Assembly (NCBI RefSeq): GCF_007745175.1
Contig: NZ_CP036271.1
Coordinates: 2,314,154 to 2,378,153, forward strand
Direction: 5' to 3'
DNA from: Caulifigura coniformis
GTDB lineage: Bacteria > Planctomycetota > Planctomycetia > Planctomycetales > Planctomycetaceae
DNA: 64,000 nt
Made by a program: the position numbers and the translations under genes. Positions 1 through 64,000 of the stretch are shown piece by piece. The notes beneath the pieces were generated by a model. The model searched no databases, was not told where the DNA came from, and saw nothing but the letters and a program-made list of their open reading frames with translations. How positions within the stretch are numbered: the stretch's first letter is position 1; each line of letters begins with the position of its first letter.

Positions 1-6
1 GGGGGG

Positions 7-100
7 ACGCTGGCAACGTTTGCGGCTTCCAAGGAACTCCGTGTGAACATTGGAGAACCAGTGGTTCATCCGACCGGCGGCTAGCGCCTTGCCGCTCACT
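7..100. repeat. Dispersed intergenic repeat, copy 1
   Basis: The core reads CGACCGGCGGCTAGCGCC at 71-88 followed by TTGCCGCTCACT. A second copy, CGACCGGCGGCTAGTGCC plus GACCGCTCACT, lies at 3117-3145. Both are preceded by a GCTGGCARCGTT block (7-20 and 3103-3116), which is separated from the core by about 50 bp here and is adjacent in copy 2. No gene is visible in 1-197. Confidence 0.6.
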
Positions 101-120
101 TGAGGAAGCTGCCTTGGCTC

Positions 121-195
121 CTCATCCGGCCTTCGGCCACCTTCTCCCCGCTGGTGGGGTTTGAGAGAGAGGGGGAGTCGAGGGCGGGGAGAAGG
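121..195. repeat. Palindromic REP-like intergenic repeat, copy 1
   Basis: CTCATCCGGCCTTCGGCCAC is followed by the arm CCTTCTCCCCGC (140-151), and the inverted arm GCGGGGAGAAGG lies at 184-195. A near-identical left half with the same two arms recurs at 8073-8148. It sits just past the stop of the leftward gene at 198 and could act as a 3' RNA structure. Confidence 0.6.
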
Positions 196-197
196 AT

Positions 198-1139
198 TTA
201 GTCGCTGGTGACGATGTCGAAGTGGTGGTGGGGGCGGGTGGATTTCTTTGTCGTGAGGGCAGGGCGGGACTGCCATTGCTTGAGGAGGGCGTTGGCGCGT
301 TCGGCGTTCCATTGGCCGGCGTGGGCGTGCAGGAGATAGCGGAGCCGGAGCGGCTCAGCTTTCCGGACGATGAGCGAACCGGCGTGGCAGACCGAAGGGC
401 TCATCCAGCCGTCGTTTCGCACGTGCCAGGTGGAGGGCGTTCGTGGATTCTGTGGATGGTCGAAGAGGGTGATTCCTTCGGGGATCGCCTCTCTCCAGCC
501 GTCGGCGAGCCGACGGGGCATCGGGCCGGAGTAGTCCATCCATTCGGCCGGCTGGTCGAAAAGGTTTTTCTCTCCTGTCGCTCCGGTACTGCTGGTCAGT
601 TTTCCTTCGCCGAACGCGGCCGAGATGCTGCGGGCGACACGGACGGCGAAGAAGCCGAAGTTGGTTTTCTGGAACTCGAGTTCCTCGGCCCGCGGGGTGA
701 ACCGCGAGGTGAGTTCGATGGTGTATTCGCCGTCGGTGAGGGGGTGGATTTCGATGACGAGGTCGTGTTCGAGGAGCAACTGGGGATCGTGGCCATCGAA
801 CCATCCGAGCTTCACGGCCGCGCGGGCGTAGTCGTCGTGATCTTCAAGGGCGACCCACTGGAGCTGGCGGATGAAGGCGGGGGAATTGTTGGCCCAGAAA
901 TTGATTCCGAGAACCTTGTTGTGGGCGAACCAGGCGGAGTCGTGATGGTCGTGATCGGGCGCGCCGGGGTGCCCCATGCGCGTGAGTGATTCTCCCGACA
1001 CGGGCCCGTTCACTGGGAAGAGGAAGGGACGTTTCCAACGGTCGCTGAAATTCCAGGCGGCGACCTCGCGTCCCTCGATGCGAAAGCTGAAGCGGTCATC
1101 CGGAAGCGGGAGGACTTCGCAGCGGGTGATCCCGGGCAT
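198..1139 (-). CDS. DUF6807 / PmoA-like family protein
   Basis: A 313-residue protein resembling the DUF6807 family (often labelled methane oxygenase PmoA), abundant in planctomycetes and usually linked to carbohydrate or methyl-ester catabolism; its reaction is not established. The segment HPGAPDHDHHDSAWFAHN and the late HDHP-type and VCHAGSL segments look like the conserved His-rich core. The start is the ATG at 1139 (MPGITRCEV) because GGAG sits 8 nt upstream; the longer reading back to 1271 adds a low-complexity leader. No signal peptide is obvious. It is divergent from the Tat-type gene at 1304. Confidence 0.7.
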   Translation of the reverse strand: MPGITRCEVLPLPDDRFSFRIEGREVAAWNFSDRWKRPFLFPVNGPVSGESLTRMGHPGAPDHDHHDSAWFAHNKVLGINFWANNSPAFIRQLQWVALEDHDDYARAAVKLGWFDGHDPQLLLEHDLVIEIHPLTDGEYTIELTSRFTPRAEELEFQKTNFGFFAVRVARSISAAFGEGKLTSSTGATGEKNLFDQPAEWMDYSGPMPRRLADGWREAIPEGITLFDHPQNPRTPSTWHVRNDGWMSPSVCHAGSLIVRKAEPLRLRYLLHAHAGQWNAERANALLKQWQSRPALTTKKSTRPHHHFDIVTSD

Positions 1140-1303
1140 CACTGGTTCTCCGGTGAGTGAAGAGAGATGCTGCAGTTTAATGGCCGGTGGGTTGGGGGTC
1201 TTGTGGTGAAAGCGGAGGCGCACGTGGTGATGAATTGGAATCGCTGGCCACGTTTGACCGGAGGCGAACACCTTCCGCTCACACCTGCGGGGAGGAAACT
1301 CTT

Positions 1304-2104
1304 ATGACTCGTTCGATGACGCGTCGTGATGCGTGCCGCTTGATGGCTGTGACGCCGGCGATCCTGTCGCTCGGCGTCGACGTCGTGTGCGGCGCGGAGG
1401 GGGCACATCCGCTCGATGCAGCGACTCTGAAGGAGATTCGCGACGCGGCGGAGTCGGCGATCGAATCGGCTAACCGGCAGCTGGCGGCAGACCCGTCGGG
1501 CGTTGCGGCGCTCTCCAAGCGCGGGGACGCCCTGTTCACTCTCGGGCGGTTTGAAGAGGCGGTTCATGATTACGACGCGATGCTGAAGGCCGATCCTTCG
1601 CTCGATGCGTCACACTGGCGTCGCGGGATCGCCTGCTTCTATGCAGGGCGGGCGGAGGAGGGGGCGAAACAGTTCGAGCGCTATCACTCGTTCGACAACG
1701 TCGATCGGGAGAACGGCATCTGGCGGTTCCTGTGCCAGACGAAGTCGGTCGGCCTGGAGAAGGCCCGCGAGTCGCTGCTGAAGTATGAAAAGGATGATCG
1801 GGAGCCGTTCCCCGCCGTGTTCAAGCTGTTCGCGGGGACGATCACCGAACAGGAGATTCTGGAGGGGATCGCGGCGGCAAAGATTTCCGAAGCCGAGCGC
1901 CAGAGCCGGCTGTTCTACGCCGACCTGTACATCGGGCTGAACCATGCGGTTCAGGATCGGCCAGTGGAAGCGCAGGGGGCCCTCGCGCGGGCGACGAAGA
2001 ACGCGTGGCCACGAACGGCGGGATATGGTCCGCGGTGGATGTGGCATGTGGGGCGGGTGCACTGGGAGCTGCTGGAGGCGGAGCGGCAACGGCGTCCGTC
2101 GTAG
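1304..2104 (+). CDS. Secreted TPR-repeat protein with Tat-like signal
   Basis: 266 residues. The N-terminus MTRSMTRRDACRLMAV followed by a hydrophobic stretch ending at CGA looks like a twin-arginine signal (RRD), so the protein should be exported folded. Residues about 55-130 carry tetratricopeptide-like helices (GDALFTLGRFEEAVHDYDAML, then a second unit). The C-terminal half has helical segments typical of planctomycete TPR proteins of unknown role. ATG 1304 was chosen because GGAGGAAA ends 5 nt upstream, which excludes the longer reading from 1187. Partners are unknown. Confidence 0.7.
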   Translation: MTRSMTRRDACRLMAVTPAILSLGVDVVCGAEGAHPLDAATLKEIRDAAESAIESANRQLAADPSGVAALSKRGDALFTLGRFEEAVHDYDAMLKADPSLDASHWRRGIACFYAGRAEEGAKQFERYHSFDNVDRENGIWRFLCQTKSVGLEKARESLLKYEKDDREPFPAVFKLFAGTITEQEILEGIAAAKISEAERQSRLFYADLYIGLNHAVQDRPVEAQGALARATKNAWPRTAGYGPRWMWHVGRVHWELLEAERQRRPS

Positions 2105-2203
2105 GCTGCGGCCGCTGGACTCGTTACAGGCGCGGGGCGTCGTTCTCGTGGAGATCGGGAATTGCCATACTGGCGGAGTGCTGTTTGAACCCGGAGCAAT
2201 CTG

Positions 2204-3079
2204 ATGTCGATTTCAACACGTCGGACCTGGCTGCAATCGACCCTGGCCGCGGGCGCGCTGGCCGCGACGCCGGCCGTTCATGGGGAAGTTCCCGGTGCCC
2301 GGAAGGGGCGCATCCGGCAGTCGCTGGTGAACTGGTGCTACGAGAAACACTTTCCGTCGCTCGACGCCTTCTGCCAGGCGGCAGTCGATCTTGGCTGCGT
2401 GAGCATTGAACTGATCGACCCGAAACACTGGCCGACGCTCAAGAAGCATGGGCTGACGTGCGCGATCGCGGGGAGCCACGGATTCAAAGTGGGATTCAAC
2501 AACCGGGGCGAATGGGATGAGTGCATCCAGAAGCTGAGGTCGCGGATCGACGAGTGCGTGGCGTTCGGCGTCGACCGGGTAATCACGTTCACCGGGATGG
2601 CGAACGGGATCTCGAAGGAGGTGGGGGCGGACAACTGCGTCGAGGGGCTCAAGAAGATCGTGGGCTACGCGGAAGAGAAGAAAGTGACGCTGTGCCTGGA
2701 GCACCTGAATTCGCGCGATGATTCGCACCCGATGAAGGGACACCCGGGTTACCAGGGGGACCACTGCGACTGGTGCATTGATGTGCTGAAGCGGGTGGGC
2801 TCGCCGCGGCTGAAGCTGCTGTTCGACATCTACCATGTGCAGATCATGGACGGGGACGTCATCCGGCGTCTGAAGCAGCACAAGGAATACCTGGGGCATA
2901 TCCACACGGCGGGTAACCCCGGGCGCGGGGAACTCGATGAGAACCAGGAGATCAACTATCCGGCGGTGATGAAGACGCTCATCGACATCGGTTACGACGG
3001 GTTCGTCGGGCAGGAGTTCATTCCGACGCGGGATGCGCTGGCGGGGCTGAAGCAGGCGGTGGCGGCGTGTGATGTGTGA
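2204..3079 (+). CDS. Hydroxypyruvate-isomerase-like TIM-barrel sugar isomerase/epimerase
   Basis: 291 residues. The N-terminus has a Tat-type signal (STRRTWLQSTLAAGALAATP), as is common for this family in planctomycetes. The rest is an AP-endonuclease-2/xylose-isomerase-like TIM barrel. Candidate metal ligands are the Glu in CLEHLNS, the Asp in LLFDIYH, the His in GHIHTAG and the Glu in GQEF. Family knowledge points to hydroxypyruvate isomerase or a related keto-sugar epimerase; the true substrate is open. GGAG precedes the ATG at 2204. It converges on the GH62-like gene. Confidence 0.75.
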   Translation: MSISTRRTWLQSTLAAGALAATPAVHGEVPGARKGRIRQSLVNWCYEKHFPSLDAFCQAAVDLGCVSIELIDPKHWPTLKKHGLTCAIAGSHGFKVGFNNRGEWDECIQKLRSRIDECVAFGVDRVITFTGMANGISKEVGADNCVEGLKKIVGYAEEKKVTLCLEHLNSRDDSHPMKGHPGYQGDHCDWCIDVLKRVGSPRLKLLFDIYHVQIMDGDVIRRLKQHKEYLGHIHTAGNPGRGELDENQEINYPAVMKTLIDIGYDGFVGQEFIPTRDALAGLKQAVAACDV

Positions 3080-3102
3080 GGGCGCCTGGAACCGAAGGTT
3101 GG

Positions 3103-3145
3103 GCGCTGGCAGCGTTCGACCGGCGGCTAGTGCCGACCGCTCACT
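3103..3145. repeat. Dispersed intergenic repeat, copy 2
   Basis: GCGCTGGCAGCGTT directly followed by CGACCGGCGGCTAGTGCC and GACCGCTCACT. It is the compact version of the repeat at 7-100 and lies between two convergent genes. Confidence 0.6.
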
Positions 3146-3162
3146 GGCCGGCCTCGCCGGGG

Positions 3163-4170
3163 TTATTCAGGTGTCAGCAGGCCGAGTTTCCAGAGGATCT
3201 CGCCGTAGGGGCGGCCCCGGCGGTCTTCGTCGCTGACGCCCTGGTAGAGGAACTCGAATTTCGCGGTGTCGACTTCGAGTTTCTCGTCGACACCGGCACG
3301 GAGGAGTTCGCCGTGGCTGATGGAGGTGGTCCAGCCGGCGTCGCCGCCGACGTTCTTGAAAGAGGCGAAAGGTTTGTCGGGAGTGTCGGCCAGCGGCTTC
3401 CAGTCACCATCGAGCCGGTCGGCCAGGTAGGCCTTGTAGTAGCGACGGCCTTTTTCGCCGATGGCTTCGATGACGGTAAGGTAGTGCGGCGAGCCTTTGA
3501 GGCGGTAAGTGTGGCTGGCTTCGAAGATGTCGCCTTTCAGGACGACCTGCGGCTGGCTCCAGCCCTGGGGGAAGCGGCCGATGGCGGTGTCGCAGCGCCA
3601 CATGCGGCCGTCGTTGGACGTGAAGAAGAGGTGGGCGCGGGCGTCATCGCAGATGACCCAGAAGTCGATCCAGCTGCTGACATGTTTCGGCTTCGCGTCG
3701 AAGAGGAGCCGCGGCGGGGACCAGCCTTCGGGATCATCGAGCGTGTCCGAGATCGAGACGACGGGAAGGAGGACCTTCGGGTCTTCGGCATCCTGGATCT
3801 GGTAGACCATGCACCATTGTTTCGTCGGCGTGAAATAGAAGACCTGCGGGGCGCAGAAGTAGCCGGGACAGGTGGGAAGGATGTGCCGCTCGGCGGCGTC
3901 AGCATCTTTCCAGTCGACGAAGTTCAGGTACTCGATCTGGTGTGTTCGCGTCCGGCTTCGAATCGTGCAGAACAGGTGCCATTTGCCGTCGTGCCGGACG
4001 ACGGTGGGATCCTTGATGCTGATGCAGGGATCGTCGGTGCGCTCGACCGGCCTGACGAGCGGCGGGCTCGACTTCCAGCGAAAGTCGCCCTGCAGCAGAT
4101 GTTCGACAGGGTCGTCCGCGTACGCGAGTGTCGCGGTGAGAAACAACAACACCAGTCCGATGAGCCGCAT
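3163..4170 (-). CDS. GH62-like non-reducing-end alpha-L-arabinofuranosidase
   Basis: 335 residues with a cleavable signal peptide (MRLIGLVLLFLTATLAYA). The body is a five-bladed propeller-type glycosidase resembling GH62. Visible hallmarks are KDPTVVRHDGKWHLF (candidate catalytic base Asp), WIDFWVICDD, LFFTSNDGRMWR and DIFEASHTYRL, whose Glu fits the acid residue in the GH62 FEA motif. The predicted role is removal of arabinose side chains from arabinoxylan or arabinan in the periplasm. It is a single-gene unit, with an OprO/P-like porin gene next in the same direction. Confidence 0.75.
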   Translation of the reverse strand: MRLIGLVLLFLTATLAYADDPVEHLLQGDFRWKSSPPLVRPVERTDDPCISIKDPTVVRHDGKWHLFCTIRSRTRTHQIEYLNFVDWKDADAAERHILPTCPGYFCAPQVFYFTPTKQWCMVYQIQDAEDPKVLLPVVSISDTLDDPEGWSPPRLLFDAKPKHVSSWIDFWVICDDARAHLFFTSNDGRMWRCDTAIGRFPQGWSQPQVVLKGDIFEASHTYRLKGSPHYLTVIEAIGEKGRRYYKAYLADRLDGDWKPLADTPDKPFASFKNVGGDAGWTTSISHGELLRAGVDEKLEVDTAKFEFLYQGVSDEDRRGRPYGEILWKLGLLTPE

Positions 4171-4282
4171 GTCCGTCTCCGAGCGTTGAGACCGAGGGAG
4201 AGTTATGGTCGGCGGCGGGGGTCGGAATGTCTATCGCGCGAGCAGGGGGAGTCGAGCGCAGGAAGACGGGTTGGAGGCGAGC

Positions 4283-5632
4283 CTAGAAATCGACGGCGAG
4301 GCGTGAGGCGTAGATGTCGGCTTCGTTGAGGCCGACGGGCGCGCGGTCGGTCCAGGCGTGGATGTAGTTGAACTGCAGGCGGGTGTGGCGGTTCAGAAAC
4401 CAGTTCACGCCAAGCGTGAGGTCGTTGATCGTGCCGCCTTCAATCGGCCCATCTTCGAGGTCGAGCAAGGAGAATCGCGCGGCCAGTTCCCAGGCGCCGC
4501 AGCCTCCTTCACTGACAGGGCATTTCGGATCGAGTCGCTTGAAGTGGCCGAACTCGCGGTTGTAGCCGTGGCTTTCTCCGGTGAGGCAGTAAATTGCCTG
4601 GGCGTAGGCTCCGCGGAAGGTGGCCGAGTCGCCGGCCTCGAGTTCGACGACGCTGGCGACGAGTTCGCCCTGGACCAGAAGTGGCCCCCGCACCGCAGCG
4701 AGTTCGAGGCCGAAGGCATTGGAGGTGGCGTCATCCAAGAAGCCGGTGTCGACAAATGACGGCATGACCGCGATCGATGCTCCCAGCCCCCGCTGCAGGC
4801 CGGTGTATTCGGGGACGGACCTGTAGCGCAGCCCCTCATCGGCCGGATGCAGGTAGGCGTAGTCGGCGCCGACGTGGACGAGCGTTTCGGCGGATTCGTC
4901 TTCCCAGAGAATGGCGGTGGATCGCGCCGCGGCGCCGAAGCCACTCTCGTTGATGGAGTTTCCGTACGGATCGGTGGTATAGCCGAAGACAGCGCCGTGC
5001 CAGGTCACCGACTCGTCTTCGTTGTGGTTGCGGAAGCCGAGGCCCGTCTGTCGAAAGGGCGAAAGCGCAAAGGAGAGCGACCGCTCGAGGAAGAGGAGTT
5101 CACTGGCAGGGGTCTGCGCGTCCATGCCGAAGGGCTGGCGCGACTCGCCGAGGCGGATCGTTCCGATGCCAGGAAGGTCGCGGTACTCGACGTAGGCGTC
5201 GCGAAAGGACGGGCGTCCGCTGAGAGCGAAGTCGGGAACGAGGCGAAAGAAGAGGTGCTCCGTGATGAATCCATCGACGCCAATGCGGGCGCGGCGGAAG
5301 CCGAGACTGTTGTCGACGTCTCCATAGAGGTCGATGTTCGCCTGATCCTGGGCGACGACGCCTCCATCGATGTGCAGCATCCCGTTCAGTTCGATGTTCG
5401 GATACTTCGTCGCTTTCGGAACGGCGACAGCCGAAGGCTTTGTCTTCTTGTCATCGAGCAGAGTCCGCAGTTCGCGCACCTGCTCCTCGAGGGAGGCGAT
5501 GCGTTCATCAGCCGTGACCGGCTCGATCGCGGCCGAGGGGGGCGCTGCGCCGGGGTCCGTGAGCGTCTGTGCCGCGGCCGACGAACCGATGAGCAGTCCC
5601 GCGATCACTGGCAGTATCGCGATCCTGATCAA
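4283..5632 (-). CDS. OprO/OprP-type porin
   Basis: 449 residues. A signal peptide (AGLLIGSSAAAQ) is followed by a short coiled coil (DERIASLEEQVRELRTLLDD), which in related porins trimerises or contacts peptidoglycan. A long alternating beta-strand region ends in a C-terminal strand with terminal Phe (RLAVDF), the outer-membrane insertion signature. FRRARIGVDGFI and GTIRLGESRQPFGM are typical of phosphate-selective porin O/P family members. Phosphate selectivity is not proven for planctomycete members. The neighbour at 5670 is another outer-membrane barrel. Confidence 0.8.
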   Translation of the reverse strand: MIRIAILPVIAGLLIGSSAAAQTLTDPGAAPPSAAIEPVTADERIASLEEQVRELRTLLDDKKTKPSAVAVPKATKYPNIELNGMLHIDGGVVAQDQANIDLYGDVDNSLGFRRARIGVDGFITEHLFFRLVPDFALSGRPSFRDAYVEYRDLPGIGTIRLGESRQPFGMDAQTPASELLFLERSLSFALSPFRQTGLGFRNHNEDESVTWHGAVFGYTTDPYGNSINESGFGAAARSTAILWEDESAETLVHVGADYAYLHPADEGLRYRSVPEYTGLQRGLGASIAVMPSFVDTGFLDDATSNAFGLELAAVRGPLLVQGELVASVVELEAGDSATFRGAYAQAIYCLTGESHGYNREFGHFKRLDPKCPVSEGGCGAWELAARFSLLDLEDGPIEGGTINDLTLGVNWFLNRHTRLQFNYIHAWTDRAPVGLNEADIYASRLAVDF

Positions 5633-5669
5633 ATCGCACGCATCCTTTCATCTCGCGACGTGCGGGCGA

Positions 5670-6758
5670 TCAGAACCTCACGCCGAACTGGAGGCCGACC
5701 GTCTTGTCGAGATCGATCTCCTGGTCGAAGCGGGTGAAGGTGACCTGCCGGCCGAAGATCAGACCGCCTTCGGCGAACCAGTTGAAGCCTTCGTCGACGC
5801 GCTGTTCGAAGCCGACCATCGCACGATAGTCGCGGTAGGCGAACTGGTCCGGGCGGCCGTCGTCGCGCTGGATGTTCCATGCGCCGCCGCCGAACTCACC
5901 GACGACATAGACCCAGCGTTCGGTGTCGCCCATCTTGAGATAGCGCCACGAGACCTTGGGCCTGGGGAACCAGAGTTCAGCGTTGAAATGGTCGTTGGGG
6001 ATATACGACAGGCCGACGAGCGGGAGGATGTTGACGTCGGGGCGGTCGAGATAGAGGACGCCGGCGCCGAGCTTGAGGGTGTCGGAGTACTTGTAGAAGG
6101 CCAGGATGCGCGCCGGGATGCGGAACAGGTCGCCGCCGCTTCCCTGGAAGTCGGTGAAGACGCCGGGGGAGATGCCGGCTGCGAGGATCCAGTCATCGTT
6201 GAGGGGGATGCCGCCGGTCAGCTCGACGGAGAGGTCGTAGGTCTGATCGGGGACATTGTTGATCGAGGTCGAGCCGAAGAAGTGGCTGCCGAACTGGGGG
6301 CTGATCGTGACTCCCGGGATGCCGGTCTTGAAGATGCCGGTGGCGACGAGGTCGGTGATGCCGAGGCCGTCGGGGCTGTCGTGGAGGACGCCGGCATTGA
6401 GGCGGAGCTGGTCGAAGGTGATCCAGCCGGTGTCTTCTTCCGGGACGAGCGGGGCGGTCTGGGGGGCGTAGGAACGCTGAGGGGCGACCGTGCCCGGCTG
6501 ATTGGACGGGAGCCGCTGATCCGACGGAAACTGCGGGGGCCGCTCGTAGGGATCGTTCTCGAGGGGGTACTGGGCGATCCGGGGGGGGAAGGCGGGGCCT
6601 TCGATCGGGGGATCGGCTTCGGTTTCAGCCTGGACGAGGCGGGTCGGACCGGAGGAACCGGGGGACGCGGAGTGACCGGCCGAAGGCTGCGCAGCGGCGA
6701 TCGACGTCGCGAATGCGGCGCAGAGGGCGGGCAGGGCAGCGTGCGTCGAGCGTCGCAT
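5670..6758 (-). CDS. DUF6268-type outer-membrane beta-barrel protein
   Basis: 362 residues with an N-terminal signal (ALCAAFATSIAAAQ), a proline-rich linker of about 80 residues and then amphipathic beta strands ending in GLQFGVRF, a terminal-Phe insertion signal. The strand pattern matches the planctomycete DUF6268 family of unknown function. It is read in the same direction as the OprO/P-like gene, 37 bp upstream of it, so the two may be cotranscribed. Confidence 0.65.
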   Translation of the reverse strand: MRRSTHAALPALCAAFATSIAAAQPSAGHSASPGSSGPTRLVQAETEADPPIEGPAFPPRIAQYPLENDPYERPPQFPSDQRLPSNQPGTVAPQRSYAPQTAPLVPEEDTGWITFDQLRLNAGVLHDSPDGLGITDLVATGIFKTGIPGVTISPQFGSHFFGSTSINNVPDQTYDLSVELTGGIPLNDDWILAAGISPGVFTDFQGSGGDLFRIPARILAFYKYSDTLKLGAGVLYLDRPDVNILPLVGLSYIPNDHFNAELWFPRPKVSWRYLKMGDTERWVYVVGEFGGGAWNIQRDDGRPDQFAYRDYRAMVGFEQRVDEGFNWFAEGGLIFGRQVTFTRFDQEIDLDKTVGLQFGVRF

Positions 6759-6982
6759 GCAGGGTTCCGGCTGGAAAACGGGCGCAGGACGCGCCCGGAA
6801 CAGCGGGAGGTAGCAGAGACGACATGGACCGAGAAGGCCGGCCGGGAGTTCGCAGCCGAAAGCAGCAGCAAGTGCCGGTCGCCAGGTTCGACGGAGAGAG
6901 CAACTGGCTGGCCCGGCAACGCTCGACCGGGGCTTCCTTCGCTTTGCTCAGTGCAGCCACCGGCCAGCTGACCGTGGCATTT

Positions 6983-7003
6983 GTCGACGCTGGCAGCGTC
7001 GAC
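6983..7003 (-). terminator. Perfect hairpin at the thyX stop
   Basis: GTCGACGCTG and CAGCGTCGAC form a perfect 10-bp inverted repeat with a single central base, ending at the last base of the thyX stop codon. There is no U-run, so it may be a structured 3' end rather than a classical intrinsic terminator. The rest of 6759-6982 holds no gene I can support. Confidence 0.45.
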
Positions 7004-7908
7004 TACGAAGCTTCCGCGACGAGGCCAAGGCGGACGAGTTTTTCGCGGCATTCGTCGCGCTCGCGGCTGCGGGCGAGGTCTTTCCAGCTGACGTCCTGGG
7101 CTTCGAGGAACAGTTCCTGGGAGTAGGGCGGGGCCAGCTGTTTCTGTCCGGCGAGGAGTGCGAGTCGCTGGATCACACCGATTTCCAGCTGGGAGAGGGA
7201 CCAGGCTCCGAGGCGGTAGTCTTCGAAAGCTTCCCAGACGACCGGGAAGAGCGGCTGGACGATCTGCCGGCCAATTGCGGTCGCGTATTCGCGGATCTCG
7301 AGTTGGGCATGGGAATCCATGCGCAGGGCGAGAAAGTGCAGCAGGTTGTGGAGATTGATCTTCCAGTAGGCCTCGGTGTAGGTCGAGAGGGGGAGGTCTT
7401 TCCGGGCCTGCTCGCGAGCGACGCCGTCGGCCAGGCGGTCCTGATAGAGCCTGGTGGCCGCGGCCTGAAACTCCTGTTCGGTCGTCGTCAGCTTTTCACC
7501 GAGGGATTCGGGCAGGGCGTCGCCGCTGCCCTGGCGGTTGGTGACGGCCTGGGAGCGCCATTCGCCGGTTTCGGTGGTCTGCATGGCGTCGATCGCGAGC
7601 GAGTAGCGGGTGCTGTACTCGTTGACCGACGCGGTCCGGTGGCGGATCCACTGCCGCCAGCAGTCCATGGGGACGCGGACCAGCAGCTTGATCTCGGCCA
7701 TCTCGAACGGCGTGGTATGGCGGTGCCGGAGGAGGTAGCGGATCAGGGTGCGGTCGTCGGAGACCTTCTTGGTCCCTGCGCCGTAGCTCACGCGGGCGGC
7801 CTGAACAACAGAGGAGTCGTCGCCCATGGCGTCGACCAGGCAGACGAAGCCGTCGTTGAGGACGGGGATCTTTTTCCAGCGGAGATCTTCGAGCAGCGCG
7901 TTGGGCAT
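7003..7908 (-). CDS. thyX: FAD-dependent thymidylate synthase
   Basis: 301 residues from ATG 7908 (MPNALLEDL). It makes dTMP from dUMP with methylenetetrahydrofolate and reduced FAD. The ThyX signature RHRTASVNEYSTRYS is at residues 89-103, slightly longer than the usual RHRxxSxNExSxRY form. LRHRHTTPFEMAEIKLLVRVP upstream is the typical folate/FAD-contacting block. A GTG start at 7947 would add 13 non-conserved residues. Neither start has a strong ribosome-binding site. Confidence 0.93.
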   Translation of the reverse strand: MPNALLEDLRWKKIPVLNDGFVCLVDAMGDDSSVVQAARVSYGAGTKKVSDDRTLIRYLLRHRHTTPFEMAEIKLLVRVPMDCWRQWIRHRTASVNEYSTRYSLAIDAMQTTETGEWRSQAVTNRQGSGDALPESLGEKLTTTEQEFQAAATRLYQDRLADGVAREQARKDLPLSTYTEAYWKINLHNLLHFLALRMDSHAQLEIREYATAIGRQIVQPLFPVVWEAFEDYRLGAWSLSQLEIGVIQRLALLAGQKQLAPPYSQELFLEAQDVSWKDLARSRERDECREKLVRLGLVAEAS

Positions 7909-7977
7909 GGGCGGTCCATCAGTTTTGAGTGGGCGAAGTTTAGCCACGACCCGTCAGGGGAGCGAACGCCCGACAGC

Positions 7978-8148
7978 CTCCCTCTCCCACGATCGTGGCA
8001 ACGCCGCAGGAAAATCCTGGCTGTGGGAGAGGGCCGGGGTGAGGGAATCACCCGGCAGATTCCATCCTGCCCCCTCATCCGGCCTGTCGGCCACCTTCTC
8101 CCCGCTGGAACGTCATCAGTGACAGGGACGTCGAATGCGGGGAGAAGG
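7978..8148. repeat. Clustered palindromic REP-like repeats
   Basis: There are two nested palindromes: CCTCTCCCAC (7981-7990) with GTGGGAGAGG (8023-8032), and CCTTCTCCCCGC (8094-8105) with GCGGGGAGAAGG (8137-8148). The second is preceded by CTCATCCGGCC-TGTCGGCCAC and matches the repeat at 121-195. Such elements are widespread in GC-rich genomes and lie between genes. Confidence 0.6.
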
Positions 8149-8161
8149 ACTGGAGTGGCGA

Positions 8162-9352
8162 CTATCCCTTGAGGAAGGCGGCGAGGCGATCGATGCCGGC
8201 TTCGAGGAGGGGGATGTTCGTCGCGAAGGACAGGCGGGCGTAGCCGGGGGCTCCGAAGGCATCACCGGTGACGAGGGCGACGTGGGCTTCTTCGAGCAGG
8301 GCCGTGCAGAACTCGGTCGCGTCTTTCACGACCTTGCCGCCGCCGAGCTTCTTGCCGAAGTAGGCGCTGACGTCGAAGAACATGTAGAACGCGCCGGTCG
8401 GCTCGACGAACTTGATGTTCGGGATCTCGCGGAAGCGTTTGATGACGTAGTTCCGGCGCTCGGTGAACTTCTCGAGCATCTCGGCAACGCTGTCCTGCGG
8501 GCCATCGAGGGCAGCCACGGCGGCGTACTGGCTGACGCTGCAGGGGTTTGAGGTTTCCTGGCTTTGCAGGTTGTCGATCGCCTGCGTCAACTCGACGGGG
8601 GCGATCGACCAGCCGATGCGCCAGCCCGTCATCGCGTAGGCCTTCGAGACGCCGCTGATGATGATCGTCTTGGCGGCGACATCGGGGCCGAACGTCGCGA
8701 CGCAGCGGAACTTCGCGTCGCCGTAAATCAGCTTTTCGTAGATCTCGTCCGAGAGGATGAAGATGTCTTTCGCGACGCAGACCTTCGCGAGTTCTTCGAG
8801 CCGTTCCGGCGGATACACGGTGGCGGTCGGATTGCTCGGCGAGTTCAGCATCAGCAGCCGGGTCTTCGGCGAGATGGCGGCTTCCAGCTGCTGCCTGGAG
8901 AGGCAGAAGCCGGATTCGGGCGTCGTCGGGATGAGGACGGGGGTGGCGCCGGTGAGTTCGACGAGGGCGCTGTAGCTGACCCAATAGGGGGTGGGGATGA
9001 TGACTTCGTCGCCCGGGCCGCAGAGCGCGGTGAGGACGTTGTGGATGGCGTGCTTGGCGCCGTTGGAAACCACGACCATGTTCGGCGTGATCTTGAGGCC
9101 GTAGTCGCGTTCATACAGGCGGCAGACGGCCTGCTTGAGTTCCACGATGCCGCCGGAGGCGGTGTAGTGGGTGTGGCCTTCCTGCATCGCCTTGATGGCG
9201 GCGGCCTGGATGTGCTCGGGCGTGTTGAAGTCCGGCTCGCCAAGGGTGAAGTCATACACCTTGATTCCCTGGGCTTTGAGCTGCTTGGCCTTGGCGGCGG
9301 CGGCGATCGTGGCGGAGGGCTTGAGGGTGCTGACAGCGGGAGACAGACGCAT
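8162..9352 (-). CDS. PLP-dependent class I/II aminotransferase (aspartate aminotransferase type)
   Basis: 396 residues from ATG 9352 (MRLSPAVSTL). It transfers amino groups between aspartate or a related amino acid and 2-oxoglutarate. The pyridoxal lysine is K237 in ISGVSKAYAMTGWR. Other family marks are GEPDFNTPEHI, SNPTATVYPPE and SDEIYEKLIY. The length is normal. Substrate range in this subgroup is broad (aspartate, prephenate, others), so no symbol is given. Readings starting further upstream to 9766 contain no family homology. Confidence 0.88.
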   Translation of the reverse strand: MRLSPAVSTLKPSATIAAAAKAKQLKAQGIKVYDFTLGEPDFNTPEHIQAAAIKAMQEGHTHYTASGGIVELKQAVCRLYERDYGLKITPNMVVVSNGAKHAIHNVLTALCGPGDEVIIPTPYWVSYSALVELTGATPVLIPTTPESGFCLSRQQLEAAISPKTRLLMLNSPSNPTATVYPPERLEELAKVCVAKDIFILSDEIYEKLIYGDAKFRCVATFGPDVAAKTIIISGVSKAYAMTGWRIGWSIAPVELTQAIDNLQSQETSNPCSVSQYAAVAALDGPQDSVAEMLEKFTERRNYVIKRFREIPNIKFVEPTGAFYMFFDVSAYFGKKLGGGKVVKDATEFCTALLEEAHVALVTGDAFGAPGYARLSFATNIPLLEAGIDRLAAFLKG

Positions 9353-9738
9353 GGCGAAGTGAGTGGGTAGTGGGTCGTTGGTAGTGGGTAGAGCCCGGAG
9401 CCTGACGTCGAAGCATGCGGGGAGGTTCGCGCAACGTGGGCGCGAAGGGATGGATTGTTTGGGCAGGAGGCCGCAAGCGTCAAGGATGGGCGGGCCTGGC
9501 CGGTGTGGGCGCCCGCATCGAAGTGGGGAACCTGCGACGTCCAATGACGGACCGGCCCTGGTCGCCCTGACAGGAAATGGGGCCTGAACCGGAGCGTCCG
9601 GCTGACAGCGGTCACTCGTCTGCCAAGGGACTATGACGACGCCGTATGTCATGCCGCGGCAGTGCGTTCGTATGGCCGGGCGGTTTGATGTAACCTGCCT
9701 CGCATCAGGCGTTCGACAGGTCCAACCTCGCGTGAACC
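9353..9738. other. Intergenic region without recognised gene
   Basis: 386 bp between divergent genes. A short tandem of GTAGTGGGTCGTTG-like units lies at about 9363-9390, just upstream of the aminotransferase. I see no RNA gene or clear promoter. Confidence 0.5.
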
Positions 9739-11097
9739 ATGCTGGAAGAACAGTTCTACGAGTCATCGACTGCCCGCTGGAAACGCGAGCTTCCGTGGCT
9801 GCGACTGTTCCGGGGCTTCCGGATCGCGATGGACTTCCGCAAGCTGCTGCTGGCGTTTGCGGGGACGGTGATTTTCTCGATCGGCATGCTGATTTTCACC
9901 ACGCTGCCGTATTCGCCCCACACGACCGAAGAGGCGAAGCTCGGCCGGGCCCCGCTGCGGGGAATCGACGTGCCGCTTCCTTACGACGACCGGGCGATCG
10001 CCGCATGGCCGTGGGACAGCGATTTCCCCGGCGCGCCGTCGGGGCGAATTCCGTATTCGCTGATGTACGTGCTTTACGAGCCGTGGGAATACGTGGTTCC
10101 GGTCGTCTACCAGGCGCGGACGCTGCTTTCGCCGTGGCGTGTCGTGGTGGAGCCGGCGCGCGGGGTGATGTTCTCGATGACCTGGGCCGATTTCGCCTGG
10201 GCGTGGACGAAGCTGCTGTGGGCGCTGGTCGTATGGGCCGTGTTTGGCGGGGCGATTGCCCGGATCGCGGCCCTGGAACTCGCCGGGGAAGGCGTTCCGA
10301 GCCTCAAGGAAGCGATCGAGCATTCGACGCGGTATCTGCTGTCGACGCTGGGGGGAGTGCTGCTGCCGGTGGTGGGCGTGGCGCTGTTCTGGGGCGTGGC
10401 GCTGGGGATCGGGATGCTGGGGCTGATTCCGGGGATCGGGCCGTTCCTGACGGGGCTGTTCTACTTCGTGTCGGTCATCTGCGGGGCGATCCTGGCGCTG
10501 ATCCTGATTGGCGTGGCGGCGTGCTGGCCGCTGATGTACGCGACGATCGCCGTGGAAGGGAGCGACGCGTTCGACGCGCTGAGCCGCTCGTACAGTTACG
10601 TGTTCGGCCGGCCGTGGTACGGGCTGTGGATCACGATCGTGTCGCTGGTGTATGGGGCGATCTTGCTGCTGTTCCTGCATGGGGCGATGTTTTTCGCCCA
10701 TTCGCTGGCGGATCACGCGACGGCGGGCGGGATGGGGGAAGTTGCGAACCGGCAGCTGTGGGACACGGTTCCGTACAGCGAGCCTGACGCGCCGCCGCTG
10801 GAAACGAGCGTGGGGGGCCGGCTGCGGGCGGCGTGGGCGAAAGGCTTCATGGCGCTCTCGACGGTGTTCGTGTACAGCTATTTCTGGGTGGCGGTGACGA
10901 TCGCATACTTCCTGTTGCGACACGCGGAGGACGCGACGCCGTTCAAGAAGGTGTACTGGCCGGCGGCCGAGCCGGTGGGTTCGGGGCCCGCGCTGTCGGG
11001 GATGGCGGCGGCGGAATATCGGGAGCGTCAGGCGAACGAGGCGGCGGCCGTTTCGGGGGTTGCGGGGGGCCCGCCGACGGGGGTTGCGCCGGGCTGA
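9739..11097 (+). CDS. Polytopic membrane protein of unknown function
   Basis: 452 residues with about six hydrophobic segments: one near residue 40, two or more in the 160-280 region (a Gly-rich stretch including LGLIPGIGPFLTGLFYF), one in WITIVSLVYGAILLLF and one near residue 380. A large non-membrane loop with DVPLPYDDRAIAAWPW lies between the first two. The tail is Ala/Gly rich. Similar proteins occur in planctomycetes without assigned role. It lies upstream of gcvH in the same direction with a 198-bp gap, so it is probably a separate unit. Confidence 0.6.
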   Translation: MLEEQFYESSTARWKRELPWLRLFRGFRIAMDFRKLLLAFAGTVIFSIGMLIFTTLPYSPHTTEEAKLGRAPLRGIDVPLPYDDRAIAAWPWDSDFPGAPSGRIPYSLMYVLYEPWEYVVPVVYQARTLLSPWRVVVEPARGVMFSMTWADFAWAWTKLLWALVVWAVFGGAIARIAALELAGEGVPSLKEAIEHSTRYLLSTLGGVLLPVVGVALFWGVALGIGMLGLIPGIGPFLTGLFYFVSVICGAILALILIGVAACWPLMYATIAVEGSDAFDALSRSYSYVFGRPWYGLWITIVSLVYGAILLLFLHGAMFFAHSLADHATAGGMGEVANRQLWDTVPYSEPDAPPLETSVGGRLRAAWAKGFMALSTVFVYSYFWVAVTIAYFLLRHAEDATPFKKVYWPAAEPVGSGPALSGMAAAEYRERQANEAAAVSGVAGGPPTGVAPG

Positions 11098-11295
11098 CCG
11101 GGGCGAGCGCGGGGCGACGCTTTCGGACCGGCTGGCGACAGCACTCGCGCGTGCGTCGGATGTTCATGCGGGCCCAGAGTGCGCAGTTTCCGAGTCAAAC
11201 TGCGCGGTTTGGGTCGTTATCGCGTGGTCGACAACGGGCGGGTGTGCGGGTAGGCTACGCGCTGCGCCCGCGTCCTCCACTTCCTGATCTGCGTC

Positions 11296-11682
11296 ATGTC
11301 CAATCCCAATCTCAAATTCGCCCGGACCCACGAATGGGTGCTGTCGGAAGGTGAAACCGCGAAAGTCGGCATCAGCGATTTCGCGGTGAAGGAACTGACC
11401 GACCTCGTGTTCATGCAGCTGCCCGGGGTGGGATCGGAGATGAAGGTCGGCGAGGTGTTCGGCGAAGTGGAGAGCGTGAAGGCTGTGAGCGACCTGTACG
11501 GCCCCGTTTCGGGGACGGTCGCCGCGGTCAACAGCGAGCTTCCGGGCAACCTGCAATGGCTGTCCGACGACCCGTTCGGCAAAGGCTGGATCGCCGAGAT
11601 CAAGCTGGCCGATCGCAAGGAACTGGAGGCGCTGATGTCGCAGGACGAGTACGTGAAGTTTTGCGAGAGCCAGGCTCACTGA
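11296..11682 (+). CDS. gcvH: Glycine cleavage system H protein
   Basis: 128 residues, normal for the family. It carries the lipoyl swinging arm that shuttles the aminomethyl group between the P, T and L proteins. The lipoylated lysine is K62 in GEVESVKAVSDLYGP. The C-terminal GKGWIAEIKL block is also typical. It is followed after 140 bp by gcvPA in the same direction. Confidence 0.95.
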   Translation: MSNPNLKFARTHEWVLSEGETAKVGISDFAVKELTDLVFMQLPGVGSEMKVGEVFGEVESVKAVSDLYGPVSGTVAAVNSELPGNLQWLSDDPFGKGWIAEIKLADRKELEALMSQDEYVKFCESQAH

Positions 11683-11822
11683 CCGGCCTATGATGATGAG
11701 CTGTCGTCCGCGACAGTCGTCTGAAGTTCTTTGTCGGCCGCTGCCCGCTCAGGCAACGCCCGGTTCCAGCCGGCAACGTTTTCCGTTGCTCTTGATCCCC
11801 TGAAGTTCCAGGAATTCTGTCC

Positions 11823-13157
11823 GTGGCTTATCTGTTCACGACTCCCGAACAGCAGAAGGAGATGCTGTCCACGATCGGTGTGTCCTCGATCGACGACCTG
11901 TTCGAGACGATTCCGGCCGACCTGCGGATGAAGCGTCCGCTCGACCTTCCGGCGGCGATGACGGAACTGGAGCTGGAGCAGTTTGCCCGACAGCTTGCGG
12001 CGCGTGACCGGCAGCCCCGCGCCTGCTTCATGGGGGGCGGCGCCTACGATCACTTCGTTCCCTCGGTGATCGATGAGATCACTTCGCGCGGCGAGTTCTA
12101 CACGGCGTATACGCCTTACCAGCCCGAGGCGAGCCAGGGCTCGCTGCAGGCCTTCTTCGAATACCAGTCGCTGATCTGCCGGCTCACGGGGATGGAGGCG
12201 TCGAACGCAAGCCTTTACGAGGGGGGGACCGCACTGAGCGAAGCGGCCTTCATGGCGATGCGTTCGACCAACCGCCACTCGCGGATCGTGGTTCTCGGCT
12301 CGGTTCACCCCGAGTATCGCCAGGTGCTGGCGACTTACGTGGGCAACCTGTCGTGCGAGATCGTCACGATCCCGACGCCGAAGGGAACGGCCGACGTGCA
12401 GGCGGTGGCCGATGCCGTCGACGAGCACACTTCGTGCGTGCTGATGCAGCACCCGAACTTCTTCGGATGCCTGGAAGAGGTCCGCGAGATCACGAAGATC
12501 GCTCAGGCGAAAGGCGCCCTGGCGGTCGTGTCGTTCGATCCGATCAGCCTGGGGATGCTGGAGCGACCGGGAGATTACGGCGCGGACATCGCCGTCGCCG
12601 AAGGACAGTCGCTGGGAATTCCGCTGCAGTACGGCGGTCCGTACCTCGGTGTGATGGCGTGCAAGAACGAGCATGTCCGCAAGATGCCGGGGCGAATCAT
12701 CGCGGAAACAAAAGACCGGGACGGCCGCCGTTGCTACGTCCTCGGGCTTCAGACTCGCGAGCAGCACATCCGCCGCGACAAGGCGACAAGCAACATCTGC
12801 ACGAACCAGGGCCTGCTCGCCCTGCGGGCGACCGTCTACCTGTCACTGCTGGGTCCGAAGGGAATCCAGGAAGTGGCGGAGCTTTGCTGCCGGAAGGCGC
12901 ATTATGCGGCCGAGCAGCTCGTGAAGTCGGGCAAGGTCGAGCTGGTGTACGACCGTCCGTTCTTCAAGGAGTTCTTCGTGCGGGCCAAGGGGGGGACGGA
13001 GAAGTGGCTGGAGAAGACTCGGGCCGCGGGGTTCGACGTGGGACCGACGATGGCGCAGCTGAAGGCGGCGGATCCGGACCTGCCGGAAGGAGTGCTGGTG
13101 GCGGTGACGGAATGTCGGACGCGGGGTGAGATTGAGGCACTTGCGAACGCCGGGTGA
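11823..13157 (+). CDS. gcvPA: Glycine dehydrogenase (decarboxylating) subunit 1
   Basis: 444 residues starting at GTG 11823 (VAYLFTTPEQQKEML). It is the N-terminal half of the split P protein, which decarboxylates glycine with PLP; subunit 2 (gcvPB), not in this window, carries the PLP lysine. Conserved blocks seen are FMGGGAYDHFVPSVID, YTAYTPYQPEASQGSLQ and YQSLICRLTGMEASNASLYEG. The split form suits planctomycetes and thermophile-like systems. gcvT and gcvPB are absent nearby. Confidence 0.92.
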   Translation: MAYLFTTPEQQKEMLSTIGVSSIDDLFETIPADLRMKRPLDLPAAMTELELEQFARQLAARDRQPRACFMGGGAYDHFVPSVIDEITSRGEFYTAYTPYQPEASQGSLQAFFEYQSLICRLTGMEASNASLYEGGTALSEAAFMAMRSTNRHSRIVVLGSVHPEYRQVLATYVGNLSCEIVTIPTPKGTADVQAVADAVDEHTSCVLMQHPNFFGCLEEVREITKIAQAKGALAVVSFDPISLGMLERPGDYGADIAVAEGQSLGIPLQYGGPYLGVMACKNEHVRKMPGRIIAETKDRDGRRCYVLGLQTREQHIRRDKATSNICTNQGLLALRATVYLSLLGPKGIQEVAELCCRKAHYAAEQLVKSGKVELVYDRPFFKEFFVRAKGGTEKWLEKTRAAGFDVGPTMAQLKAADPDLPEGVLVAVTECRTRGEIEALANAG

Positions 13158-13161
13158 GGAC

Positions 13162-13548
13162 ATGGGCCGGCCTTTTCGAATACTGGCCTACCTGTGGGCA
13201 TCTCCGGTGACCGCCACTGGTCTCGCCATCGCCGTTGCCGTGCGTGCGAGCCAGGGGAAGATCCAGATTCGAGACGGCGTCATCGAGTGTTCGGGAGGTC
13301 TCGCGAAACGGCTTCTCTCGGGTGGTCGATTTCGACGCGGAGGCGCAGCAGTCACCCTCGGGCATGTCATCATCGCCCGTGATCTGAATTGCCTGGCAGC
13401 CAGCCGGGAACATGAGCGACGGCACGTCAGGCAATACGAACGGTGGGGCCCTCTGCTCCTGCCTGTCGCGTGGGGCATCGCAGGGTGGTTAAAGATCAAG
13501 GGATTCGACCCTTACCTGGACCATCCGTTCGAGCAGATTGACACGTAA
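13162..13548 (+). CDS. Small membrane protein with HExxH motif
   Basis: 128 residues from ATG 13162, 4 bp after gcvPA with GAGG upstream, so translation is probably coupled. One hydrophobic segment lies near the N-terminus (AYLWASPVTATGLAIAVAV) and another near LLLPVAWGIAGWL. Between them, SREHERRHVRQYERWGP contains HERRH, a possible zinc-peptidase HExxH site next to the second membrane segment. Short proteins with this HExRHxxQ-like block occur in several phyla without known function. Peptidase activity is inference only. Confidence 0.6.
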   Translation: MGRPFRILAYLWASPVTATGLAIAVAVRASQGKIQIRDGVIECSGGLAKRLLSGGRFRRGGAAVTLGHVIIARDLNCLAASREHERRHVRQYERWGPLLLPVAWGIAGWLKIKGFDPYLDHPFEQIDT

Positions 13549-13570
13549 GACCGGCGATGTCCGCGCCTGA

Positions 13571-15232
13571 TCACGCCACGACCGCTTCTCCGACGGGGGC
13601 TGTCACGAGCTTGAACCAGAGGAAGCTGTGGGGGCCAATGCTGAGGAAGTAGGGGGTGTGGTCGACGGGGGGGAACGGGGTGTTGCCCATCAACTCCACC
13701 GGGGTGAAGCCAATGAACCGCGAGAGATCGAGCTTCACGGGCTGGGCGAACCGCGACAGGTTGTTGACGACGAGCATGGTTTCGTCGCCGAGGGTCCGCA
13801 GGTAGGCGATCACGCGTTCGTTGCCGCCATCAATGAATTCGAGAGATCCGCGGGCGAAGACCGGATGCTGCGTCCTGAGCCTGACCATCCGCTTGAGCCA
13901 GTTCAGCAGGGAGGTGGGCGAGCGCTGCGACGACTCGACGTTCACGGCCTGGAAGTGATAGATCGGGTCGGTGATGACGGGCTGATAGAGGCGTGACGGG
14001 TCGGCCGTCGAGAAGCCGGAGTTCCGGTCGCCGGTCCACTGCATGGGGGTGCGGACGCCGTTGCGGTCGCCGAGGTAGATATTGTCGCCCATCGTGATCT
14101 CGTCGCCGTAGTACAGCACGGGGCTCCCGGGGAGCGAGAACAGCATGCTGTGCAGGAGTTCGATCTGTCGGCGGCCGTTCTCCATGAGAGGGGCGAGGCG
14201 GCGACGGATTCCGAGATTGAGCCGCATCCGGGGATCCTGGGCGTATTCGCGATACATGTAGTCGCGGTCTTCATCGGTGACCATTTCAAGCGTGAGCTCG
14301 TCGTGGTTCCTGAGGAAGATGGCCCACTGGCAGTTCGACGGGATGGAGGGGAGCTGCTCCATGATGTCCACGATCGGCCGACGCTGCTCGCGGCGGATCG
14401 CCATGAACATGCGGGGCATGAGCGGGAAGTTGAACGCCATCTGGAACTCATCGCCGTCACCGAAATACGGCAGCAGGTCGGCCGGCCACTGGTTGGCTTC
14501 CGCGAGCAGCAGAGTGCCGGGCTTCTTCTCGTCGCAATAGGCGCGCATCTTCTTGAGGAAGCCATGCGTTTCGAACAGGTTTTCGCAGTTGGTTCCTTCC
14601 CGTTCGAAGAGGTAGGGGACGGCATCGACGCGGAAGCCGTCGATGCCCTTGTCGAGCCAGAACCCGATGATGTCGAGCATTTCCTGCTGGACGGCCGGGT
14701 TGTCGTAGTTGAGATCGGGCTGATGCGAGAAGAAGCGATGCCAGTAGTACTGGCGGGCGACGGGATCCCAGGTCCAGTTGCTGGGCTCGGTGTCGGTAAA
14801 GATGATCCGGACGCCCTGATACTTCTGGTCGGTGTCGCTCCAGACATAGTAGTCGCGTTTGGGCGATTCGGGATTCGAGCGGGCCTCCTGGAACCAGGCA
14901 TGCCTGTCGGACGTATGGTTCAGGACCATGTCGGCGATGATGCGGAGGCCGCGCGCGTGGGCCGCTTCGCAAAGGGCCTGGAAGTCGTCGACGGTGCCGA
15001 TTCGCGGGTCGATCTTGAGGAAGTCGGCGATGTCGTAGCCGTCGTCCTTGAGGGGCGACTCATAGATCGGCATGAGCCACAGGCAGGTGACCCCGAGATC
15101 GGCGAGATAATCGAGGCGCTGGATCAGGCCGCGCAGGTCGCCGATGCCGTCGCCGGTGCTGTCCTGAAATCCCCGGACGTAAACCTGGTAGAAGATGGCG
15201 TCCTTGTACCATTGATCATCGGTGTCATTCAT
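13571..15232 (-). CDS. treS: Trehalose synthase / maltose glucosyltransferase (GH13)
   Basis: 553 residues from ATG 15232. TreS interconverts maltose and trehalose. The GH13 catalytic triad is visible: nucleophile D203 in [10 protein letters not shown], acid/base E245 in [10 protein letters not shown] and D311 in [26 protein letters not shown] and [11 protein letters not shown] are typical of TreS rather than of alpha-amylase. No fused maltokinase domain is present. The start overlaps the otsA stop by 4 bases (ATGA), so the two genes are a translationally coupled operon. Confidence 0.88.
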
Positions 15233-16746
15233 CGTGCAGAATCCTGAACCACTTCCGTGTTGGCGGGGTTTTCTGGAAGTTCGAATTGAAGCAGGGTCGA
15301 GAGAATCTTTCCGCCCCAACGATAGACATTGTTCCGGGCGACGACTTCCCGCATGCGGGTCATGCGGCGTTTTTGTTCTTCGGGAGACATGACGACGGCC
15401 GCCGCGATGGCGTCGCCGATTTCGTGCGCGCCGAACGGGTTGATCGGCAGGGCGTCCTCCAGTTCGCGGACGGCGCCGGTGAACCGGCTGAGAATCAGGA
15501 CGCCCTGCTCATCGGTGCGGCTGGCGACAAACTCCTTGGCGACGAGGTTCATTCCGTCGTGGAGCGAGCTGACGACGAAGAATTTCGCGAGACGGTGGAG
15601 GGCGACCATCCTGATGGGATCGTGGTGCTCCTTGATGAGCGTGATCGGCTTCCAGCGGCCGTTCCGCCACTTCCAGTTGATCTCATCGGTGACGCGATCG
15701 ACTTCATCTTCGATACGGCGGTAATCGGCCAGGTGGCTGCGGCTGGGGACGGCGATCTGCACGAACTGGAGCTTGCCGACATAGTCGAGATGCGTCGAAA
15801 GGAAGGAATCGAGCCCGCGCAGCCGTTCGACGATGCCTTTCGTGTAGTCGAGCCGCTCGATGCCGGCTCCGAGGATGCGGTCGCCGAGCTGGAGCTGGCG
15901 CTTCCAGGTCTCCATCGCCTGCTCGACCTGGGGAGAGGTGGCGAGCCGGTTGGTTTCTTCGAAATCGATGCTGATGGGAAAGGCGGAGACTTTCGTCGTC
16001 GCTCCGCCGCGAACGACGTCGCTCCGCTCGTAGTCGATCCGCGACTCCGCGAACCGGTCGACCGCCTCGAGGAAATTGCGGCAGTCGTAACGCAGGTGAA
16101 ATCCGAGCAGGTCATTTCCCAGCAGCCCGTCCAGGATTTCTTCCTTCCAGGGGCAAACCCGAAACACTTCGGGGTTCGGCCAGGGAATGTGCCAGAACTG
16201 GGCGACGACGAGGTTCTTCCGGCCGCTGTTCTTCAACAGTCGCGGCAACAGGCAGAAGTGATAGTCCTGGATGAACACGAGCGTCGGATCGTCCCCCGCC
16301 TCGTCGAGCACGGCGTTCGCGAACAGTTCGTTGACCCGACGGTAGGTTTCCCAGTCCTTCGCATCAAATCTCGGACGCGTGAACGTGATGTGGCTCATCG
16401 GCCACAGGCATTCGTTCGAGAACCCGAGATAGAATCCCTGCTCATCTTCTTTGGTGAGCCACACGCGCCGGAGCTTGTATTTCGGGTCTTCGGGCGGGAC
16501 GGCAATGCAGTCGTGCTCGTCGACGACGGCGTGATCGGCGTCGCCGCTGCCGTGGCCGACCCAGACGCCTCCACTGGCGAGCATAATCGGGTCAAGCGCC
16601 GTGGCCATGCCGCTGGCGGGCTTCGAATGGACGATGCGGTCTTCAACAAACCGATGGACGTACGGCTCGCGATTCGCCACGACGATGAACTTGTAACCGG
16701 CCAGCCGACCGTGAATCAGTTCTTGAAGCGAGTCGCGGGTCCACAT
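15229..16746 (-). CDS. otsA: Trehalose-6-phosphate synthase (GT20)
   Basis: 505 residues from ATG 16746 (MWTRDSLQE). It joins UDP-glucose (or another NDP-glucose) to glucose-6-phosphate. GT20 landmarks are [45 protein letters not shown] and [13 protein letters not shown]. There is no trehalose-phosphatase domain and no otsB beside it; the partner here is treS. The longer reading to 17097 adds a non-homologous leader. Together with treS this suggests osmoprotectant or storage trehalose metabolism. Confidence 0.9.
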
Positions 16747-17035
16747 AGGCGAATGTCGTCCTGATTGCCGGGCGACCAGCGCGCACGCTTCCAAGCCGCC
16801 GCGGGACTGGAAGCGGCCCGCTGGAGCGGGTCGGCGGTCGCAATTCGCGGAACGAAGCAAGTTGAGTGCCTTCGATCGTACGAAATGCAGGAAAGTGAAG
16901 GGGCAGGTTCTGACGGGTTTGCGCTGATTTTGGGCATCGGCCGGCGGTGCTGCGGCGGGGCGCTTGACGCTGGCGGCGAGAGCGGTCACGTTGGCGGGCT
17001 CTTGTTGCCTGATTTGCCTTCTTGAGACGCGACCC

Positions 17036-18553
17036 ATGCACGTCGACACCGGTCCCGACAACAATGCCACCCTGCCGCCCGGTGTTCCGTGGTACAAGCT
17101 GCTGACGAAGTATCACTGGTTCGTGTTCGTCGTGGCGGCGCTGGGCTGGCTGTTCGACTGCCTTGATCAGCAGCTGTTCATTCTGGCTCGTCCGGCCGCG
17201 ATGAAGGAGCTTCTGGCAGGCACGGGAATTCCCGAGGCCGCCATGAAGGGGGAAATCCTGAAGTGGAGCGACATCGCGACGGCGGTGTTCATTGCAGGAT
17301 GGGCGACGGGCGGCCTCGTGTTCGGCATGCTGGGAGACCGGATCGGCCGCACGAAGACCATGATGTTCACCATCCTGATCTACTCGGCCTGCACGGGGCT
17401 GAGCGCGCTCTCGACTTCGGTTTACGATTTTGCGTTTTACCGCTTCCTGACGGGGCTGGGCGTCGGCGGTGAATTCGCCGTCGGCGTGGCGCTGATCGCG
17501 GAAGCAATGCCCGCGGCAGCGCGACCTTATGCACTCGCGTCACTGCAGGCGCTGTCTGCGATTGGCAATATCCTGGCGGCGTTGATCAACCTGGGCCTGG
17601 GGGTTGCCGAGGAGCATGGGCTCCCGACGAGTCCGTGGCGCATCATGTTCATGATCGGCGCGCTGCCTGCGCTCCTGGCGCTGATCATCCGGCTGAAGCT
17701 CAAAGAGCCGGAAGCATGGACGAAAGTGTCGCACGAGGGGGCCACCGCGAAGCAGCTCGGCTCCTATCGCGAGCTGTTTTCGACCCCGCTGTGGCGCAAG
17801 CACGCGCTCCTGGGGCTTGTGCTGGCGTGTTCGGGCGTTGTGGGGCTGTGGGGTGTCGGATTCTACACTCCGGACCTGATCCGATCGGTGCAGACTCCGA
17901 AGGTCACCAAGCAGGTTTATGAGCAGGAGATCGCGGCTGCCGAGGGCGCCACGGCCGAGAGCCTGAAGCGGGTTCAGGCGGCGATCGAGTCGAAGACTTC
18001 TGACCAGTTGCCGGCCGAGGACCAGGCGATCCAGGAGGCGATGGACAAGAAGGTCAGTTCGAAGGTTTCGCTGTACACGAGCTTTACGTCGATCGCGATC
18101 AATATCGGCGCCTTCTTCGGGATGTATGGCTTCGGCGTGCTGGCTCAGCGGATTGGCCGGAAGCCGACTTTCGCGATCGCCCTGATTTCGGCGTTCACGA
18201 TCACGGTGATCGTGTTCCACTCGCTGACGGACATGTGGCAGATCATGGTGCTCGTGCCGATCATGGGCTTCTGCCAGCTCTCGCTGTTCGCCGGATACGC
18301 GGTCTACCTGCCGGAACTCTTCCCGACGCGGCTGCGGTCGACGGGAACGAGCTTCTGCTACAACGTCGGCCGGTTCGTCGCGGCCTTTGGCCCGCTGGTG
18401 AAAATTGCGATCACGGGCTTCTTCATCACCAACACGTTCGGCTATGCGGAACCGCTGCGGCCGGCGGGCATGGCGATGTGCGGAGTGTTCCTGATCGGCC
18501 TGCTGGTTCTTCCATTCCTGCCCGAAACGAAGGGAAAACCGCTTCCCGAATGA
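17036..18553 (+). CDS. MFS transporter, sugar-transporter-like
   Basis: 505 residues from ATG 17036. Twelve hydrophobic segments can be followed. The first loop has GDRIGRTKTMM, the MFS motif A, and the second half has AQRIGRKPTF and LPELFPTRLRSTG, as in sugar/organic-acid:proton symporters. An unusual soluble insert of about 60 residues (about 290-350, with an AAAEGATAESLKRVQAAIE segment) separates the halves at the central loop region. The substrate is unknown; the divergent otsA-treS operon makes a sugar plausible but not proven. Confidence 0.8.
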   Translation: MHVDTGPDNNATLPPGVPWYKLLTKYHWFVFVVAALGWLFDCLDQQLFILARPAAMKELLAGTGIPEAAMKGEILKWSDIATAVFIAGWATGGLVFGMLGDRIGRTKTMMFTILIYSACTGLSALSTSVYDFAFYRFLTGLGVGGEFAVGVALIAEAMPAAARPYALASLQALSAIGNILAALINLGLGVAEEHGLPTSPWRIMFMIGALPALLALIIRLKLKEPEAWTKVSHEGATAKQLGSYRELFSTPLWRKHALLGLVLACSGVVGLWGVGFYTPDLIRSVQTPKVTKQVYEQEIAAAEGATAESLKRVQAAIESKTSDQLPAEDQAIQEAMDKKVSSKVSLYTSFTSIAINIGAFFGMYGFGVLAQRIGRKPTFAIALISAFTITVIVFHSLTDMWQIMVLVPIMGFCQLSLFAGYAVYLPELFPTRLRSTGTSFCYNVGRFVAAFGPLVKIAITGFFITNTFGYAEPLRPAGMAMCGVFLIGLLVLPFLPETKGKPLPE

Positions 18554-18794
18554 CGGACGGGCCCGGAGACCGGGGCGGAGGCCGTGCGTCGCGAACCGCG
18601 GAGGTGGCAGTGGTGTCCGGATGTTTCCGGGAGACTTCACGGCCGAGAGTTCGGTTTCATCCTTGCATGGAATGACGCCGCTTGAGATAGTCTGCCCTTC
18701 CGCGATGAGACCGCATGGCATCGCCGCTTCGAGAACCAGCATCGGCTCCCCAACCGGATGTCTGCGGAGCCGGCCGCCAGGACGGCATCATGCT

Positions 18795-18869
<75 letters not shown>

Positions 18870-18877
18870 CTTTTGAG

Positions 18878-18915
18878 GTCCCTGCCCGCAACAGTTTGCG
18901 GGCAGGGACTTTTTT
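18878..18915 (+). terminator. Intrinsic terminator of tRNA-Pro
   Basis: A perfect 14-bp stem (GTCCCTGCCCGCAA with TTGCGGGCAGGGAC, loop CAGT) is followed by six T residues at 18910-18915. Confidence 0.95.
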
Positions 18916-19255
18916 GTTGGTTTTTATGGGTGAGGCATCCCAACGTGGCGTGGCGCTGGCCGAGTTGGGGGATGGGGAGCGCGATCGCGTTTGTGGCCGC
19001 CGAACTCCGCGGGGCGACTCGGTGTCGGAGTGGAGAGGGCCGGCGTTCCCGGTCGTCGTTGCGGTCCTCAGAAGGCGCTGCCCCACCGTGGGACGGCAGC
19101 GAGACGACGGTCGTTGACTCCCGCGCGTTCATGGGTGTGAGATTCTGGCGGCGTGACGAGGAATGCTGCGAGTGCAGCATTCTTCGGAGATGCGAGCTTG
19201 AGGAATGCGTGGTGGGCGTTATTCTTATCACCCTCCCGCTGGTTGGGAGGAAGTT
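18916..19255. other. Gene-free spacer between two tRNA genes
   Basis: 340 bp. A weak palindrome around a CCCACCGTGGG core lies near 19081-19100. I see no supported coding or RNA gene. Confidence 0.5.
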
Positions 19256-19329
<74 letters not shown>

Positions 19330-19380
19330 CTTTACGGGGCAACGACTTACGGAAAGTCGAGCCTTGCAAAACACGCCGCC

Positions 19381-19401
19381 GTCCGAGAAGTTGTCCGAGA
19401 A
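19381..19401 (+). other. Candidate integrase arm-type sites, left end
   Basis: GTCCGAGAA occurs at 19381-19389 and 19393-19401 (12-bp spacing), between the tRNA and the integrase start. The same word recurs only near the other proposed end (52596, 52654; GTCCGAGTT at 52643). Confidence 0.5.
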
Positions 19402-19515
19402 TTCGAGCGGCGTAAGATGAAAACAGCCCCGCCCGGTTGCCGCCGGACGAGGCTGTGAAGCGAGCCTTTCGGTCGCCTCTGGTTAGTCCTTTTGGATTCG
19501 ACTGGAGGGTTCGCT

Positions 19516-20697
19516 GTGCCCCATTTCCCGAAACCGTTCTTTAAGCGCTCGCGCGGTAGCTGGTACGTCGAGATCGACCGCAAGCAGGTCAAGCTCGGCC
19601 CTGATCGCGAAGGAGCGTTCCGCCGCTACCACGAGCTCATGCGGCAGCCGGAAGCCAAGGTTCTCACCTCGGAATCGGTCGTCGCACTGGCCGACCAGTT
19701 CCTGGGCTGGCTCAAGAGCCATCGCTCGCCCGACACGTTTTCTTGGTACCAGTACCGCATCGAGCGTTTCTGCCGGCGTTACCCGGAACTGACGACCGAC
19801 GCCCTGAAGCCATTTCACGTCCAGCAGTGGGTCGACAGCTATCCGAAGCTGAGCCGAACCTCGAAGCGCAATTACGTCCGATCGGTCAAGCGCTGTCTGA
19901 AGTGGGGCGTCCAGCAGGGCTACCTGGCCAGCAGCCCGATCGAGCAGCTGGAAGTTCCCGGCGGCGACCGCAAAGAAACGTTCGTCACGGTCGAGGAGTA
20001 CGAGCGGCTGCTCGCCCATCTTTCTGACCAGGCCTTCCGCGACCTGATCGTCACGACCTGGGAGACAGGTTGCCGGCCCCAGGAGTCGCTTCGCGTTGAA
20101 GCCCGTCACGTCGACCTGAAACATTCGCGATGGGTGTTTCCGAAATCGGAGTCCAAAGGCAAGCGGCAGCCGCGTGTGGTGTATCTCACGCCGGCGGCCC
20201 TGGAGATCACGCAGCGTCGTATGAACGAGTTTCCGACAGGGCCGCTGTTCCGTAACCGGAACGGTAATCCGTGGACGCCGGACTCGGCCAATTGTGCGTT
20301 CGACCGGCTCAGAACCCGGATCTTCCAGCGATCGAATCCGGCGAACGAAGAGCTGGTCGCCGAGGCGGCGACACGTATTCGGTTGATGCTCAGTCCGGAG
20401 CGGATCATCGAAGGCGATGCTGTTCCGAAGTCGCCTCGGCAGCTGCAGGCGGAAGCACGCAGGAAGGCACTGGCCGAACTCGTGAAGAAGCATGTTCCGC
20501 GTTACTCCCTGTATGCCCTCCGGCACTCCTGGGCGACAAATGCGCTGAAGTCAGGCGTCGACCCCCTCACAACTGCGATACTTTTAGGACATTCGGATCC
20601 TTCCACGCTCAGCCGTGTGTACCAGCATCTGGGCCTCAATCCGGCCCACATGCTGGAGCAGGCTCGGCGTGCTTCCGGAGGCGCGGCGGCCTCTTAA
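19516..20697 (+). CDS. int: Tyrosine recombinase (integrase) of the element
   Basis: 393 residues. The GTG at 19516 is preferred because GGAGG lies 7 nt upstream; a TTG at 19492 is the alternative. It has an N-terminal arm/core-binding SAM-like domain (about 60-150) and a C-terminal catalytic domain. The catalytic Arg is in ETGCRPQESLR, box II reads LYALRHSWAT with Tyr in place of the usual first His, then LLGHSD and the nucleophile in SRVYQHL. An insert of about 70 residues precedes box II. Its position next to tRNA-Arg fits a tRNA-targeting integrase. Confidence 0.9.
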   Translation: MPHFPKPFFKRSRGSWYVEIDRKQVKLGPDREGAFRRYHELMRQPEAKVLTSESVVALADQFLGWLKSHRSPDTFSWYQYRIERFCRRYPELTTDALKPFHVQQWVDSYPKLSRTSKRNYVRSVKRCLKWGVQQGYLASSPIEQLEVPGGDRKETFVTVEEYERLLAHLSDQAFRDLIVTTWETGCRPQESLRVEARHVDLKHSRWVFPKSESKGKRQPRVVYLTPAALEITQRRMNEFPTGPLFRNRNGNPWTPDSANCAFDRLRTRIFQRSNPANEELVAEAATRIRLMLSPERIIEGDAVPKSPRQLQAEARRKALAELVKKHVPRYSLYALRHSWATNALKSGVDPLTTAILLGHSDPSTLSRVYQHLGLNPAHMLEQARRASGGAAAS

Positions 20698-20939
20698 AGC
20701 GAAATGTGCCGCAGCTTGATTCGAGCCGGCGGAGGAGATTGTTCTGTCTTCTGCGCCGGCTGCTTTACTGATTCGAGGAAGGCCTGTAGCTGCTCTTCGC
20801 TGACCCGGATGCCCGGGCAGCGGTAGTGCGCCAGTCTTCCGCTCTCAATCAGCGCGTACACCGTCGCTGGCGAGTGCTTGAGACGCTTCGCCACCGTCGC
20901 GACTGACATCAGTTCTGAGATGTTCTGCAATTCCTTCAT
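20694..20939 (-). CDS. MerR/excisionase-type helix-turn-helix protein
   Basis: 81 residues with a DNA-binding domain HTH_17-like: MSVATVAKRLKHSPATVYALIESGRL followed by a wing-like CPGIRVSEEQLQAFL. Proteins of this size beside an integrase often act as recombination directionality factors. It is convergent with int and the two stops overlap by 4 bp. A Pro/Gln-rich tail follows the domain. Confidence 0.75.
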   Translation of the reverse strand: MKELQNISELMSVATVAKRLKHSPATVYALIESGRLAHYRCPGIRVSEEQLQAFLESVKQPAQKTEQSPPPARIKLRHISL

Positions 20940-21063
20940 AAATCACGTTCGTGAATTCGTCGTCGGCCAGGGGCCACTCGCTGTGCAGCAGGCAGCACTG
21001 GACAATGCGCCGGCAGCGACGGGCGAGGGACCTAGCCAGCTGTCTGACTTGGATATCGTTCAT
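20845..21063 (-). CDS. Small hypothetical protein overlapping two HTH genes
   Basis: 72 residues (MNDIQVRQLARSLARRCRR...). AGAGGAAG lies about 12 nt upstream of ATG 21063. It overlaps the upstream AlpA-like gene by 32 bp and the downstream excisionase-like gene by 95 bp, which is large. The basic N-terminus and acidic middle are not shadow-like, but I know no family. It may be real and translationally coupled, or a shadow. Confidence 0.35.
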   Translation of the reverse strand: MNDIQVRQLARSLARRCRRIVQCCLLHSEWPLADDEFTNVIYEGIAEHLRTDVSRDGGEASQALASDGVRAD

Positions 21064-21247
21064 TGGGCTCGTGACTTCCTCTGCGATTGAGCCAGGCGTC
21101 GATGTCTTCGCGGCGCCAGCGTGGCCGCCGTCCAATGCGAATCGGTTCGGGCAATTCGCCTGCCTTGCGAATCCTGTGGATCGTGCGGCGGCAGACTCCT
21201 GTAATCACACAGAGATCCTTGATGGAAAGGAGCGGTTCCTGGGTCAT
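21032..21247 (-). CDS. AlpA-like HTH regulator
   Basis: 71 residues. LLSIKDLCVITGVCRRTIHRIRKAGELPEPIRIGRRPRWRREDIDAWL is the classic AlpA/excisionase-like winged HTH, including the IGRRPRWR DNA-contact block (quoted in parts: IGRRPRW, REDIDAWL). AlpA-type proteins regulate or direct excision of integrative elements. With 20694 the element has two such small HTH proteins. Confidence 0.8.
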   Translation of the reverse strand: MTQEPLLSIKDLCVITGVCRRTIHRIRKAGELPEPIRIGRRPRWRREDIDAWLNRRGSHEPNERYPSQTAG

Positions 21248-21280
21248 TGCTATCCTCGCAGGCGATCGATTCTGGACTGG

Positions 21281-21559
21281 CTACCGTTCGATGCCATAGC
21301 TGCGCTGCTGTTCCTGGACGGGCGCCTGCTCCTGACCCTGGGCGGAATGTTGATGCTCGGGACTAGGCGTGTACTGCCCGGGGCCGTAAGGCACGAAGCC
21401 GTGGCCATGGAACACGGCGGAGGCGAGCTCCATCGAGCCTTGCGTCGTGAGTCGACGGGTTTCTGGTCCGAGCTCGGCGGCAACCACCTGGCCGGCATGC
21501 AGGGCTTGGCCCGTTACAGCTTTCAGACCTTCGAACAGCTTGCGTGCGATTTCAGACAT
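21281..21559 (-). CDS. Conserved hypothetical element protein
   Basis: 92 residues starting MSEIARKLFEGLKAVTG with AGGAAA 8 nt upstream. The first 50 residues are amphipathic; the tail is Gln/Pro/Gly rich (YGPGQYTPSPEHQHSAQGQEQ) and probably disordered. It lies downstream of the coupling-protein gene with 28 bp between, so it may be cotranscribed. I do not recognise a function. Confidence 0.5.
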   Translation of the reverse strand: MSEIARKLFEGLKAVTGQALHAGQVVAAELGPETRRLTTQGSMELASAVFHGHGFVPYGPGQYTPSPEHQHSAQGQEQAPVQEQQRSYGIER

Positions 21560-21587
21560 TGGGTTTTCCTTTCAAAACGAGACGAAA

Positions 21588-23354
21588 CTAGATGCGGCCG
21601 GAGCGTCGCAGCGCGTTTTCCACGAACAGCGTGACGAAGCCGGCCATGACAAGACTCAGCAGGAAACAGATCAGCGACAGCGCGAACATCCGGAGGGCCG
21701 CAACCGCCCTTCCGACGAAGCCCCGGCGTCGTAGCGACCGTTCTTCGTGGTAAGGGGTGAGGGTGGTGCAGACGGGAGAGACGCCCGGCGTGAAGGTGAT
21801 CGCCATCCGCGGCGGCAGTGCGATCACTTCTTCGGGCTTCAGCAGCCGCCTGGCCTGGAACTGCCAGTTGCTGTTCGTGTTGCTCGAATAGCTGATGCTG
21901 TCGCTGGGATGGCAGCCGCCGGTGTGCTGACGCGTGGTTCCGGAACTCGTACCACCGCTGTTCAGGACGATGGTTTCATCGCCCAGTCTTTGGCTGACGA
22001 GATCGGCCGTGGAAGTATCGTTGACACCGAAATAGATTTGCGAAGTGTTGGACAGCAGCGTCTGGTCCTGCCCTTCCGGAAAGCACTTCCTGAGCTGGCC
22101 CAGGCTTTGGTAATAGAACTGCAGACGCACGCCGTAGCTGCGGTACTTGTCCAGGGCATCATCGAGTGCTTCCATCGAGCCGAGGGATGCAGCTTCGTCG
22201 AGAATGAAGTGCACGCGAGACTCATCGCCATTTCCGTTTTTGACGACTGCCCGCAGCAGGCATCCGATCCACATCCGCAGAAGTCCCGACAGCGATCGGA
22301 GGTATTCAGGCGGCAGGATCAGAAACACGGTCATTTTTTCCGTCTTCAGCTTTGCCGGGTCGAAAGTGCTCGCCTGAGTGATCGCCGCGATGCTCGGCGT
22401 ATCGAGAAACCGCGTGTGCTGCTGGGCCGTAGTAAGGACCGAGGCGCGCTCGCGGTCGACGAACTGCTCCAGCTGGCCCCCCATTCGGGCCAGCATTCCG
22501 CCCCACGCGTCGGATTCGCGCATGAGCTTGATCGCTTGCTGCAGATGCTCAGGGCTGCTGAGTAGAGCACGAACTGTCTGAAGAGACCGGCTGCCGTAAG
22601 CACCGCCATACACGACAACCAGGCAGATGAGTGCCTTGAGCCACGTCTCTGCAGAGTTGTTGAAGTAGGGCTCTTTCTCCTCAGGCGATCGGACGACCAA
22701 ATCCTTGGCGAGTGCGGCCGCATCGTCGATTGCAACCGGACTGCTGGCGTCGATCAGATCGAGCGGGTTCAGGCTGTCAGATTTGTCCGTGAAGTTATGG
22801 AACGGATCGATCACAAAGCTCGGCTGGCCGAACTCTTTTTCGCGGTAGGCCGCAAAGCGCCTCGCGTGTTCGCCCTTGGGATCCAGTACGGCAATCGAGT
22901 CCGCGCACGTCATCATGAAATGCGCGATGACCGACACCCCCTTACCGGCGCCTGACGGTGCGAAGACAGCCGTATGAATCGCCTGCGGCAGCCTTACGGG
23001 CTCCCTGCGGTATCGCCCAAACAGCTGCCAGAACTGTTCGCAGGCTTCCTTCGACGACATCCAGCCGCACATCAATCGCCGCAGCACCCGGATCCGTTCA
23101 GGCGGCAGATAGATGTAACCCAGGATGAGACCGCTGTTGGCGCCGATCATCCCGTGGCGTTTCAGTTCCCTTTCATCGGCCCATTGTGCGCTTCCGAGAA
23201 TATTCCATTGCCCGCGGCGACGGCGCATGCGAGCAAACGCTGCGGCGACCAGCAGAATCCCCGAGGTGGGCCAGTAAGCCACCCCGACCACCGTTCCCGA
23301 ATACGCCCATAGGAGAATCGAGCCTCTCTGCAACCAGCGCGACAGGAAGTACAT
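21588..23354 (-). CDS. TraG/VirD4-type type IV coupling protein
   Basis: 588 residues from ATG 23354 (AGGAGAAG upstream). It links the relaxase-DNA complex to a transfer channel using ATP. Two N-terminal membrane segments lie within residues 10-40. The Walker A is FAPSGAGKGVSV (131-142) and the Walker B is HFILDEAASLG. An unusual hydrophobic segment occurs at the very C-terminus (MFALSLICFLLSLVMAGFV). Its stop is 1 bp from the parB-like gene upstream. A coupling protein without VirB genes suggests use of another element's channel. Confidence 0.88.
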   Translation of the reverse strand: MYFLSRWLQRGSILLWAYSGTVVGVAYWPTSGILLVAAAFARMRRRRGQWNILGSAQWADERELKRHGMIGANSGLILGYIYLPPERIRVLRRLMCGWMSSKEACEQFWQLFGRYRREPVRLPQAIHTAVFAPSGAGKGVSVIAHFMMTCADSIAVLDPKGEHARRFAAYREKEFGQPSFVIDPFHNFTDKSDSLNPLDLIDASSPVAIDDAAALAKDLVVRSPEEKEPYFNNSAETWLKALICLVVVYGGAYGSRSLQTVRALLSSPEHLQQAIKLMRESDAWGGMLARMGGQLEQFVDRERASVLTTAQQHTRFLDTPSIAAITQASTFDPAKLKTEKMTVFLILPPEYLRSLSGLLRMWIGCLLRAVVKNGNGDESRVHFILDEAASLGSMEALDDALDKYRSYGVRLQFYYQSLGQLRKCFPEGQDQTLLSNTSQIYFGVNDTSTADLVSQRLGDETIVLNSGGTSSGTTRQHTGGCHPSDSISYSSNTNSNWQFQARRLLKPEEVIALPPRMAITFTPGVSPVCTTLTPYHEERSLRRRGFVGRAVAALRMFALSLICFLLSLVMAGFVTLFVENALRRSGRI

Positions 23355-23355
23355 G

Positions 23356-24222
23356 TCACTTCTCCTGTTGGACAGGGACACGGGATTTAGAACCGGCCTC
23401 GGCCCCTGACTCGGGCCTGAAGCGGTCGGCCTGGCTGCGGATGCAGGTCTCCAGGCTCTGTCCGGCCTGCTCCGCCTTCCGGAAGACTCCAAGCGCTTCA
23501 CGAATCGCGCTCCTGGCTTCTTTGATCGTCCGGCCGACTCCGGTAAGGATGAGCCTGCGATTTCCGTCCAGCTGCACGGAGACGCGACCGGCTGAATTGC
23601 GGGACTGTTGCGATCGCGATGCGCGACGGTGAGCCACGACTTCGTCCCTGGTCACACCGTCCTTCAAAGCACGCAGGATGAAGCTGGCCTGCTCCGCAAC
23701 GTCGAGCTGCGCGAGTTCGAGTGCGGTTGATACGGGAAGCCGTTCCTCCGCAACCAGGGCCTTGACCGGATCGGGAAGGCTGGCAAGCGAGATGAGTCGC
23801 GACATCCTGACCGGATTCATCTTCATCCGGCGGGCGAGCTCTGCCTGCGTGCAGCCAAGCCTGCCCTGCATCGTCTTGAGTGCTTCGCCGAACGCAACGG
23901 GCTCGACGTTGACCCGATGCTCGTTCTCCTGAATCTGCAGCGCAAGGAAATCCGCTTCGCTTGCGGGCGAGGGGTGAATCACCGCTGGCACATGCGCGAT
24001 TCCCGCCTGCTTCGCGGCATGGAGGCGTCGATTGCCGAAGATCAGCAGGTAACCGTCGCCGCTCGCGCACACACCTACCGGCTCCAGCACGCCGAATTCC
24101 CTGATGCTGGTGATCAGATCCTGCATCTCCTGAGTGTCTTCGCCCAGGTGGAGCCGCAGCGGGTTCGGGCCGGTCCTGATTCGATTGATTGGAATGCTGT
24201 TCTGAGACACTGAGCTGTTCAT
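23356..24222 (-). CDS. ParB/Spo0J-family protein
   Basis: 288 residues from ATG 24222 (GGAG upstream). The ParB N-domain shows VGVCASGDGYLLIFGNRRLHAA (GNRR instead of GERR) and ENEHRVNVEP, the CTP-binding/clamp motifs; then an HTH around CTQAELARRMKMNPVRMSRL. It is not next to parA (41.7 kb), which has its own small partner, so this may be an orphan ParB working in transfer or regulation. It is cotranscribed with the coupling protein. Confidence 0.85.
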   Translation of the reverse strand: MNSSVSQNSIPINRIRTGPNPLRLHLGEDTQEMQDLITSIREFGVLEPVGVCASGDGYLLIFGNRRLHAAKQAGIAHVPAVIHPSPASEADFLALQIQENEHRVNVEPVAFGEALKTMQGRLGCTQAELARRMKMNPVRMSRLISLASLPDPVKALVAEERLPVSTALELAQLDVAEQASFILRALKDGVTRDEVVAHRRASRSQQSRNSAGRVSVQLDGNRRLILTGVGRTIKEARSAIREALGVFRKAEQAGQSLETCIRSQADRFRPESGAEAGSKSRVPVQQEK

Positions 24223-24245
24223 GAAATGCTCCGTTAAGACAAGAC

Positions 24246-24272
24246 GAGGGACGGGCAATTTGCCCGTCCCTC
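24246..24272 (-). terminator. Long hairpin between 24286 gene and parB-like gene
   Basis: GAGGGACGGGCAA and TTGCCCGTCCCTC form a 13-bp inverted repeat around one base (24246-24272), just after the stop of the leftward gene at 24286. There is no U-run, so it may be a processing or attenuation structure. Confidence 0.5.
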
Positions 24273-24285
24273 AGCTCACAGCGAA

Positions 24286-25191
24286 TTACCGCCGCCGCAT
24301 GCGTTCGGCGACGAGACGCCGCAAAGCGACTCCCAGCCGGGAAGCCACCAGCGTCGGGACAAGGGGACGACCCCGCAGGTACAGAGCACCCGCGAGTCCG
24401 GTACCACCCGCGAGGAACAGCAGCGTCCAGTTGACGCCGCGTGCGACTTCGGCACCGACCACCGCTGGAAGTGACGCGATCGGCGCAACCACCTCGGTCA
24501 AGACCGGCTCGACAACGCCTTCGACGACGGTGGTTCCGAGCTCAACCGATCCGTTGATGAACGGCTCGGGATCCGCCAGGAACGCGGCCAGTGTCGCACC
24601 CGTCGCCAAGGCAGCCTTGTGCTTCCAGACGATCTCCAGCCCACGCTCGCCGTATTTGGCGACGACATCGAGCAGCGGGACGGACAGGCTTCCTTCCTGC
24701 GCCATCATCACCAGACGCCTTGCGTTCTGGCCGCTGAGGCCGGCGAGGGCTTTGGCCCCCTGTTCGCCAAGCTCGTAAACGACCCTTTCGCCGAGCGACC
24801 CGTGCTTCAAGATGGCCACGGCAGCATCGTCACCGAATTTTGCAACCAGCTCGCAGGCGCCGGCCCGGCGGACGAGTGCAACGGCGTCATCCCCGTGGCG
24901 TGCCAGGAGGTTCAGGGCGAGGCCTGCATGCTCGCCAGCGTCCAGCGCCAGGTCCGCGGCTTTCGGCCCGGCCCGCCGCACAGCAGAGGCAACGAGATCA
25001 TCGCCGTACCGTGCCGCAAGCGAGGCGGCCTTCGCTCCCAGCCGTTCAACGCCTTCTTCGACACCTTCCCTGGCGAGCTTTCCGGAGGCGGCTTCCACCG
25101 CTTCCTTCACAAGCTTTCCGACGCCGGCGGGAGCCGCCGCGCAACTGAGCATGACAGCCATGCACAGACCGGTTCTAAGTAATCGAGACAT
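24286..25191 (-). CDS. Secreted/membrane protein of unknown function
   Basis: 301 residues from ATG 25191 (GGGAG upstream). A signal sequence (LCMAVMLSCAAAPAG) is followed by repeated Ala-rich helices containing RYGDDLVASAV, RHGDDAVALV and KFGDDAAVAIL, a degenerate repeat. A hydrophobic segment lies near LLFLAGGTGLAGALYL and the C-terminus is very basic (RRLVAERMRRR). Proteins of this type travel with planctomycete mobile elements. It is candidate envelope-associated transfer machinery, without proof. Confidence 0.6.
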   Translation of the reverse strand: MSRLLRTGLCMAVMLSCAAAPAGVGKLVKEAVEAASGKLAREGVEEGVERLGAKAASLAARYGDDLVASAVRRAGPKAADLALDAGEHAGLALNLLARHGDDAVALVRRAGACELVAKFGDDAAVAILKHGSLGERVVYELGEQGAKALAGLSGQNARRLVMMAQEGSLSVPLLDVVAKYGERGLEIVWKHKAALATGATLAAFLADPEPFINGSVELGTTVVEGVVEPVLTEVVAPIASLPAVVGAEVARGVNWTLLFLAGGTGLAGALYLRGRPLVPTLVASRLGVALRRLVAERMRRR

Positions 25192-25222
25192 GTGATCTCC
25201 CGGAAAGAAGGGGGTGAGAAGC

Positions 25223-26356
25223 TCACCGAGCCGCCTGACTGGCCAGGGCTTTCTCAACCCGGGTCTGACGCTGCGCAGCGCGGAGAATCTCGTACTCCAT
25301 GAGCTGGTCGGTGAGAGCAGGACAGTCTTCGGATCCGTCGATCACCACCGCCTTGATCGCTTCGAGCTGTACGTTGATCCCACGCTGCAGCTCACCGTCC
25401 GGATCAGCCGCCGTCTCATATGCCTTGGTCACAAAAGCGTCGGCAGCCAATCCACCAAGGAGCGTCAGAGCGCCTGCTTTGAGGCGGCTCGACCAGTCGT
25501 CGCCGCTCAGTCCCGACCGGCCGACGAGTTCCTTGTTCAGCGAATTGGAAATCAGCGTTGAAACGGCCAGTTGCCCAAAATCAGCCACCTGATCTGCATG
25601 AGTGGCCGTCCTTGCCTTGGCAATTGCCGATTCGATGCTGCGATTGATCCGCGGCACATCCCAGTTGAGTTCGAGCGGCAACGAGGCTTCGTCCGCAACG
25701 TCGAGATTCAGGGCGACAAACACTTCGTTGTCGACCCTTGAAAGCTCTTCGGCGTAGGCATGCTCAAGCCGGGCCTTCAATTCAAGGAGGGAAGACTCAG
25801 ACAGAACGTCTCGATGGAAAGCCTCGGCCAGGTTCTGGCCGTACCACTTCGCTGAGAAGCTGCGGGCAGTCTTGACGAAGGCGGGAACCTTGTCAGACAG
25901 CTTGTCAAACGCCTTCTCGACGTCCCCGTGATACCCCGTCAACAGGTCGAGAGCCTTGATCCGCGCCTGATGAAGCTGTGCTTTGATCAACGCGTCTCGT
26001 TCCGCCTGATCAGGAGCCCCACGGCTCGGCATGGCCGATGTAACACCTACCGCGACTCCTTTCGCGAAGTCGACCGCGCTTGCGGCGAGATCGCTCCCAC
26101 CTTGCGGGCTGTCCGCCGAGGCCTGGTCTGCACCGCTTTCCAATTCATCGGCCGGCTGTTCTCCTTGAGCAGAGTCCTCGTCGCCGCGGCTCTCCGCGCT
26201 CATGGCCACCCCTGCTGGAAGCACTTCGAAATCCCGCTCATTGCTGCTTGGAAGCCAGCTCAGGGCGACGGCGACCGCAGTCGCCGATGCAAACCCGAAC
26301 ACAACCTGCTTCTGCTGGCGGCTCGGTGACCGCCACGTTCCTCGTTTCGAATTCAT
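25223..26356 (-). CDS. Membrane-anchored protein of unknown function
   Basis: 377 residues. A single membrane anchor near the N-terminus (VVFGFASATAVAVALSWL) is followed by an acidic low-complexity linker (about 60-90) and a helical soluble domain with a Gly-rich hydrophobic segment (LTLLGGLAADAFV). It lies 31 bp upstream of the 24286 gene in the same direction, so the two form an operon leading into parB-like and coupling-protein genes. I recognise no family. Confidence 0.6.
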   Translation of the reverse strand: MNSKRGTWRSPSRQQKQVVFGFASATAVAVALSWLPSSNERDFEVLPAGVAMSAESRGDEDSAQGEQPADELESGADQASADSPQGGSDLAASAVDFAKGVAVGVTSAMPSRGAPDQAERDALIKAQLHQARIKALDLLTGYHGDVEKAFDKLSDKVPAFVKTARSFSAKWYGQNLAEAFHRDVLSESSLLELKARLEHAYAEELSRVDNEVFVALNLDVADEASLPLELNWDVPRINRSIESAIAKARTATHADQVADFGQLAVSTLISNSLNKELVGRSGLSGDDWSSRLKAGALTLLGGLAADAFVTKAYETAADPDGELQRGINVQLEAIKAVVIDGSEDCPALTDQLMEYEILRAAQRQTRVEKALASQAAR

Positions 26357-26677
26357 CTCTCTGTTCCTTGCTCTTCAATGCGATGATGGCCGGCCAGGTG
26401 AAGCCCTGGTCGAAGGAGCCGTCACGCGGTCGCCAAACGTAAGAGCGTTTCCCGGTCTGTCAGCGGGGCTGGGAAAGCGATGGGAAGCCGACAAGAGCGT
26501 TTGGCTTCCTCCGCGAAAACCCGGGCATTCCGACGCCCGGTTTCGGAGCTTCCGCGGTCCGGGAAGGGGAAACGAGGGGAAGAGAATTTTCCCTAAACCT
26601 TGAACATGGCCCCTTGACCCACTGCGTAAAATCGGTGGGCCGATCTGGCCAAACCATTACTCAGCGGAGCCATCCCC
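26357..26677. other. Divergent intergenic region
   Basis: 321 bp between divergent genes. A hairpin CCGGGC-ATTCCGAC-GCCCGG lies near 26521-26540, and AAGAGCGTTT occurs twice (near 26446 and 26490). These may be regulatory; I see no gene. Confidence 0.4.
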
Positions 26678-27772
26678 ATGCTGCGCGTGCGTAGACGGCT
26701 TGATCCGGAGTTTCTCAAGTGCCTGAGCGAGCACGATGCCATTCCAAAGAGCACCGCAGTCGAGAGCTGGCTCAGAGAGCATGAGTCGGTGAAGACCGGG
26801 CAGATCGGAAAGCTTCTGAAAGGGGCCGCGGTTAGTCCGGTCTACGCCCAAAAACTTGTCTCCTATGTTCTGAACAATGCCTCCACGAAAAACGTCCGGA
26901 GGACGTTTGAGGCACTGCAGGCGTTTCTGAGCAGCAAGTCCTCGCGGAACGTCAGCGAACTGGGGCCTGCAGCCATCGCTTCCATGCTGCTGCTGGAGGA
27001 CGAGAAGGACCATCTTTCCAACGCGATGGTCGGTTTCCTGACCCTATGGGATACCGAAGCATTGGTGGAGGGAGTTGTCGCCGGCTGTCCCGACTACATG
27101 TTGCCGGATGTCGTCCAGTGGCTGTTCGCCTCCTGTGGGCGGTCCGCAGCCGAGCAGAGTCTGGAACTGGCTAAGGCAGAACGTGTTGGTGCGGCAGTGA
27201 TCAGACGGTCACAGGAGTCCTACGGCCGCATCATCCGAAACCGACTCACGTTCGATCCATGGTCCATCGCACTCTCCTGCTACCGTGGCCATGCCGTCGG
27301 AGCTCATATCGTTCTCCCGCTCAAAGAATCGGTATACACGTCCATTCGCCGCGGCGACGTGTGGCCACTCGACCTCGGAGCTGAAGCAATTGAGCGCCCA
27401 TCAAACTACATCCTTTTGGAAGCTGTTGCGGACCGGCCACCGGAGCTCGATGGGCCGGACGAGAACATTTCGCGACGAATCCTGATGTCGGTGATGGTGC
27501 AGATAGCAGCCTGCACGTACCGTCCGGGGTATGTGTTGCCGCCGATTCACTGCCTGTCCTTCGGAGCTACGCCTGTCTCAGAACGCAGGCTCATCTCCGA
27601 TGGTTACAAGCGGGTCGGCACCTGCCTTCCCGGAAGTAACATTCCGCTGTACGAAATGATCGTTGACCTGTCTCGGTCGCTCTCGTTGAAAGCCTACGTG
27701 CGGTCCGTACTCCATGTCGTGGGAATGGCCACGCGGGACATGATCGTCCCGCCACGCTACAGCGGAAGCTGA
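26678..27772 (+). CDS. Protein of unknown function
   Basis: 364 residues. It is helical and soluble, with no signal or membrane segment. The N-terminal 90 residues are basic and include KTGQIGKLLKGAAVSPVYAQKL; the middle has VVQWLFASCGRSAAEQSL. I recognise no domain. It stands alone on the + strand inside the element with a dedicated 321-bp upstream region, so it is probably cargo or a regulator. Confidence 0.55.
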   Translation: MLRVRRRLDPEFLKCLSEHDAIPKSTAVESWLREHESVKTGQIGKLLKGAAVSPVYAQKLVSYVLNNASTKNVRRTFEALQAFLSSKSSRNVSELGPAAIASMLLLEDEKDHLSNAMVGFLTLWDTEALVEGVVAGCPDYMLPDVVQWLFASCGRSAAEQSLELAKAERVGAAVIRRSQESYGRIIRNRLTFDPWSIALSCYRGHAVGAHIVLPLKESVYTSIRRGDVWPLDLGAEAIERPSNYILLEAVADRPPELDGPDENISRRILMSVMVQIAACTYRPGYVLPPIHCLSFGATPVSERRLISDGYKRVGTCLPGSNIPLYEMIVDLSRSLSLKAYVRSVLHVVGMATRDMIVPPRYSGS

Positions 27773-27841
27773 CAAGGCCTGAAGCGTCGCCGTGCCAGCG
27801 AAACAGCTTGCGCTGATGAGCATGGCGTGCTAACGGACGTC

Positions 27842-28147
27842 ATGGACAACAGGGAAGTTGCAATTTACACGATGGCAAATGAGCTCCTCAGGCGTATGGG
27901 ACTCGGGCCGAATGACATGCGGATTACCTTCCGTGAGAACCCGCAGAAAATGTCGAGCATCCTGAAGTTTGAGATCGATATCGACGTCGTTGGCGAGAAG
28001 CGGCAAACGTGCAATCGTTTGCTCTCGTACTTCGGAATTGGTCCGCACGACGAAAAGGAAATCCATGCCGTTGAGCCGGCGCTTGTGAGCAAGCTGCAGC
28101 AGATGCTGGAGAAGATCCCAGACCGTACAAAAGGCCGCGAACGTTAA
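27842..28147 (+). CDS. Small protein of unknown function
   Basis: 101 residues from ATG 27842 (MDNREVAIYTMANELLRRMG). A GTG at 27827 would add five residues; neither start has a good ribosome-binding site. It has mixed alpha/beta content (LKFEIDIDVVGEKRQ) and charged ends, and is convergent with the SprT-like gene. No family recognised. Confidence 0.45.
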   Translation: MDNREVAIYTMANELLRRMGLGPNDMRITFRENPQKMSSILKFEIDIDVVGEKRQTCNRLLSYFGIGPHDEKEIHAVEPALVSKLQQMLEKIPDRTKGRER

Positions 28148-28156
28148 TCGCATGCT

Positions 28157-28816
28157 TCAGTCTGCAACGCGGTATCGGCGGCCGCATACGCCACAGCACA
28201 GCTGAATGACTGGGGCACGAACGGCGGTCGCGTAAACGAATTCGCCACCGTCTCCACAGTTACAGCTTGCTTCAAGTTTGACCAGTGAACGCTTTGCCTT
28301 CGTCTTTGTTCGTCGCTGGAATCGGAGCGGGTACACGTCAACGGCCTTGGTTCTGATCAACTCCTTGATCCCGGCCTCCAGTTCCTTCCCCAGGCTGGTG
28401 TTGTACCAGCCGAACCCGGCCGATCGATCGCCCTTGAATGTGAGCCCTACACACTCAGCGGTCTGCCGGAACAGCTCGTTGTGGTAGCGGCCCTGTCGCG
28501 AAGTGTCTGCCCTCTTGGCAATCGCATTAGCGACATGAACTAGCTCGTGGGCTAGGACAGATGCCGCTGGAAGGACGCCGTGGCTGACCGCCCGTGGTGT
28601 GAGCACAAGTTCATCCAGCTTTACGGCACCCTGTCCCCACCGCTTCGGAGCATACCAGCCGAGTGTTTGTGTCGATCGCTTGGGCTCCATCACCAGGATG
28701 CGAGGAAGCGGGACAACCCAATGCTTTGGTCCAAAGTCAGTTAAGCTGAGCCGCTCGTCGAACTCCTTTTTCAGGTGACGAGCCAGCGCGGCGAGTGCAG
28801 AATCCAGAGGTTCCAT
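28157..28816 (-). CDS. SprT-like zinc metallopeptidase
   Basis: 219 residues. SVLAHELVHVANAIAKR holds HELVH, and RYHNELFRQTAECVGL supplies a downstream His region typical of SprT-like proteins. The C-terminus is a zinc ribbon with CNCGDGGEF and CCGVCGRRYR. SprT-like/Spartan proteases act on DNA-bound or DNA-crosslinked proteins, useful during plasmid transfer; activity here is inferred. The upstream region has a TTGACA-N6-TGTCAA palindrome. Confidence 0.75.
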   Translation of the reverse strand: MEPLDSALAALARHLKKEFDERLSLTDFGPKHWVVPLPRILVMEPKRSTQTLGWYAPKRWGQGAVKLDELVLTPRAVSHGVLPAASVLAHELVHVANAIAKRADTSRQGRYHNELFRQTAECVGLTFKGDRSAGFGWYNTSLGKELEAGIKELIRTKAVDVYPLRFQRRTKTKAKRSLVKLEASCNCGDGGEFVYATAVRAPVIQLCCGVCGRRYRVAD

Positions 28817-28832
28817 ACCCCGAGCCTAGAAT

Positions 28833-28850
28833 TTGACAATTAACTGTCAA
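28833..28850. promoter_or_regulatory. Perfect palindrome upstream of the SprT-like gene
   Basis: TTGACAATTAACTGTCAA is a 6-bp inverted repeat with a 6-bp spacer, 17 bp from the ATG at 28816. Each half equals a -35 consensus, so it could be an operator overlapping a promoter read toward the SprT-like gene. Confidence 0.45.
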
Positions 28851-28969
28851 CTCTCACTGGCTCTTGACGTTTGCCCCGGAGTCCTGCACAGGCGGAATCT
28901 ATCCGTCGGCGTCCCAGCCGTGTGGCCTGTGCTGGAATCGGACACGGACTTACTCACCCCTACTCTTTT

Positions 28970-28997
28970 GCGATAGATAAAGGAGGTTATTTATCGC
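28970..28997 (+). promoter_or_regulatory. Hairpin presenting AGGAGG upstream of the TA pair
   Basis: GCGATAGATAA and TTATTTATCGC pair over 10 of 11 positions with AGGAGG as the loop, 89 bp before the antitoxin start. No start codon follows at normal distance. It may be an operator or RNA structure controlling the toxin-antitoxin transcript. Confidence 0.4.
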
Positions 28998-29085
28998 TAA
29001 GGGAAAGGGCGCACTCCCACGAAACACGTTGCGCGAAGCTGCAGTCCGGTGTAGTCTCAAAGCATCACCTAGCCAAGGAGGGCTT

Positions 29086-29322
29086 ATGGAGAGAATCAAT
29101 GTCACGTGCCGTCTTCCCGCAGAAGACGTTGCGTTCCTGGATCAGATCGCCATCAACATGGAGCGAGACCGCAGCTATCTGATCAAGAAGGCGGTCGAAG
29201 AGTACATTGCCTCGCAACGCTGGCAACTCGAAGAGATCGACCGTGGGTTAGCCGAGATCGAAGCCGGCCAGCTCGCTAGCGACGATGAAGTCGAAGCCGC
29301 CTTCCGCGAGCTTGGTGCGTGA
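29086..29322 (+). CDS. CopG/RHH-type antitoxin
   Basis: 78 residues with AAGGAGG before ATG 29086. INVTCRLPAEDVAFLDQIAINMERDRSYLIKKAVEEYIA is a ribbon-helix-helix domain (strand ITVTCRL-like then two helices), followed by an acidic toxin-binding tail. It overlaps the toxin start by 4 bases (GTGA). Together they form a type II ParDE-like module that stabilises the element. Confidence 0.85.
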   Translation: MERINVTCRLPAEDVAFLDQIAINMERDRSYLIKKAVEEYIASQRWQLEEIDRGLAEIEAGQLASDDEVEAAFRELGA

Positions 29323-29609
29323 AGGTCATCTGGGCCTCAGGTGCAGTGCGGTCGCTGGTTGCGATACGCCACTACATTTCTGTTGACGATCCTGTCGCCG
29401 CCGGGCATGTCGCGGCCAAGATCAAGGCTGCGGTGAAAAACCTTGAGACCTTCCCGCATGCCGGCCGTCCTGGCGTACGGGAAAACACGCGCGAACTGGT
29501 CATCGGTGGCTTGCCTTATGTGGTCGTCTACCGCGTTGGCGATTCAGCGGTCTACATCGCCCGCGTGTTGCACACGAGCCGACATTGGCAGGAGGGCGCA
29601 TGGGAATGA
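29319..29609 (+). CDS. RelE/ParE-family toxin
   Basis: 96 residues starting at GTG 29319. The fold signature includes AVRSLVAIRHYISVDDP, NLETFPHAGRPG and ELVIGGLPYVVVYRV, then VYIARVLHTSRHW, characteristic of ParE/RelE toxins. ParE members poison gyrase and RelE members cut mRNA; the sequence leans to ParE but the target is not certain. Confidence 0.85.
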   Translation: MKVIWASGAVRSLVAIRHYISVDDPVAAGHVAAKIKAAVKNLETFPHAGRPGVRENTRELVIGGLPYVVVYRVGDSAVYIARVLHTSRHWQEGAWE

Positions 29610-29959
29610 GCGACACAGTCCGATGCTACACCGAGGTCCCCGGTGCGGAGCTGCTTGGAACCGGCGAGTTCCAGACCAAGGATTTCGGCTGCCGATTCGA
29701 CTATTTCACGATCGATAAGGAGGGCCGGCTGATCCACCACCAGCGGACCTTTGACGCTGAAGGAATGCCGCTTCCCCGAACGCCCGATCGCGACGTGATC
29801 GCACCTATCCACAGGGACGTCAGGCTCTACGGCCGTGATGCCGTGGGAAACCATCGCGACTACTGTGCCAGATTCACCGACGGCAGACCCCAGTGGGTAA
29901 AGCCTTGGGACGAACTGTCCGAGCTGCAACGCGAGTATTCGGTCATTGTCGAATCATGA
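29600..29959 (+). CDS. Hypothetical protein between toxin and recombinase
   Basis: 119 residues from ATG 29600, with GGAGGG 4 nt upstream; ATG 29606 is a close alternative. It overlaps the toxin end by 10 bp and the recombinase start by 4 bp (ATGA), so four genes from 29086 to 30927 form one coupled operon. GCRFDYFTIDKEGRL and RPQWVKPWDELSELQREY suggest a compact beta-rich protein. Similar small proteins follow TA pairs in planctomycetes; function unknown. Confidence 0.6.
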   Translation: MGMSDTVRCYTEVPGAELLGTGEFQTKDFGCRFDYFTIDKEGRLIHHQRTFDAEGMPLPRTPDRDVIAPIHRDVRLYGRDAVGNHRDYCARFTDGRPQWVKPWDELSELQREYSVIVES

Positions 29960-30927
29960 CCCAGCTCACCCCACAGTCACATCGCTTACCGGCATCGCTC
30001 GTACCTCCCATGCCACGGCTGATCATGGAGGCCGGCACCGCTGCTGAATTCGCCTGGGACGAGTTCTTCGCGGCCACCCTTCGAAATCCACATACCCGCG
30101 CGGCATACCGAAGAGCCGTCGTCCGCTTTCTCACATGGGCCGAGCAGTTTGATCTGCCGCTTGCCCGCCTTACCCCGGCTCTGGCCGGCCGCTTTATCAC
30201 TGAGTACCAGGGTTCCGCTCCCTCACGGAAGCTTGCTCTGGCGGCACTTCGATCGTTCTTTGACCTGCTTGTGGTCCGTCAGGCCGCCTTTTTGAATCCA
30301 TTCTCAAGCGTCCGGGGCGAAAGATTCTCGGTCATCGAAGGAAAGACGCCAGAGATTGGCAAGGACAACGCAAGAAGACTGCTCGCATCGATCACTGCGT
30401 CCCGGCCGGTCGGACTTCGTGACCGCGCAATCATCGGAGTGCTCGTCTACACGGCCGCACGTGCCGGGGCAGTCGCCTCTCTGCGGCTCCGCGATTTCGC
30501 CCACGACGGTACGCAGTATGGTTTCCGCTTCGCCGAGAAAGGCGGGAAGTCACGCTTCATCCCGTGCCGGGCCGATCTTCAGGCGATCATGCTCGACTAT
30601 CTCGCCACCATCGACACGGACGCGGAGAGCAAGGACGCTCCGCTCTTCCGCTCGGTGGCCGGACGAACGGGCCAGCTCACTGCGAAGCCAATCCGCGGCA
30701 TCGATGTCTACCGGCTGATGAAGCGGCGCCTGAAAGAGGCCGGACTTCCGACGAGCTATTCCCCTCACTCCTCCCGCGTAACGGTCATAACAGACCTCCT
30801 CGAACAGGGTGTGCCGCTCGAAGACGTCCAGGCGTTGGCCGGGCATTCGGATTCGAGGACGACCAAGCTCTACGATCGCCGCCAGAAGAAGATCACTCGC
30901 AACCTGGTCGAGCGGATTTCGATCTGA
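29956..30927 (+). CDS. XerC/D-like tyrosine recombinase
   Basis: 323 residues from ATG 29956. It has an N-terminal SAM-like core-binding domain (30-120) and a catalytic domain with Arg in YTAARAGAVASLRLRDF, PHSSRVTVITDLLEQG (His-x-x-Arg), LAGHSDSRTTKLYDRR (His, Tyr nucleophile). It belongs to the same subgroup as the recombinase at 57076 and not to the element integrase at 19516. It may resolve dimers of the plasmid form or move a small cargo block. Confidence 0.88.
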   Translation: MTQLTPQSHRLPASLVPPMPRLIMEAGTAAEFAWDEFFAATLRNPHTRAAYRRAVVRFLTWAEQFDLPLARLTPALAGRFITEYQGSAPSRKLALAALRSFFDLLVVRQAAFLNPFSSVRGERFSVIEGKTPEIGKDNARRLLASITASRPVGLRDRAIIGVLVYTAARAGAVASLRLRDFAHDGTQYGFRFAEKGGKSRFIPCRADLQAIMLDYLATIDTDAESKDAPLFRSVAGRTGQLTAKPIRGIDVYRLMKRRLKEAGLPTSYSPHSSRVTVITDLLEQGVPLEDVQALAGHSDSRTTKLYDRRQKKITRNLVERISI

Positions 30928-31002
30928 TCGAGATGAGTTCTAAGTCTCGCAAGCGGTAGGTCTAGTGACATTCGTTGCTTTGGCGACCTTGTCGGCGAGT
31001 TC

Positions 31003-31021
31003 CTGTCACTTTTCCTGTCAC
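31003..31021. repeat. CTGTCAC direct repeat downstream of the recombinase
   Basis: CTGTCAC occurs at 31003-31009 and 31015-31021 (12-bp spacing), with the inverse GTGACA at 30965 and GTGACAC near 31060. The same heptamer occurs twice upstream of the relaxase (39671, 39701). It could be a recombinase or regulator site; it may be chance. Confidence 0.3.
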
Positions 31022-31180
31022 AGAATCAAAGTCCTGCAAAGAACTATCTCGTAGATTTCGTGACACTTCGCGGCATCTGAATAGACGTTAGCCATTTCTA
31101 CGTCCGAGCCGTGCGAGGTGTGACCTGTTCGGATGGCGCCAGGAACCGCAATGCTCCGGACGAAGCTATCGGGATTGGCA

Positions 31181-31420
31181 TCAATCGCTGCCGTCTACAG
31201 CGGACAGCCGGCCGCCGCGGTTCCTGAACTGGGTTGGTCTCGCATTCCCTGCCGATTCAAAGCTCGCCGGCACCACCCGGCTCACCGGCTCGCGTGCCCG
31301 CAACGCGTGTTCAAAGTGCTGAAGCGCCCGCTGCTCGCCGAGATAGAGGCCTGCGAAAAAGCAGATCGCCGATCCCAGCGATCCCAGCAACGTGCCGATC
31401 AGGACTGCGTGTTTTCGCAT
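31181..31420 (-). CDS. Small single-pass membrane protein
   Basis: 79 residues from ATG 31420 (MRKHAVLIGTLLGSLGSAI), with a G-run 18 nt upstream. One membrane segment is followed by a short basic tail. A 10-bp tandem (TGTTTTCGCA twice) covers the start region. Position just downstream of the secreted 31460 gene suggests cotranscription. No family recognised. Confidence 0.4.
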   Translation of the reverse strand: MRKHAVLIGTLLGSLGSAICFFAGLYLGEQRALQHFEHALRAREPVSRVVPASFESAGNARPTQFRNRGGRLSAVDGSD

Positions 31421-31459
31421 GTTTTCGCATTCCCCCCCTGAAGACCGACTCACATCGCC

Positions 31460-32260
31460 TCACTGGCGGGTCAGGACCAGTGTGCCTTTCCACTGTTCCC
31501 CGTCCTGCATTCTCTGATCGACGTTCGCGATGATCCGGTTACCGCTTACCACGCCTTTGGCGGTAAACGCCGTCACCATCCCCTGTTGCCTGGAGGTCAT
31601 GGCAAACTCGATGGCAGCACCGTTGCGCGTCCCTTTCACGTCATAGGACGGGTGGACGCGAAGCCGTTTGTTGCTTTCGACATGGCCATCGAACGTCCCG
31701 CCCGCCCGGACCTCGTTGATGGCGAGTTCGTAGATGACCGAGCGTCCCTTGCGGTCGTACGTGCCGAGCCATCTGGATTCGTCAGGCAGATCGCATCCGC
31801 CGAGATACTTCGTCTCGTACTCCTCCTTGATGCGGACCGCCTCTTCGAGACGGTCCGGATCATTCGACCGGTTGGCGTACTTGACCAGGCTGTCGATCGC
31901 CTGCCCCACCGGGAGGAACTTCCGGTTCACCTTGAGCCGGTAGTCGAGTTCCATCACCGCATATTCGTCCGACTCGGGAAACGACTGGAAAGCCTCAAAA
32001 TCCGCCTTCGCCTTCTCAAGCTCCAGCTTCTGGTCGACGACGGATGCGGCCGACGCCCGTCCCCGTCCCGCTTGGACGATCGCGCGGTCGAAATCCGCGA
32101 GCACCTGCCTGTCGATCGTCTTGCGGTTCTCCTCGAACTGGCCCAGCCGCTCCTGCAGAGTCTTCTGAAGGGCCTGCCATTGCGGCTCCGCCGCTCTGCC
32201 GACGTTGCACGTCACGGCAGCAAGACAAGCCCACGCGACCGCGGTCCGGCAATTGTGCAT
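31460..32260 (-). CDS. Secreted protein of unknown function
   Basis: 266 residues from ATG 32260 (GAGGA upstream). A signal peptide (AVAWACLAAVTCNVGRA) is followed by a helical region (about 25-150) and a C-terminal beta domain (about 165-266: WLGTYDRKGRSVIYEL ... WKGTLVLTRQ) that resembles small planctomycete extracellular beta-sandwich domains. Likely cargo of the element. Confidence 0.6.
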   Translation of the reverse strand: MHNCRTAVAWACLAAVTCNVGRAAEPQWQALQKTLQERLGQFEENRKTIDRQVLADFDRAIVQAGRGRASAASVVDQKLELEKAKADFEAFQSFPESDEYAVMELDYRLKVNRKFLPVGQAIDSLVKYANRSNDPDRLEEAVRIKEEYETKYLGGCDLPDESRWLGTYDRKGRSVIYELAINEVRAGGTFDGHVESNKRLRVHPSYDVKGTRNGAAIEFAMTSRQQGMVTAFTAKGVVSGNRIIANVDQRMQDGEQWKGTLVLTRQ

Positions 32261-32402
32261 GGCATCCTCAGCTGGAGGGGGATCGTGGCCGGCGGCCGGT
32301 GCAAGCGCCCTCACTCGCACACCTCGACCGGGCTGGCCGCTCGTCTGCCATAGTCTGCCCGCGGCAGACATTGTCGTCAAGCGCCGGACCTAGATTGTCG
32401 GA

Positions 32403-32621
32403 ATGACTGCGTCCGCCAACGAAGACCTGACCGACCGGATTACGATCCGCTGTACCGCATCCCAGAGGGAGCTTTGGGAGAAGGCCAGTGCATCTGGCCG
32501 TAGACGGCTCGCCGACTGGATCCGGCTGAGCCTCGATGATGTCGCGAACGAACAGGTCGGGACCGCCGGTCTGTCAGCGGGCCGGGCGGAAGAGAAGCCG
32601 CCGCGCCGGTCGCGGGGATGA
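32403..32621 (+). CDS. Small RHH-like DNA-binding protein
   Basis: 72 residues. DRITIRCTASQRELWEKASASGRRRLADWIRLSLDDVA has strand-helix-helix layout as in CopG-like or mobilisation accessory proteins; the C-terminal tail is basic. It is divergent from the secreted gene at 31460. Candidate regulator or relaxosome accessory; no toxin gene follows. Confidence 0.5.
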   Translation: MTASANEDLTDRITIRCTASQRELWEKASASGRRRLADWIRLSLDDVANEQVGTAGLSAGRAEEKPPRRSRG

Positions 32622-32632
32622 TGCCATCGGCC

Positions 32633-33496
32633 TCAGAAATCCATCAGGAAAACCGGCGTACAGATGCGCGTGTCGCGCACCTCAAGATTATAGGCCCACG
32701 ACGTGGCATCGGCCGCGAGGCAGGTCGCCTCGGGTGTGATCCAGCAGCCCCCTCCGCCCTGAGCCGTATTGCTGTTGGGCACGATGACACGTCCGGCATG
32801 TGGGGCGCCGTCGTCCACCTTTCCATCGATGCTCTGCATCATTCCCACCGTCAGGACGTCCAGTCCCCAGATCCCGTGACCGGTACAGGGATTGATCGAC
32901 GTCAGCGCCAGCACGTTCTGTGCGTGCCAGGAGGCCGCCGATACCGGATAGGCCAGGCTCGCCGGTCCCAGGTGAATGAAGCCCCACCACGCGCCGGTGA
33001 TTCCCTCGGGGCGAGGCGCTGCCAGGTCGGTCCCCCCGGCGATGTTCATGAAGTAGTCATCGGCAAAGAAGCTGTTGTAGCCGCTGAACGTCCCCGGAAT
33101 CAGACCCGCATTGGCCAGGTGCTGCCAGGCGGCCCCCGACTCCTGGAACGCGTAGTGGGGCGCAGGACTGGACGGTGAGATCCGTCCGTCGCCATTGCCG
33201 TCATATGTCCCGGTCTGGACAGGGCTCGTTGCCGACACCGACCCGGCGGTGGGCGATCCGGATCCCCAGATCTCCGTCGCATTCGTGATGTCGCCGGGCA
33301 GGGCGCTGTATTTCAGCTGGAACGCGCGTACGACGGTGCGCATCGCTTCCGGGTAAGAACTGATCTTCCTCGCCTCGGCATTCTCGATCAGGGCCCGCCC
33401 GGCAAGTACACCGGCGGCCAGAAGGGCGATGAGCACGAGCGCGACGGAAAGTTCGATGAGCGTGAATCCGTCAGGCGTGCGAGTCCGGTTCTCCAT
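32633..33496 (-). CDS. Prepilin/pseudopilin-like protein 1
   Basis: 287 residues with a class III prepilin signal: PDGFTLIELSVALVLIALLAAG, cleaved between Gly and Phe, then a hydrophobic helix. A long globular C-terminal domain follows. It shares LKYSALPGD and a DGNGDG-like loop with the second pilin-like protein at 35507. Such proteins build type II/IV-pilus-type filaments; no pilus assembly genes lie nearby. It might be a surface adhesin or mating stabiliser. Confidence 0.75.
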   Translation of the reverse strand: MENRTRTPDGFTLIELSVALVLIALLAAGVLAGRALIENAEARKISSYPEAMRTVVRAFQLKYSALPGDITNATEIWGSGSPTAGSVSATSPVQTGTYDGNGDGRISPSSPAPHYAFQESGAAWQHLANAGLIPGTFSGYNSFFADDYFMNIAGGTDLAAPRPEGITGAWWGFIHLGPASLAYPVSAASWHAQNVLALTSINPCTGHGIWGLDVLTVGMMQSIDGKVDDGAPHAGRVIVPNSNTAQGGGGCWITPEATCLAADATSWAYNLEVRDTRICTPVFLMDF

Positions 33497-33908
33497 CGCC
33501 GCACTCTAGCCCAGAGCTGTTAAACAACCCTTAACGTCTGGCACCGCGGCGAAGCCGACCGCGTGATCCCAGGCTCCGCTTCGCTGCGGTTCTCAAGAAC
33601 CCTTGAGGAACGGCAAGCCCCTTTTCTCCCGCTGGTGCGGACGGCCTTCGGCCTGGCATCGACGCCTGTCGGCGCTCTTGGTTCTTTTGGGGGCACATCC
33701 CCCGGTCCGTCAAGGCTCGGGGCCACGCGAGCGCTTCGGCTGCCTCCCGCTCTTCCTGCGCTTCGCTCCGTGCAGAGCGGTGCCCTCCACCGCGCTCGGC
33801 CTTGACTGACCGTCCCCTGGCTTTGGGCCTTTTGCCTTCCGTCCGCCCAAAAGCCTGACGGGCTTTTTGCAAACGGAAACCAAGGTTCATTTTCAACGGG
33901 AGGCATTC
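33497..33908. promoter_or_regulatory. Structured non-coding leading-region segment upstream of ardC
   Basis: 412 bp without a credible gene. It holds ordered hairpins: GGGGG-CACAT-CCCCC (33689-33703), a long-range 13/14 inverted repeat (33703-33716 with 33799-33812), and AAAAGCC-TGACG-GGCTTTT (33849-33867). Similar GC-rich segments precede antirestriction genes on plasmids. A single-strand (Frpo-type) promoter is a possible role. Confidence 0.4.
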
Positions 33909-34811
33909 ATGGAAACGGCAACCACCACACGCGAAGACATCTACACCCGCATCACCAACCAGATCATCGAGAAGCTGGAAGCGGGCACGCGGCCCTGGTT
34001 CCAGCCTTGGCAGGTGAAACATACCGCCGGGAGCGTCACGCGACCCTTGCGGCACAATGGCGAGCGCTACCAGGGAGTCAACGTCCTGTCACTGTGGATG
34101 TCGGCGGAGTTGAACGGCTACACGTCGCCATTCTGGCTGACGTTCCAGCAGGCACGGGAGCTGAAAGCACACGTCAAGAAAGGCGAGAAAGGTTCACCGG
34201 TCGTCTATACCAGCACGTTCAAGAAGAAGGACAAGGACGACGCCGGCGAAGAGATCGAGGAGGAGATCCCGTTCCTGAAGCAATACACCGTGTTCAACGC
34301 CGACCAGATCGAAGGCCTGCCCGCTCATTTCACGGCGACGATTCCGCAGGCGGCGACGACGCATGAACGAATCGAGCACGCTGAAGCGTTCTTCGCGAAC
34401 ACCGGAGCCGATATTCGCTATGGCGGCAACCGGGCGTTCTACACGATCGACGAGGACTATATCCGCCTGCCCCACTTCGAGGCCTTCCGCGACGCGGAAT
34501 CGCATGCGGCGACGCTCGCCCATGAGCTGACGCACTGGACGCGGCATGCGTCGCGGCTGAACCGTGACTTGGGCCGGAAACGCTTTGGCGATGCCGGCTA
34601 CGCAGCCGAGGAGCTGGTCGCCGAGCTGGGATCGGCCTTCCTGTCGGCCGATCTGGGAATCACCCCGGAAGTGCGGGAGGACCACGCCAGCTATCTGGAA
34701 TGCTGGCTCAAGGTGCTGAAGGACGACAAGCGGGCGATCTTCACGGCAGCATCACTGGCAACGAAGGCGGTTGAGTACCTGCACGGCCTGCAGACGCGGC
34801 CGGCCGGTTGA
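33909..34811 (+). CDS. ardC: ArdC-family antirestriction protein
   Basis: 300 residues from ATG 33909 (GGGAGG upstream). The ArdC N-domain, a single-strand DNA-binding module, covers about 1-130 (PWFQPWQVKHTAGSVTRP; GVNVLSLWMSAELNGY; VKKGEKGSPVVY). The C-domain is an HExxH metallopeptidase: TLAHELTHWTRHASRLNRD. ArdC protects incoming plasmid DNA from restriction during transfer. The length is normal for the family. It ends at a strong hairpin facing the convergent mazF-like gene. Confidence 0.9.
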   Translation: METATTTREDIYTRITNQIIEKLEAGTRPWFQPWQVKHTAGSVTRPLRHNGERYQGVNVLSLWMSAELNGYTSPFWLTFQQARELKAHVKKGEKGSPVVYTSTFKKKDKDDAGEEIEEEIPFLKQYTVFNADQIEGLPAHFTATIPQAATTHERIEHAEAFFANTGADIRYGGNRAFYTIDEDYIRLPHFEAFRDAESHAATLAHELTHWTRHASRLNRDLGRKRFGDAGYAAEELVAELGSAFLSADLGITPEVREDHASYLECWLKVLKDDKRAIFTAASLATKAVEYLHGLQTRPAG

Positions 34812-34822
34812 CGCGAGTCCCG

Positions 34823-34850
34823 CTGCCCGCTGACGAACGTCAGCGGGCAG
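34823..34850. terminator. Bidirectional hairpin between ardC and mazF-like gene
   Basis: CTGCCCGCTGACG and CGTCAGCGGGCAG form a perfect 13-bp stem with an AA loop, placed between two convergent genes. The U-run is lacking on both sides. Confidence 0.65.
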
Positions 34851-34861
34851 TCCGCTTCCGA

Positions 34862-35188
34862 TCACAGCACCAGCGCCAGCTGAATCCGCAGGGAATTCTC
34901 GATCGCCCGCAATTCGCTCCTGCTCAACGTGCCAAGCCTGCCGGTCAATCGCTGTTTGCTCACCGTCATCAACTGGTCGGCCATGGCGCGGCCGGGCCTG
35001 CCGCCCACCGTAATCGCGGCATCACAGGGATAGAACTTCGCAACATTGCTCGTGACCGGCACGACCTGCAGGCGGTTGGCGAAGCGGTTTGCCGAATCGT
35101 TGCTGACGATTACCGCCGGCCGCGTCTTCTGGATCTCGCCGCCGATCGTCGGCCCGAAATCAACCCACCAGACCTCACCACGCAACAT
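34862..35188 (-). CDS. MazF/PemK-type toxin endoribonuclease
   Basis: 108 residues from ATG 35188 (MLRGEVWWVDFGPTIGG). MazF features are GEVWWVDFGP, KTRPAVIVSND (Arg and Ser/Asp region), LQVVPVTSN and ADQLMTVSKQRL. It cleaves RNA at specific sites when freed from its antitoxin. It overlaps the antitoxin gene by 14 bp. This is the second TA module of the element. Confidence 0.88.
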   Translation of the reverse strand: MLRGEVWWVDFGPTIGGEIQKTRPAVIVSNDSANRFANRLQVVPVTSNVAKFYPCDAAITVGGRPGRAMADQLMTVSKQRLTGRLGTLSRSELRAIENSLRIQLALVL

Positions 35189-35402
35189 GCGGATCCGCAA
35201 CGAGGCCTTCCGTCCATTCCGCGGCGTCGGCCTCACGCCCGGCGTCCATCGCCATTTCGGCGTAGACGGAGTCGAGGTGACCGGGAACGACCAGTGGGCG
35301 GGCGAGGCTTTCGAGGAATGAGCTGATCCGGCCGCGGCCCACCGTGGCGAGCAGGCCGTCATAGACCGCCGCGTCGATCGAGATAGTCAGCTTGCGATTC
35401 AT
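35175..35402 (-). CDS. Antitoxin partner of the MazF/PemK-like toxin
   Basis: 75 residues from ATG 35402 (GGAGGGCG upstream). MNRKLTISIDAAVYDGLLATVGRGRISSFLESLARPLV is an RHH-type DNA-binding start, followed by an acidic helix (YAEMAMDAGREADAAEW) that should bind the toxin. It precedes and overlaps the toxin gene, the usual order. Confidence 0.82.
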   Translation of the reverse strand: MNRKLTISIDAAVYDGLLATVGRGRISSFLESLARPLVVPGHLDSVYAEMAMDAGREADAAEWTEGLVADPHVAW

Positions 35403-35506
35403 TCGCCCTCCATACGTCCATTCATACGTATAGAGTGCCACAATGGGGGCTGAAGCGCAAGCGGAATCACACGAAACCGCAGCGGAAGGTACCGACGCCA
35501 TCCACC

Positions 35507-36325
35507 CTAGATGCCCGATGAGCTGATCAGGATGTTGAGGGCCTTGTCCGTCCTGGTCTTGTCGTAGTCGCAGCTGCCGTTCAGGCCTTGGCTCGCATGC
35601 CAAGCCGGGCAGCTGTAACTCGTGGGATTCCAGACGCTCGGCATGGGCATAAAGTAGTTGCCGCCAACAAAACCCGATTCGACTTTGCCGGTAATCGCCT
35701 TGCCGTCATCGATTTTGCTGTCAATGGCGAATCCCTCGGCAGGTGTGTAGGCCGTTGGCGACGAGTTCAGGATAGTCGGCCCCCCGGAGGTGATTCCCAG
35801 ATAATAATAATGGCCTCCGATGGTATAGCATGCCGCGCCGACGCTATTGCACTTGGCCTGGATCATGAATTTGAACGAAGGTGTTGACTTCAACGCAGGG
35901 AGCACCGAAGCGTTGGCGCCTGTTGTACTGAAGGGTAACGCCGGGCTCAGACCCGCACGGGCCATCTGGTCCATGGCAAATGACGTCTCGTTGTTGCTAA
36001 ACGAGCCATTCCTGAAAACGGTTCCGGGCGTGCCTGTATTGAAACCGATGACCCCATCGCCATTGCCTTCCTCGTTCCAGGCAAGGCCTGTAAAGAAGCG
36101 TTCGGGTTGCACGCAATCGCCCGGCAGACATCCGTATTTCGTTTTGAACGTCTGGACATTCTGGTCAAACTGCTGGATCAGGCTGATGTCCGCACGTAGC
36201 TTGGAAACGGTGATCAGTTCCCTCCCCACCACGATTCCACCGATGATGAGCGCGACGATCACCAGCACAATCGACAGCTCGACGAGTGTGAAGGCGGCGT
36301 GACGGTGGTGATCAGGGTGAGCCAT
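35507..36325 (-). CDS. Prepilin/pseudopilin-like protein 2
   Basis: 272 residues from ATG 36325 (MAHPDHHRHAAF). The N-terminal helix is AFTLVELSIVLVIVALIIGG: the residue before the cleavage site is Ala instead of the usual Gly, which may alter processing. The globular domain has TFKTKYGCLPGDCVQ, EGNGDGVIGF and several Cys that could form disulfides. It resembles the gene at 32633 but is more AT-rich, which hints at separate acquisition. Confidence 0.75.
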   Translation of the reverse strand: MAHPDHHRHAAFTLVELSIVLVIVALIIGGIVVGRELITVSKLRADISLIQQFDQNVQTFKTKYGCLPGDCVQPERFFTGLAWNEEGNGDGVIGFNTGTPGTVFRNGSFSNNETSFAMDQMARAGLSPALPFSTTGANASVLPALKSTPSFKFMIQAKCNSVGAACYTIGGHYYYLGITSGGPTILNSSPTAYTPAEGFAIDSKIDDGKAITGKVESGFVGGNYFMPMPSVWNPTSYSCPAWHASQGLNGSCDYDKTRTDKALNILISSSGI

Positions 36326-36374
36326 TCGCCGACAATAGTCGGAACAGCTTAAAGACTCGTTAACCATAGCCCGG

Positions 36375-36524
36375 TTACACGAAGCCGCAGCGGAAACGGA
36401 ACTCCCTCGCCTTCTTCAGACGCTGACGGTCCTGCCATTGCTCGAACGCAATCGTCGCCCCTTCGATCGCGATGCGCTCGATCAGTTCGTCTTCGGGCAG
36501 TTGGGAATCGGTGAAGTCCAGCAT
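36375..36524 (-). CDS. Small hypothetical protein
   Basis: 49 residues from ATG 36524 (MLDFTDSQLPEDELIERIA), acidic then basic. The ribosome-binding site is weak. It may be a real small gene upstream of the pilin-like gene, but nothing identifies it. Confidence 0.3.
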   Translation of the reverse strand: MLDFTDSQLPEDELIERIAIEGATIAFEQWQDRQRLKKAREFRFRCGFV

Positions 36525-36601
36525 GGGACCATTGTCCCTACCAGAGACCGGCATGACCGGCAATCAATTACCGCGCAAGCTCCCGTTCGGCGGAGCGAGA
36601 T

Positions 36602-37009
36602 CTAGGGCGTGATCGAGTCAATCACGACTAGCCGGTCATCATCTGAGAACTGATCCAGCTGCGGTGATTCCTGGATGAAGGTCACCTTGTGCCGGCACAG
36701 GCCTTCAAAGAGTTTCACGCCCGGCTTCACCTCTGCGTTCAGGTTCCGTCCCTCGATCTTGAACCGGTCGCCGGCAAAGGTGAGGAAGAGCCCCTGGGAA
36801 GGGTTGAACTCGATTTTCTGGAGGTAGGCATAAGGCAGTGCGGTGATGTTGCCGTTTCTGCGGCGAAGCTCCAGCGCAATGGCACGGTCACGGAGGCCCC
36901 GCAGCCAGCCGAAGGCGACATGATCGTCGATCGCCCCCTCGGGATCGGACGGGGCTGTGCCCACGTCGCCCTTCGGCCTGAACCTGGCAAGGATGTCGGC
37001 CTCAGCCAT
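36602..37009 (-). CDS. Hypothetical protein overlapping the relaxase end
   Basis: 135 residues starting MAEADILARFRPKGDVG, overlapping the relaxase stop by 8 bp, so translation is coupled. Beta-rich (YLQKIEFNPSQGLFLTF; GDRFKIEGRNL). Conserved placement after MobF relaxases is plausible, suggesting a transfer role; no family recognised. Confidence 0.6.
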   Translation of the reverse strand: MAEADILARFRPKGDVGTAPSDPEGAIDDHVAFGWLRGLRDRAIALELRRRNGNITALPYAYLQKIEFNPSQGLFLTFAGDRFKIEGRNLNAEVKPGVKLFEGLCRHKVTFIQESPQLDQFSDDDRLVVIDSITP

Positions 37010-39620
37010 GGCTCAGCTCCAGCTCACGTTCCCTTGGTCGCTGCGGCTCGCGGATGGCGTCCGGCGAGAAACCGCGACCGCCGCTCACCAGCTCGATGGC
37101 ACTCATCCGCTCGTCTGACTTCCGGACGGCCGCCAGGAACTCTTGGCGATTGTCCACGTAGAAGACCGCCGACCGCTTTCCGCGGCTGGCCGAGACGTAG
37201 AACTGCCGCTGGTTGCTGGCTGCCTGCGAATCCCACGACTGGGCGACGAAGACGCGATCGGCATCCGCTCCCTGAGAGGCGACGGAGGTATGTACATAGC
37301 CCAGCGCGAGATGCGAATACTCCCGGGAGATGGTCCCCTTGTCCGTGACCAGATCCCCCTGCCCGTTGAACGCACGGACGCGGACCAGGTCGCCGTTATT
37401 GATCGCCCGGCCTTCGACCGTCCTGCCGTTCTTCGTGACGCGGAGCAGCTCGCCTTCGGCAATGCGGAGCGTCCGCTGCCGGTACACCTGAAACCGTGCG
37501 GCCTGATCCGCCGGCAGATGCTCCCGGTCAACCCGCACCTGCTGTCCTTTCCGGACGCCCTTCGCGTTCTGGTGATACACCAGCACGTCGGAGGGCTGGT
37601 AGTTGCTCGCGTCGCGGCGCTCGGCCTCGGTGAGGTTGGCATTCACGAGCACGGAAATCGTCTGCTCGTCCCGGCCGAGGAGTCCGGCCTCCTTCAGCCC
37701 GTCGCGGATCTCGCTCGTGACCCTGGCCCCTTCGACATGGGTCGGGGCGATGACAAGCGCCGTCTCGCCGAGCTTGACCGTGGCGAGATAATCCGCCGCC
37801 AGCTGCCGGTAGCGGTCCTGTGTGGGAATTTCACGGATCCAGTCCAGCGCATCGAGCTTCCGGAACCCCGCCACGCTGTTGCCCTCGCTCAGATCCCGGA
37901 TCGCCTGCTTGTAGTCTGTCCGCTCCTGCCGCTGGATCTCGGTGATGCTGGCAGGCTTCAGTCCCGCCTCGTCCTCCAGCAGGCGGAGCGCGTCACCGCG
38001 TTCAACACTGCCATGCTGCCGCCGGTCGCCGGACAGGATGAGCCGGGCGTCGAGCCTGTCGGCAAGCTGGAAGATCCGGTTCATGGTCCGGGTGCCGATG
38101 AGGCCGGCCTCATCAACCCAGATGACCTGTCCTTTCAGCTGCTGCTGCAGCTTCTCGTTGCCAAGCAGCATGGCCACCGTATCCGCCTCGGCGAATCCCT
38201 TCTCTCGCAGCACGCCTCGGCTGGCCTTCGCGGGCGGTGCGAACGCAAACACCCGGTGGCCGTTCGACTCCAGCGCCTCTTTCGCTTCCTCCATCATCGT
38301 GGTTTTGCCGACACCGGCCGCCCCGCGGATCAGGACGACGCGGTCGCGTGACTTCAGCACATGCTCGACGGCGTTCTTCTGCCCCTCATTGAGCCAGCTG
38401 CGCCGGAACTCGTACCGGCCGCTTCCGAGCGGCCGGTACATCCCTCGCCCGCTTCTCGCGAATCCGAGCATGGCCTGCTCTTCGGCGAGGATCTCGCGGG
38501 TGCTCACCAGCGTCCGTCCATCGCGGGCCGCAAACAGGAATCCCTGCCGGCGGTACTGGTCCTCGACCGCCTCGATCGAGGCCTTCCCGCCGGCCCGTTT
38601 GAACGCCTCAGCCAGAAGCCGGCGCTCATCGACCGTCGAGCTTCGCTCGAACAGATGATCGGCCGCGTTGATGACCGCTTCACGGGCGAGCTCGCGCTCC
38701 TCACGGACCCGTTCGCCGCCAAGCGAGATGGAAACGCGGGAAATGGCGTCCTGCTCCTCCGGCGAGAGTCTTGACGTCCACTCTTCGCGGAGCTGGTCCA
38801 GCGTCATATTCTTCGCCTTCCGGTTTCGCGTCTTGGCGCCAAGCTCGGCCTTGGCCTTGGGATCGGTAATGCCCTTGTCCCTGGCCTTCTGCTCGATCTC
38901 CGCCGTGCGGCGTGAGAACTTCCGGATGGTCTCGCCCGTGATGCCTTCAATCTCCCAGCCATCCTTCGTCCGCTCCGTGGCGAGGCCCAGCTCGCGGAGC
39001 TTCGATCCCATCCGGGCCTGGAACCGCGCCTCGAAATACGGTGCGTCGGCCTTGAGGTCTCCGACCTGGATCGCCTTCCAGCGCTTCTCTTCCGCGTCGA
39101 AGGTCGCGTTCATGACGAAGCAGTGGGCATGCAGCTGGGGATCGGGGACACCGTCCACCGGTCGTGAGGTCAGATGCACGTACTCGCCCCAGACGGCGTT
39201 GCCGGTGGTCCGGTCCTCGTCCCGGCCGCCTTTGCGGACCCGCGCCGCCACTTCCGATTCGATTTCGTCCATCGTCTCGCGAACGGAATCGCGGAAGGCA
39301 TCGAGCAGCCGCTCGTCGCCGGTAAGGCCGTAGACCAGGCTCACGCTCTTGGGCACGCTGAAGGTGAAGTCATAGCCGACCCGGCGTTCTTTCTTCTGCC
39401 GCGCGGTGAGCGTCTTTCCGGTCTCCGGGTTGATGTTGTCGCAGAGCGCATGCCAGTCCTTCTCATCGACCGTGCCGGACAGGCCAAGCAGCTGCGCTCC
39501 CTTCCCCCGCCATTTTCCGGCCAGCTCCTGCTCCTGGCCGTCGATGTAATAATCGGCCGACTTCGCCGTGAAGTAGGACTTGGCCTGGCTGGAATGGCTG
39601 GCTTCGGTGATGCGCAACAT
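37002..39620 (-). CDS. MobF-family conjugative relaxase-helicase
   Basis: 872 residues. It nicks oriT, stays covalently attached through a Tyr and unwinds DNA. N-domain: candidate nucleophiles Y16 and Y24/Y25 (KSYF, SADYY), KWRGKGAQLLGLSG, FTFSVPKSVSL, and the metal His triad region PQLHAHCFV (H164, H166). C-domain: RecD/TraI-type helicase with Walker A GAAGVGKTT (433-441), VIWVDEAGLI, ILSGDRRQ and the late QFYVSASRGK motif. It is shorter than F TraI (about 1,750) but normal for small MobF enzymes. Confidence 0.93.
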   Translation of the reverse strand: MLRITEASHSSQAKSYFTAKSADYYIDGQEQELAGKWRGKGAQLLGLSGTVDEKDWHALCDNINPETGKTLTARQKKERRVGYDFTFSVPKSVSLVYGLTGDERLLDAFRDSVRETMDEIESEVAARVRKGGRDEDRTTGNAVWGEYVHLTSRPVDGVPDPQLHAHCFVMNATFDAEEKRWKAIQVGDLKADAPYFEARFQARMGSKLRELGLATERTKDGWEIEGITGETIRKFSRRTAEIEQKARDKGITDPKAKAELGAKTRNRKAKNMTLDQLREEWTSRLSPEEQDAISRVSISLGGERVREERELAREAVINAADHLFERSSTVDERRLLAEAFKRAGGKASIEAVEDQYRRQGFLFAARDGRTLVSTREILAEEQAMLGFARSGRGMYRPLGSGRYEFRRSWLNEGQKNAVEHVLKSRDRVVLIRGAAGVGKTTMMEEAKEALESNGHRVFAFAPPAKASRGVLREKGFAEADTVAMLLGNEKLQQQLKGQVIWVDEAGLIGTRTMNRIFQLADRLDARLILSGDRRQHGSVERGDALRLLEDEAGLKPASITEIQRQERTDYKQAIRDLSEGNSVAGFRKLDALDWIREIPTQDRYRQLAADYLATVKLGETALVIAPTHVEGARVTSEIRDGLKEAGLLGRDEQTISVLVNANLTEAERRDASNYQPSDVLVYHQNAKGVRKGQQVRVDREHLPADQAARFQVYRQRTLRIAEGELLRVTKNGRTVEGRAINNGDLVRVRAFNGQGDLVTDKGTISREYSHLALGYVHTSVASQGADADRVFVAQSWDSQAASNQRQFYVSASRGKRSAVFYVDNRQEFLAAVRKSDERMSAIELVSGGRGFSPDAIREPQRPRERELELSHG

Positions 39621-39670
39621 GCTGGCACTCTATGCAGCATGAAACGCGAGAAACGTCAATCATTTATCGC

Positions 39671-39770
39671 CTGTCACGACTTGTCCCGAATTGGCACAGT
39701 CTGTCACAGTCAAAGGAGTTTCAATTGGTTAACACCGGACGGTGCGGTGATAGGGCCCCGGCCCTATCAA
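39671..39770. other. oriT: Candidate oriT region
   Basis: Upstream of the relaxase gene, CTGTCAC repeats lie at 39671 and 39701, followed by CACCG-GACGGTG-CGGTG and the perfect hairpin GATAGGGCC-CC-GGCCCTATC (39751-39770). MobF oriT sites are normally beside the relaxase gene and contain inverted repeats near the nick. The nick site cannot be assigned by eye. Confidence 0.45.
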
Positions 39771-39907
39771 TTCCGCCAATGGCCTGCGAATGAACCTCCA
39801 GGCCTTTGACCTCAGCCCTGGCACGTCCCACAATCCCCGGCTTCGCATGCAAGACCGGAGCCGTTGCGGCCATCCGGTCCTATCCCCGTTCACTGCAAGG
39901 AACCCTC

Positions 39908-40255
39908 ATGGCCAAGAAAGCCGCCGCCGGTAACAAGAGCCAGGCGATCCGCGACGCCCTCGCCGCCCATCCCGACAAGTCGCCGAAGGACATCGCCGAC
40001 CTTCTGACCGAACAGGGCTTCAAGCTGAACGCCCAGTATGTTTCGACCATCAAGAGCAACATGAACCGCAAGGCCGGCGGCGGAGCCGTCCGCGTGATGC
40101 GGAAGAAGCCCGGCCGTCCCGGCCGCGGCGGTGCAGGCCTATCTACCTCGGGCGGCACGCTGGACGCGGCGCTTGCCCTGATCAAATCGGCCGGCGGGAT
40201 CGAGGAGGCAAGGAACGTGCTCGCCACGATCGAGCAGATCCGCTTGGCGTTCTGA
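39908..40255 (+). CDS. Small HTH-like conserved planctomycete protein
   Basis: 115 residues from ATG 39908 (AAGGA upstream). SQAIRDALAAHPDKSPKDIADLLTEQGFKLNAQYVSTIKSN looks like a winged-helix or HTH module; then a Gly/Arg/Lys-rich linker and a helical tail (LIKSAGGIEEARNVLATIE). Proteins of this type are frequent in planctomycetes. Divergent from the relaxase across oriT, so it could regulate it. Confidence 0.65.
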   Translation: MAKKAAAGNKSQAIRDALAAHPDKSPKDIADLLTEQGFKLNAQYVSTIKSNMNRKAGGGAVRVMRKKPGRPGRGGAGLSTSGGTLDAALALIKSAGGIEEARNVLATIEQIRLAF

Positions 40256-40350
40256 TTCCCTCCATTCGCGAGCGGCGCCCTCGGGCCCGGCGCCGCGGCC
40301 GGGAAGACCGGGCTTCGAACAAACGGGCCGCCCGCCAGTTCGTCAACGCG

Positions 40351-40725
40351 ATGAACGAACTCCACGCCCGCTCCGCCTATATCTATGACGGCTGGGGAGT
40401 TGTCGGCACGCTCATCGACGGCAGCAAGGGCCGGATCACGTCCATGGCGGATGCCGTGATCCGGAGCCGTTCCCGCCTCCACTCCGCACCGGCGAAGAAG
40501 CTTCCCGCGGATCCCGAAAGAATGAATGGCAAACGTGCTGCCTGGGCCGACCTCGCCGTCACCGCCTTTCAAGCAGCGACCGGCACGGACGAGGAAGACG
40601 CGCTGGGCGACCTACTTGCCGACCTCATGCATTGGGCCGACCGCGCCAACTACGACTTCGAGCTCGCCTTTAACCGGGCCCAGGATCACTATGCCGCGGA
40701 GACCGGCGAAGGAGACGGCCAATGA
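40351..40725 (+). CDS. Hypothetical protein, start uncertain
   Basis: 124 residues from ATG 40351, or 67 residues from ATG 40522 (MNGKRAAWADLAVTAF). The C-terminal half is acidic and helical (DEEDALGDLLADLMHWADRA) and looks real; the N-terminal half may also be translated. It overlaps the next gene by 4 bases (ATGA). No family recognised. Confidence 0.5.
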   Translation: MNELHARSAYIYDGWGVVGTLIDGSKGRITSMADAVIRSRSRLHSAPAKKLPADPERMNGKRAAWADLAVTAFQAATGTDEEDALGDLLADLMHWADRANYDFELAFNRAQDHYAAETGEGDGQ

Positions 40726-41039
40726 CCCGGTTCGTCGAGCTTTCCGAAGAGGAGTTCGAGCGGCAGTTCAGCCTCGTTCCCAATCACCTGAATCCCAATG
40801 CCAGCTGGAGCTTCGACGATGCCCGCGGCTGCCTGTTCGAGACTTTCGGCGACGAGCTGGATTTCATCCGCAGCCAGCCGGCCGAGAATGTCTGGACGCT
40901 GGTCGACGGTGACGATGGCGACCTGTACCTGGTAAGCGGTGTCCACGTCGTGAACCGGATCGGCTACCTCGTGACGACCGAGTCGGTGGCTCTCGACATC
41001 CATGTCGAGGTCCGGTTTTCGATGGAACGCGAGGAGTGA
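40722..41039 (+). CDS. Hypothetical protein
   Basis: 105 residues, coupled to the previous gene by ATGA. An acidic alpha/beta protein (FVELSEEEFERQFSLVPN; VWTLVDGDDGDLYLVSG). Three small genes (39908, 40351, 40722) form an operon divergent from the relaxase, a place where transfer accessory genes often lie. Function unknown. Confidence 0.6.
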   Translation: MTRFVELSEEEFERQFSLVPNHLNPNASWSFDDARGCLFETFGDELDFIRSQPAENVWTLVDGDDGDLYLVSGVHVVNRIGYLVTTESVALDIHVEVRFSMEREE

Positions 41040-41329
41040 CGCCCCGCAACTCCGACCGCGCACAGGCCCGCCCCCTTCCGTCCGATAACGGCGGACGGGT
41101 GCCGGGCAGCGACGGCTCCGCTACGAGCTATTTGGGGCTCTTCGCTCCGCCAGAGGCGTTCCGGCCGACTGCACGGCGTCCTCACGGAGACCTCCTCAGG
41201 TCCCTAAAGGCATGCCCGATTCCGCGTCTGTTGACGAATGGAATAGAGCTTCGTCGCGGCCCTAAAGCCGCTTACTCAGCGAACTGACTGAAAATGAACC
41301 AGCAAAATGACTTTCAAGCAGACGTCTCC

Positions 41330-41345
41330 CCTAAGCGTGCTTAGG
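41330..41345. promoter_or_regulatory. Perfect palindrome just before the 8-bp array
   Basis: CCTAAGC-GT-GCTTAGG, 7-bp arms around GT, 12 bp before the first array unit. A second hairpin, GCGGC-CCTAAA-GCCGC, lies near 41258-41273. No other feature seen in 41040-41329. Confidence 0.45.
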
Positions 41346-41357
41346 ACGCCTTTCACC

Positions 41358-41689
41358 GTGAAAGAAGGAAGGAAAGCCTTCATGAAAGGTGGAAAGACTG
41401 CCGGAAAGAAAGCATGTCAGACTGACAGAAAGAAAGACGGAAAGAACGACAGATTGACGGACGTCTGTCATGACAGATTGCCAGCATGATGGAATGACGG
41501 AAAGCCTGAAAGCTGTCTTGCTTGCCAGCGGTCTTGCTGTCCAGATTGCATGATTTCTTTCACGACATATTGCCACGTTGCCAGCGTGCTGGCTTGCCAG
41601 AACTCTGGCCCTCCGGATTGCCAGACTGATGGCCGTCTGGCTCTCCAGCATGCAGGAAATAATGCTTGCCAGATTGCCAGAACCGCGCT
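41358..41689 (+). repeat. parC: Degenerate 8-bp phased array, candidate partition centromere
   Basis: About 41 contiguous 8-bp units plus one 4-bp half-unit (41518-41521) run up to 11 bp before the parA start. By hand count, position 3 is G in 31/41, position 7 is G in 34/41 and position 8 is A or C in 38/41; consensus N-T-G-M-C-R-G-M. TTGCCAGA-type units dominate the second half (41478-41681) and GGAAAGA/TGACAGA types the first. Short phased repeats before a parA with a small RHH partner are typical of ParG- or omega-type centromeres. Confidence 0.7.
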
Positions 41690-41700
41690 AGGTTCGGCCC

Positions 41701-42372
41701 ATGATTATCGTCGTCGCGAACTCAAAAGGTGGTGTGGGCAAGTCAACGCTGGCTGTCCATCTGGCTGCCTGGCTGCATTCCCAGGGTCACCGTGTAACTC
41801 TCGCGGATTGCGACACACAGCACTCTTCATCTGAATGGATCAAAGAGGCCGCTCCCGAGGTTCAGGTCGTGCGGCTGGATGACGCCAAAGAGATACTCGA
41901 CCAGCTGCCGCTACTCGACCAGGAAACGGACTTCGTCATTGCCGACGGTCCGGGCAGCCAAACGGAGACCAGCCTGGCACTTCTTCTGCGGGCTGAACTG
42001 GCAATCGTGCCGTGCAAAGCCTCCATGCTGGAGGTGAGGGCGCTCGCAAAAGCCACCGACGTTCTTCGTCAGGCCCAGGACATCCGAAAGGGGCTTCCTT
42101 CGGCCGTGATCGTGCTCAGCATGATCGGGAAGAACTACCGCCTCACGCAGGACATGAAGGACGCCGCGGCGGCACTGAAGCTTCCGCTCGCCAAATCCGC
42201 AATGACGCTCCGGCAGATCTACGCCGACGCGCCGGGTCAGGCAAAAGTTGTCTGGCAGATGGGTTCGCGCGCCAAGGAGGCGGCCGACGAGGTGCAGCAG
42301 ATTTTCCATGAGATCCTGCCGAAGGCTGCGATCCGCAAACCGGCGAAAAGGCCGGGGACCAACGCAGCGTAG
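41701..42372 (+). CDS. parA: ParA/ParF-type partition ATPase
   Basis: 223 residues, no N-terminal HTH, so type Ib (ParF-like). The deviant Walker A is NSKGGVGKSTLAVHLA with the signature Lys, LADCDTQHSSS is the A' motif and DFVIADGPGS the Walker B. It forms ATP-driven patterns on the nucleoid and moves plasmid copies through a centromere-bound partner. It is followed after 8 bp by the small gene at 42381, and preceded by the phased array. Confidence 0.93.
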   Translation: MIIVVANSKGGVGKSTLAVHLAAWLHSQGHRVTLADCDTQHSSSEWIKEAAPEVQVVRLDDAKEILDQLPLLDQETDFVIADGPGSQTETSLALLLRAELAIVPCKASMLEVRALAKATDVLRQAQDIRKGLPSAVIVLSMIGKNYRLTQDMKDAAAALKLPLAKSAMTLRQIYADAPGQAKVVWQMGSRAKEAADEVQQIFHEILPKAAIRKPAKRPGTNAA

Positions 42373-42380
42373 GAGGGACC

Positions 42381-42689
42381 ATGGCCGACCGCAGATCACT
42401 CGTTGAGGGACTGAAGCAGACACCGGCAGTCGACCCGGAAATCGAGCGCCAGTTTGTCTTCCGGAACAAGACGCAGAAGCCGGCAGAACCGAAAGAACAA
42501 GCGCCCGCCAAGCCTGCTCGTGCTTTAGCTCGTACGCCGCTCAGTACCAGGATTCGGGCCGATCTGTCAGCAGCGTTGAAACGAGCCTCACTGGAGCGGG
42601 AGCTCAACGGCATTGAGCCTTACTTCATCGGAGACATCCTCGATGAAGTGCTGGAGCCTTGGCTTAGGAACAACGGCTACATCACCTGA
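42381..42689 (+). CDS. Candidate ParG-like RHH partition partner
   Basis: 102 residues with GGAGGG before the ATG. The first 45 residues are charged and Pro/Ala rich (probably flexible, with Arg/Lys that could stimulate the ATPase). The C-terminal part, PLSTRIRADLSAALKRASLE then IGDILDEVLEPWLRNNGYI, has strand-helix-helix layout of RHH proteins. The size, order and position match parG or omega genes. Assignment rests on context and weak fold pattern. Confidence 0.6.
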   Translation: MADRRSLVEGLKQTPAVDPEIERQFVFRNKTQKPAEPKEQAPAKPARALARTPLSTRIRADLSAALKRASLERELNGIEPYFIGDILDEVLEPWLRNNGYIT

Positions 42690-42695
42690 TCACCG

Positions 42696-43739
42696 TTACG
42701 GGTGAGGACTTCGCTCAGCCCGCTTCTTGCAGAATCCAATGAACGCCGCTTCGGGATCCCGCGGCGGTTCCGTGAGCCATTCCCTCCATTCCCGTTCCAG
42801 GAAGTAAACATCCCAGCCAGGGGCGACGCTCCGGGCATGGTTGTAGACCTCCGGATCGAGGCCGCGAAGCGGAATCTGCTCGAATGGCAGCTCGGGCGAG
42901 GGGACGCTGCCGCGGCTCCGGAACGTGACGATGTCGCTGTCGTCGAGCATCACGGAATAGTCAGGCATGTGCCCGAACTTCTGGTCCTCTTCCACGATAT
43001 TTGAGACCAGCCGGCGGAACTCCTTTTCTGTCGAGCAGGAACCGCATTTGTGCTGGAGACGCTGCAGAGAGATCTTCCACTCCTGCTGCTTGCCGCAATG
43101 CTTGCGGGCGAGCTCGTACATGCGGCGTTCCAGCGGCTTCCGCAACCGAAAATAGTCCCGGTGCAGCGTCAGCACCTCCTGGGACTGGATTGCGTTGAAC
43201 ACCCAATCCGAGAGCTTGATCTCGACTTCCTGCATCCGGCCTTCGCGGGTTTCCCGGACGACTTTCGCCCGCTCGATCAGGCCAAACACTTCGAATGTCT
43301 CCGTGCCGCCGGTCACGATGTTCGTGCTGATCTGCGTACCGCGAAGCCGCTCCAGGGCCGCTTTCAGCGCCGTGTAGCCTTCGCCGCTGGTTACGCGATT
43401 TGTCGCGCGCAGGAGATCGTGTGCCTTGAACCGGACGACGGAGGAAAGGGGCTTTCCGTCGTTCAGGGACGCCATGAGCTGTGAAATGCAGTAGATCAGG
43501 ATGTCGCGGTCGTGGACGGTCGCCAGGCCTTGCGCCGAAGGCGCAATCTCGATGAACACCGATCCGTGCTCGTAGCGTCTCGTGCGGTGGTCCGGCTTCG
43601 TCGAAAGTGAGAAGATGGGGTGCTCCATCGACGCCATGTCGCCCTTGGGAGCAGCATCCAGAATGTCGCAGGAGAAGAAGTCCGGCGCCGCACGACGGTC
43701 GGGGAGAAGAGGGGAGCGACTGCGAACTTCCTGGGTCAT
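42696..43739 (-). CDS. repA: Plasmid replication initiator protein (RepA/RPA family)
   Basis: 347 residues from ATG 43739. FFSCDILDAAPKGDMASMEHPIFSLSTKPD-like block (read as FFSCDILDAAPKGD, then ASMEHPIFSLST) is the hallmark of the RepA/RPA initiators of broad-host iteron plasmids. Two winged-helix regions follow (LKAALERLRGTQIST; LSDWVFNAIQSQEVLTLHRDY region). It should bind the nine iterons that begin 10 bp upstream of its start, giving origin melting and autoregulation. Convergent with parA and its partner. Confidence 0.9.
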   Translation of the reverse strand: MTQEVRSRSPLLPDRRAAPDFFSCDILDAAPKGDMASMEHPIFSLSTKPDHRTRRYEHGSVFIEIAPSAQGLATVHDRDILIYCISQLMASLNDGKPLSSVVRFKAHDLLRATNRVTSGEGYTALKAALERLRGTQISTNIVTGGTETFEVFGLIERAKVVRETREGRMQEVEIKLSDWVFNAIQSQEVLTLHRDYFRLRKPLERRMYELARKHCGKQQEWKISLQRLQHKCGSCSTEKEFRRLVSNIVEEDQKFGHMPDYSVMLDDSDIVTFRSRGSVPSPELPFEQIPLRGLDPEVYNHARSVAPGWDVYFLEREWREWLTEPPRDPEAAFIGFCKKRAERSPHP

Positions 43740-43748
43740 GTGACGACA

Positions 43749-43969
43749 TTCGTCATTTCACCCACCAAGTCAAGAAGATTCGTCAGATCACCCACCGGCC
43801 CTCGTCATTTCACCCACCGGTGTGGCGCTTTCGTCAGATCACACACCGTTTCGTCATTTCACCCACTGGAAAGCGCGCTTCGACAGATCACCCACCGCCC
43901 CTGAGCTTCGACAGTTTACACACCGTTTTTCGTCATTTCACCCACCGAGTTTCGACAGTTTACCCACCG
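43749..43969 (+). repeat. Nine 19-bp iterons
   Basis: Units start at 43749, 43779, 43801, 43830, 43850, 43879, 43907, 43929 and 43951. Type form TTCGTCATTTCACCCACCG; variants carry CAGATCACCC or CAGTTTACCC, and GAC for GTC. Start-to-start spacing alternates near 20-22 and 28-30 bp, that is about two or three helical turns. Flanked by repA. Confidence 0.95.
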
Positions 43970-44083
43970 GGCGTTCCTGAAAAGAACGGCGGTTCAATCG
44001 CTTGCGCGTCGTTATCCACAGCGTAACTCTATTCTAACACTAGTATTTAACACTCAGGACCGATCGCAGAAGCCTGTGGAAAA
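43749..44083. other. oriV: Iteron-type replication origin (oriV)
   Basis: The iterons are followed by a perfect DnaA box TTATCCACA (44012-44020), an AT-rich stretch (about 44024-44056) and an inverted DnaA-box-like TGTGGAAAA (44075-44083). This is a full set for a RepA-driven plasmid origin. The remainder to 44376 has no recognised gene. Confidence 0.85.
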
Positions 44084-44376
44084 CTTCGGGACCGCCGTCG
44101 GGAGGCACGTCTTCCCAAAAAACATCCTCTCCGGAGCGCGGGGAATGTCTGCAGGATGGCATTCAGGGGGAGATCGACGGTCGATCCCGGGCGTAATCGA
44201 ACGGCTTCTCTTGCCGATCGTTCTGGCTTCAAAGCACTTGACCGTAGCCCGTTGATGTGGCTCTCCTGAACCTGAGCAGTAAGCAATCTCGCTTCGCTGT
44301 TTCTCGGTCAATGGGTATCTTTCTTGGACCGAAGAGGGCGAATTCCCGCCACCGAAGGAGTCGAAGGCGACGACAC

Positions 44377-46104
44377 GTGAAAGTCCGGCCATCCGCACAG
44401 CTGCTGATCTTTAGCGGCAACGACGAGGAAGAAGCGAGCCCGCACGCGAAGGCTCTCGGTGCGTACTACACGGACGTCCAAATCGCCGATTTCTTGACCT
44501 GGTGGGCGATACGATCGCCAGAAGATCACGTCATGGACCCGTCATTCGGCGGTGGCGTGTTCTTGCGGGCGGCGTGCCGGCAGATCCGGAAACTCGGGGG
44601 CGAGCCGAAGACCCAAGTTTTTGGCGTGGAGATTGATGAGGAGGTCTTCTACCGCATCAGTGGAAAGCTTGCCGAAGAGTACGGCCTACAACCAACCCAG
44701 CTGCAGAACGAAGATTTCTTCCGGGTCGAGCCTCAATCACCTTGGCGAATGTCGGTGATCATCGGAAACCCGCCGTTCATTCGTTACCAGCGATTCACCG
44801 GACGGAGCAGGGAGCGAGCGTTGGCACGGGCGTTCGCCGAAGGCATCACCCTTCCGAAACTCGCAAGCTCCTGGGCGCCTTTTCTTTTGCATTCGGCAGC
44901 GATGCTCACCGAGGGCGGCCGACTCGCCATGGTGCTACCCGTTGAAATCACCCACGCCAAATACGCGCAGCCGATCCTGCGTCACCTGCAGCGATCGTTT
45001 CGAGCGACGACGTTCATCACCTTCAAATCAAAACTCTTCCCCGACCTCAGCGAAGACACGTTGTTACTTCTCGCTGAAGGAAAGGGGCACGGTCCTGGGG
45101 AGTTCCGTCACCGTGACTTGCAGCACGCTGGAGCCCTCGCCGAGATTGCCAAAGGTCGATCCGCAAAGCAGGTTCAGTCGGAGACGATCAAAGAAGCAGA
45201 CGAGATCGTTGCCGGCCGTCAGCGATTGATTGAGCAGCTGCTACCCAGCGACATGCGGCGGCTTTACCGACAGCTAGCCGCTGGAAACGACAGCAGTCGA
45301 TTAGGCGAGATCGCGAATGTTGGCATTGGTTACGTGACCGGAGCTAATGATTTCTTCCACCTAAGTCCAGACGAAGCAAAACGTTTGGGGATTCCTGCAC
45401 GCTTCCTGAAGCGCGTTGTGCGTCGTGGTAGGTCGATTTCCGGCCTCAAATTCACCGAGCAAGACTGGAAAACCGCGTCCGCCAACGGAGAAGCCGCGTA
45501 CTTGCTCTACCTGCGGCAAGGTGACCCACTTCCCGACAACGTCCAGAAATATCTGGAAGCAGGGAAGCGGGCAGGCGTCGCCGAAGCGTACAAGTGTCGG
45601 TCACGTTCGCCATGGTACGCCGTCCCGCACGTCCACCGTCCCGACGGATTCCTGAGTTACATGAGCGGTGAGACGCCGCACCTCGTTTCCAACGAGGCGA
45701 AGGCGTTCGCGCCGAACAGCTTGCACATCGTGCGGATGCGAAGCGGACAACCACATTCCGCAGCAGGGCTCGCGGCGCTTTGGCAGACCTCGATGACGCG
45801 ACTCAGCGTCGAAATCGAAGGACATGCGCTTGGCGGCGGAATGCTGAAACTTGAACCCGGTGAAGCGGCGAAGGTCCTACTGGCGAAGCCGGAAACGGCC
45901 GCCGATGAACTCGAAGAACTCGCCGCGGAACTGGATCTGGTGAGTCGGAAGTCGGGTACAGATGCGGCCAGGAAGAGGGCGGACGAGCTGATACTCTGCC
46001 GGTCTCTTGGGCTCAGCCGATCGGATTGTCGGTTGTTGAATTCGGCCGCTGAACTGTTGCGCGATCGCAGGATGCGTCGGAGCAAAAGTCATGAGCTTGC
46101 TTGA
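44377..46104 (+). CDS. N6-adenine DNA methyltransferase of a restriction system
   Basis: 575 residues if started at GTG 44377; ATG 44311 or 44257 would add an Arg-rich leader. SAM-binding motif I is HVMDPSFGGGVFLRAA and the catalytic motif IV is IIGNPPFIRYQRF (NPPF, so N6-adenine). The C-terminal half should be the target-recognition part. It resembles stand-alone type II (Eco57I/TaqI-like) methyltransferases. The stop overlaps the next gene by 14 bp, pairing it with a candidate endonuclease. Confidence 0.8.
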   Translation: MKVRPSAQLLIFSGNDEEEASPHAKALGAYYTDVQIADFLTWWAIRSPEDHVMDPSFGGGVFLRAACRQIRKLGGEPKTQVFGVEIDEEVFYRISGKLAEEYGLQPTQLQNEDFFRVEPQSPWRMSVIIGNPPFIRYQRFTGRSRERALARAFAEGITLPKLASSWAPFLLHSAAMLTEGGRLAMVLPVEITHAKYAQPILRHLQRSFRATTFITFKSKLFPDLSEDTLLLLAEGKGHGPGEFRHRDLQHAGALAEIAKGRSAKQVQSETIKEADEIVAGRQRLIEQLLPSDMRRLYRQLAAGNDSSRLGEIANVGIGYVTGANDFFHLSPDEAKRLGIPARFLKRVVRRGRSISGLKFTEQDWKTASANGEAAYLLYLRQGDPLPDNVQKYLEAGKRAGVAEAYKCRSRSPWYAVPHVHRPDGFLSYMSGETPHLVSNEAKAFAPNSLHIVRMRSGQPHSAAGLAALWQTSMTRLSVEIEGHALGGGMLKLEPGEAAKVLLAKPETAADELEELAAELDLVSRKSGTDAARKRADELILCRSLGLSRSDCRLLNSAAELLRDRRMRRSKSHELA

Positions 46105-46804
46105 TGCCGTAAAGGATGCAGGTGTCCTTCCGATCGAAGCCCTGCAGTCCGAGAAAAAGCGATACTCTGAGCGACTCTCCGCGGAGCTTGCCCGGCAGAT
46201 GGCCGCTGGATTGCGGCAGATTGGTTTTGACGGGACTAAGCCACTTCCTGGCGGTCCTGGAGAACGGGCATTCCAAGGCGGCCTGGGGCCGAAAAAAGTC
46301 GACGTGAGCTACGCCGACGAGCAGCATGGGCTGAAGCTCGCCGTCTCAATCAAGACGATTACATCGCCGCCCTACGGCAAGAATCTGAAGAATCGTTTTT
46401 ACGATCTCTGCCCCGAAGGCATCACACTTCACCTGCGATTTCCGTATTCGGTCATTTGCGCACTGTTTTGTTTGCCGGTCGCGGCCAACCAGGACACCAG
46501 CGCTGGCCGGAAAGTGTCGACGTTCGAGCGTGCAAGAAAGCTGCTCTCAACGATCAGCGGACGACGGGAATATACGGATCCAGGGGAGAAGTTCGAGGAC
46601 ATCGCCATGCTTCTCTTCCAGCCACTCACAGACGATCCGGCCACCCAACCTTGGGTCAAAGTGGTTGACGCACTGACTAATCGCGAGATGACGGAGGCGG
46701 AATACTTTGAGAGCATCCGGCAAATTTACAACCGCCGGAATCCGCATGCCGCCATCGGTGAGGACATGCTCGATTTAGACTCAGGCGAAACCATGGGGGA
46801 GTGA
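46091..46804 (+). CDS. Candidate restriction endonuclease partner
   Basis: 237 residues (GGAG upstream), overlapping the methyltransferase end. GLGPKKVDVSYADEQHGLKLAVSIKTI resembles a PD-(D/E)xK core: Asp in KVDVSY, then a beta strand with a Lys-containing SIKT in place of ExK. I do not recognise the family by name; placement suggests the R gene of a type II system. Nuclease activity is inferred, and the unusual SIK motif should be noted. Confidence 0.6.
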   Translation: MSLLDAVKDAGVLPIEALQSEKKRYSERLSAELARQMAAGLRQIGFDGTKPLPGGPGERAFQGGLGPKKVDVSYADEQHGLKLAVSIKTITSPPYGKNLKNRFYDLCPEGITLHLRFPYSVICALFCLPVAANQDTSAGRKVSTFERARKLLSTISGRREYTDPGEKFEDIAMLLFQPLTDDPATQPWVKVVDALTNREMTEAEYFESIRQIYNRRNPHAAIGEDMLDLDSGETMGE

Positions 46805-46831
46805 AACGGCAATAGCGGCTTCACCAGTCAT

Positions 46832-46860
46832 TTGACATTCTGCTGAAACCAGGGTTAGAT
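46832..46860 (+). promoter_or_regulatory. Candidate promoter of the SIR2-HerA operon
   Basis: A consensus -35 TTGACA (46832-46837), a 17-bp spacer, and TTAGAT (46855-46860) as a weak -10, 42 bp before the SIR2 gene start. Confidence 0.45.
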
Positions 46861-46901
46861 CAACTTGTAAATCGCATTCAACCGTTTGCGGGCTAGTTTC
46901 A

Positions 46902-48143
46902 ATGGCGCAGCCGTCTATCCTTCCTCTCGGTGACGAATCGCAAACCATCGTCGCTGCAACGGCTGGTCAGCCTGAATGTATTCAGTCAGAACTCTCTCTG
47001 ATCCCGCCAGACATGTCGGCGTTTCGAGAGCCGGCCATTGGCATCTACCTTCAGGAACTCGAAGGACTGTTGACCCAATGTCGAGTTGCTCTGTTGATGG
47101 GCGCTGGCTGCAGCAAGTGCGCGGGCGTGCCATTGATGGACGAGTTGACATCGATCGTGAGCCGACGTCTAAACGGCACTTCACTGGAAGTTCTCACTGG
47201 TGTCCTCGAAGGCTTCGAAGGAGCTCCTCGTTGCACAATCGAGGACGTCATGAGCGAGATTGTGGACTTAGTAGCGATCGCAGAGAGGCGCGCCCTTCGC
47301 GGGGCAGCAGCCCCGACTGTATCAGTCAACGGGACGTCGTTCTCAAGCGATTTGCTTGGCACTGCACTGGACGACGTGAAGCGGGAAATCGCGAAGGCCA
47401 TCATCGATCCCTCGAAAAACAAGCACATTGAGACACACCGGGCACTTATTCGGACAATACACGGCACACTCCGGGCCGGGCGAGCTTCGACATTTCCACA
47501 CGCAGTAGACTATTTCACACTCAACTATGACACGCTGATCGAAGATGCGCTGTCCCTCGAGCGAATCACCACCGTAGACGGGTTTCAAGGCGGCGCAACC
47601 GGGTGGTGGGACGTCAGTCTTTACCAGCAGCAAGTTGCGTCGGCCCGCGTTTACAAACTGCATGGATCAATCGATTGGTGCCTCTGCGATGACGACATTC
47701 TTCCGCGTCGCATTCGAGACGGAGTGGCAGTCGCGTCACGCAAAGACCACTTAATGATCTGGCCGGCCGCGACTAAGTATAGGGAGACGCAGCGAGACCC
47801 CTACGCTCAGCTGGTATCGCTCATGCGACGGAGCCTTCGTCCTGATGCCAGCGAAATCGTGTTGTGCATTTGTGGTTACGCCTTCGCTGACGAGCACATC
47901 AATTTTGAATTGGATCGAGCTCTCCGCGAGTCTAACGGCAGGCTGACATTCGTCGTATTCACTAGCGACGACGCTCCTGCCGGACAGTTGAAGCTCTGGA
48001 ATGACGACCCACTTCTCAGTGAACGAGTCCGTATTCACGCAAATCGTGGCTTCTTTCATGCAAGCACTGCCTACAGCACCGAACACGATCTTCCGTGGTG
48101 GAGATTCGAAGTGCTAACACATTTGTTATCGGGCCATCGATGA
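46902..48143 (+). CDS. SIR2-domain effector of a SIR2-HerA defence system
   Basis: 413 residues; ATG 46902 lacks a clear ribosome-binding site, and ATG 47013 is possible. SIR2-type Rossmann motifs: ALLMGAGCSKCAGVP (64-77), FTLNYDTLIEDAL with N208 and D210, and YKLHGSIDW with candidate catalytic H254. Known SIR2-HerA pairs form complexes in which SIR2 degrades NAD or acts on DNA during phage infection. It overlaps the herA-like gene by 4 bases (ATGA). Confidence 0.88.
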   Translation: MAQPSILPLGDESQTIVAATAGQPECIQSELSLIPPDMSAFREPAIGIYLQELEGLLTQCRVALLMGAGCSKCAGVPLMDELTSIVSRRLNGTSLEVLTGVLEGFEGAPRCTIEDVMSEIVDLVAIAERRALRGAAAPTVSVNGTSFSSDLLGTALDDVKREIAKAIIDPSKNKHIETHRALIRTIHGTLRAGRASTFPHAVDYFTLNYDTLIEDALSLERITTVDGFQGGATGWWDVSLYQQQVASARVYKLHGSIDWCLCDDDILPRRIRDGVAVASRKDHLMIWPAATKYRETQRDPYAQLVSLMRRSLRPDASEIVLCICGYAFADEHINFELDRALRESNGRLTFVVFTSDDAPAGQLKLWNDDPLLSERVRIHANRGFFHASTAYSTEHDLPWWRFEVLTHLLSGHR

Positions 48144-49960
48144 CTGCAACCCCGCGTACGCCGAGCGACCCCATCGAGAATCTAGCGATTGGCAGGATCA
48201 TCGAGGTTGATGGTCCGCACGTTGTTGCGGAGCTCGATGCTAAAATCTCGGAGCTCACTCGCGTCTTTAATGGAGTGCTGTATCCCATCGGTCAATTTGG
48301 ATCGATTGTGAAGATTCATTTCGGGCGACGAATGATCTACGGATATGTTTCACGACTGCGCATGAAGGCCGACTTCAATCGAGAAAGAGGCATCGCTGCT
48401 GACGGAACTTCTTCTGCACGAATCATAGAGGCCGATCTCTTTGGCGAGGGTGAGTGGACAAACAATGGGGGGGGCTGGAAACTCGAATTCGAGCGAGGAG
48501 TTTCGACATTCCCATTGCCGCAGCAGGGAATGTACCTGACCCCGCGTAATGAGCTGGCAGACGTGTTTGGCCGGGGCAGCGAGCAGAGCTTTGAGATTGG
48601 CGAGCACGTGGGAAGTGGCGGAACACCGTGCTTTCTTGACTTGGACGAACTGCTAGGCAAACACACGACTGTCTTAGGCTCCACCGGCTCAGGCAAATCA
48701 AGCGCGGTCGCCGGGATTGTTCATTCGATTCTTCGACATGGACAAGCGTTGACCTTTCCGGTTTGGATGCCGAGGATAATCATCCTCGACCCGCACAACG
48801 AATACGGCGGCGCGTTCCACGGGCACACTCGGCTGTCGACTGACGAGGGAAGTCTGTCACTGCCGTATTGGATGCTCGACCTAGAAGAGACAATCGCTCT
48901 GTACGTCGGGAAAACAGAGTTCGCTGCGACATCCCAAACAAACATCGTCAAAAATGCGTTGCTGTCGGCGCGGCGGGCCGGTGCCGCGATTGTCGGTGTC
49001 AACCCCGATGACATTACTGTCGATTCTCCGATTCCCTATGTGTTGGGTAACCCTGTCGGATTAGACAATTTTGGATCACGGAATGGTGCGTTGGACAAAG
49101 TCGGATTCGTTGGGCAAATAAACGAGCAGCGGCCAAAGGACAGTAAGGACAAATCGAAGCACGACGATTTTAACAAGGTGGTCCGCAAGCTAGAGAGCTT
49201 ATTACGCGACTCTCGTCTCAAGTTTATGATGCGGCCGTGGAACGGGGAGAAGTCAACCGGCGATCTATCGAATGTGCTGCAGCAGTTTCTCGGCAAAGGT
49301 CACCCGGTGTGTGTATTTGACCTATCGGGCGTTCCTAACGAAGTAGCGGGCGCGGCAAGTTCGGCAGTTGCGCGAACATTGTTTGCGGCAAAGCTGTGGC
49401 AGACTGTGGAAGAAAGAGCGCGAAACCCAGTCCTACTCATCTGCGAGGAGGCTCACAGGTACGTTCCAGACAAAGGGGACGCGCAATACGCCGCTGCACG
49501 GCACGCCATCCAGCGGCTCGCAAAAGAAGGTCGAAAGTATGGAATCGCTTTGATGCTGGTGTCTCAGCGACCCAGTGAAGTCGATGCAACAGTCCTATCG
49601 CAGTGCAATTCATGGATTGTTTTGCGGATTACCAACGATTCCGATCGCGAGCACGTGAGGGCGATTTTGCCTGATTCACTCGTGGGGCTTACAAAAGTGC
49701 TATCAGGTCTCAGGCAACGGGAAGCAGTAGTTGTTGGTCAGGCAACAGCTCTGCCCTCGCGAATCCTCATCCGAAAGCTAGAGGAACATCAGTTGCCGCG
49801 TTCCAACGACATTAGCTTCTCGACCGGGTGGCAGTCGCCTCATCTGGACTCGGCGTCTCTCTCGATCGTGGCTCGACGTTGGCAAACTCAGGAACGGCTG
49901 GCCGCTGAGTTGTCATCAATGGCTGATGGCCCACCATCAGAGGATGCACCGCCGTTCTAA
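48140..49960 (+). CDS. HerA-type hexameric ATPase/translocase of SIR2-HerA
   Basis: 606 residues from ATG 48140. An N-terminal HAS-barrel-like domain (about 10-75: IGRIIEVDGPHVVAEL) is followed by the ATPase: Walker A LGSTGSGKSSAVAGIV (179-194), LDPHNEYGGAF, Walker B VLLICEEAHRYVPD and LMLVSQRPSEVD as sensor/arginine region. HerA-like DUF87 proteins assemble as hexamers that regulate the SIR2 subunits. Translation is coupled to the SIR2 gene. Confidence 0.9.
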   Translation: MTATPRTPSDPIENLAIGRIIEVDGPHVVAELDAKISELTRVFNGVLYPIGQFGSIVKIHFGRRMIYGYVSRLRMKADFNRERGIAADGTSSARIIEADLFGEGEWTNNGGGWKLEFERGVSTFPLPQQGMYLTPRNELADVFGRGSEQSFEIGEHVGSGGTPCFLDLDELLGKHTTVLGSTGSGKSSAVAGIVHSILRHGQALTFPVWMPRIIILDPHNEYGGAFHGHTRLSTDEGSLSLPYWMLDLEETIALYVGKTEFAATSQTNIVKNALLSARRAGAAIVGVNPDDITVDSPIPYVLGNPVGLDNFGSRNGALDKVGFVGQINEQRPKDSKDKSKHDDFNKVVRKLESLLRDSRLKFMMRPWNGEKSTGDLSNVLQQFLGKGHPVCVFDLSGVPNEVAGAASSAVARTLFAAKLWQTVEERARNPVLLICEEAHRYVPDKGDAQYAAARHAIQRLAKEGRKYGIALMLVSQRPSEVDATVLSQCNSWIVLRITNDSDREHVRAILPDSLVGLTKVLSGLRQREAVVVGQATALPSRILIRKLEEHQLPRSNDISFSTGWQSPHLDSASLSIVARRWQTQERLAAELSSMADGPPSEDAPPF

Positions 49961-50062
49961 GGCGAACGATCAGAACAATGATGACTCAGCGACAACTGGA
50001 TGCTGTCATCGTTAGGCACTCGGGAGATTGTCTGGCGCTCCACGTCATTTCGCTTCAACGCA

Positions 50063-50698
50063 ATGCCTGAAAATCTGCGATCACGATTGGAAACAGCCGC
50101 TCAGCTTGGAACTGTCCTTGGTGGGATCGCCTCGGTTGCCGGAGCTTTTGTCGCGTGGTGGATCGGTGTGCCGACCGTTGAACTCGCTAGGAGATCGCTG
50201 CAAGTCAGCCAAGAGCTTGAAGCCGCGCGCCAGCGGCGGGAAAGCTTGCCCTTCGTGATGATTACTCTGCTTACCCAGGAAGTCCCGATCAAACGTGAGC
50301 CTGGCACGGACCGACCCATCATCGGTCTCGAGCAAGGATCACTGACAGGGATCCGAAATGTCGGCAAGGGTACGGCATTCAATTGCCGCGCCCTCTGGGA
50401 GATTTCGTCGGTGTCTCGAAAGGACGGGCCTTCCGAGAACGTAGTTGTGTCAGAAAAGGAATGGTCTACCAGGCCCTTCGTGATCCAAGCAGGTGAATCC
50501 GCTTCCTTGTACGCATTGCCGACAGTTATTGAAGACGTCAACGACGTCCGATCAGTCCAAGGGCAGATCATCTTGAAGTGCGACGATGAACATGGCGACA
50601 CTCACGAGAGTCGACAATCGTTTCAGCTCTTTTTCGCGGATCCTGATGCTCGGTCGAAAGCGCTTATCGTCTTTGAGACGCTCAATCTCCGACCGTAG
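50063..50698 (+). CDS. Single-pass membrane protein downstream of SIR2-HerA
   Basis: 211 residues from ATG 50063 (MPENLRSRLE), or 232 from ATG 50000. One N-terminal membrane segment (LGTVLGGIASVAGAFVAWWIG), a short helical linker and a beta-rich domain (LTGIRNVGKGTAFNCRALWEI) of the kind seen in small membrane proteins near defence islands. It may belong to the SIR2-HerA operon (gap about 100 bp), which would be an unusual third component. Confidence 0.55.
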   Translation: MPENLRSRLETAAQLGTVLGGIASVAGAFVAWWIGVPTVELARRSLQVSQELEAARQRRESLPFVMITLLTQEVPIKREPGTDRPIIGLEQGSLTGIRNVGKGTAFNCRALWEISSVSRKDGPSENVVVSEKEWSTRPFVIQAGESASLYALPTVIEDVNDVRSVQGQIILKCDDEHGDTHESRQSFQLFFADPDARSKALIVFETLNLRP

Positions 50699-50879
50699 AC
50701 TCAGGGCGAGACCCGCAAATAGGCTACCGTTGGTACAGATTTGGTACAGACGTTGGCCGTGCGAGAGCTCAGCGAGTAAAATGCGACCGCAATACGGCAA
50801 GCAGTGGACTTCGCCGTAACCCTTTGTCCCGCAACGTCACAGCCGCGTCACTGAACGCTGTCACCAACCAAGCCCGACG

Positions 50880-50920
50880 ATTGAGCGACCGGATTCAAAA
50901 TCCGGTGCCGTCGCCCCCCC
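50880..50920 (+). other. tRNA-like fragment (tRNA-Leu CAA anticodon-arm type)
   Basis: GAGCGACCGGATTCAAAATC continues to a 6-bp hairpin ACCGGA-TTCAAAA-TCCGGT (50888-50906) followed by TGCCGTCG and a C-run. The arm fits a tRNA-Leu(CAA) anticodon stem-loop, or a T arm plus 3' acceptor strand, but no cloverleaf can be completed. Possibly an attachment-site remnant. TTGGTACAGA occurs twice nearby (50728-50748). Confidence 0.35.
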
Positions 50921-50950
50921 CCACAAGCGATCCTGGCCGCGTCGTGGCAC

Positions 50951-51298
50951 TCAGCGATGGCTTTTCATCGCGACAATACGCCTGTCCGCCAAGATGCGAC
51001 TCTGGAAGGCGATTTTGAGATCAACGGCCTCGCCCAAGGTCATCGTCATCCCACGAGTCGCGAACTCCGTGGCATAGCGTCGTTCATTAACGCGGAAAAT
51101 GCCTCGGGTGCCAGTCCGAAATGTCGCCTTGATCGGGAAAACTGGTGACTTGCGAATCCGATGTTCTAACCGTCCGAGGTCGCACCGGAATTCGATGGAC
51201 TCATCTCCGATTCCGGCGAGTATCTCGTCAGCTGCTAATAGCACGCTTTTCATCGCAGCGGAGAATGCGTGCTTAGCAACGTCTTCTGACTTTGCCAT
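50951..51298 (-). CDS. Hypothetical protein
   Basis: 115 residues from ATG 51298 (MAKSEDVAKHAFSAAMKSV); GAGG lies about 12 nt upstream. A longer start at 51352 is possible. Acidic/helical N-terminus, then basic beta-rich part (VFPIKATFRTGTRGIFRVN). No family recognised; it may be a remnant near the insertion sequence. Confidence 0.4.
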   Translation of the reverse strand: MAKSEDVAKHAFSAAMKSVLLAADEILAGIGDESIEFRCDLGRLEHRIRKSPVFPIKATFRTGTRGIFRVNERRYATEFATRGMTMTLGEAVDLKIAFQSRILADRRIVAMKSHR

Positions 51299-51368
51299 TT
51301 GAGAAACCTCACAAAGACGATTCGAAGGATTATCGAATCGATCGGCAGACATTCGTCGTGCCCGGTGA

Positions 51369-52427
51369 TTAGGCTGCCTTCCGCTCGAACGACTTGACCA
51401 GCCCCCCGACGTAGGAATTTATCTCGATCCGGTTCCTAATCGGCTTCTCCACCTCCTCTGGAATTTCGCCCAGCGGCGGCAAGTTCGCTCGCTCCATGTG
51501 GGCTCTCTGACCGTTGTAGTACGCGAGAAACTGCTGGACCAGATAATCGAGATGCCGGTTGCCGAAAAGTATGAACTTGAAGAGAAGCTCATGCTTGATC
51601 GTCTGGATAAATCTCTCGCAGCGTCCATTCAGATTTGGTGACGCGATGGGGAGCGGATTCGTTCGCAAGCCGCCTTGCTGACATGCAGCGGTGAACGCAC
51701 GCGAGAACTTGCTGTCCCGATCGTGCATCAGGATGTCCGGCTTCTTCTCACGATCCTTGGTCTTCGCCAGGAACTCCTTCGTCTGGCGGACGACCCAGGC
51801 CGAGTTCGGATGCTGTGTCGATTTCGAGACGATCGCCTCCCGTGTTTCCAGACACAGAAAAGCCATCAGATAGGTCGTCCGCAGGCCCCGTGTCGTGAGC
51901 GTCTTCACCGAGAAGAAATCGACGGCCCACAGAGTCTCGGCATGGCGCTTCAGGAAGTTGTCCCAAGAGTCAGACGTGCGGTTGGGCCGTGGCTCAATCC
52001 CGGCCTCCTTCAGGATGTTCCGGACTGTCTGCCGGCTGATCTTTCGGACGCCCAATTTCCGAAGTTCTCCAAGAATCCGGGTGTACCCAAAGGAAGTGGT
52101 TGCTGCTATTTCCAGAACTAACTCGCGAATCTCTCGAGGCTTCCGGGAACCACCCTTCGGGCGCTTCATCTCCGGCTCATTCTCGTCACGAATCCAACGG
52201 TAGAACGTCGCGGGCGTGACGAGTGTGATGATCTCCTCGATGCCCTGGCCCAGCGTTTTCCCAAGCTGGAGCAGCCGGCGTCGCTCATCAGGCCTGGTGT
52301 GCACCTGGCCCTTGATCCGTGTGCGGAGGATCTTGTTCTCTTCCTTGAGGAACTCGACATACCGGGCCAGATGGCGGTCGGTGACAGAGGCGATCAGGGC
52401 CAGCAGTGGGTGGTAAATCGCCGCCAT
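51369..52427 (-). CDS. DDE (rve-type) transposase
   Basis: 352 residues from ATG 52427 (MAAIYHPLLALIA). HTH region about 40-110, then integrase core with D in LWAVDFFSVK, D in LMHDRDSKFSRAF and E in NLNGRCERFIQTIKHE. Similar to IS3/IS481-type rve transposases common in planctomycetes. It is single-frame and looks intact. Terminal inverted repeats could not be identified, so the exact insertion-sequence limits are unknown. Confidence 0.85.
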   Translation of the reverse strand: MAAIYHPLLALIASVTDRHLARYVEFLKEENKILRTRIKGQVHTRPDERRRLLQLGKTLGQGIEEIITLVTPATFYRWIRDENEPEMKRPKGGSRKPREIRELVLEIAATTSFGYTRILGELRKLGVRKISRQTVRNILKEAGIEPRPNRTSDSWDNFLKRHAETLWAVDFFSVKTLTTRGLRTTYLMAFLCLETREAIVSKSTQHPNSAWVVRQTKEFLAKTKDREKKPDILMHDRDSKFSRAFTAACQQGGLRTNPLPIASPNLNGRCERFIQTIKHELLFKFILFGNRHLDYLVQQFLAYYNGQRAHMERANLPPLGEIPEEVEKPIRNRIEINSYVGGLVKSFERKAA

Positions 52428-52595
52428 CCGAGTATCGTCGCAGTCTGTACTGTGGAACGTGGTTACACATTCCTTGTACAGCGCTGTGACCCCGTCCAAC
52501 GCCTGCTCGCAGGGTGTTTGGAATGGCTCTTTTCAGTCCAATGGTTGAGCAGCGTTAAAGTCGTTGCGACTGGCGAAGTTGACCGGCCAGACCTA

Positions 52596-52662
52596 GTCCG
52601 AGAATGGAGCTTCGGACCGCGATGTCGAAGCTTGAGCCGCTTGTCCGAGTTTCGTCCGAGAA
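52596..52662 (+). other. Candidate integrase arm-type sites, right end
   Basis: GTCCGAGAA at 52596-52604 and 52654-52662 and GTCCGAGTT at 52643-52651. The last two are 11 bp apart, close to the 12-bp pair at the left end. They lie 137 bp from the core-like repeat at 52799. Confidence 0.5.
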
Positions 52663-52702
52663 TGGGCTGTAAACGCTTCGAAAAGCTTATAACATCTGGA
52701 AA

Positions 52703-53998
52703 GTGAGGCGGCTGAAGGCTCGCCCACACACTCTTCGCAACTTCAATTCAGAAGGCGACTTCAGAGGACAACGGTCACGAAGCGGTCGAAAAACTCGTTC
52801 GGCCTACGGAACCGAAGGCCGCGATGTGCTGGGAATCGTCGCGGATGTCCGACTCGTGCGGGAAGACGCCCAAGACCTGGTGGAAATCCGCGTCGAACCC
52901 TACCCGAACCCGATTAGCTACAAAGGCGAGTATCACGTCCGCAGCGGCAGCACGAAGCAGGAACTCAAAGGGGCCGCTCTCGACCGCTTCCTGATGCGGA
53001 GATACGGCCGGACCTGGGACAGCGTCCCGGCGCCGGGCGTCACGATCCGGCAACTTTCGGCGACGGCGTTTGGCACGTTCCGCAAACTGGCCAAGCAGAG
53101 CGGGCGGATGACGGCGGCGGACCTCAAGGGCTCACGCGAGAGTCTGCTGGAGAAACTGCGGCTCGTGGAAGGGAAGTATCTCACTCATGCCGCCGTGCTG
53201 TTGTTTCATCCTGAGCCACAACGCATTTTTACCGGGGCGTATGTGAAGATCGGTTTCTTCCGCAACGGGAGCGACGTCGTCTATCACGATCTGATCGAAG
53301 GCGATCTCTTCAGCCAAGCCGCGAAGACGGTGGAGTTGATCCGCGCCAAGTACATGAAGGCGGCCATCACCTATGAGGGCATTCACCGGATCGAGACGTA
53401 TCCCGTTCCCTATGAGGCGCTCCGCGAGGCCGTGTTGAACGCCATCATCCACAAGGATTACGCCGCACACGCTCCGATCCAGATCAAGGTGTACGAAGAC
53501 AGGATGTCGATCTGGAATCCCGGCCATCTTCCCGAGAACTGGACGCCGGAAAAGGTGATGCAACAGCATTCCTCCAAGCCGTTCAATCCCGAAATCGCCA
53601 ACACGTTTTTTCGCTCTGGCGAGATTGAGATGTGGGGGCGTGGAATCGAGCGGATGATCGAGGAGTGCCGCGCCGCAGGTTTTCCTGCTCCCGTCATCAA
53701 ATACGACGCAGGCGATTGGCGGACGGAGTTTTCGTACCCGAAATCGGTTCTGGAGCGGCTGGACGGGGACCGGGCAGGAAGCGGAGAGCAAAAAACGCGG
53801 GTGGAAACGCCGGGGAAAACGCCGGTCAAAATTCTCGCAGTTTTGAAGGACCACCCCGAGTACAGCCTGGCGGAGGTTGCCGCCGCGATTGGGAAATCAC
53901 TCAGTGCGGTCGAGCGGGCGGCGGCCAAGCTCGTGAAATCGGGCAAGCTGCGCCGCGTCGGCCCCGCCAAAGGCGGTCACTGGGAGATTCTTGAGTGA
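52703..53998 (+). pseudogene. 5'-truncated Schlafen/AlbA-type regulator
   Basis: The reading frame opens at GTG 52703, but family-like sequence starts only at residue 40 (RDVLGIVADVRL, base 52820). The first half of the AlbA_2 domain is missing; residues 1-39 are junction sequence that includes the tRNA-Arg-like repeat. The rest is intact: end of AlbA_2 with GEYHVRSGSTKQELKG, an HATPase_c_4-like domain (LREAVLNAIIHKDYA; EMWGRGIERMIEEC), and a C-terminal wHTH (YSLAEVAAAIGKSLSAVERA). In intact operons this gene sits between mod and res. Confidence 0.75.
52799..52818 (+). repeat. Near-copy of tRNA-Arg anticodon arm (candidate attR core)
   Basis: TCGGCCTACGGAACCGAAGG differs from 19283-19302 in the tRNA (TCGGTCTACGGAACCGAAGG) at one base. 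It ends 1 bp before Schlafen-homologous sequence begins. Similarity stops at both sides. Confidence 0.6.
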
Positions 53999-56900
53999 GC
54001 ATCATGAAGCTGCAATTCAAAAAACAGGGCTACCAGACGGCCGCCGTCGAGTCGGTGGCTGATTGCTTTGCCGGGCAACCGAAGTCGGCCGGGATCAAAT
54101 ACCGCATCGATCCGGGCCGAACGAAGGATGCTCGGCAGATCACGATGAAAGAGGTCGACGAAATTGAGGGGTTCAAAAACTCCGATCTCGCGATTCCACC
54201 GCAGCAGGTGTTGCAGAACATTCAGGCGGTGCAGCGGCGACAGAACCTCCCCGAGTCATCTGCACTCGCCCGGACCAATGTCAGCCCGATCAATCTCGAC
54301 GTCGAGATGGAAACCGGCACCGGCAAGACGTACTGCTACATCAAGACGATGTTCGAGCTGCACGAGCGGTTCGGATGGGGCAAGTTCATCGTCGTCGTTC
54401 CCAGCATCGCGATCCGCGAAGGGGTGAAGAAGTCGTTCGAGATCACGGCCGAGCACTTTCTGGAGACCTACGGCAAGCGGGCGCGGGTGTTCATCTACAA
54501 CTCGAAGAGTCTGCATGAGATCGAGAGCTTCTCGTCCGACGCCGGGATCAACGTGATGATCATCAACGTCCAGGCGTTCAACGCGACCGGGAAAGACAAC
54601 CGCCGCATTTACGAAGAACTCGACGACTTTCAGTCGCGGAAGCCGATTGACGTGATTCAGGCCAATCGGCCGATCCTGATTCTGGATGAGCCACAGAAGA
54701 TGGAAGGGAAGAAGACGGTCGATTCGCTGGCGAAGTTCAATCCGTTGATGATTCTCCGCTACTCCGCCACGCACAAAACGGAACACAACAAGATCCACCG
54801 GCTGGATGCCCTGGACGCCTACAACCAGAAGCTGGTCAAGAAGATTGCCGTTCGCGGCATCTCCGTGAAGGGGCTGAGGGGCACGAATGCCTACCTCTAC
54901 CTGGAATCGATCCAGATCTCGACGAACAAGCCGCCCGAGGCCCGCCTGGAACTGGAGACCAAGCAGGCGGGCGGCATCAAACGGGTCGTCCGAAAGATTG
55001 GCCGCAACGACAACCTGTTCGACCTGTCGGGCGGTCTCGATCAGTACAAGGGCTTCGTCGTCGCCGACATCGATGCCCTGAAGGATACCTTGAGTTTCAC
55101 CAACGGCGAGGAGCTTCAGGCCGGAGACGCGACCGGCGATGTGAACGAGGCCGCGTTGCGGCGCATTCAGGTCCGCGAAGCGATCCGGGCGCATTTCGAG
55201 AAGGAACAGGTGCTGTTCCACCAAGGCATCAAAGTGCTGACGCTGTTCTTCATCGACGAGGTGGCGAAGTACCGGCAGTACGACGACAACGGCGAGCAGC
55301 CCGGCGAGTACGCGAAAATCTTCGAGGAGGAGTACGAAGCCCAATTGCAGGAAACTCTGACGCTCTTCGGCGACGAGTACGACAGATACCTGAAGGGGAT
55401 TCCGACGGCGAAGACGCACAACGGCTACTTCTCGATCGACAAGAAAACCAGCCGCCTCGTCGATCCCGCCACGAAGAAAACGGGCGAACTGAAAGGAGAA
55501 ACGGAGGACGTCGACGCCTACGACCTGATCCTCAAGGACAAGGAGCGGCTACTGTCGTTCGAGGAGCCGGTGCGGTTCATCTTTTCGCACTCGGCCCTGC
55601 GGGAGGGGTGGGACAACCCCAACGTGTTCGTGATCTGTGCCCTGAAGCACAGCGACAACACGATCTCCCGCAGGCAGGAAGTCGGTCGCGGAATGCGACT
55701 GTCGGTCAACCAGCGGGGAGACCGCATGGACGACCTGGCCACCGTTCACCAGATCAACGTCCTGACGGTGGTCGCCAGTGAGAGCTACAAGGAGTTCGTC
55801 GGAGCGCTCCAGAAGGACATCAGCGAATCGCTGTCGGCCCGGCCAAGAAAGGCAGACGAAGAGTTTTTCACCGGCAAGGTGCTGAAGACGCCGACTGGCG
55901 ACGTCGCCGTCACTCCCCAGATGGCCAAGCAGCTCTACAAGTATCTGCTCAAGAACGACTACACGGACGATGGGGACCGGATCACGCAGCTCTATCACGA
56001 CGCCAAGAAGAACGAAGAGCTGGCGCCATTGCCGCCGGACCTGGCCCCGCACGCGGCGCAGGTCTTCTCGCTAATTGACAGCGTCTTCAGTGAAGCCCAG
56101 TTGCCGGAAATCGGCGATGACCGGAAAGACAAGCCGAATCCGCTCAGCTCCAATTTCCACAAGAAAGAGTTTCAGGAACTGTGGAGCCGCATCAATCGCA
56201 AGGCGGCGTACACGGTGCATTTCGAGACGCCGGAACTCATTCGGAAGTGTGTTGTCACGCTCGACAAGGAACTGAACGTCGCTCCGCTTCAGTACACCAT
56301 CCAAAGAGGGGAGCAGGCGGATGAGACGACCTTTGAATCATTGCAGGAAGGGGAGGCGTTCGAGCTGAAGGAGACAGCCAGCGGCTCGCTCAAAGCCTCG
56401 GTTCACTCTGCCGTGAAGTACGACCTCATCGGCAAGCTGGCCGAGGAGACGAAGCTGACCCGGCGGACGATCGCCGAAATCCTCCAGGGCGTCACCAAAG
56501 CGACGTTCGGCCAGTACCGAATCAATCCCGAGGATTTTCTGCAGAAGGCCGCCCGGTTGATCAACGAGCAGAAGGCAACAGTCATCGTCGAACATTTGAC
56601 CTACGACATGATCGACGAACGGCACGACAGCGACATTTTCACCCGCGAGAAGCTCAAGGAAGATTTCAGCAAAGCGATCAAGGCGGACCGCCACATCTAT
56701 GACTACGTCTTCACCGATTCCAAGAACGAGCGGGAGTTTGTTCGGGAACTCGACACGAGCGTGGAGGTCGTCGTCTACGCCAAGTTGCCGAAGAGCTTCA
56801 CGATCCCGACGCCGGTGGGCCACTACAACCCGGACTGGGCCATCGCTTTTCAGGAAGGAGTGGTGAAGCACGTCTATTTCATCGCCGAGACGAAGGGCTC

Positions 56901-57039
56901 GATGTCGTCGATGGAGTTGCGGAAGATCGAGGAATGCAAGATCGACTGCGCCCGCAAGTTCTTCCGCAAGATCACGTCGGACCAGGTGAAGTACGACGTG
57001 GTCAACAGCTACGGGAAGCTGATGGAACTGGTGAAGTAG
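53995..57039 (+). CDS. Type III restriction enzyme Res subunit (orphan)
   Basis: 1,014 residues, GTG start overlapping the upstream stop (GTGA); ATG 54004 is close. SF2 helicase: Walker [12 protein letters not shown] (105-115), [12 protein letters not shown] as the DEAD-box variant, [11 protein letters not shown] and [13 protein letters not shown] (motif VI). The C-terminal endonuclease is PD-(D/E)xK: D947 in NPDWAIAF, E965 and K967 in IAETKG. Type III enzymes need Mod for target recognition; no mod gene is found upstream, where the element junction lies. Confidence 0.9.
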
Positions 57040-57075
57040 GGGCCGCGACAGACCGATTGCCTTGCTTGTCGCGCG

Positions 57076-58059
57076 TCAAATCAGAATCCGTTCCACTTCA
57101 TCGAGAGACAGTTCGTCGCTCGTGCGGTCGTAGAGTTTTGTCGTGCGGGGTGACTCGTGTCCTGCGATCAGCTGCGCCTTTTCGATGGTGCCGCCATTTT
57201 CGAGATACGCCGTAATGCCGGTGGCTCGAAATGTGTGACAGCACAGCCGCTCTGACAAACCTGCCGCCTGCACCCGTCGCTTCACAATGCGGAGCGCGTC
57301 CTGCCGGGTGAGAGGGCGTTCAGACAGAAAACCCGAACGTCCGATTGCCGTGCGGAAGAGGGGGCCCTGCGAATCGTCGGCCTGGCCTCCGGCTTCCAGA
57401 TACGCATCGAGATCATCCACGACTTTATGGTGGGCCGGGACTTCGAGGAACTTGCCTCCCTTTTCATGCAGTCGAATCCAGGAGCGTTTGCCGATGTGGT
57501 AGTAGTCTTCGACCTTCAGGGCCGTGACGGCGCTCACTCGGGCGAACGTGAAAATCATCAAGCTGATCAGAGCCCGGTCCCGGAGGCCGACGGCCGTCGA
57601 GCAGTCGATGCTGTCGAGGAGCTGCCGAGCCTCTTCGGCACTGAGGACCGGAGTCTTGCCCCGTTTCACGACATACTTCGGGCCCCGGACGGACGCCGCG
57701 GGATTCGATGCAACAACCTGGCCGGTGACGAGCCAGTCGAAGCACATTCGAATGGCGGCCAAGTGCTGCTTCACCGTTGGCGGAGAATAGATCGTCATCA
57801 GGTACTCGACATACGCCGCCACCTGGATCGGTTCGATCTGTTCGAGAGACGCATTCCGATCGCCCGTCCACGCCAGAAAATCAACCAGCGCCCGGTGGTA
57901 GGCGTCGCGAGTATTTCGGTTTCGGATCTGGGCGGTGAAGAACTCCAGGAACCGGCGCGTCGCCTTCTGCCCGGCGTCAACAATCAGAGAGGGCAATTGA
58001 AGGCCGCCTCTTCGGGACGTCGGAAGAACAGCATTTGAGGAACGGCGGTCAGCGGTCAT
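57076..58059 (-). CDS. XerC/D-like tyrosine recombinase
   Basis: 327 residues. It has a core-binding domain (about 35-125) and a catalytic domain with FTFARVSAVTALKVEDYY (Arg), CHTFRATGITAYLENGG (His-x-x-Arg), LIAGHESPRTTKLYDRT (His, Tyr). It is closer to the recombinase at 29956 than to the element integrase. It lies at the end of the res gene facing it, a common partner of planctomycete defence islands. Its sites are unknown. Confidence 0.88.
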   Translation of the reverse strand: MTADRRSSNAVLPTSRRGGLQLPSLIVDAGQKATRRFLEFFTAQIRNRNTRDAYHRALVDFLAWTGDRNASLEQIEPIQVAAYVEYLMTIYSPPTVKQHLAAIRMCFDWLVTGQVVASNPAASVRGPKYVVKRGKTPVLSAEEARQLLDSIDCSTAVGLRDRALISLMIFTFARVSAVTALKVEDYYHIGKRSWIRLHEKGGKFLEVPAHHKVVDDLDAYLEAGGQADDSQGPLFRTAIGRSGFLSERPLTRQDALRIVKRRVQAAGLSERLCCHTFRATGITAYLENGGTIEKAQLIAGHESPRTTKLYDRTSDELSLDEVERILI

Positions 58060-58254
58060 TCAGCAGTCAGAAACGTGATCCATAACGTCCTTTATGGATC
58101 GCATGAAATCGCTCCCTGACGCCAGCCAGCATCGACACGGCTCGACAACAGTTCACGGTGGTCCGGAGCCACCCCGCGGCATTTCCTGACGGGCGCGACT
58201 ATTGACGAGCGGAACAGGAAGGAGGCTCGATGGCGTGCAGCAAAGCGAACCTCC

Positions 58255-59157
58255 TCAAATAGCAGCCGCCATTTCGACGGATACAATCTCCTGCGGCTCG
58301 ATGACAACATCGGCCGGGGTTTGTTGCAACTGCGACAGAATCGAAGTCGAGACTTTCTGGATCTGCTCCAAGGACTGCTGAAGCAATTCCTTGTCACCGT
58401 TGTAGAGCCGGATGTAGTCGCTCGACCGCGTCCGGCTGTCGACCCCACTGGCATGGCAGACCACAAACGCGACGGCTTCCGCTTCCGTCTCGCGGATCGT
58501 CTTCGTCGTCTCTTTCCGGCGTTCGCCGCGATGAAGCAACTCGTGAGCCAGCTCATGGGCCAGAACGGAGAATGTCTCTGCCTGAGACAATGACGGTAGA
58601 ACCCGGATCCGTCCCCCTTCGGAGACTCCGAGCGCGCCATTGTCGATCCCCTCGTAGCTCAGACTGATGCCGTGGCCATGGATCACGGCCTCCAGTCGCT
58701 GGAGCTTCTCGCCAGGATCACCGGAGATGGTGGCGAACTCCGGCAATGGCTTGCCGTCGGTCTGACTGACGTCGAACACGAAGGCCAGCTTGAAGCCGCG
58801 AACGCGACGTCTTGTGGATTTCTCGTTCCCCTCTTCCGGCGATTCGTCGACGGTCGACTCCTGTGCGGCATCGTCCGTCTGTTTCTTCCGGAAGGCCATG
58901 GGAGCAAGGATCGCAATCCCCCTCTCTCCAGACTTCACGAACCGGCCGAGCTGTTTCCAGCGCTGGAATCCGGCGACGTGAGTCGCGTCGGGCTTCTGCA
59001 AAGCAATCAGGATGCAGTTCCCGAAGGAATACTGATGGAACCGCGACATCGTCTGGAGATAGGCGGTCAGTTGTTTACTGTTCCCCTGTTCCAGCGCGGC
59101 CGCCAGTTCATCGAACGCAGCAGTTGCACGTTCCTGGATCTCGTCTTTGGTGGGCAT
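58255..59157 (-). CDS. ArdC-like antirestriction/metallopeptidase protein
   Basis: 300 residues from ATG 59157 (MPTKDEIQERA). The ArdC N-domain is clear: FHQYSFGNCILIALQKPDATHVAGF, then KQLGRFVKSGERGIAILAPM (given in parts: YSFGNCILIALQ; GRFVKSGERGIAIL). The C-domain is an ImmA/IrrE-like zinc peptidase: SVLAHELAHELLHRG and EAEAVAFVVCHASG. The middle linker is acidic and variable. It differs strongly from the ArdC at 33909, so it is an independent acquisition. Confidence 0.85.
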   Translation of the reverse strand: MPTKDEIQERATAAFDELAAALEQGNSKQLTAYLQTMSRFHQYSFGNCILIALQKPDATHVAGFQRWKQLGRFVKSGERGIAILAPMAFRKKQTDDAAQESTVDESPEEGNEKSTRRRVRGFKLAFVFDVSQTDGKPLPEFATISGDPGEKLQRLEAVIHGHGISLSYEGIDNGALGVSEGGRIRVLPSLSQAETFSVLAHELAHELLHRGERRKETTKTIRETEAEAVAFVVCHASGVDSRTRSSDYIRLYNGDKELLQQSLEQIQKVSTSILSQLQQTPADVVIEPQEIVSVEMAAAI

Positions 59158-59413
59158 GAGTAGACTTTCTGAGTGGGACGAAGCGCAGCAGGCGCTCGTC
59201 ATTGAGAACGGGAGTGAGCGGCTCGAAGCGAGGCACTCACGAAAACCTTGGATGCACGCCATCGGTCTCCGGCCTGGCCGCTGGATTGGCGACGCCGGAG
59301 CCGAGGGGCTGTTCCCGTCTGCTCAGAAGCCCGATTGCGAAAGAACACTCAGAAAGAAGAGAGGCGGTGAGTGCGTGTCGGAAGAACCATCAGGTCTTTG
59401 ACAACATCATCAC

Positions 59414-59728
59414 TTACCGCGCCGAGCGTGCCGCCGTCCGTTCGGGACGGTTGGAACGCCGCTCGGAGTTCCGGGAATTGTCCTGGGACGCTTCCTCCCG
59501 ATCACTCGCGAGTCGCCCGTGAATCCAAGTGAAAGCCTGGTCCGCGAGTTTCTCGACGAGCGGGAGGTCGTCCCGGCCGAAAGAGCTGGTGCTCTCCCAG
59601 CGGTCGTCCTGTTTGTAGAGCCGGGCGAAGGTGACGTTGTAACGCGTCCCCTGCTCCGTCGAATTGCCCCACACGACAGCCTTGCACTTCCCCAGACGAA
59701 TTTCGTGAACAGGTCGATCGTTCGGCAT
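59414..59728 (-). CDS. Small conserved hypothetical protein
   Basis: 104 residues starting MPNDRPVHEIRLGKCKAVVWGN. The first 75 residues form a beta-rich domain (YNVTFARLYKQDDRWESTSSFGRDDLP); the tail is a basic, disordered Arg/Ser stretch. Proteins of this type lie beside ArdC-like genes in planctomycete elements and may belong to the same operon as 58255. Function unknown. Confidence 0.65.
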   Translation of the reverse strand: MPNDRPVHEIRLGKCKAVVWGNSTEQGTRYNVTFARLYKQDDRWESTSSFGRDDLPLVEKLADQAFTWIHGRLASDREEASQDNSRNSERRSNRPERTAARSAR

Positions 59729-60437
59729 TGGATTCTCCTTTCGAGTCCAACGAGGAATGAAAACCCTTCACGCACTTCCGCCTCTCGGTCAGACGACGAA
59801 GATTCCGCCGACTCACCGAATGCGGTGGTGCTCTGTCGTGGTTATGGACGGCCAGGCTCGTCACGTGCGCTACGAGCCGCCATTTGAATAGCCGCGGGCG
59901 CTGTGGCAGCCTGACCTTCATCCAGCGAAGCGGAGTCAGGCTCTGGGGGGACCCACCCTGGCGAGGAATAGCTGGATCTCGCGTCAGAGGCGGACCCCGT
60001 CGAGGAATGTCTTCGACGGGGCCGCCCAGCGACGGCCGAGAGCATGGGAATCATTGTGATTCCGGCTAAAATGAACCCCGCGTGGCGGGCCATTCGCTTC
60101 GCAATCGGACGCGGTTGTCATTCCCACCAGGACTCGAGGCTCGATTCATTGATCCCAGCGGCGGTCATTGCCGTTGGATCGTCTGTTGTTCTCCGCGGTG
60201 ATGGAAAAGGTTTGGGCTTCAGTGAACGTGGGCCCTCGAATCACGTTCACACTCCTCCCCTCCCTTGATGGCCCCCTCTGATGCGAGCCATGCCTCCAAA
60301 ATCCCGGGGTCTGGGGCAGCGCCCCAGGGGGGACCAGAATCATGACGAAGACTTTCGATCGACTGCTTCATTCTGAGCACTGGTTGAGGTAACGATCAGA
60401 GACGCCCGGCTGAACGCCCACCAGGAGTGCATGACGC
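59729..60437. other. Gene-poor spacer
   Basis: 709 bp. A leftward reading frame at 59842-60093 (83 codons) has a hydrophobic start but a low-complexity body and is not convincing. The hairpin CTGGGGC-AGC-GCCCCAG lies at 60311-60327, of a repeat type common in planctomycete spacers. No RNA gene recognised. Confidence 0.45.
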
Positions 60438-61715
60438 ATGACGACCGATCCGACTATCACCTGCCCATCCTGCCAGACCGAGATCAAGCTGACGGAATCG
60501 CTGGCAGCCCCGCTGATCGAGACGACGAAGAAGCAGTTCGAAAAGCGATTGGCCGACGCCGACGCGAAGATGCAGCAGAAGGAGGCGTCGCTCCGGGAAC
60601 GCGAGGCCGATTTGGCAAAAGCCCGCGAAACCATCGACGAACAGGTCGCGAGCAAGCTGAAAACAGAACGGAACACGATCGCGGCCGAAGAAGCCAAGAA
60701 GGCCCGCGCGGCCCTTTCCCTGGATCTCGACCAGAAGTCGAAAGAGATCGCTGAACTCAACACGGTCCTGAAAGCCCGCGAGGAAAAGCTGGCGGAGGCC
60801 CAGCAAGCTCAAGCCGAACTCATCAGGAAGCAACGCGAACTGGACGACGCCAAGCGAGAACTGGAGCTGACCGTCGAGAAGCGGGTTCAGGAATCGCTCG
60901 GGCGAGCCCGTGAGCAAGCCAAGAAAGAGGCAGAGGAAGGCCTGCGGCTCAAGGTGGCCGAGAAAGAAGAAGTCATTGCCGGGATGCAGCGGCAGATTGA
61001 GGATCTGAAGCGCCGGGCCGAGCAAGGCTCCCAGCAGTTGCAGGGGGAAGTTCAGGAATTGCAGTTGGAGAACCTCCTTCGGACCAAGTTTCCGCTGGAT
61101 CAGATTGAGCCGGTTCCCAAGGGGGAGTTCGGCGGCGATGCCGTGCACCGCGTCCACGGCCCGGTGGGCCAGCGCTGTGGCAGCATCTTGTGGGAATCCA
61201 AACGAACGAAGCACTGGAGCGGTGGTTGGCTCGCAAAACTCCGCGAGGACCAGCGCACGGCGAAGGCCGAGCTGTCGATTCTCGTGTCGGCGGCACTCCC
61301 TGACGGCGTCGAGTCGTTCGACCACGTGGATGGCGTCTGGGTCACCTCCCCTCGCACGGCGATTCCCGTGGCCATCGCTCTCCGGCAGACGCTCATCGAA
61401 CTGCACGGCGCGCGGCAGTCTTCCGAGGGGCAGCAGACCAAGATGGAGCTGGTGTATCAGTACCTCACCGGACCACGGTTCCGTCACCGAGTTGAAGCGA
61501 TTGTCGAGAAGTTTTCGGACATGCAGGCGGACCTCGATAAGGAGCGAAAGACGATGACCAAGCTCTGGGCCAAGCGCGAGGAACAAATCCGCTGCGTCAT
61601 CGAATCAACGGCAGGGATGTACGGAGACCTTCAGGGAATCGCGGGAAAGTCCGTGCTTGAGATTGAGGGCCTCAACCTGCCACGGCTGGATTCGCAGCAG
61701 ATGGATTCTGAATGA
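60438..61715 (+). CDS. DUF2130 coiled-coil protein
   Basis: 425 residues. N-terminal CPSCQTEIKLTESLAAPL, a half zinc-finger-like start typical of DUF2130, then about 180 residues of coiled coil (residues 30-215), then the conserved C-domain (LWESKRTKHWSGGWLAKLREDQ; VYQYLTGPRFRHRVEAIVEKF). The C-domain may be nuclease-like: WESKRTKHW has the E-x-K arrangement, and this is inference. It lies 38 bp before the RloC-like gene in the same direction. Confidence 0.8.
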   Translation: MTTDPTITCPSCQTEIKLTESLAAPLIETTKKQFEKRLADADAKMQQKEASLREREADLAKARETIDEQVASKLKTERNTIAAEEAKKARAALSLDLDQKSKEIAELNTVLKAREEKLAEAQQAQAELIRKQRELDDAKRELELTVEKRVQESLGRAREQAKKEAEEGLRLKVAEKEEVIAGMQRQIEDLKRRAEQGSQQLQGEVQELQLENLLRTKFPLDQIEPVPKGEFGGDAVHRVHGPVGQRCGSILWESKRTKHWSGGWLAKLREDQRTAKAELSILVSAALPDGVESFDHVDGVWVTSPRTAIPVAIALRQTLIELHGARQSSEGQQTKMELVYQYLTGPRFRHRVEAIVEKFSDMQADLDKERKTMTKLWAKREEQIRCVIESTAGMYGDLQGIAGKSVLEIEGLNLPRLDSQQMDSE

Positions 61716-61753
61716 AGAGGCTTTGAGACGACACCGAAGACCAGAGGGCCGAC

Positions 61754-63955
61754 ATGATCGAGTCGATTACGCTCGTTGAGGTAGCGAGCTACGGCACCAC
61801 TGCCGAAGTGATGTCAGACCTGCGCGAACTGAACTACGTGTTTGGGACGAACGGCTGTGGAAAGACCACGATCGGCAGAGTGATCGCCGACCGGGCGTCG
61901 CACGCGAGCTGCCCCATTGCCTGGAAGGGCAACGCCCCTCTGGAAACGCTCGTCTACAACCGAGATTTCGTCGAGCGGAGTTTCTCCCAGTCAGCCGAAC
62001 TCAAAGGCGTGTTCACGCTGGGCGAACAGAACATCGAGACGCTGCAAAAGATCAAAGACCTCGCGGCCGAAGTCGACGCTCTTACAAAAAAACTGGAAAA
62101 GCTGGGGGAGTCGTTGGGAGGGGCCGACGGAGCTGGCGGCAAGACCGGGGAACTGGACGTTCATGAAACCGCGATTCGAGATCAGTGCTGGTTGCAGAAA
62201 CAGAAACACGACAAGACGCTCCAAGGTGCCTTCGTCGGTGTTCGTGACAAGAAGGAAAGTTTCAAAGCCAGGGTTCTCCAGGAGCGTTCGAACACCAAGG
62301 GCAAGGTCGTTGACCTAGCGACGCTGGAAAAGCGAGCCTCGACCGTGTTCGGGGAAGCTCCAACGGCTGAGGCTGTCCTGCCCATGTTGGATGGCGCTGC
62401 ACTGGCAGCGCACGAGTCCGCCGCGATCTTGAAAAAGCGAGTCATCGGCAAGGCCGACGTCGACATCGCTGCGATGATCAAGAAGCTCGGAAACAGCGAC
62501 TGGGTGCGGGAAGGTCGGACGTTTCTCGATCAGAACGAGCAGAAATGCCCCTTCTGTCAGCAGCAAGTGTCCGCGACTTTTGAAAAGAGCCTCGCGGAGT
62601 ACTTTGACGAGGCGTTCGAGAAGGACAGCAAGGCGATCGAATCACTGTGTATCGCGTACAAGAGTGATGCCGCACGATTGCAGCAGGAAGTGGCCGCGTT
62701 GATCTCGGCTCCGTCCCGCTTTCTGGACGTCGAAAAGTTGAAGCTTGAGAAACAGATTCTCGATTCGACCCTGACCATCAACCTCCAGCGACTCGACGGG
62801 AAACGGAAGGAGCCAAGCACCCCAGTCATTCTCGACTCGTTGCAGAATGTTGTGGCGGCGATGATCGCTCTGATCAACGACGCCAACAAGCAGATTGCGT
62901 CCCACAACCTGACGGTCAAGAACCTGTCGGCGGAAAAGGCACAACTCACGCACGACGTCTGGAAGTTCGTCGTCACGGAATTACAGGCGGATTTGACCGC
63001 CTATGACTCAAAAAAGAGTGCGGTCCAGAAGGCAATCGACGGCATTCGTGCTCAAATCGAGGCGGCGAAAAAAGAGAAAGCGAAGAAGGAGGCCGATATT
63101 CGTTCGTTGGAAAAAACGACCACGAGCGTCCAGCCGACCATCGATGCGATCAATGCGCTACTGGGCTCATTCGGGTTCTCAGGATTCTCTCTCAAGGCGT
63201 CCAGCGGAAACAGTTACAAGCTAGTTCGAGCGGACGGCTCGGACGCCAAGGCAACGTTGAGTGAAGGAGAGAAGACGTTTGTCACCTTTCTGTACTTCTA
63301 CCACCTGCTCAAGGGCAGCGATTCCCAATCGGGAATAACCCGAGATCGCGTGGTGGTTTTCGACGATCCCGTATCGAGTCTGGACAGCGACGTCCTGTTC
63401 ATCGTGGGGAGCCTCATCAAGGGACTGTTTGACGAAGTACGAAACAAGACAGGACACATCAAGCAGATCTTCGTCCTGACGCACAACGTGTACTTCCACA
63501 AGGAGGTCACGTTTAACCCGAATCGGCGCAATCGGGATGCGATGAAGGAAGAAACGTTCTGGGTCGTGCGGAAGGCAGACACGTTCTCGAAGATCGAGAG
63601 GCATCTTTCGAATCCGATCAAGACCTCGTACGAGCTCCTCTGGGGAGAAGTGCGAAGCGAGAATCGATCCCGCCTGACGATTCAAAACACCTTGCGGCGA
63701 ATCCTGGAGAACTATTTCAAGATCCTCGGCGGCATCAACCCTGACCACATTTGCGACATGTTTCAGGGGAAGGAACGTCTGATCTGCAAGTCACTGTTCT
63801 CCTGGGTCAACGACGGTTCTCACTATGCCCATGACGACCTGTACGTTTCGATTGACGAATCGATGGTGCAGACGTACTTGAATGTCTTCAGGGAGATCTT
63901 CGTGAAGGCGAAGCACGAGGCTCACTTCAATATGATGATGGGACTGTCGGCCTGA
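61754..63955 (+). CDS. RloC-like AAA ATPase with zinc hook
   Basis: 733 residues. ABC/SMC-type ATPase: Walker A GTNGCGKTT (31-39), signature LSEGEK (502-507), Walker B VVVFDDPVSSLDS. Two coiled coils flank KCPFCQQQ (C265, C268), a zinc hook as in RloC and Rad50. The C-terminus has R648, E652 and H690 (RRILE; NDGSH) in an order like the PrrC/RloC anticodon-nuclease triad. RloC cuts tRNA during phage attack; nuclease function here is inferred. Complete within the window. Confidence 0.8.
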   Translation: MIESITLVEVASYGTTAEVMSDLRELNYVFGTNGCGKTTIGRVIADRASHASCPIAWKGNAPLETLVYNRDFVERSFSQSAELKGVFTLGEQNIETLQKIKDLAAEVDALTKKLEKLGESLGGADGAGGKTGELDVHETAIRDQCWLQKQKHDKTLQGAFVGVRDKKESFKARVLQERSNTKGKVVDLATLEKRASTVFGEAPTAEAVLPMLDGAALAAHESAAILKKRVIGKADVDIAAMIKKLGNSDWVREGRTFLDQNEQKCPFCQQQVSATFEKSLAEYFDEAFEKDSKAIESLCIAYKSDAARLQQEVAALISAPSRFLDVEKLKLEKQILDSTLTINLQRLDGKRKEPSTPVILDSLQNVVAAMIALINDANKQIASHNLTVKNLSAEKAQLTHDVWKFVVTELQADLTAYDSKKSAVQKAIDGIRAQIEAAKKEKAKKEADIRSLEKTTTSVQPTIDAINALLGSFGFSGFSLKASSGNSYKLVRADGSDAKATLSEGEKTFVTFLYFYHLLKGSDSQSGITRDRVVVFDDPVSSLDSDVLFIVGSLIKGLFDEVRNKTGHIKQIFVLTHNVYFHKEVTFNPNRRNRDAMKEETFWVVRKADTFSKIERHLSNPIKTSYELLWGEVRSENRSRLTIQNTLRRILENYFKILGGINPDHICDMFQGKERLICKSLFSWVNDGSHYAHDDLYVSIDESMVQTYLNVFREIFVKAKHEAHFNMMMGLSA

Positions 63956-64000
63956 GTGCCCGAAGTCGAAAGGGAACGGCCGTCGATGCCGGGAATTGAC

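Follow-up and report, generated by a model that had tools for sequence, protein, structure and literature searches.

Upstream of a parA gene in the window (the whole 64-kb stretch of DNA analysed here) lies an array of about 80 tetramers, at 41359..41682, that obey one degenerate rule, (HDKM)n, in an uninterrupted 4-bp register. We put at roughly 0.78 the probability that this array is a centromere (parS/parC-like), with an operator at its right end, of a type Ib partition module on an integrated plasmid-like element; our confidence in the molecular detail of the mechanism set out below is lower than our confidence in this function. The array was delimited by autocorrelation, an HMM and a tetramer count, and is given no strand because the HDKM code is strand-symmetric.

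A 4-bp register upstream of parA

The initial annotation had described the array as 41 degenerate copies of one 8-mer. Its position counts were reproduced exactly when the sequence was cut every 8 bases from 41358 and the half-unit at 41518-41521 was skipped (G at position 3 in 31 of the 41 units, G at position 7 in 34/41, A or C at position 8 in 38/41), and the lag-8 excess over shuffled sequence, set beforehand as a test, was present: for 41358-41689 the lag-8 autocorrelation was 0.472 versus 0.253 in 2000 dinucleotide shuffles, none of which reached it (z 8.9, 0/2000). The unit is not 8 bp long, however. Over the same interval all multiples of 4 from lag 4 to lag 40 exceeded the shuffles, that is, lag 4 (0.418, z 6.7), lags 12, 20, 28 and 36 (z 7.4, 6.3, 4.9 and 7.6) and lag 16 (z 7.9) as well as lag 8, the strongest being lag 24 (0.552, z 11.7) and the lowest lag 28, and lags 6, 10, 14 and 18 were depleted. 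The basic period is 4 bp, and 8-bp and 24-bp order is weaker. Since the basic period is 4 and not 8, the half-unit 41518-41521, taken earlier for a break of phase, is in phase. Likewise, the TTGCCA sites had been said to lie all at multiples of 8 from one another. Two sites, 41478 and 41522, were missing from that list, and the first of them lies 92 bp before 41570, a distance divisible by 4 and not by 8. The array is thus better described as a rule, (HDKM)n, with a weak 8-bp modulation than as copies of one 8-mer. A coding origin was ruled out at lag 3 (z -1.0).

Within the 64-kb window the array is the top place for lags 4, 8, 12, 16 and 24. Its 4n-lag statistic is 0.299, compared with a mean of 0.002 (sd 0.016, maximum 0.074) in 1264 overlapping 200-bp windows taken at a step of 50 from the remainder of the 64 kb. 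A four-state HMM, in which slips are penalised and which is always trained without the scored locus, placed the array of the window locus at -342 to -19 relative to parA (~41359-41682), with 80 tetramers and 0 slips.

Read in fours over 41358-41685, 70 of the 82 tetramers fit H-D-K-M, i.e. not G, not C, G/T, A/C, a pattern identical to its reverse complement. The same rule fits 1898 of 2432 tetramers over 34 non-redundant arrays, a count that leaves out the divergent or GC-rich L017, L018, L029, L048 and L049. In these 34 arrays the third-fourth step is GC 1091 times, TC 454, GA 451, GT 136, AC 116 and TA 49; GA and TC are about equally frequent, as GT and AC nearly are, and the two strands therefore read much alike. 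TA is rarer than expected at the K-M step (49 versus 115) and is avoided at the first-second (H-D) step (36 versus 228 expected). The fit is tightest in arrays such as L016 (57/62) and L047 (47/51) and looser in L017 (32/68), L029 (25/51) and L044 (57/110). A separate CCGG code for L048 and L049, matched by an altered beta-strand in the partner protein, was considered and dropped: it was an artefact of frame rotation, the CGGC units fitting HDKM, and for this reason no protein-DNA covariation is claimed.

Conservation of the array in homologous loci

Homologs of parA were found in 16 of 170 genomes of the GTDB family (E<=1e-40) and in 5 of 392 genomes of the phylum (E<=1e-60), and a scan of genome contigs gave 34 loci; no relative was found in viral contigs. 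The distribution is sporadic, as for a mobile element. Where titled, the loci are planctomycete except L036 ('bacterium') and L038 (a 'Bacteroidales' MAG). The parA start was placed by script in 43 loci, of which L015, with 31 bp of upstream sequence, was left unscored; the 42 scored loci comprise 37 distinct ones, five being duplicates across collections. The expectation that related parA genes would be preceded by similar arrays was borne out, in that the best lag was a multiple of 4 in 42/42 scored homologs (37 distinct).

The HMM detected an array in 37/37 loci, as a single segment without slip in 30/37; L048 is counted among these 30 unbroken arrays, though its array was found over 69 bp only. 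L048 aside, the unbroken arrays are 178-444 bp long. Arrays in blocks were found in L018, L032, L033, L037, L045 and L049, and slips in L029 (one), L032 (four) and L037 (one). In L032, L033, L037 and L045 there are 533-573 bp of array in four or five blocks, not in one run; L033 belongs to the Isosphaeraceae by its title, and L032 is a Tautonia, of the same family. Averaged over 36 loci, the autocorrelation stays at 0.37-0.43 for every multiple of 4 as far as lag 100 and fades only slightly, from 0.38-0.43 up to lag 24 to 0.37-0.40 near lag 100, with multiples of 8 slightly above the other multiples of 4; the means are 0.24 at odd lags and 0.16 at lags of 4n+2.

Eleven loci lie beyond the script set, and L070 and L071 were added later. 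The 4n statistic peaked at the parA start or immediately before it in L052 (0.259), L054 (0.209) and L055 (0.147). Loci with distant ParAs (38-44% identity) also peaked at or just upstream of parA: L020 (0.234), L022 (0.101), L021 (0.094) and L003 (0.092) exceeded the control maximum of 0.074, and L019 (0.074) equalled it. In L070 and L071 tetramers were recognised by eye, and runs of 8 are present. By the 4n statistic the array is absent at L004 (33% ParA) and at the truncated copies L023 and L053, and a cursory look at L005-L007 (weak ParA matches) found no 4-bp signal. L055 is degenerate, its ParA match covering residues 103-209 only and its partner the N-terminal tail only, yet a 4-bp array lies upstream.

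The genome that holds the window has at least two clear modules, that of the window and L002, besides a weaker third, L003. Their coexistence poses the question of how incompatibility between them is prevented. The ParAs of the window and L002 are 75% identical; the alignment of the two loci, with 84 gap columns in 644 and an overall identity of 64%, is good at the array ends and the promoter region and poor in the interiors. The code holds in both.

Insertions, deletions and the register

Among close relatives, all 12 in-array indels are multiples of 4 (12, 20, 4, 4, 4, 36, 8, 16, 8, 16, 8 and 8 bp), compared with none of the 23 gaps outside the arrays or at their left edge, which measure 1, 2, 5, 9 or 11 bp and include 1-bp gaps at the left edge in L016/L028 and L024/L026. 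The sample consists of 13 close-relative pairs, four of which compare the same two sequences and five of which are gapless, and the 12 in-array gaps probably represent eight or nine events. Periodic DNA biases alignments towards whole-period gaps, so this evidence is partly circular and serves as support, not as proof; that phase fades so little over the 36 loci is independent of alignment. Taken as support, these patterns are consistent with selection on the register.

Indels in multiples of 4 would also be produced by slippage, and the array could in principle be a degenerate, functionless tetranucleotide microsatellite; parts of it do resemble (GAAA)n, and its length varies among loci. We nevertheless hold this origin to be very unlikely. 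One code recurs across loci with poorly alignable interiors, the window locus and L002 among them, two positions of the unit allow almost any base, essentially one being excluded at each, coherence barely fades with distance up to lag 100, and the place beside parA is constant.

The ParA and its small partner

The parA gene (41701..42372, + strand) encodes a protein of 223 aa with a Walker motif, KGGVGKST, from residue 9 and a Pfam ParA-type domain from residue 2-3. Its closest solved chain is TP228 ParF (4dzz, E 4.7e-13), and it matches NF041546 with 152 bits, below the cut-off of 180. Partition of type II (ParM) or type III (TubZ) was ruled out, the motor being a Walker ParA and not actin- or tubulin-like. 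According to the accessible part of PMC3235114, ParAs of type Ib measure 192-308 aa and lack an N-terminal DNA-binding domain, and their small partners measure 46-131 aa. The window ParA agrees with type Ib in both of the former respects. Its partner, a protein of 102 aa whose gene (42381..42689, + strand) starts 8 bp after parA, agrees with type Ib in size and in its position just downstream, as do most of its homologs in size, those of L003, L018, L020, L021 and L022 being larger (143-152 aa).

This partner, the proposed array-binding protein, has a basic N-terminal tail (MADRRSLVEGL...FVF) and an RHH-like C-terminus (PLSTRIRADL...). The initial annotation had placed a small RHH-like gene right after parA. 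As to gene order this is well supported, since the gene just after parA was a small one, coding for a basic tail and a C-terminus of RHH-like type, in 53 of the 54 loci read, duplicates included, the exception being L055, where the tail alone was found. In these partners the tail mostly reads (A/E)RRxL...F(V/I), and the C-terminus either P-(I/L)-(S/T)-T-R-(I/L)-R...ALKRASLERQL...ILEEA.EPWL or a divergent form; R57 is invariant in alignment A1 (36 sequences) and conserved at >=90% in the wider set A4 (30 sequences). The RHH fold itself is backed weakly by Pfam and not by PDB sequence or fold searches. The Pfam family 56B_RHH was weakly matched by 14 of the 36 A1 members (best E 0.0089) and by 10 of the 30 in A4; no Pfam family was found for the window partner at E<=1, and the nine families that the 36 members matched between them did not include ParG (PF09274). 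A PDB profile search with A1 gave no match at E<=10, and that with A4 gave six, at E 0.18 or worse, one of them RHH-type (a CopG/Arc/MetJ chimera, E 0.7); single-sequence PDB searches matched no RHH protein. AF2 models (pLDDT 85.9 for the domain) have two helices and no strand, and Foldseek returned no match at E<=0.001. Searched against the plasmid collection, the protein encoded at 42381 was unmatched at E<=1. The layout of the partner fits an RHH protein, for which the evidence of these searches is weak.

A putative promoter and the boundaries of the array

At its right end the array runs into a sequence that may be the parA promoter (41666..41694, + strand), proposed from motif counts in the 37 loci: TTGCCA as -35 (41666-41671), a 17-bp spacer and a weak -10, TAGGTT (41689-41694). 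The -35-like sequence is itself built of array tetramers. CTTGCCA occurs within 75 bp of parA in 32/37 loci and CTTG in 37/37; the pair TTGCCA-15..19-T(A/G)nnnT is present in 20/37 only, the -10 being poorly conserved, and a consensus promoter scanner reported none at its threshold. A sigma-70-like promoter is plausible here, and since its -10 would end 6 nt before the ATG, the parA mRNA may be leaderless.

This arrangement bears on the idea that the array works as RNA, either as a structured leader or as an antisense RNA controlling parA. The + strand does fold better than its dinucleotide shuffles (z -3.5), but the excess is lost when the tetramers are permuted (z -0.36 in the window, -1.9 to +1.6 in nine other arrays) and is therefore a by-product of the self-complementary code. 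Moreover, 40900-41800 gave no Rfam match at E<=0.1, and with the proposed promoter only ~6 nt would be left for a leader. We regard an RNA element as highly improbable.

The left end of the array is bordered in many loci by an element with two inverted repeats. In the window (41319..41364, + strand) it consists of CAGACGTCT, the inverted repeat CCTAAGC-GT-GCTTAGG (41330-41345) and the palindrome CTTTCACCGTGAAAG (41350-41364); the arms of the second repeat are TTTCAC/GTGAAA. By a strict pattern the boundary motif, CAGACGTCTYCCC or similar, was found in 24/43 loci. Paired changes keep both inverted repeats in 13 hand-picked loci, as judged by eye in an alignment that left out duplicates, close relatives, the truncated L029, and L010 and L048, in which the second palindrome is absent. 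The element is possibly a site of recognition, transfer or recombination.

Such an element could also be the true centromere, in which case the array would be only an unusually long operator for parA and its partner, as the -35-like sequence in its right end might suggest. However, with some 300 bp ahead of the promoter the array would far exceed what an operator should need, and in the type Ib modules described in the available portions of PMC5016525 and PMC7308502 one protein binds both centromere and operator. We therefore consider an operator with a centromere elsewhere to be unlikely, and prefer to read the array as both.

Genomic context of the module

The par module lies within a single 6.76-Mb contig, near genes for a MobF relaxase, tyrosine integrases and ArdC-type proteins, and is probably carried by an integrated plasmid-like element; partition would matter when this element is excised or free. 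A replication initiator gene of the RPA (RepA) family (42696..43739, - strand; PF10134, E 3.3e-88) adjoins the module, and beside it tandem repeats of ~22 and 49 bp with CACCCACC-like blocks (43779-43969) are probably the iterons of an origin. With a relaxase and an initiator as neighbours, the array might conceivably act with some other protein in a different task of the element, for instance as an accessory binding site at oriT or in replication control. We give this very little credence, because the initiator gene has different repeats of its own beside it, the position next to parA is constant and, in cyanobacteria, 4-bp order goes with an RHH partner of ParA (see below).

A candidate boundary of the element is formed by a tRNA-Arg gene and the tyrosine integrase gene that comes after it (19256-20697), and further integrases are located at 29893 and 57076. 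At 46902-49960 a gene for a SIR2-domain protein is followed by one for a HerA-type ATPase, a pair that resembles the SIR2-HerA anti-phage pair; it lies near M.Eco57I-like (44257-46104) and type III restriction-like (53995-57039) genes.

Partition modules from other sources

The register was compared with that of other parA loci over 170 bp upstream of parA, using 200 shuffles and the mean z at lags 4, 12, 20 and 28 (4odd) and at lags 8, 16, 24 and 32 (8n). The 19 comparators were hand-chosen among 60 matches listed, of at least 5000 matching records. Homologs of the window locus gave mean z values of 7.2 / 8.3 (4odd / 8n; n=37, 35 above 3 in each), cyanobacterial plasmids with an RHH-type partner 3.0 / 2.8 (n=8, including the negatives L058 and L068; three and four above 3), cyanobacterial plasmids with a Spo0J-type ParB -0.2 / -0.4 (n=5, none above 3) and other plasmid modules 0.3 / 3.0 (n=6; 0 above 3 at 4odd and 3 at 8n). 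For the last group, five partners were scanned and matched ParG or other RHH families below cut-off only. Thus, among the comparators tested, 8-bp order is common to some other small-partner systems and 4-bp order is not.

The prototype of the parA modules found on RPA replicons of proteobacterial plasmids is pTAR. Those of Methylobacterium pMRAD05 and Gluconobacter pSJF2-d resemble the window module in having a ParA, a small partner and an adjacent RPA-type initiator, but differ from it upstream of parA: pMRAD05 has 8-bp order (8n z 5.3) and no 4-bp order (4odd z -0.2), and pSJF2-d likewise has no 4-bp order (4odd z 0.0; 8n z 2.3).

Closer to the window array are the ParA + CopG/RHH modules of cyanobacterial plasmids (Scytonema, Nostoc, Planktothrix, Tolypothrix), with 4-bp order upstream of parA in 6/8. 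In these six the 4n statistic was reached by at most 5 of 300 shuffles (L061, L072, L074 and L076, 0; L077, 1; L075, 5); clear 4-bp order was missing in L058 (267/300) and L068 (22/300), and in all five Spo0J-type ParB loci, where 24-260 of 300 shuffles reached the statistic. Among the cyanobacterial loci tested, then, 4-bp order accompanies an RHH partner of ParA. Units such as ATGC-AGTA fit HDKM in some of these modules, and the code trained on planctomycetes fits 4/8 of the RHH loci (L061 0, L072 1, L076 1 and L075 5 of 300 shuffles, L061 and L072 being near-duplicates), the other four giving 36, 70, 79 and 294 of 300; among non-RHH or other loci the lowest value was 13 of 300, for L067. 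The cyanobacterial arrays are shorter than that of the window, and the ParAs are ~35-42% identical. The partner tail (KRKPL...EFVYG) resembles that of the window on inspection and in a weak profile match, but the RHH part could not be aligned confidently, the profile comparison aligning the N-terminal tail alone in A1 and nothing useful in A4.

A model for the function of the array

Since the array and the small RHH-like gene are both conserved, and a promoter-like -35 lies in the right end of the array, the best reading remains that proposed initially, i.e. that the array may be a parC bound by the 42381 product and probably involved in autoregulation of parA. From these sequence features we would picture dimers of the 42381 product, RHH-like and comparable to ParG or omega, coating the array cooperatively, most likely one per 8 bp, with the nearly invariant arginine (R57) of a putative beta-strand recognising the G's in the GC-like step of each tetramer. 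A code with a 4-bp repeat that reads alike on both strands should let the dimers land in either of two 8-bp registers and in either orientation. The result would be an unbroken filament of ~40 dimers, which would present basic N-terminal tails to ParA and stimulate its ATPase, so that the element is moved, and which would cover the -35 of the parA promoter, so that transcription is repressed.

More tentatively, and with somewhat more doubt than belief, such arrays may form a distinct class of bacterial centromere, spanning Planctomycetota and cyanobacterial plasmids, in which the DNA is a continuous strand-symmetric 4-bp lattice instead of a set of discrete sites and the partner recognises one GC-like step per tetramer. 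The 4-bp step would then equal half the footprint of one dimer, so that a filament could start in either register or orientation and slide or interleave, and the avoidance of GC out of register would keep the lattice unambiguous. A half-dimer register that persists across a phylum although its letters are replaced would make the rule legible from sequence alone. The array offers a direct way of testing how register is set by centromere proteins that form filaments, and why it may outweigh sequence. As a signature that is simple to compute, it also allows partition sites to be sought in little-studied phyla, both on plasmids and in integrated elements.

Relation to known partition systems

The parH site is ~100 bp long and has an 8-bp repeat with the box ACTC. 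The module to which it belongs, TP228 parFGH, resembles the window module in operon order, in ParF being the nearest solved relative of the ParA, and in its small two-part partner, as well as in having degenerate short boxes arrayed upstream of the ATPase gene with operator function (PMC7308502 and PMC5016525, in the parts accessible). In parH, as far as the available text of PMC7308502 describes it, tetramer boxes with AT-rich spacers are coated by ParG dimers. The window array, in contrast, carries its code in every tetramer, is strand-symmetric, belongs to a set whose unbroken members are longer (178-444 bp, as above), and has no spacers, as lags 4, 12 and 20 are nearly as strong as 8 and 16. 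Its partner also differs from that of TP228 in matching no ParG family in Pfam.

With the delta/omega/parS system of pSM19035 the window module shares contiguous, spacer-free repeats that overlap promoters, in the window a putative one, and that, in pSM19035, are bound by a small RHH protein. There, according to the accessible sections of PMC9499535, the repeats are 7-bp non-palindromic WATCACW units, 7-10 per site, and the protein binds them as a left-handed spiral. A 7-bp repeat of this type was not detected in the window (lag 7 z -0.5) or in any of the 37 loci (7n z>3 in 0/37).

In the available part of PMC5016525, centromeres of type Ib are located in front of the operon, and repression is a second role of the small RHH proteins; the window locus likewise has a repeat array, putatively its centromere, upstream of the operon. 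Neither a partition array in a 4-bp register nor a like planctomycete centromere is described in the accessible portions of the open-licence literature searched (including PMC7308502, PMC9499535, PMC3235114, PMC5389482, PMC9178275 and PMC5016525), where the arrays given for small RHH partition proteins are discrete boxes, either 7-bp repeats or tetramers with spacers. The description of the array as a new type of centromere thus holds for its layout, spacer-free and strand-symmetric at 4 bp, but not for the module as a whole, which is of a known kind, with a type Ib ParA, a small RHH-type protein and an upstream repeat array.
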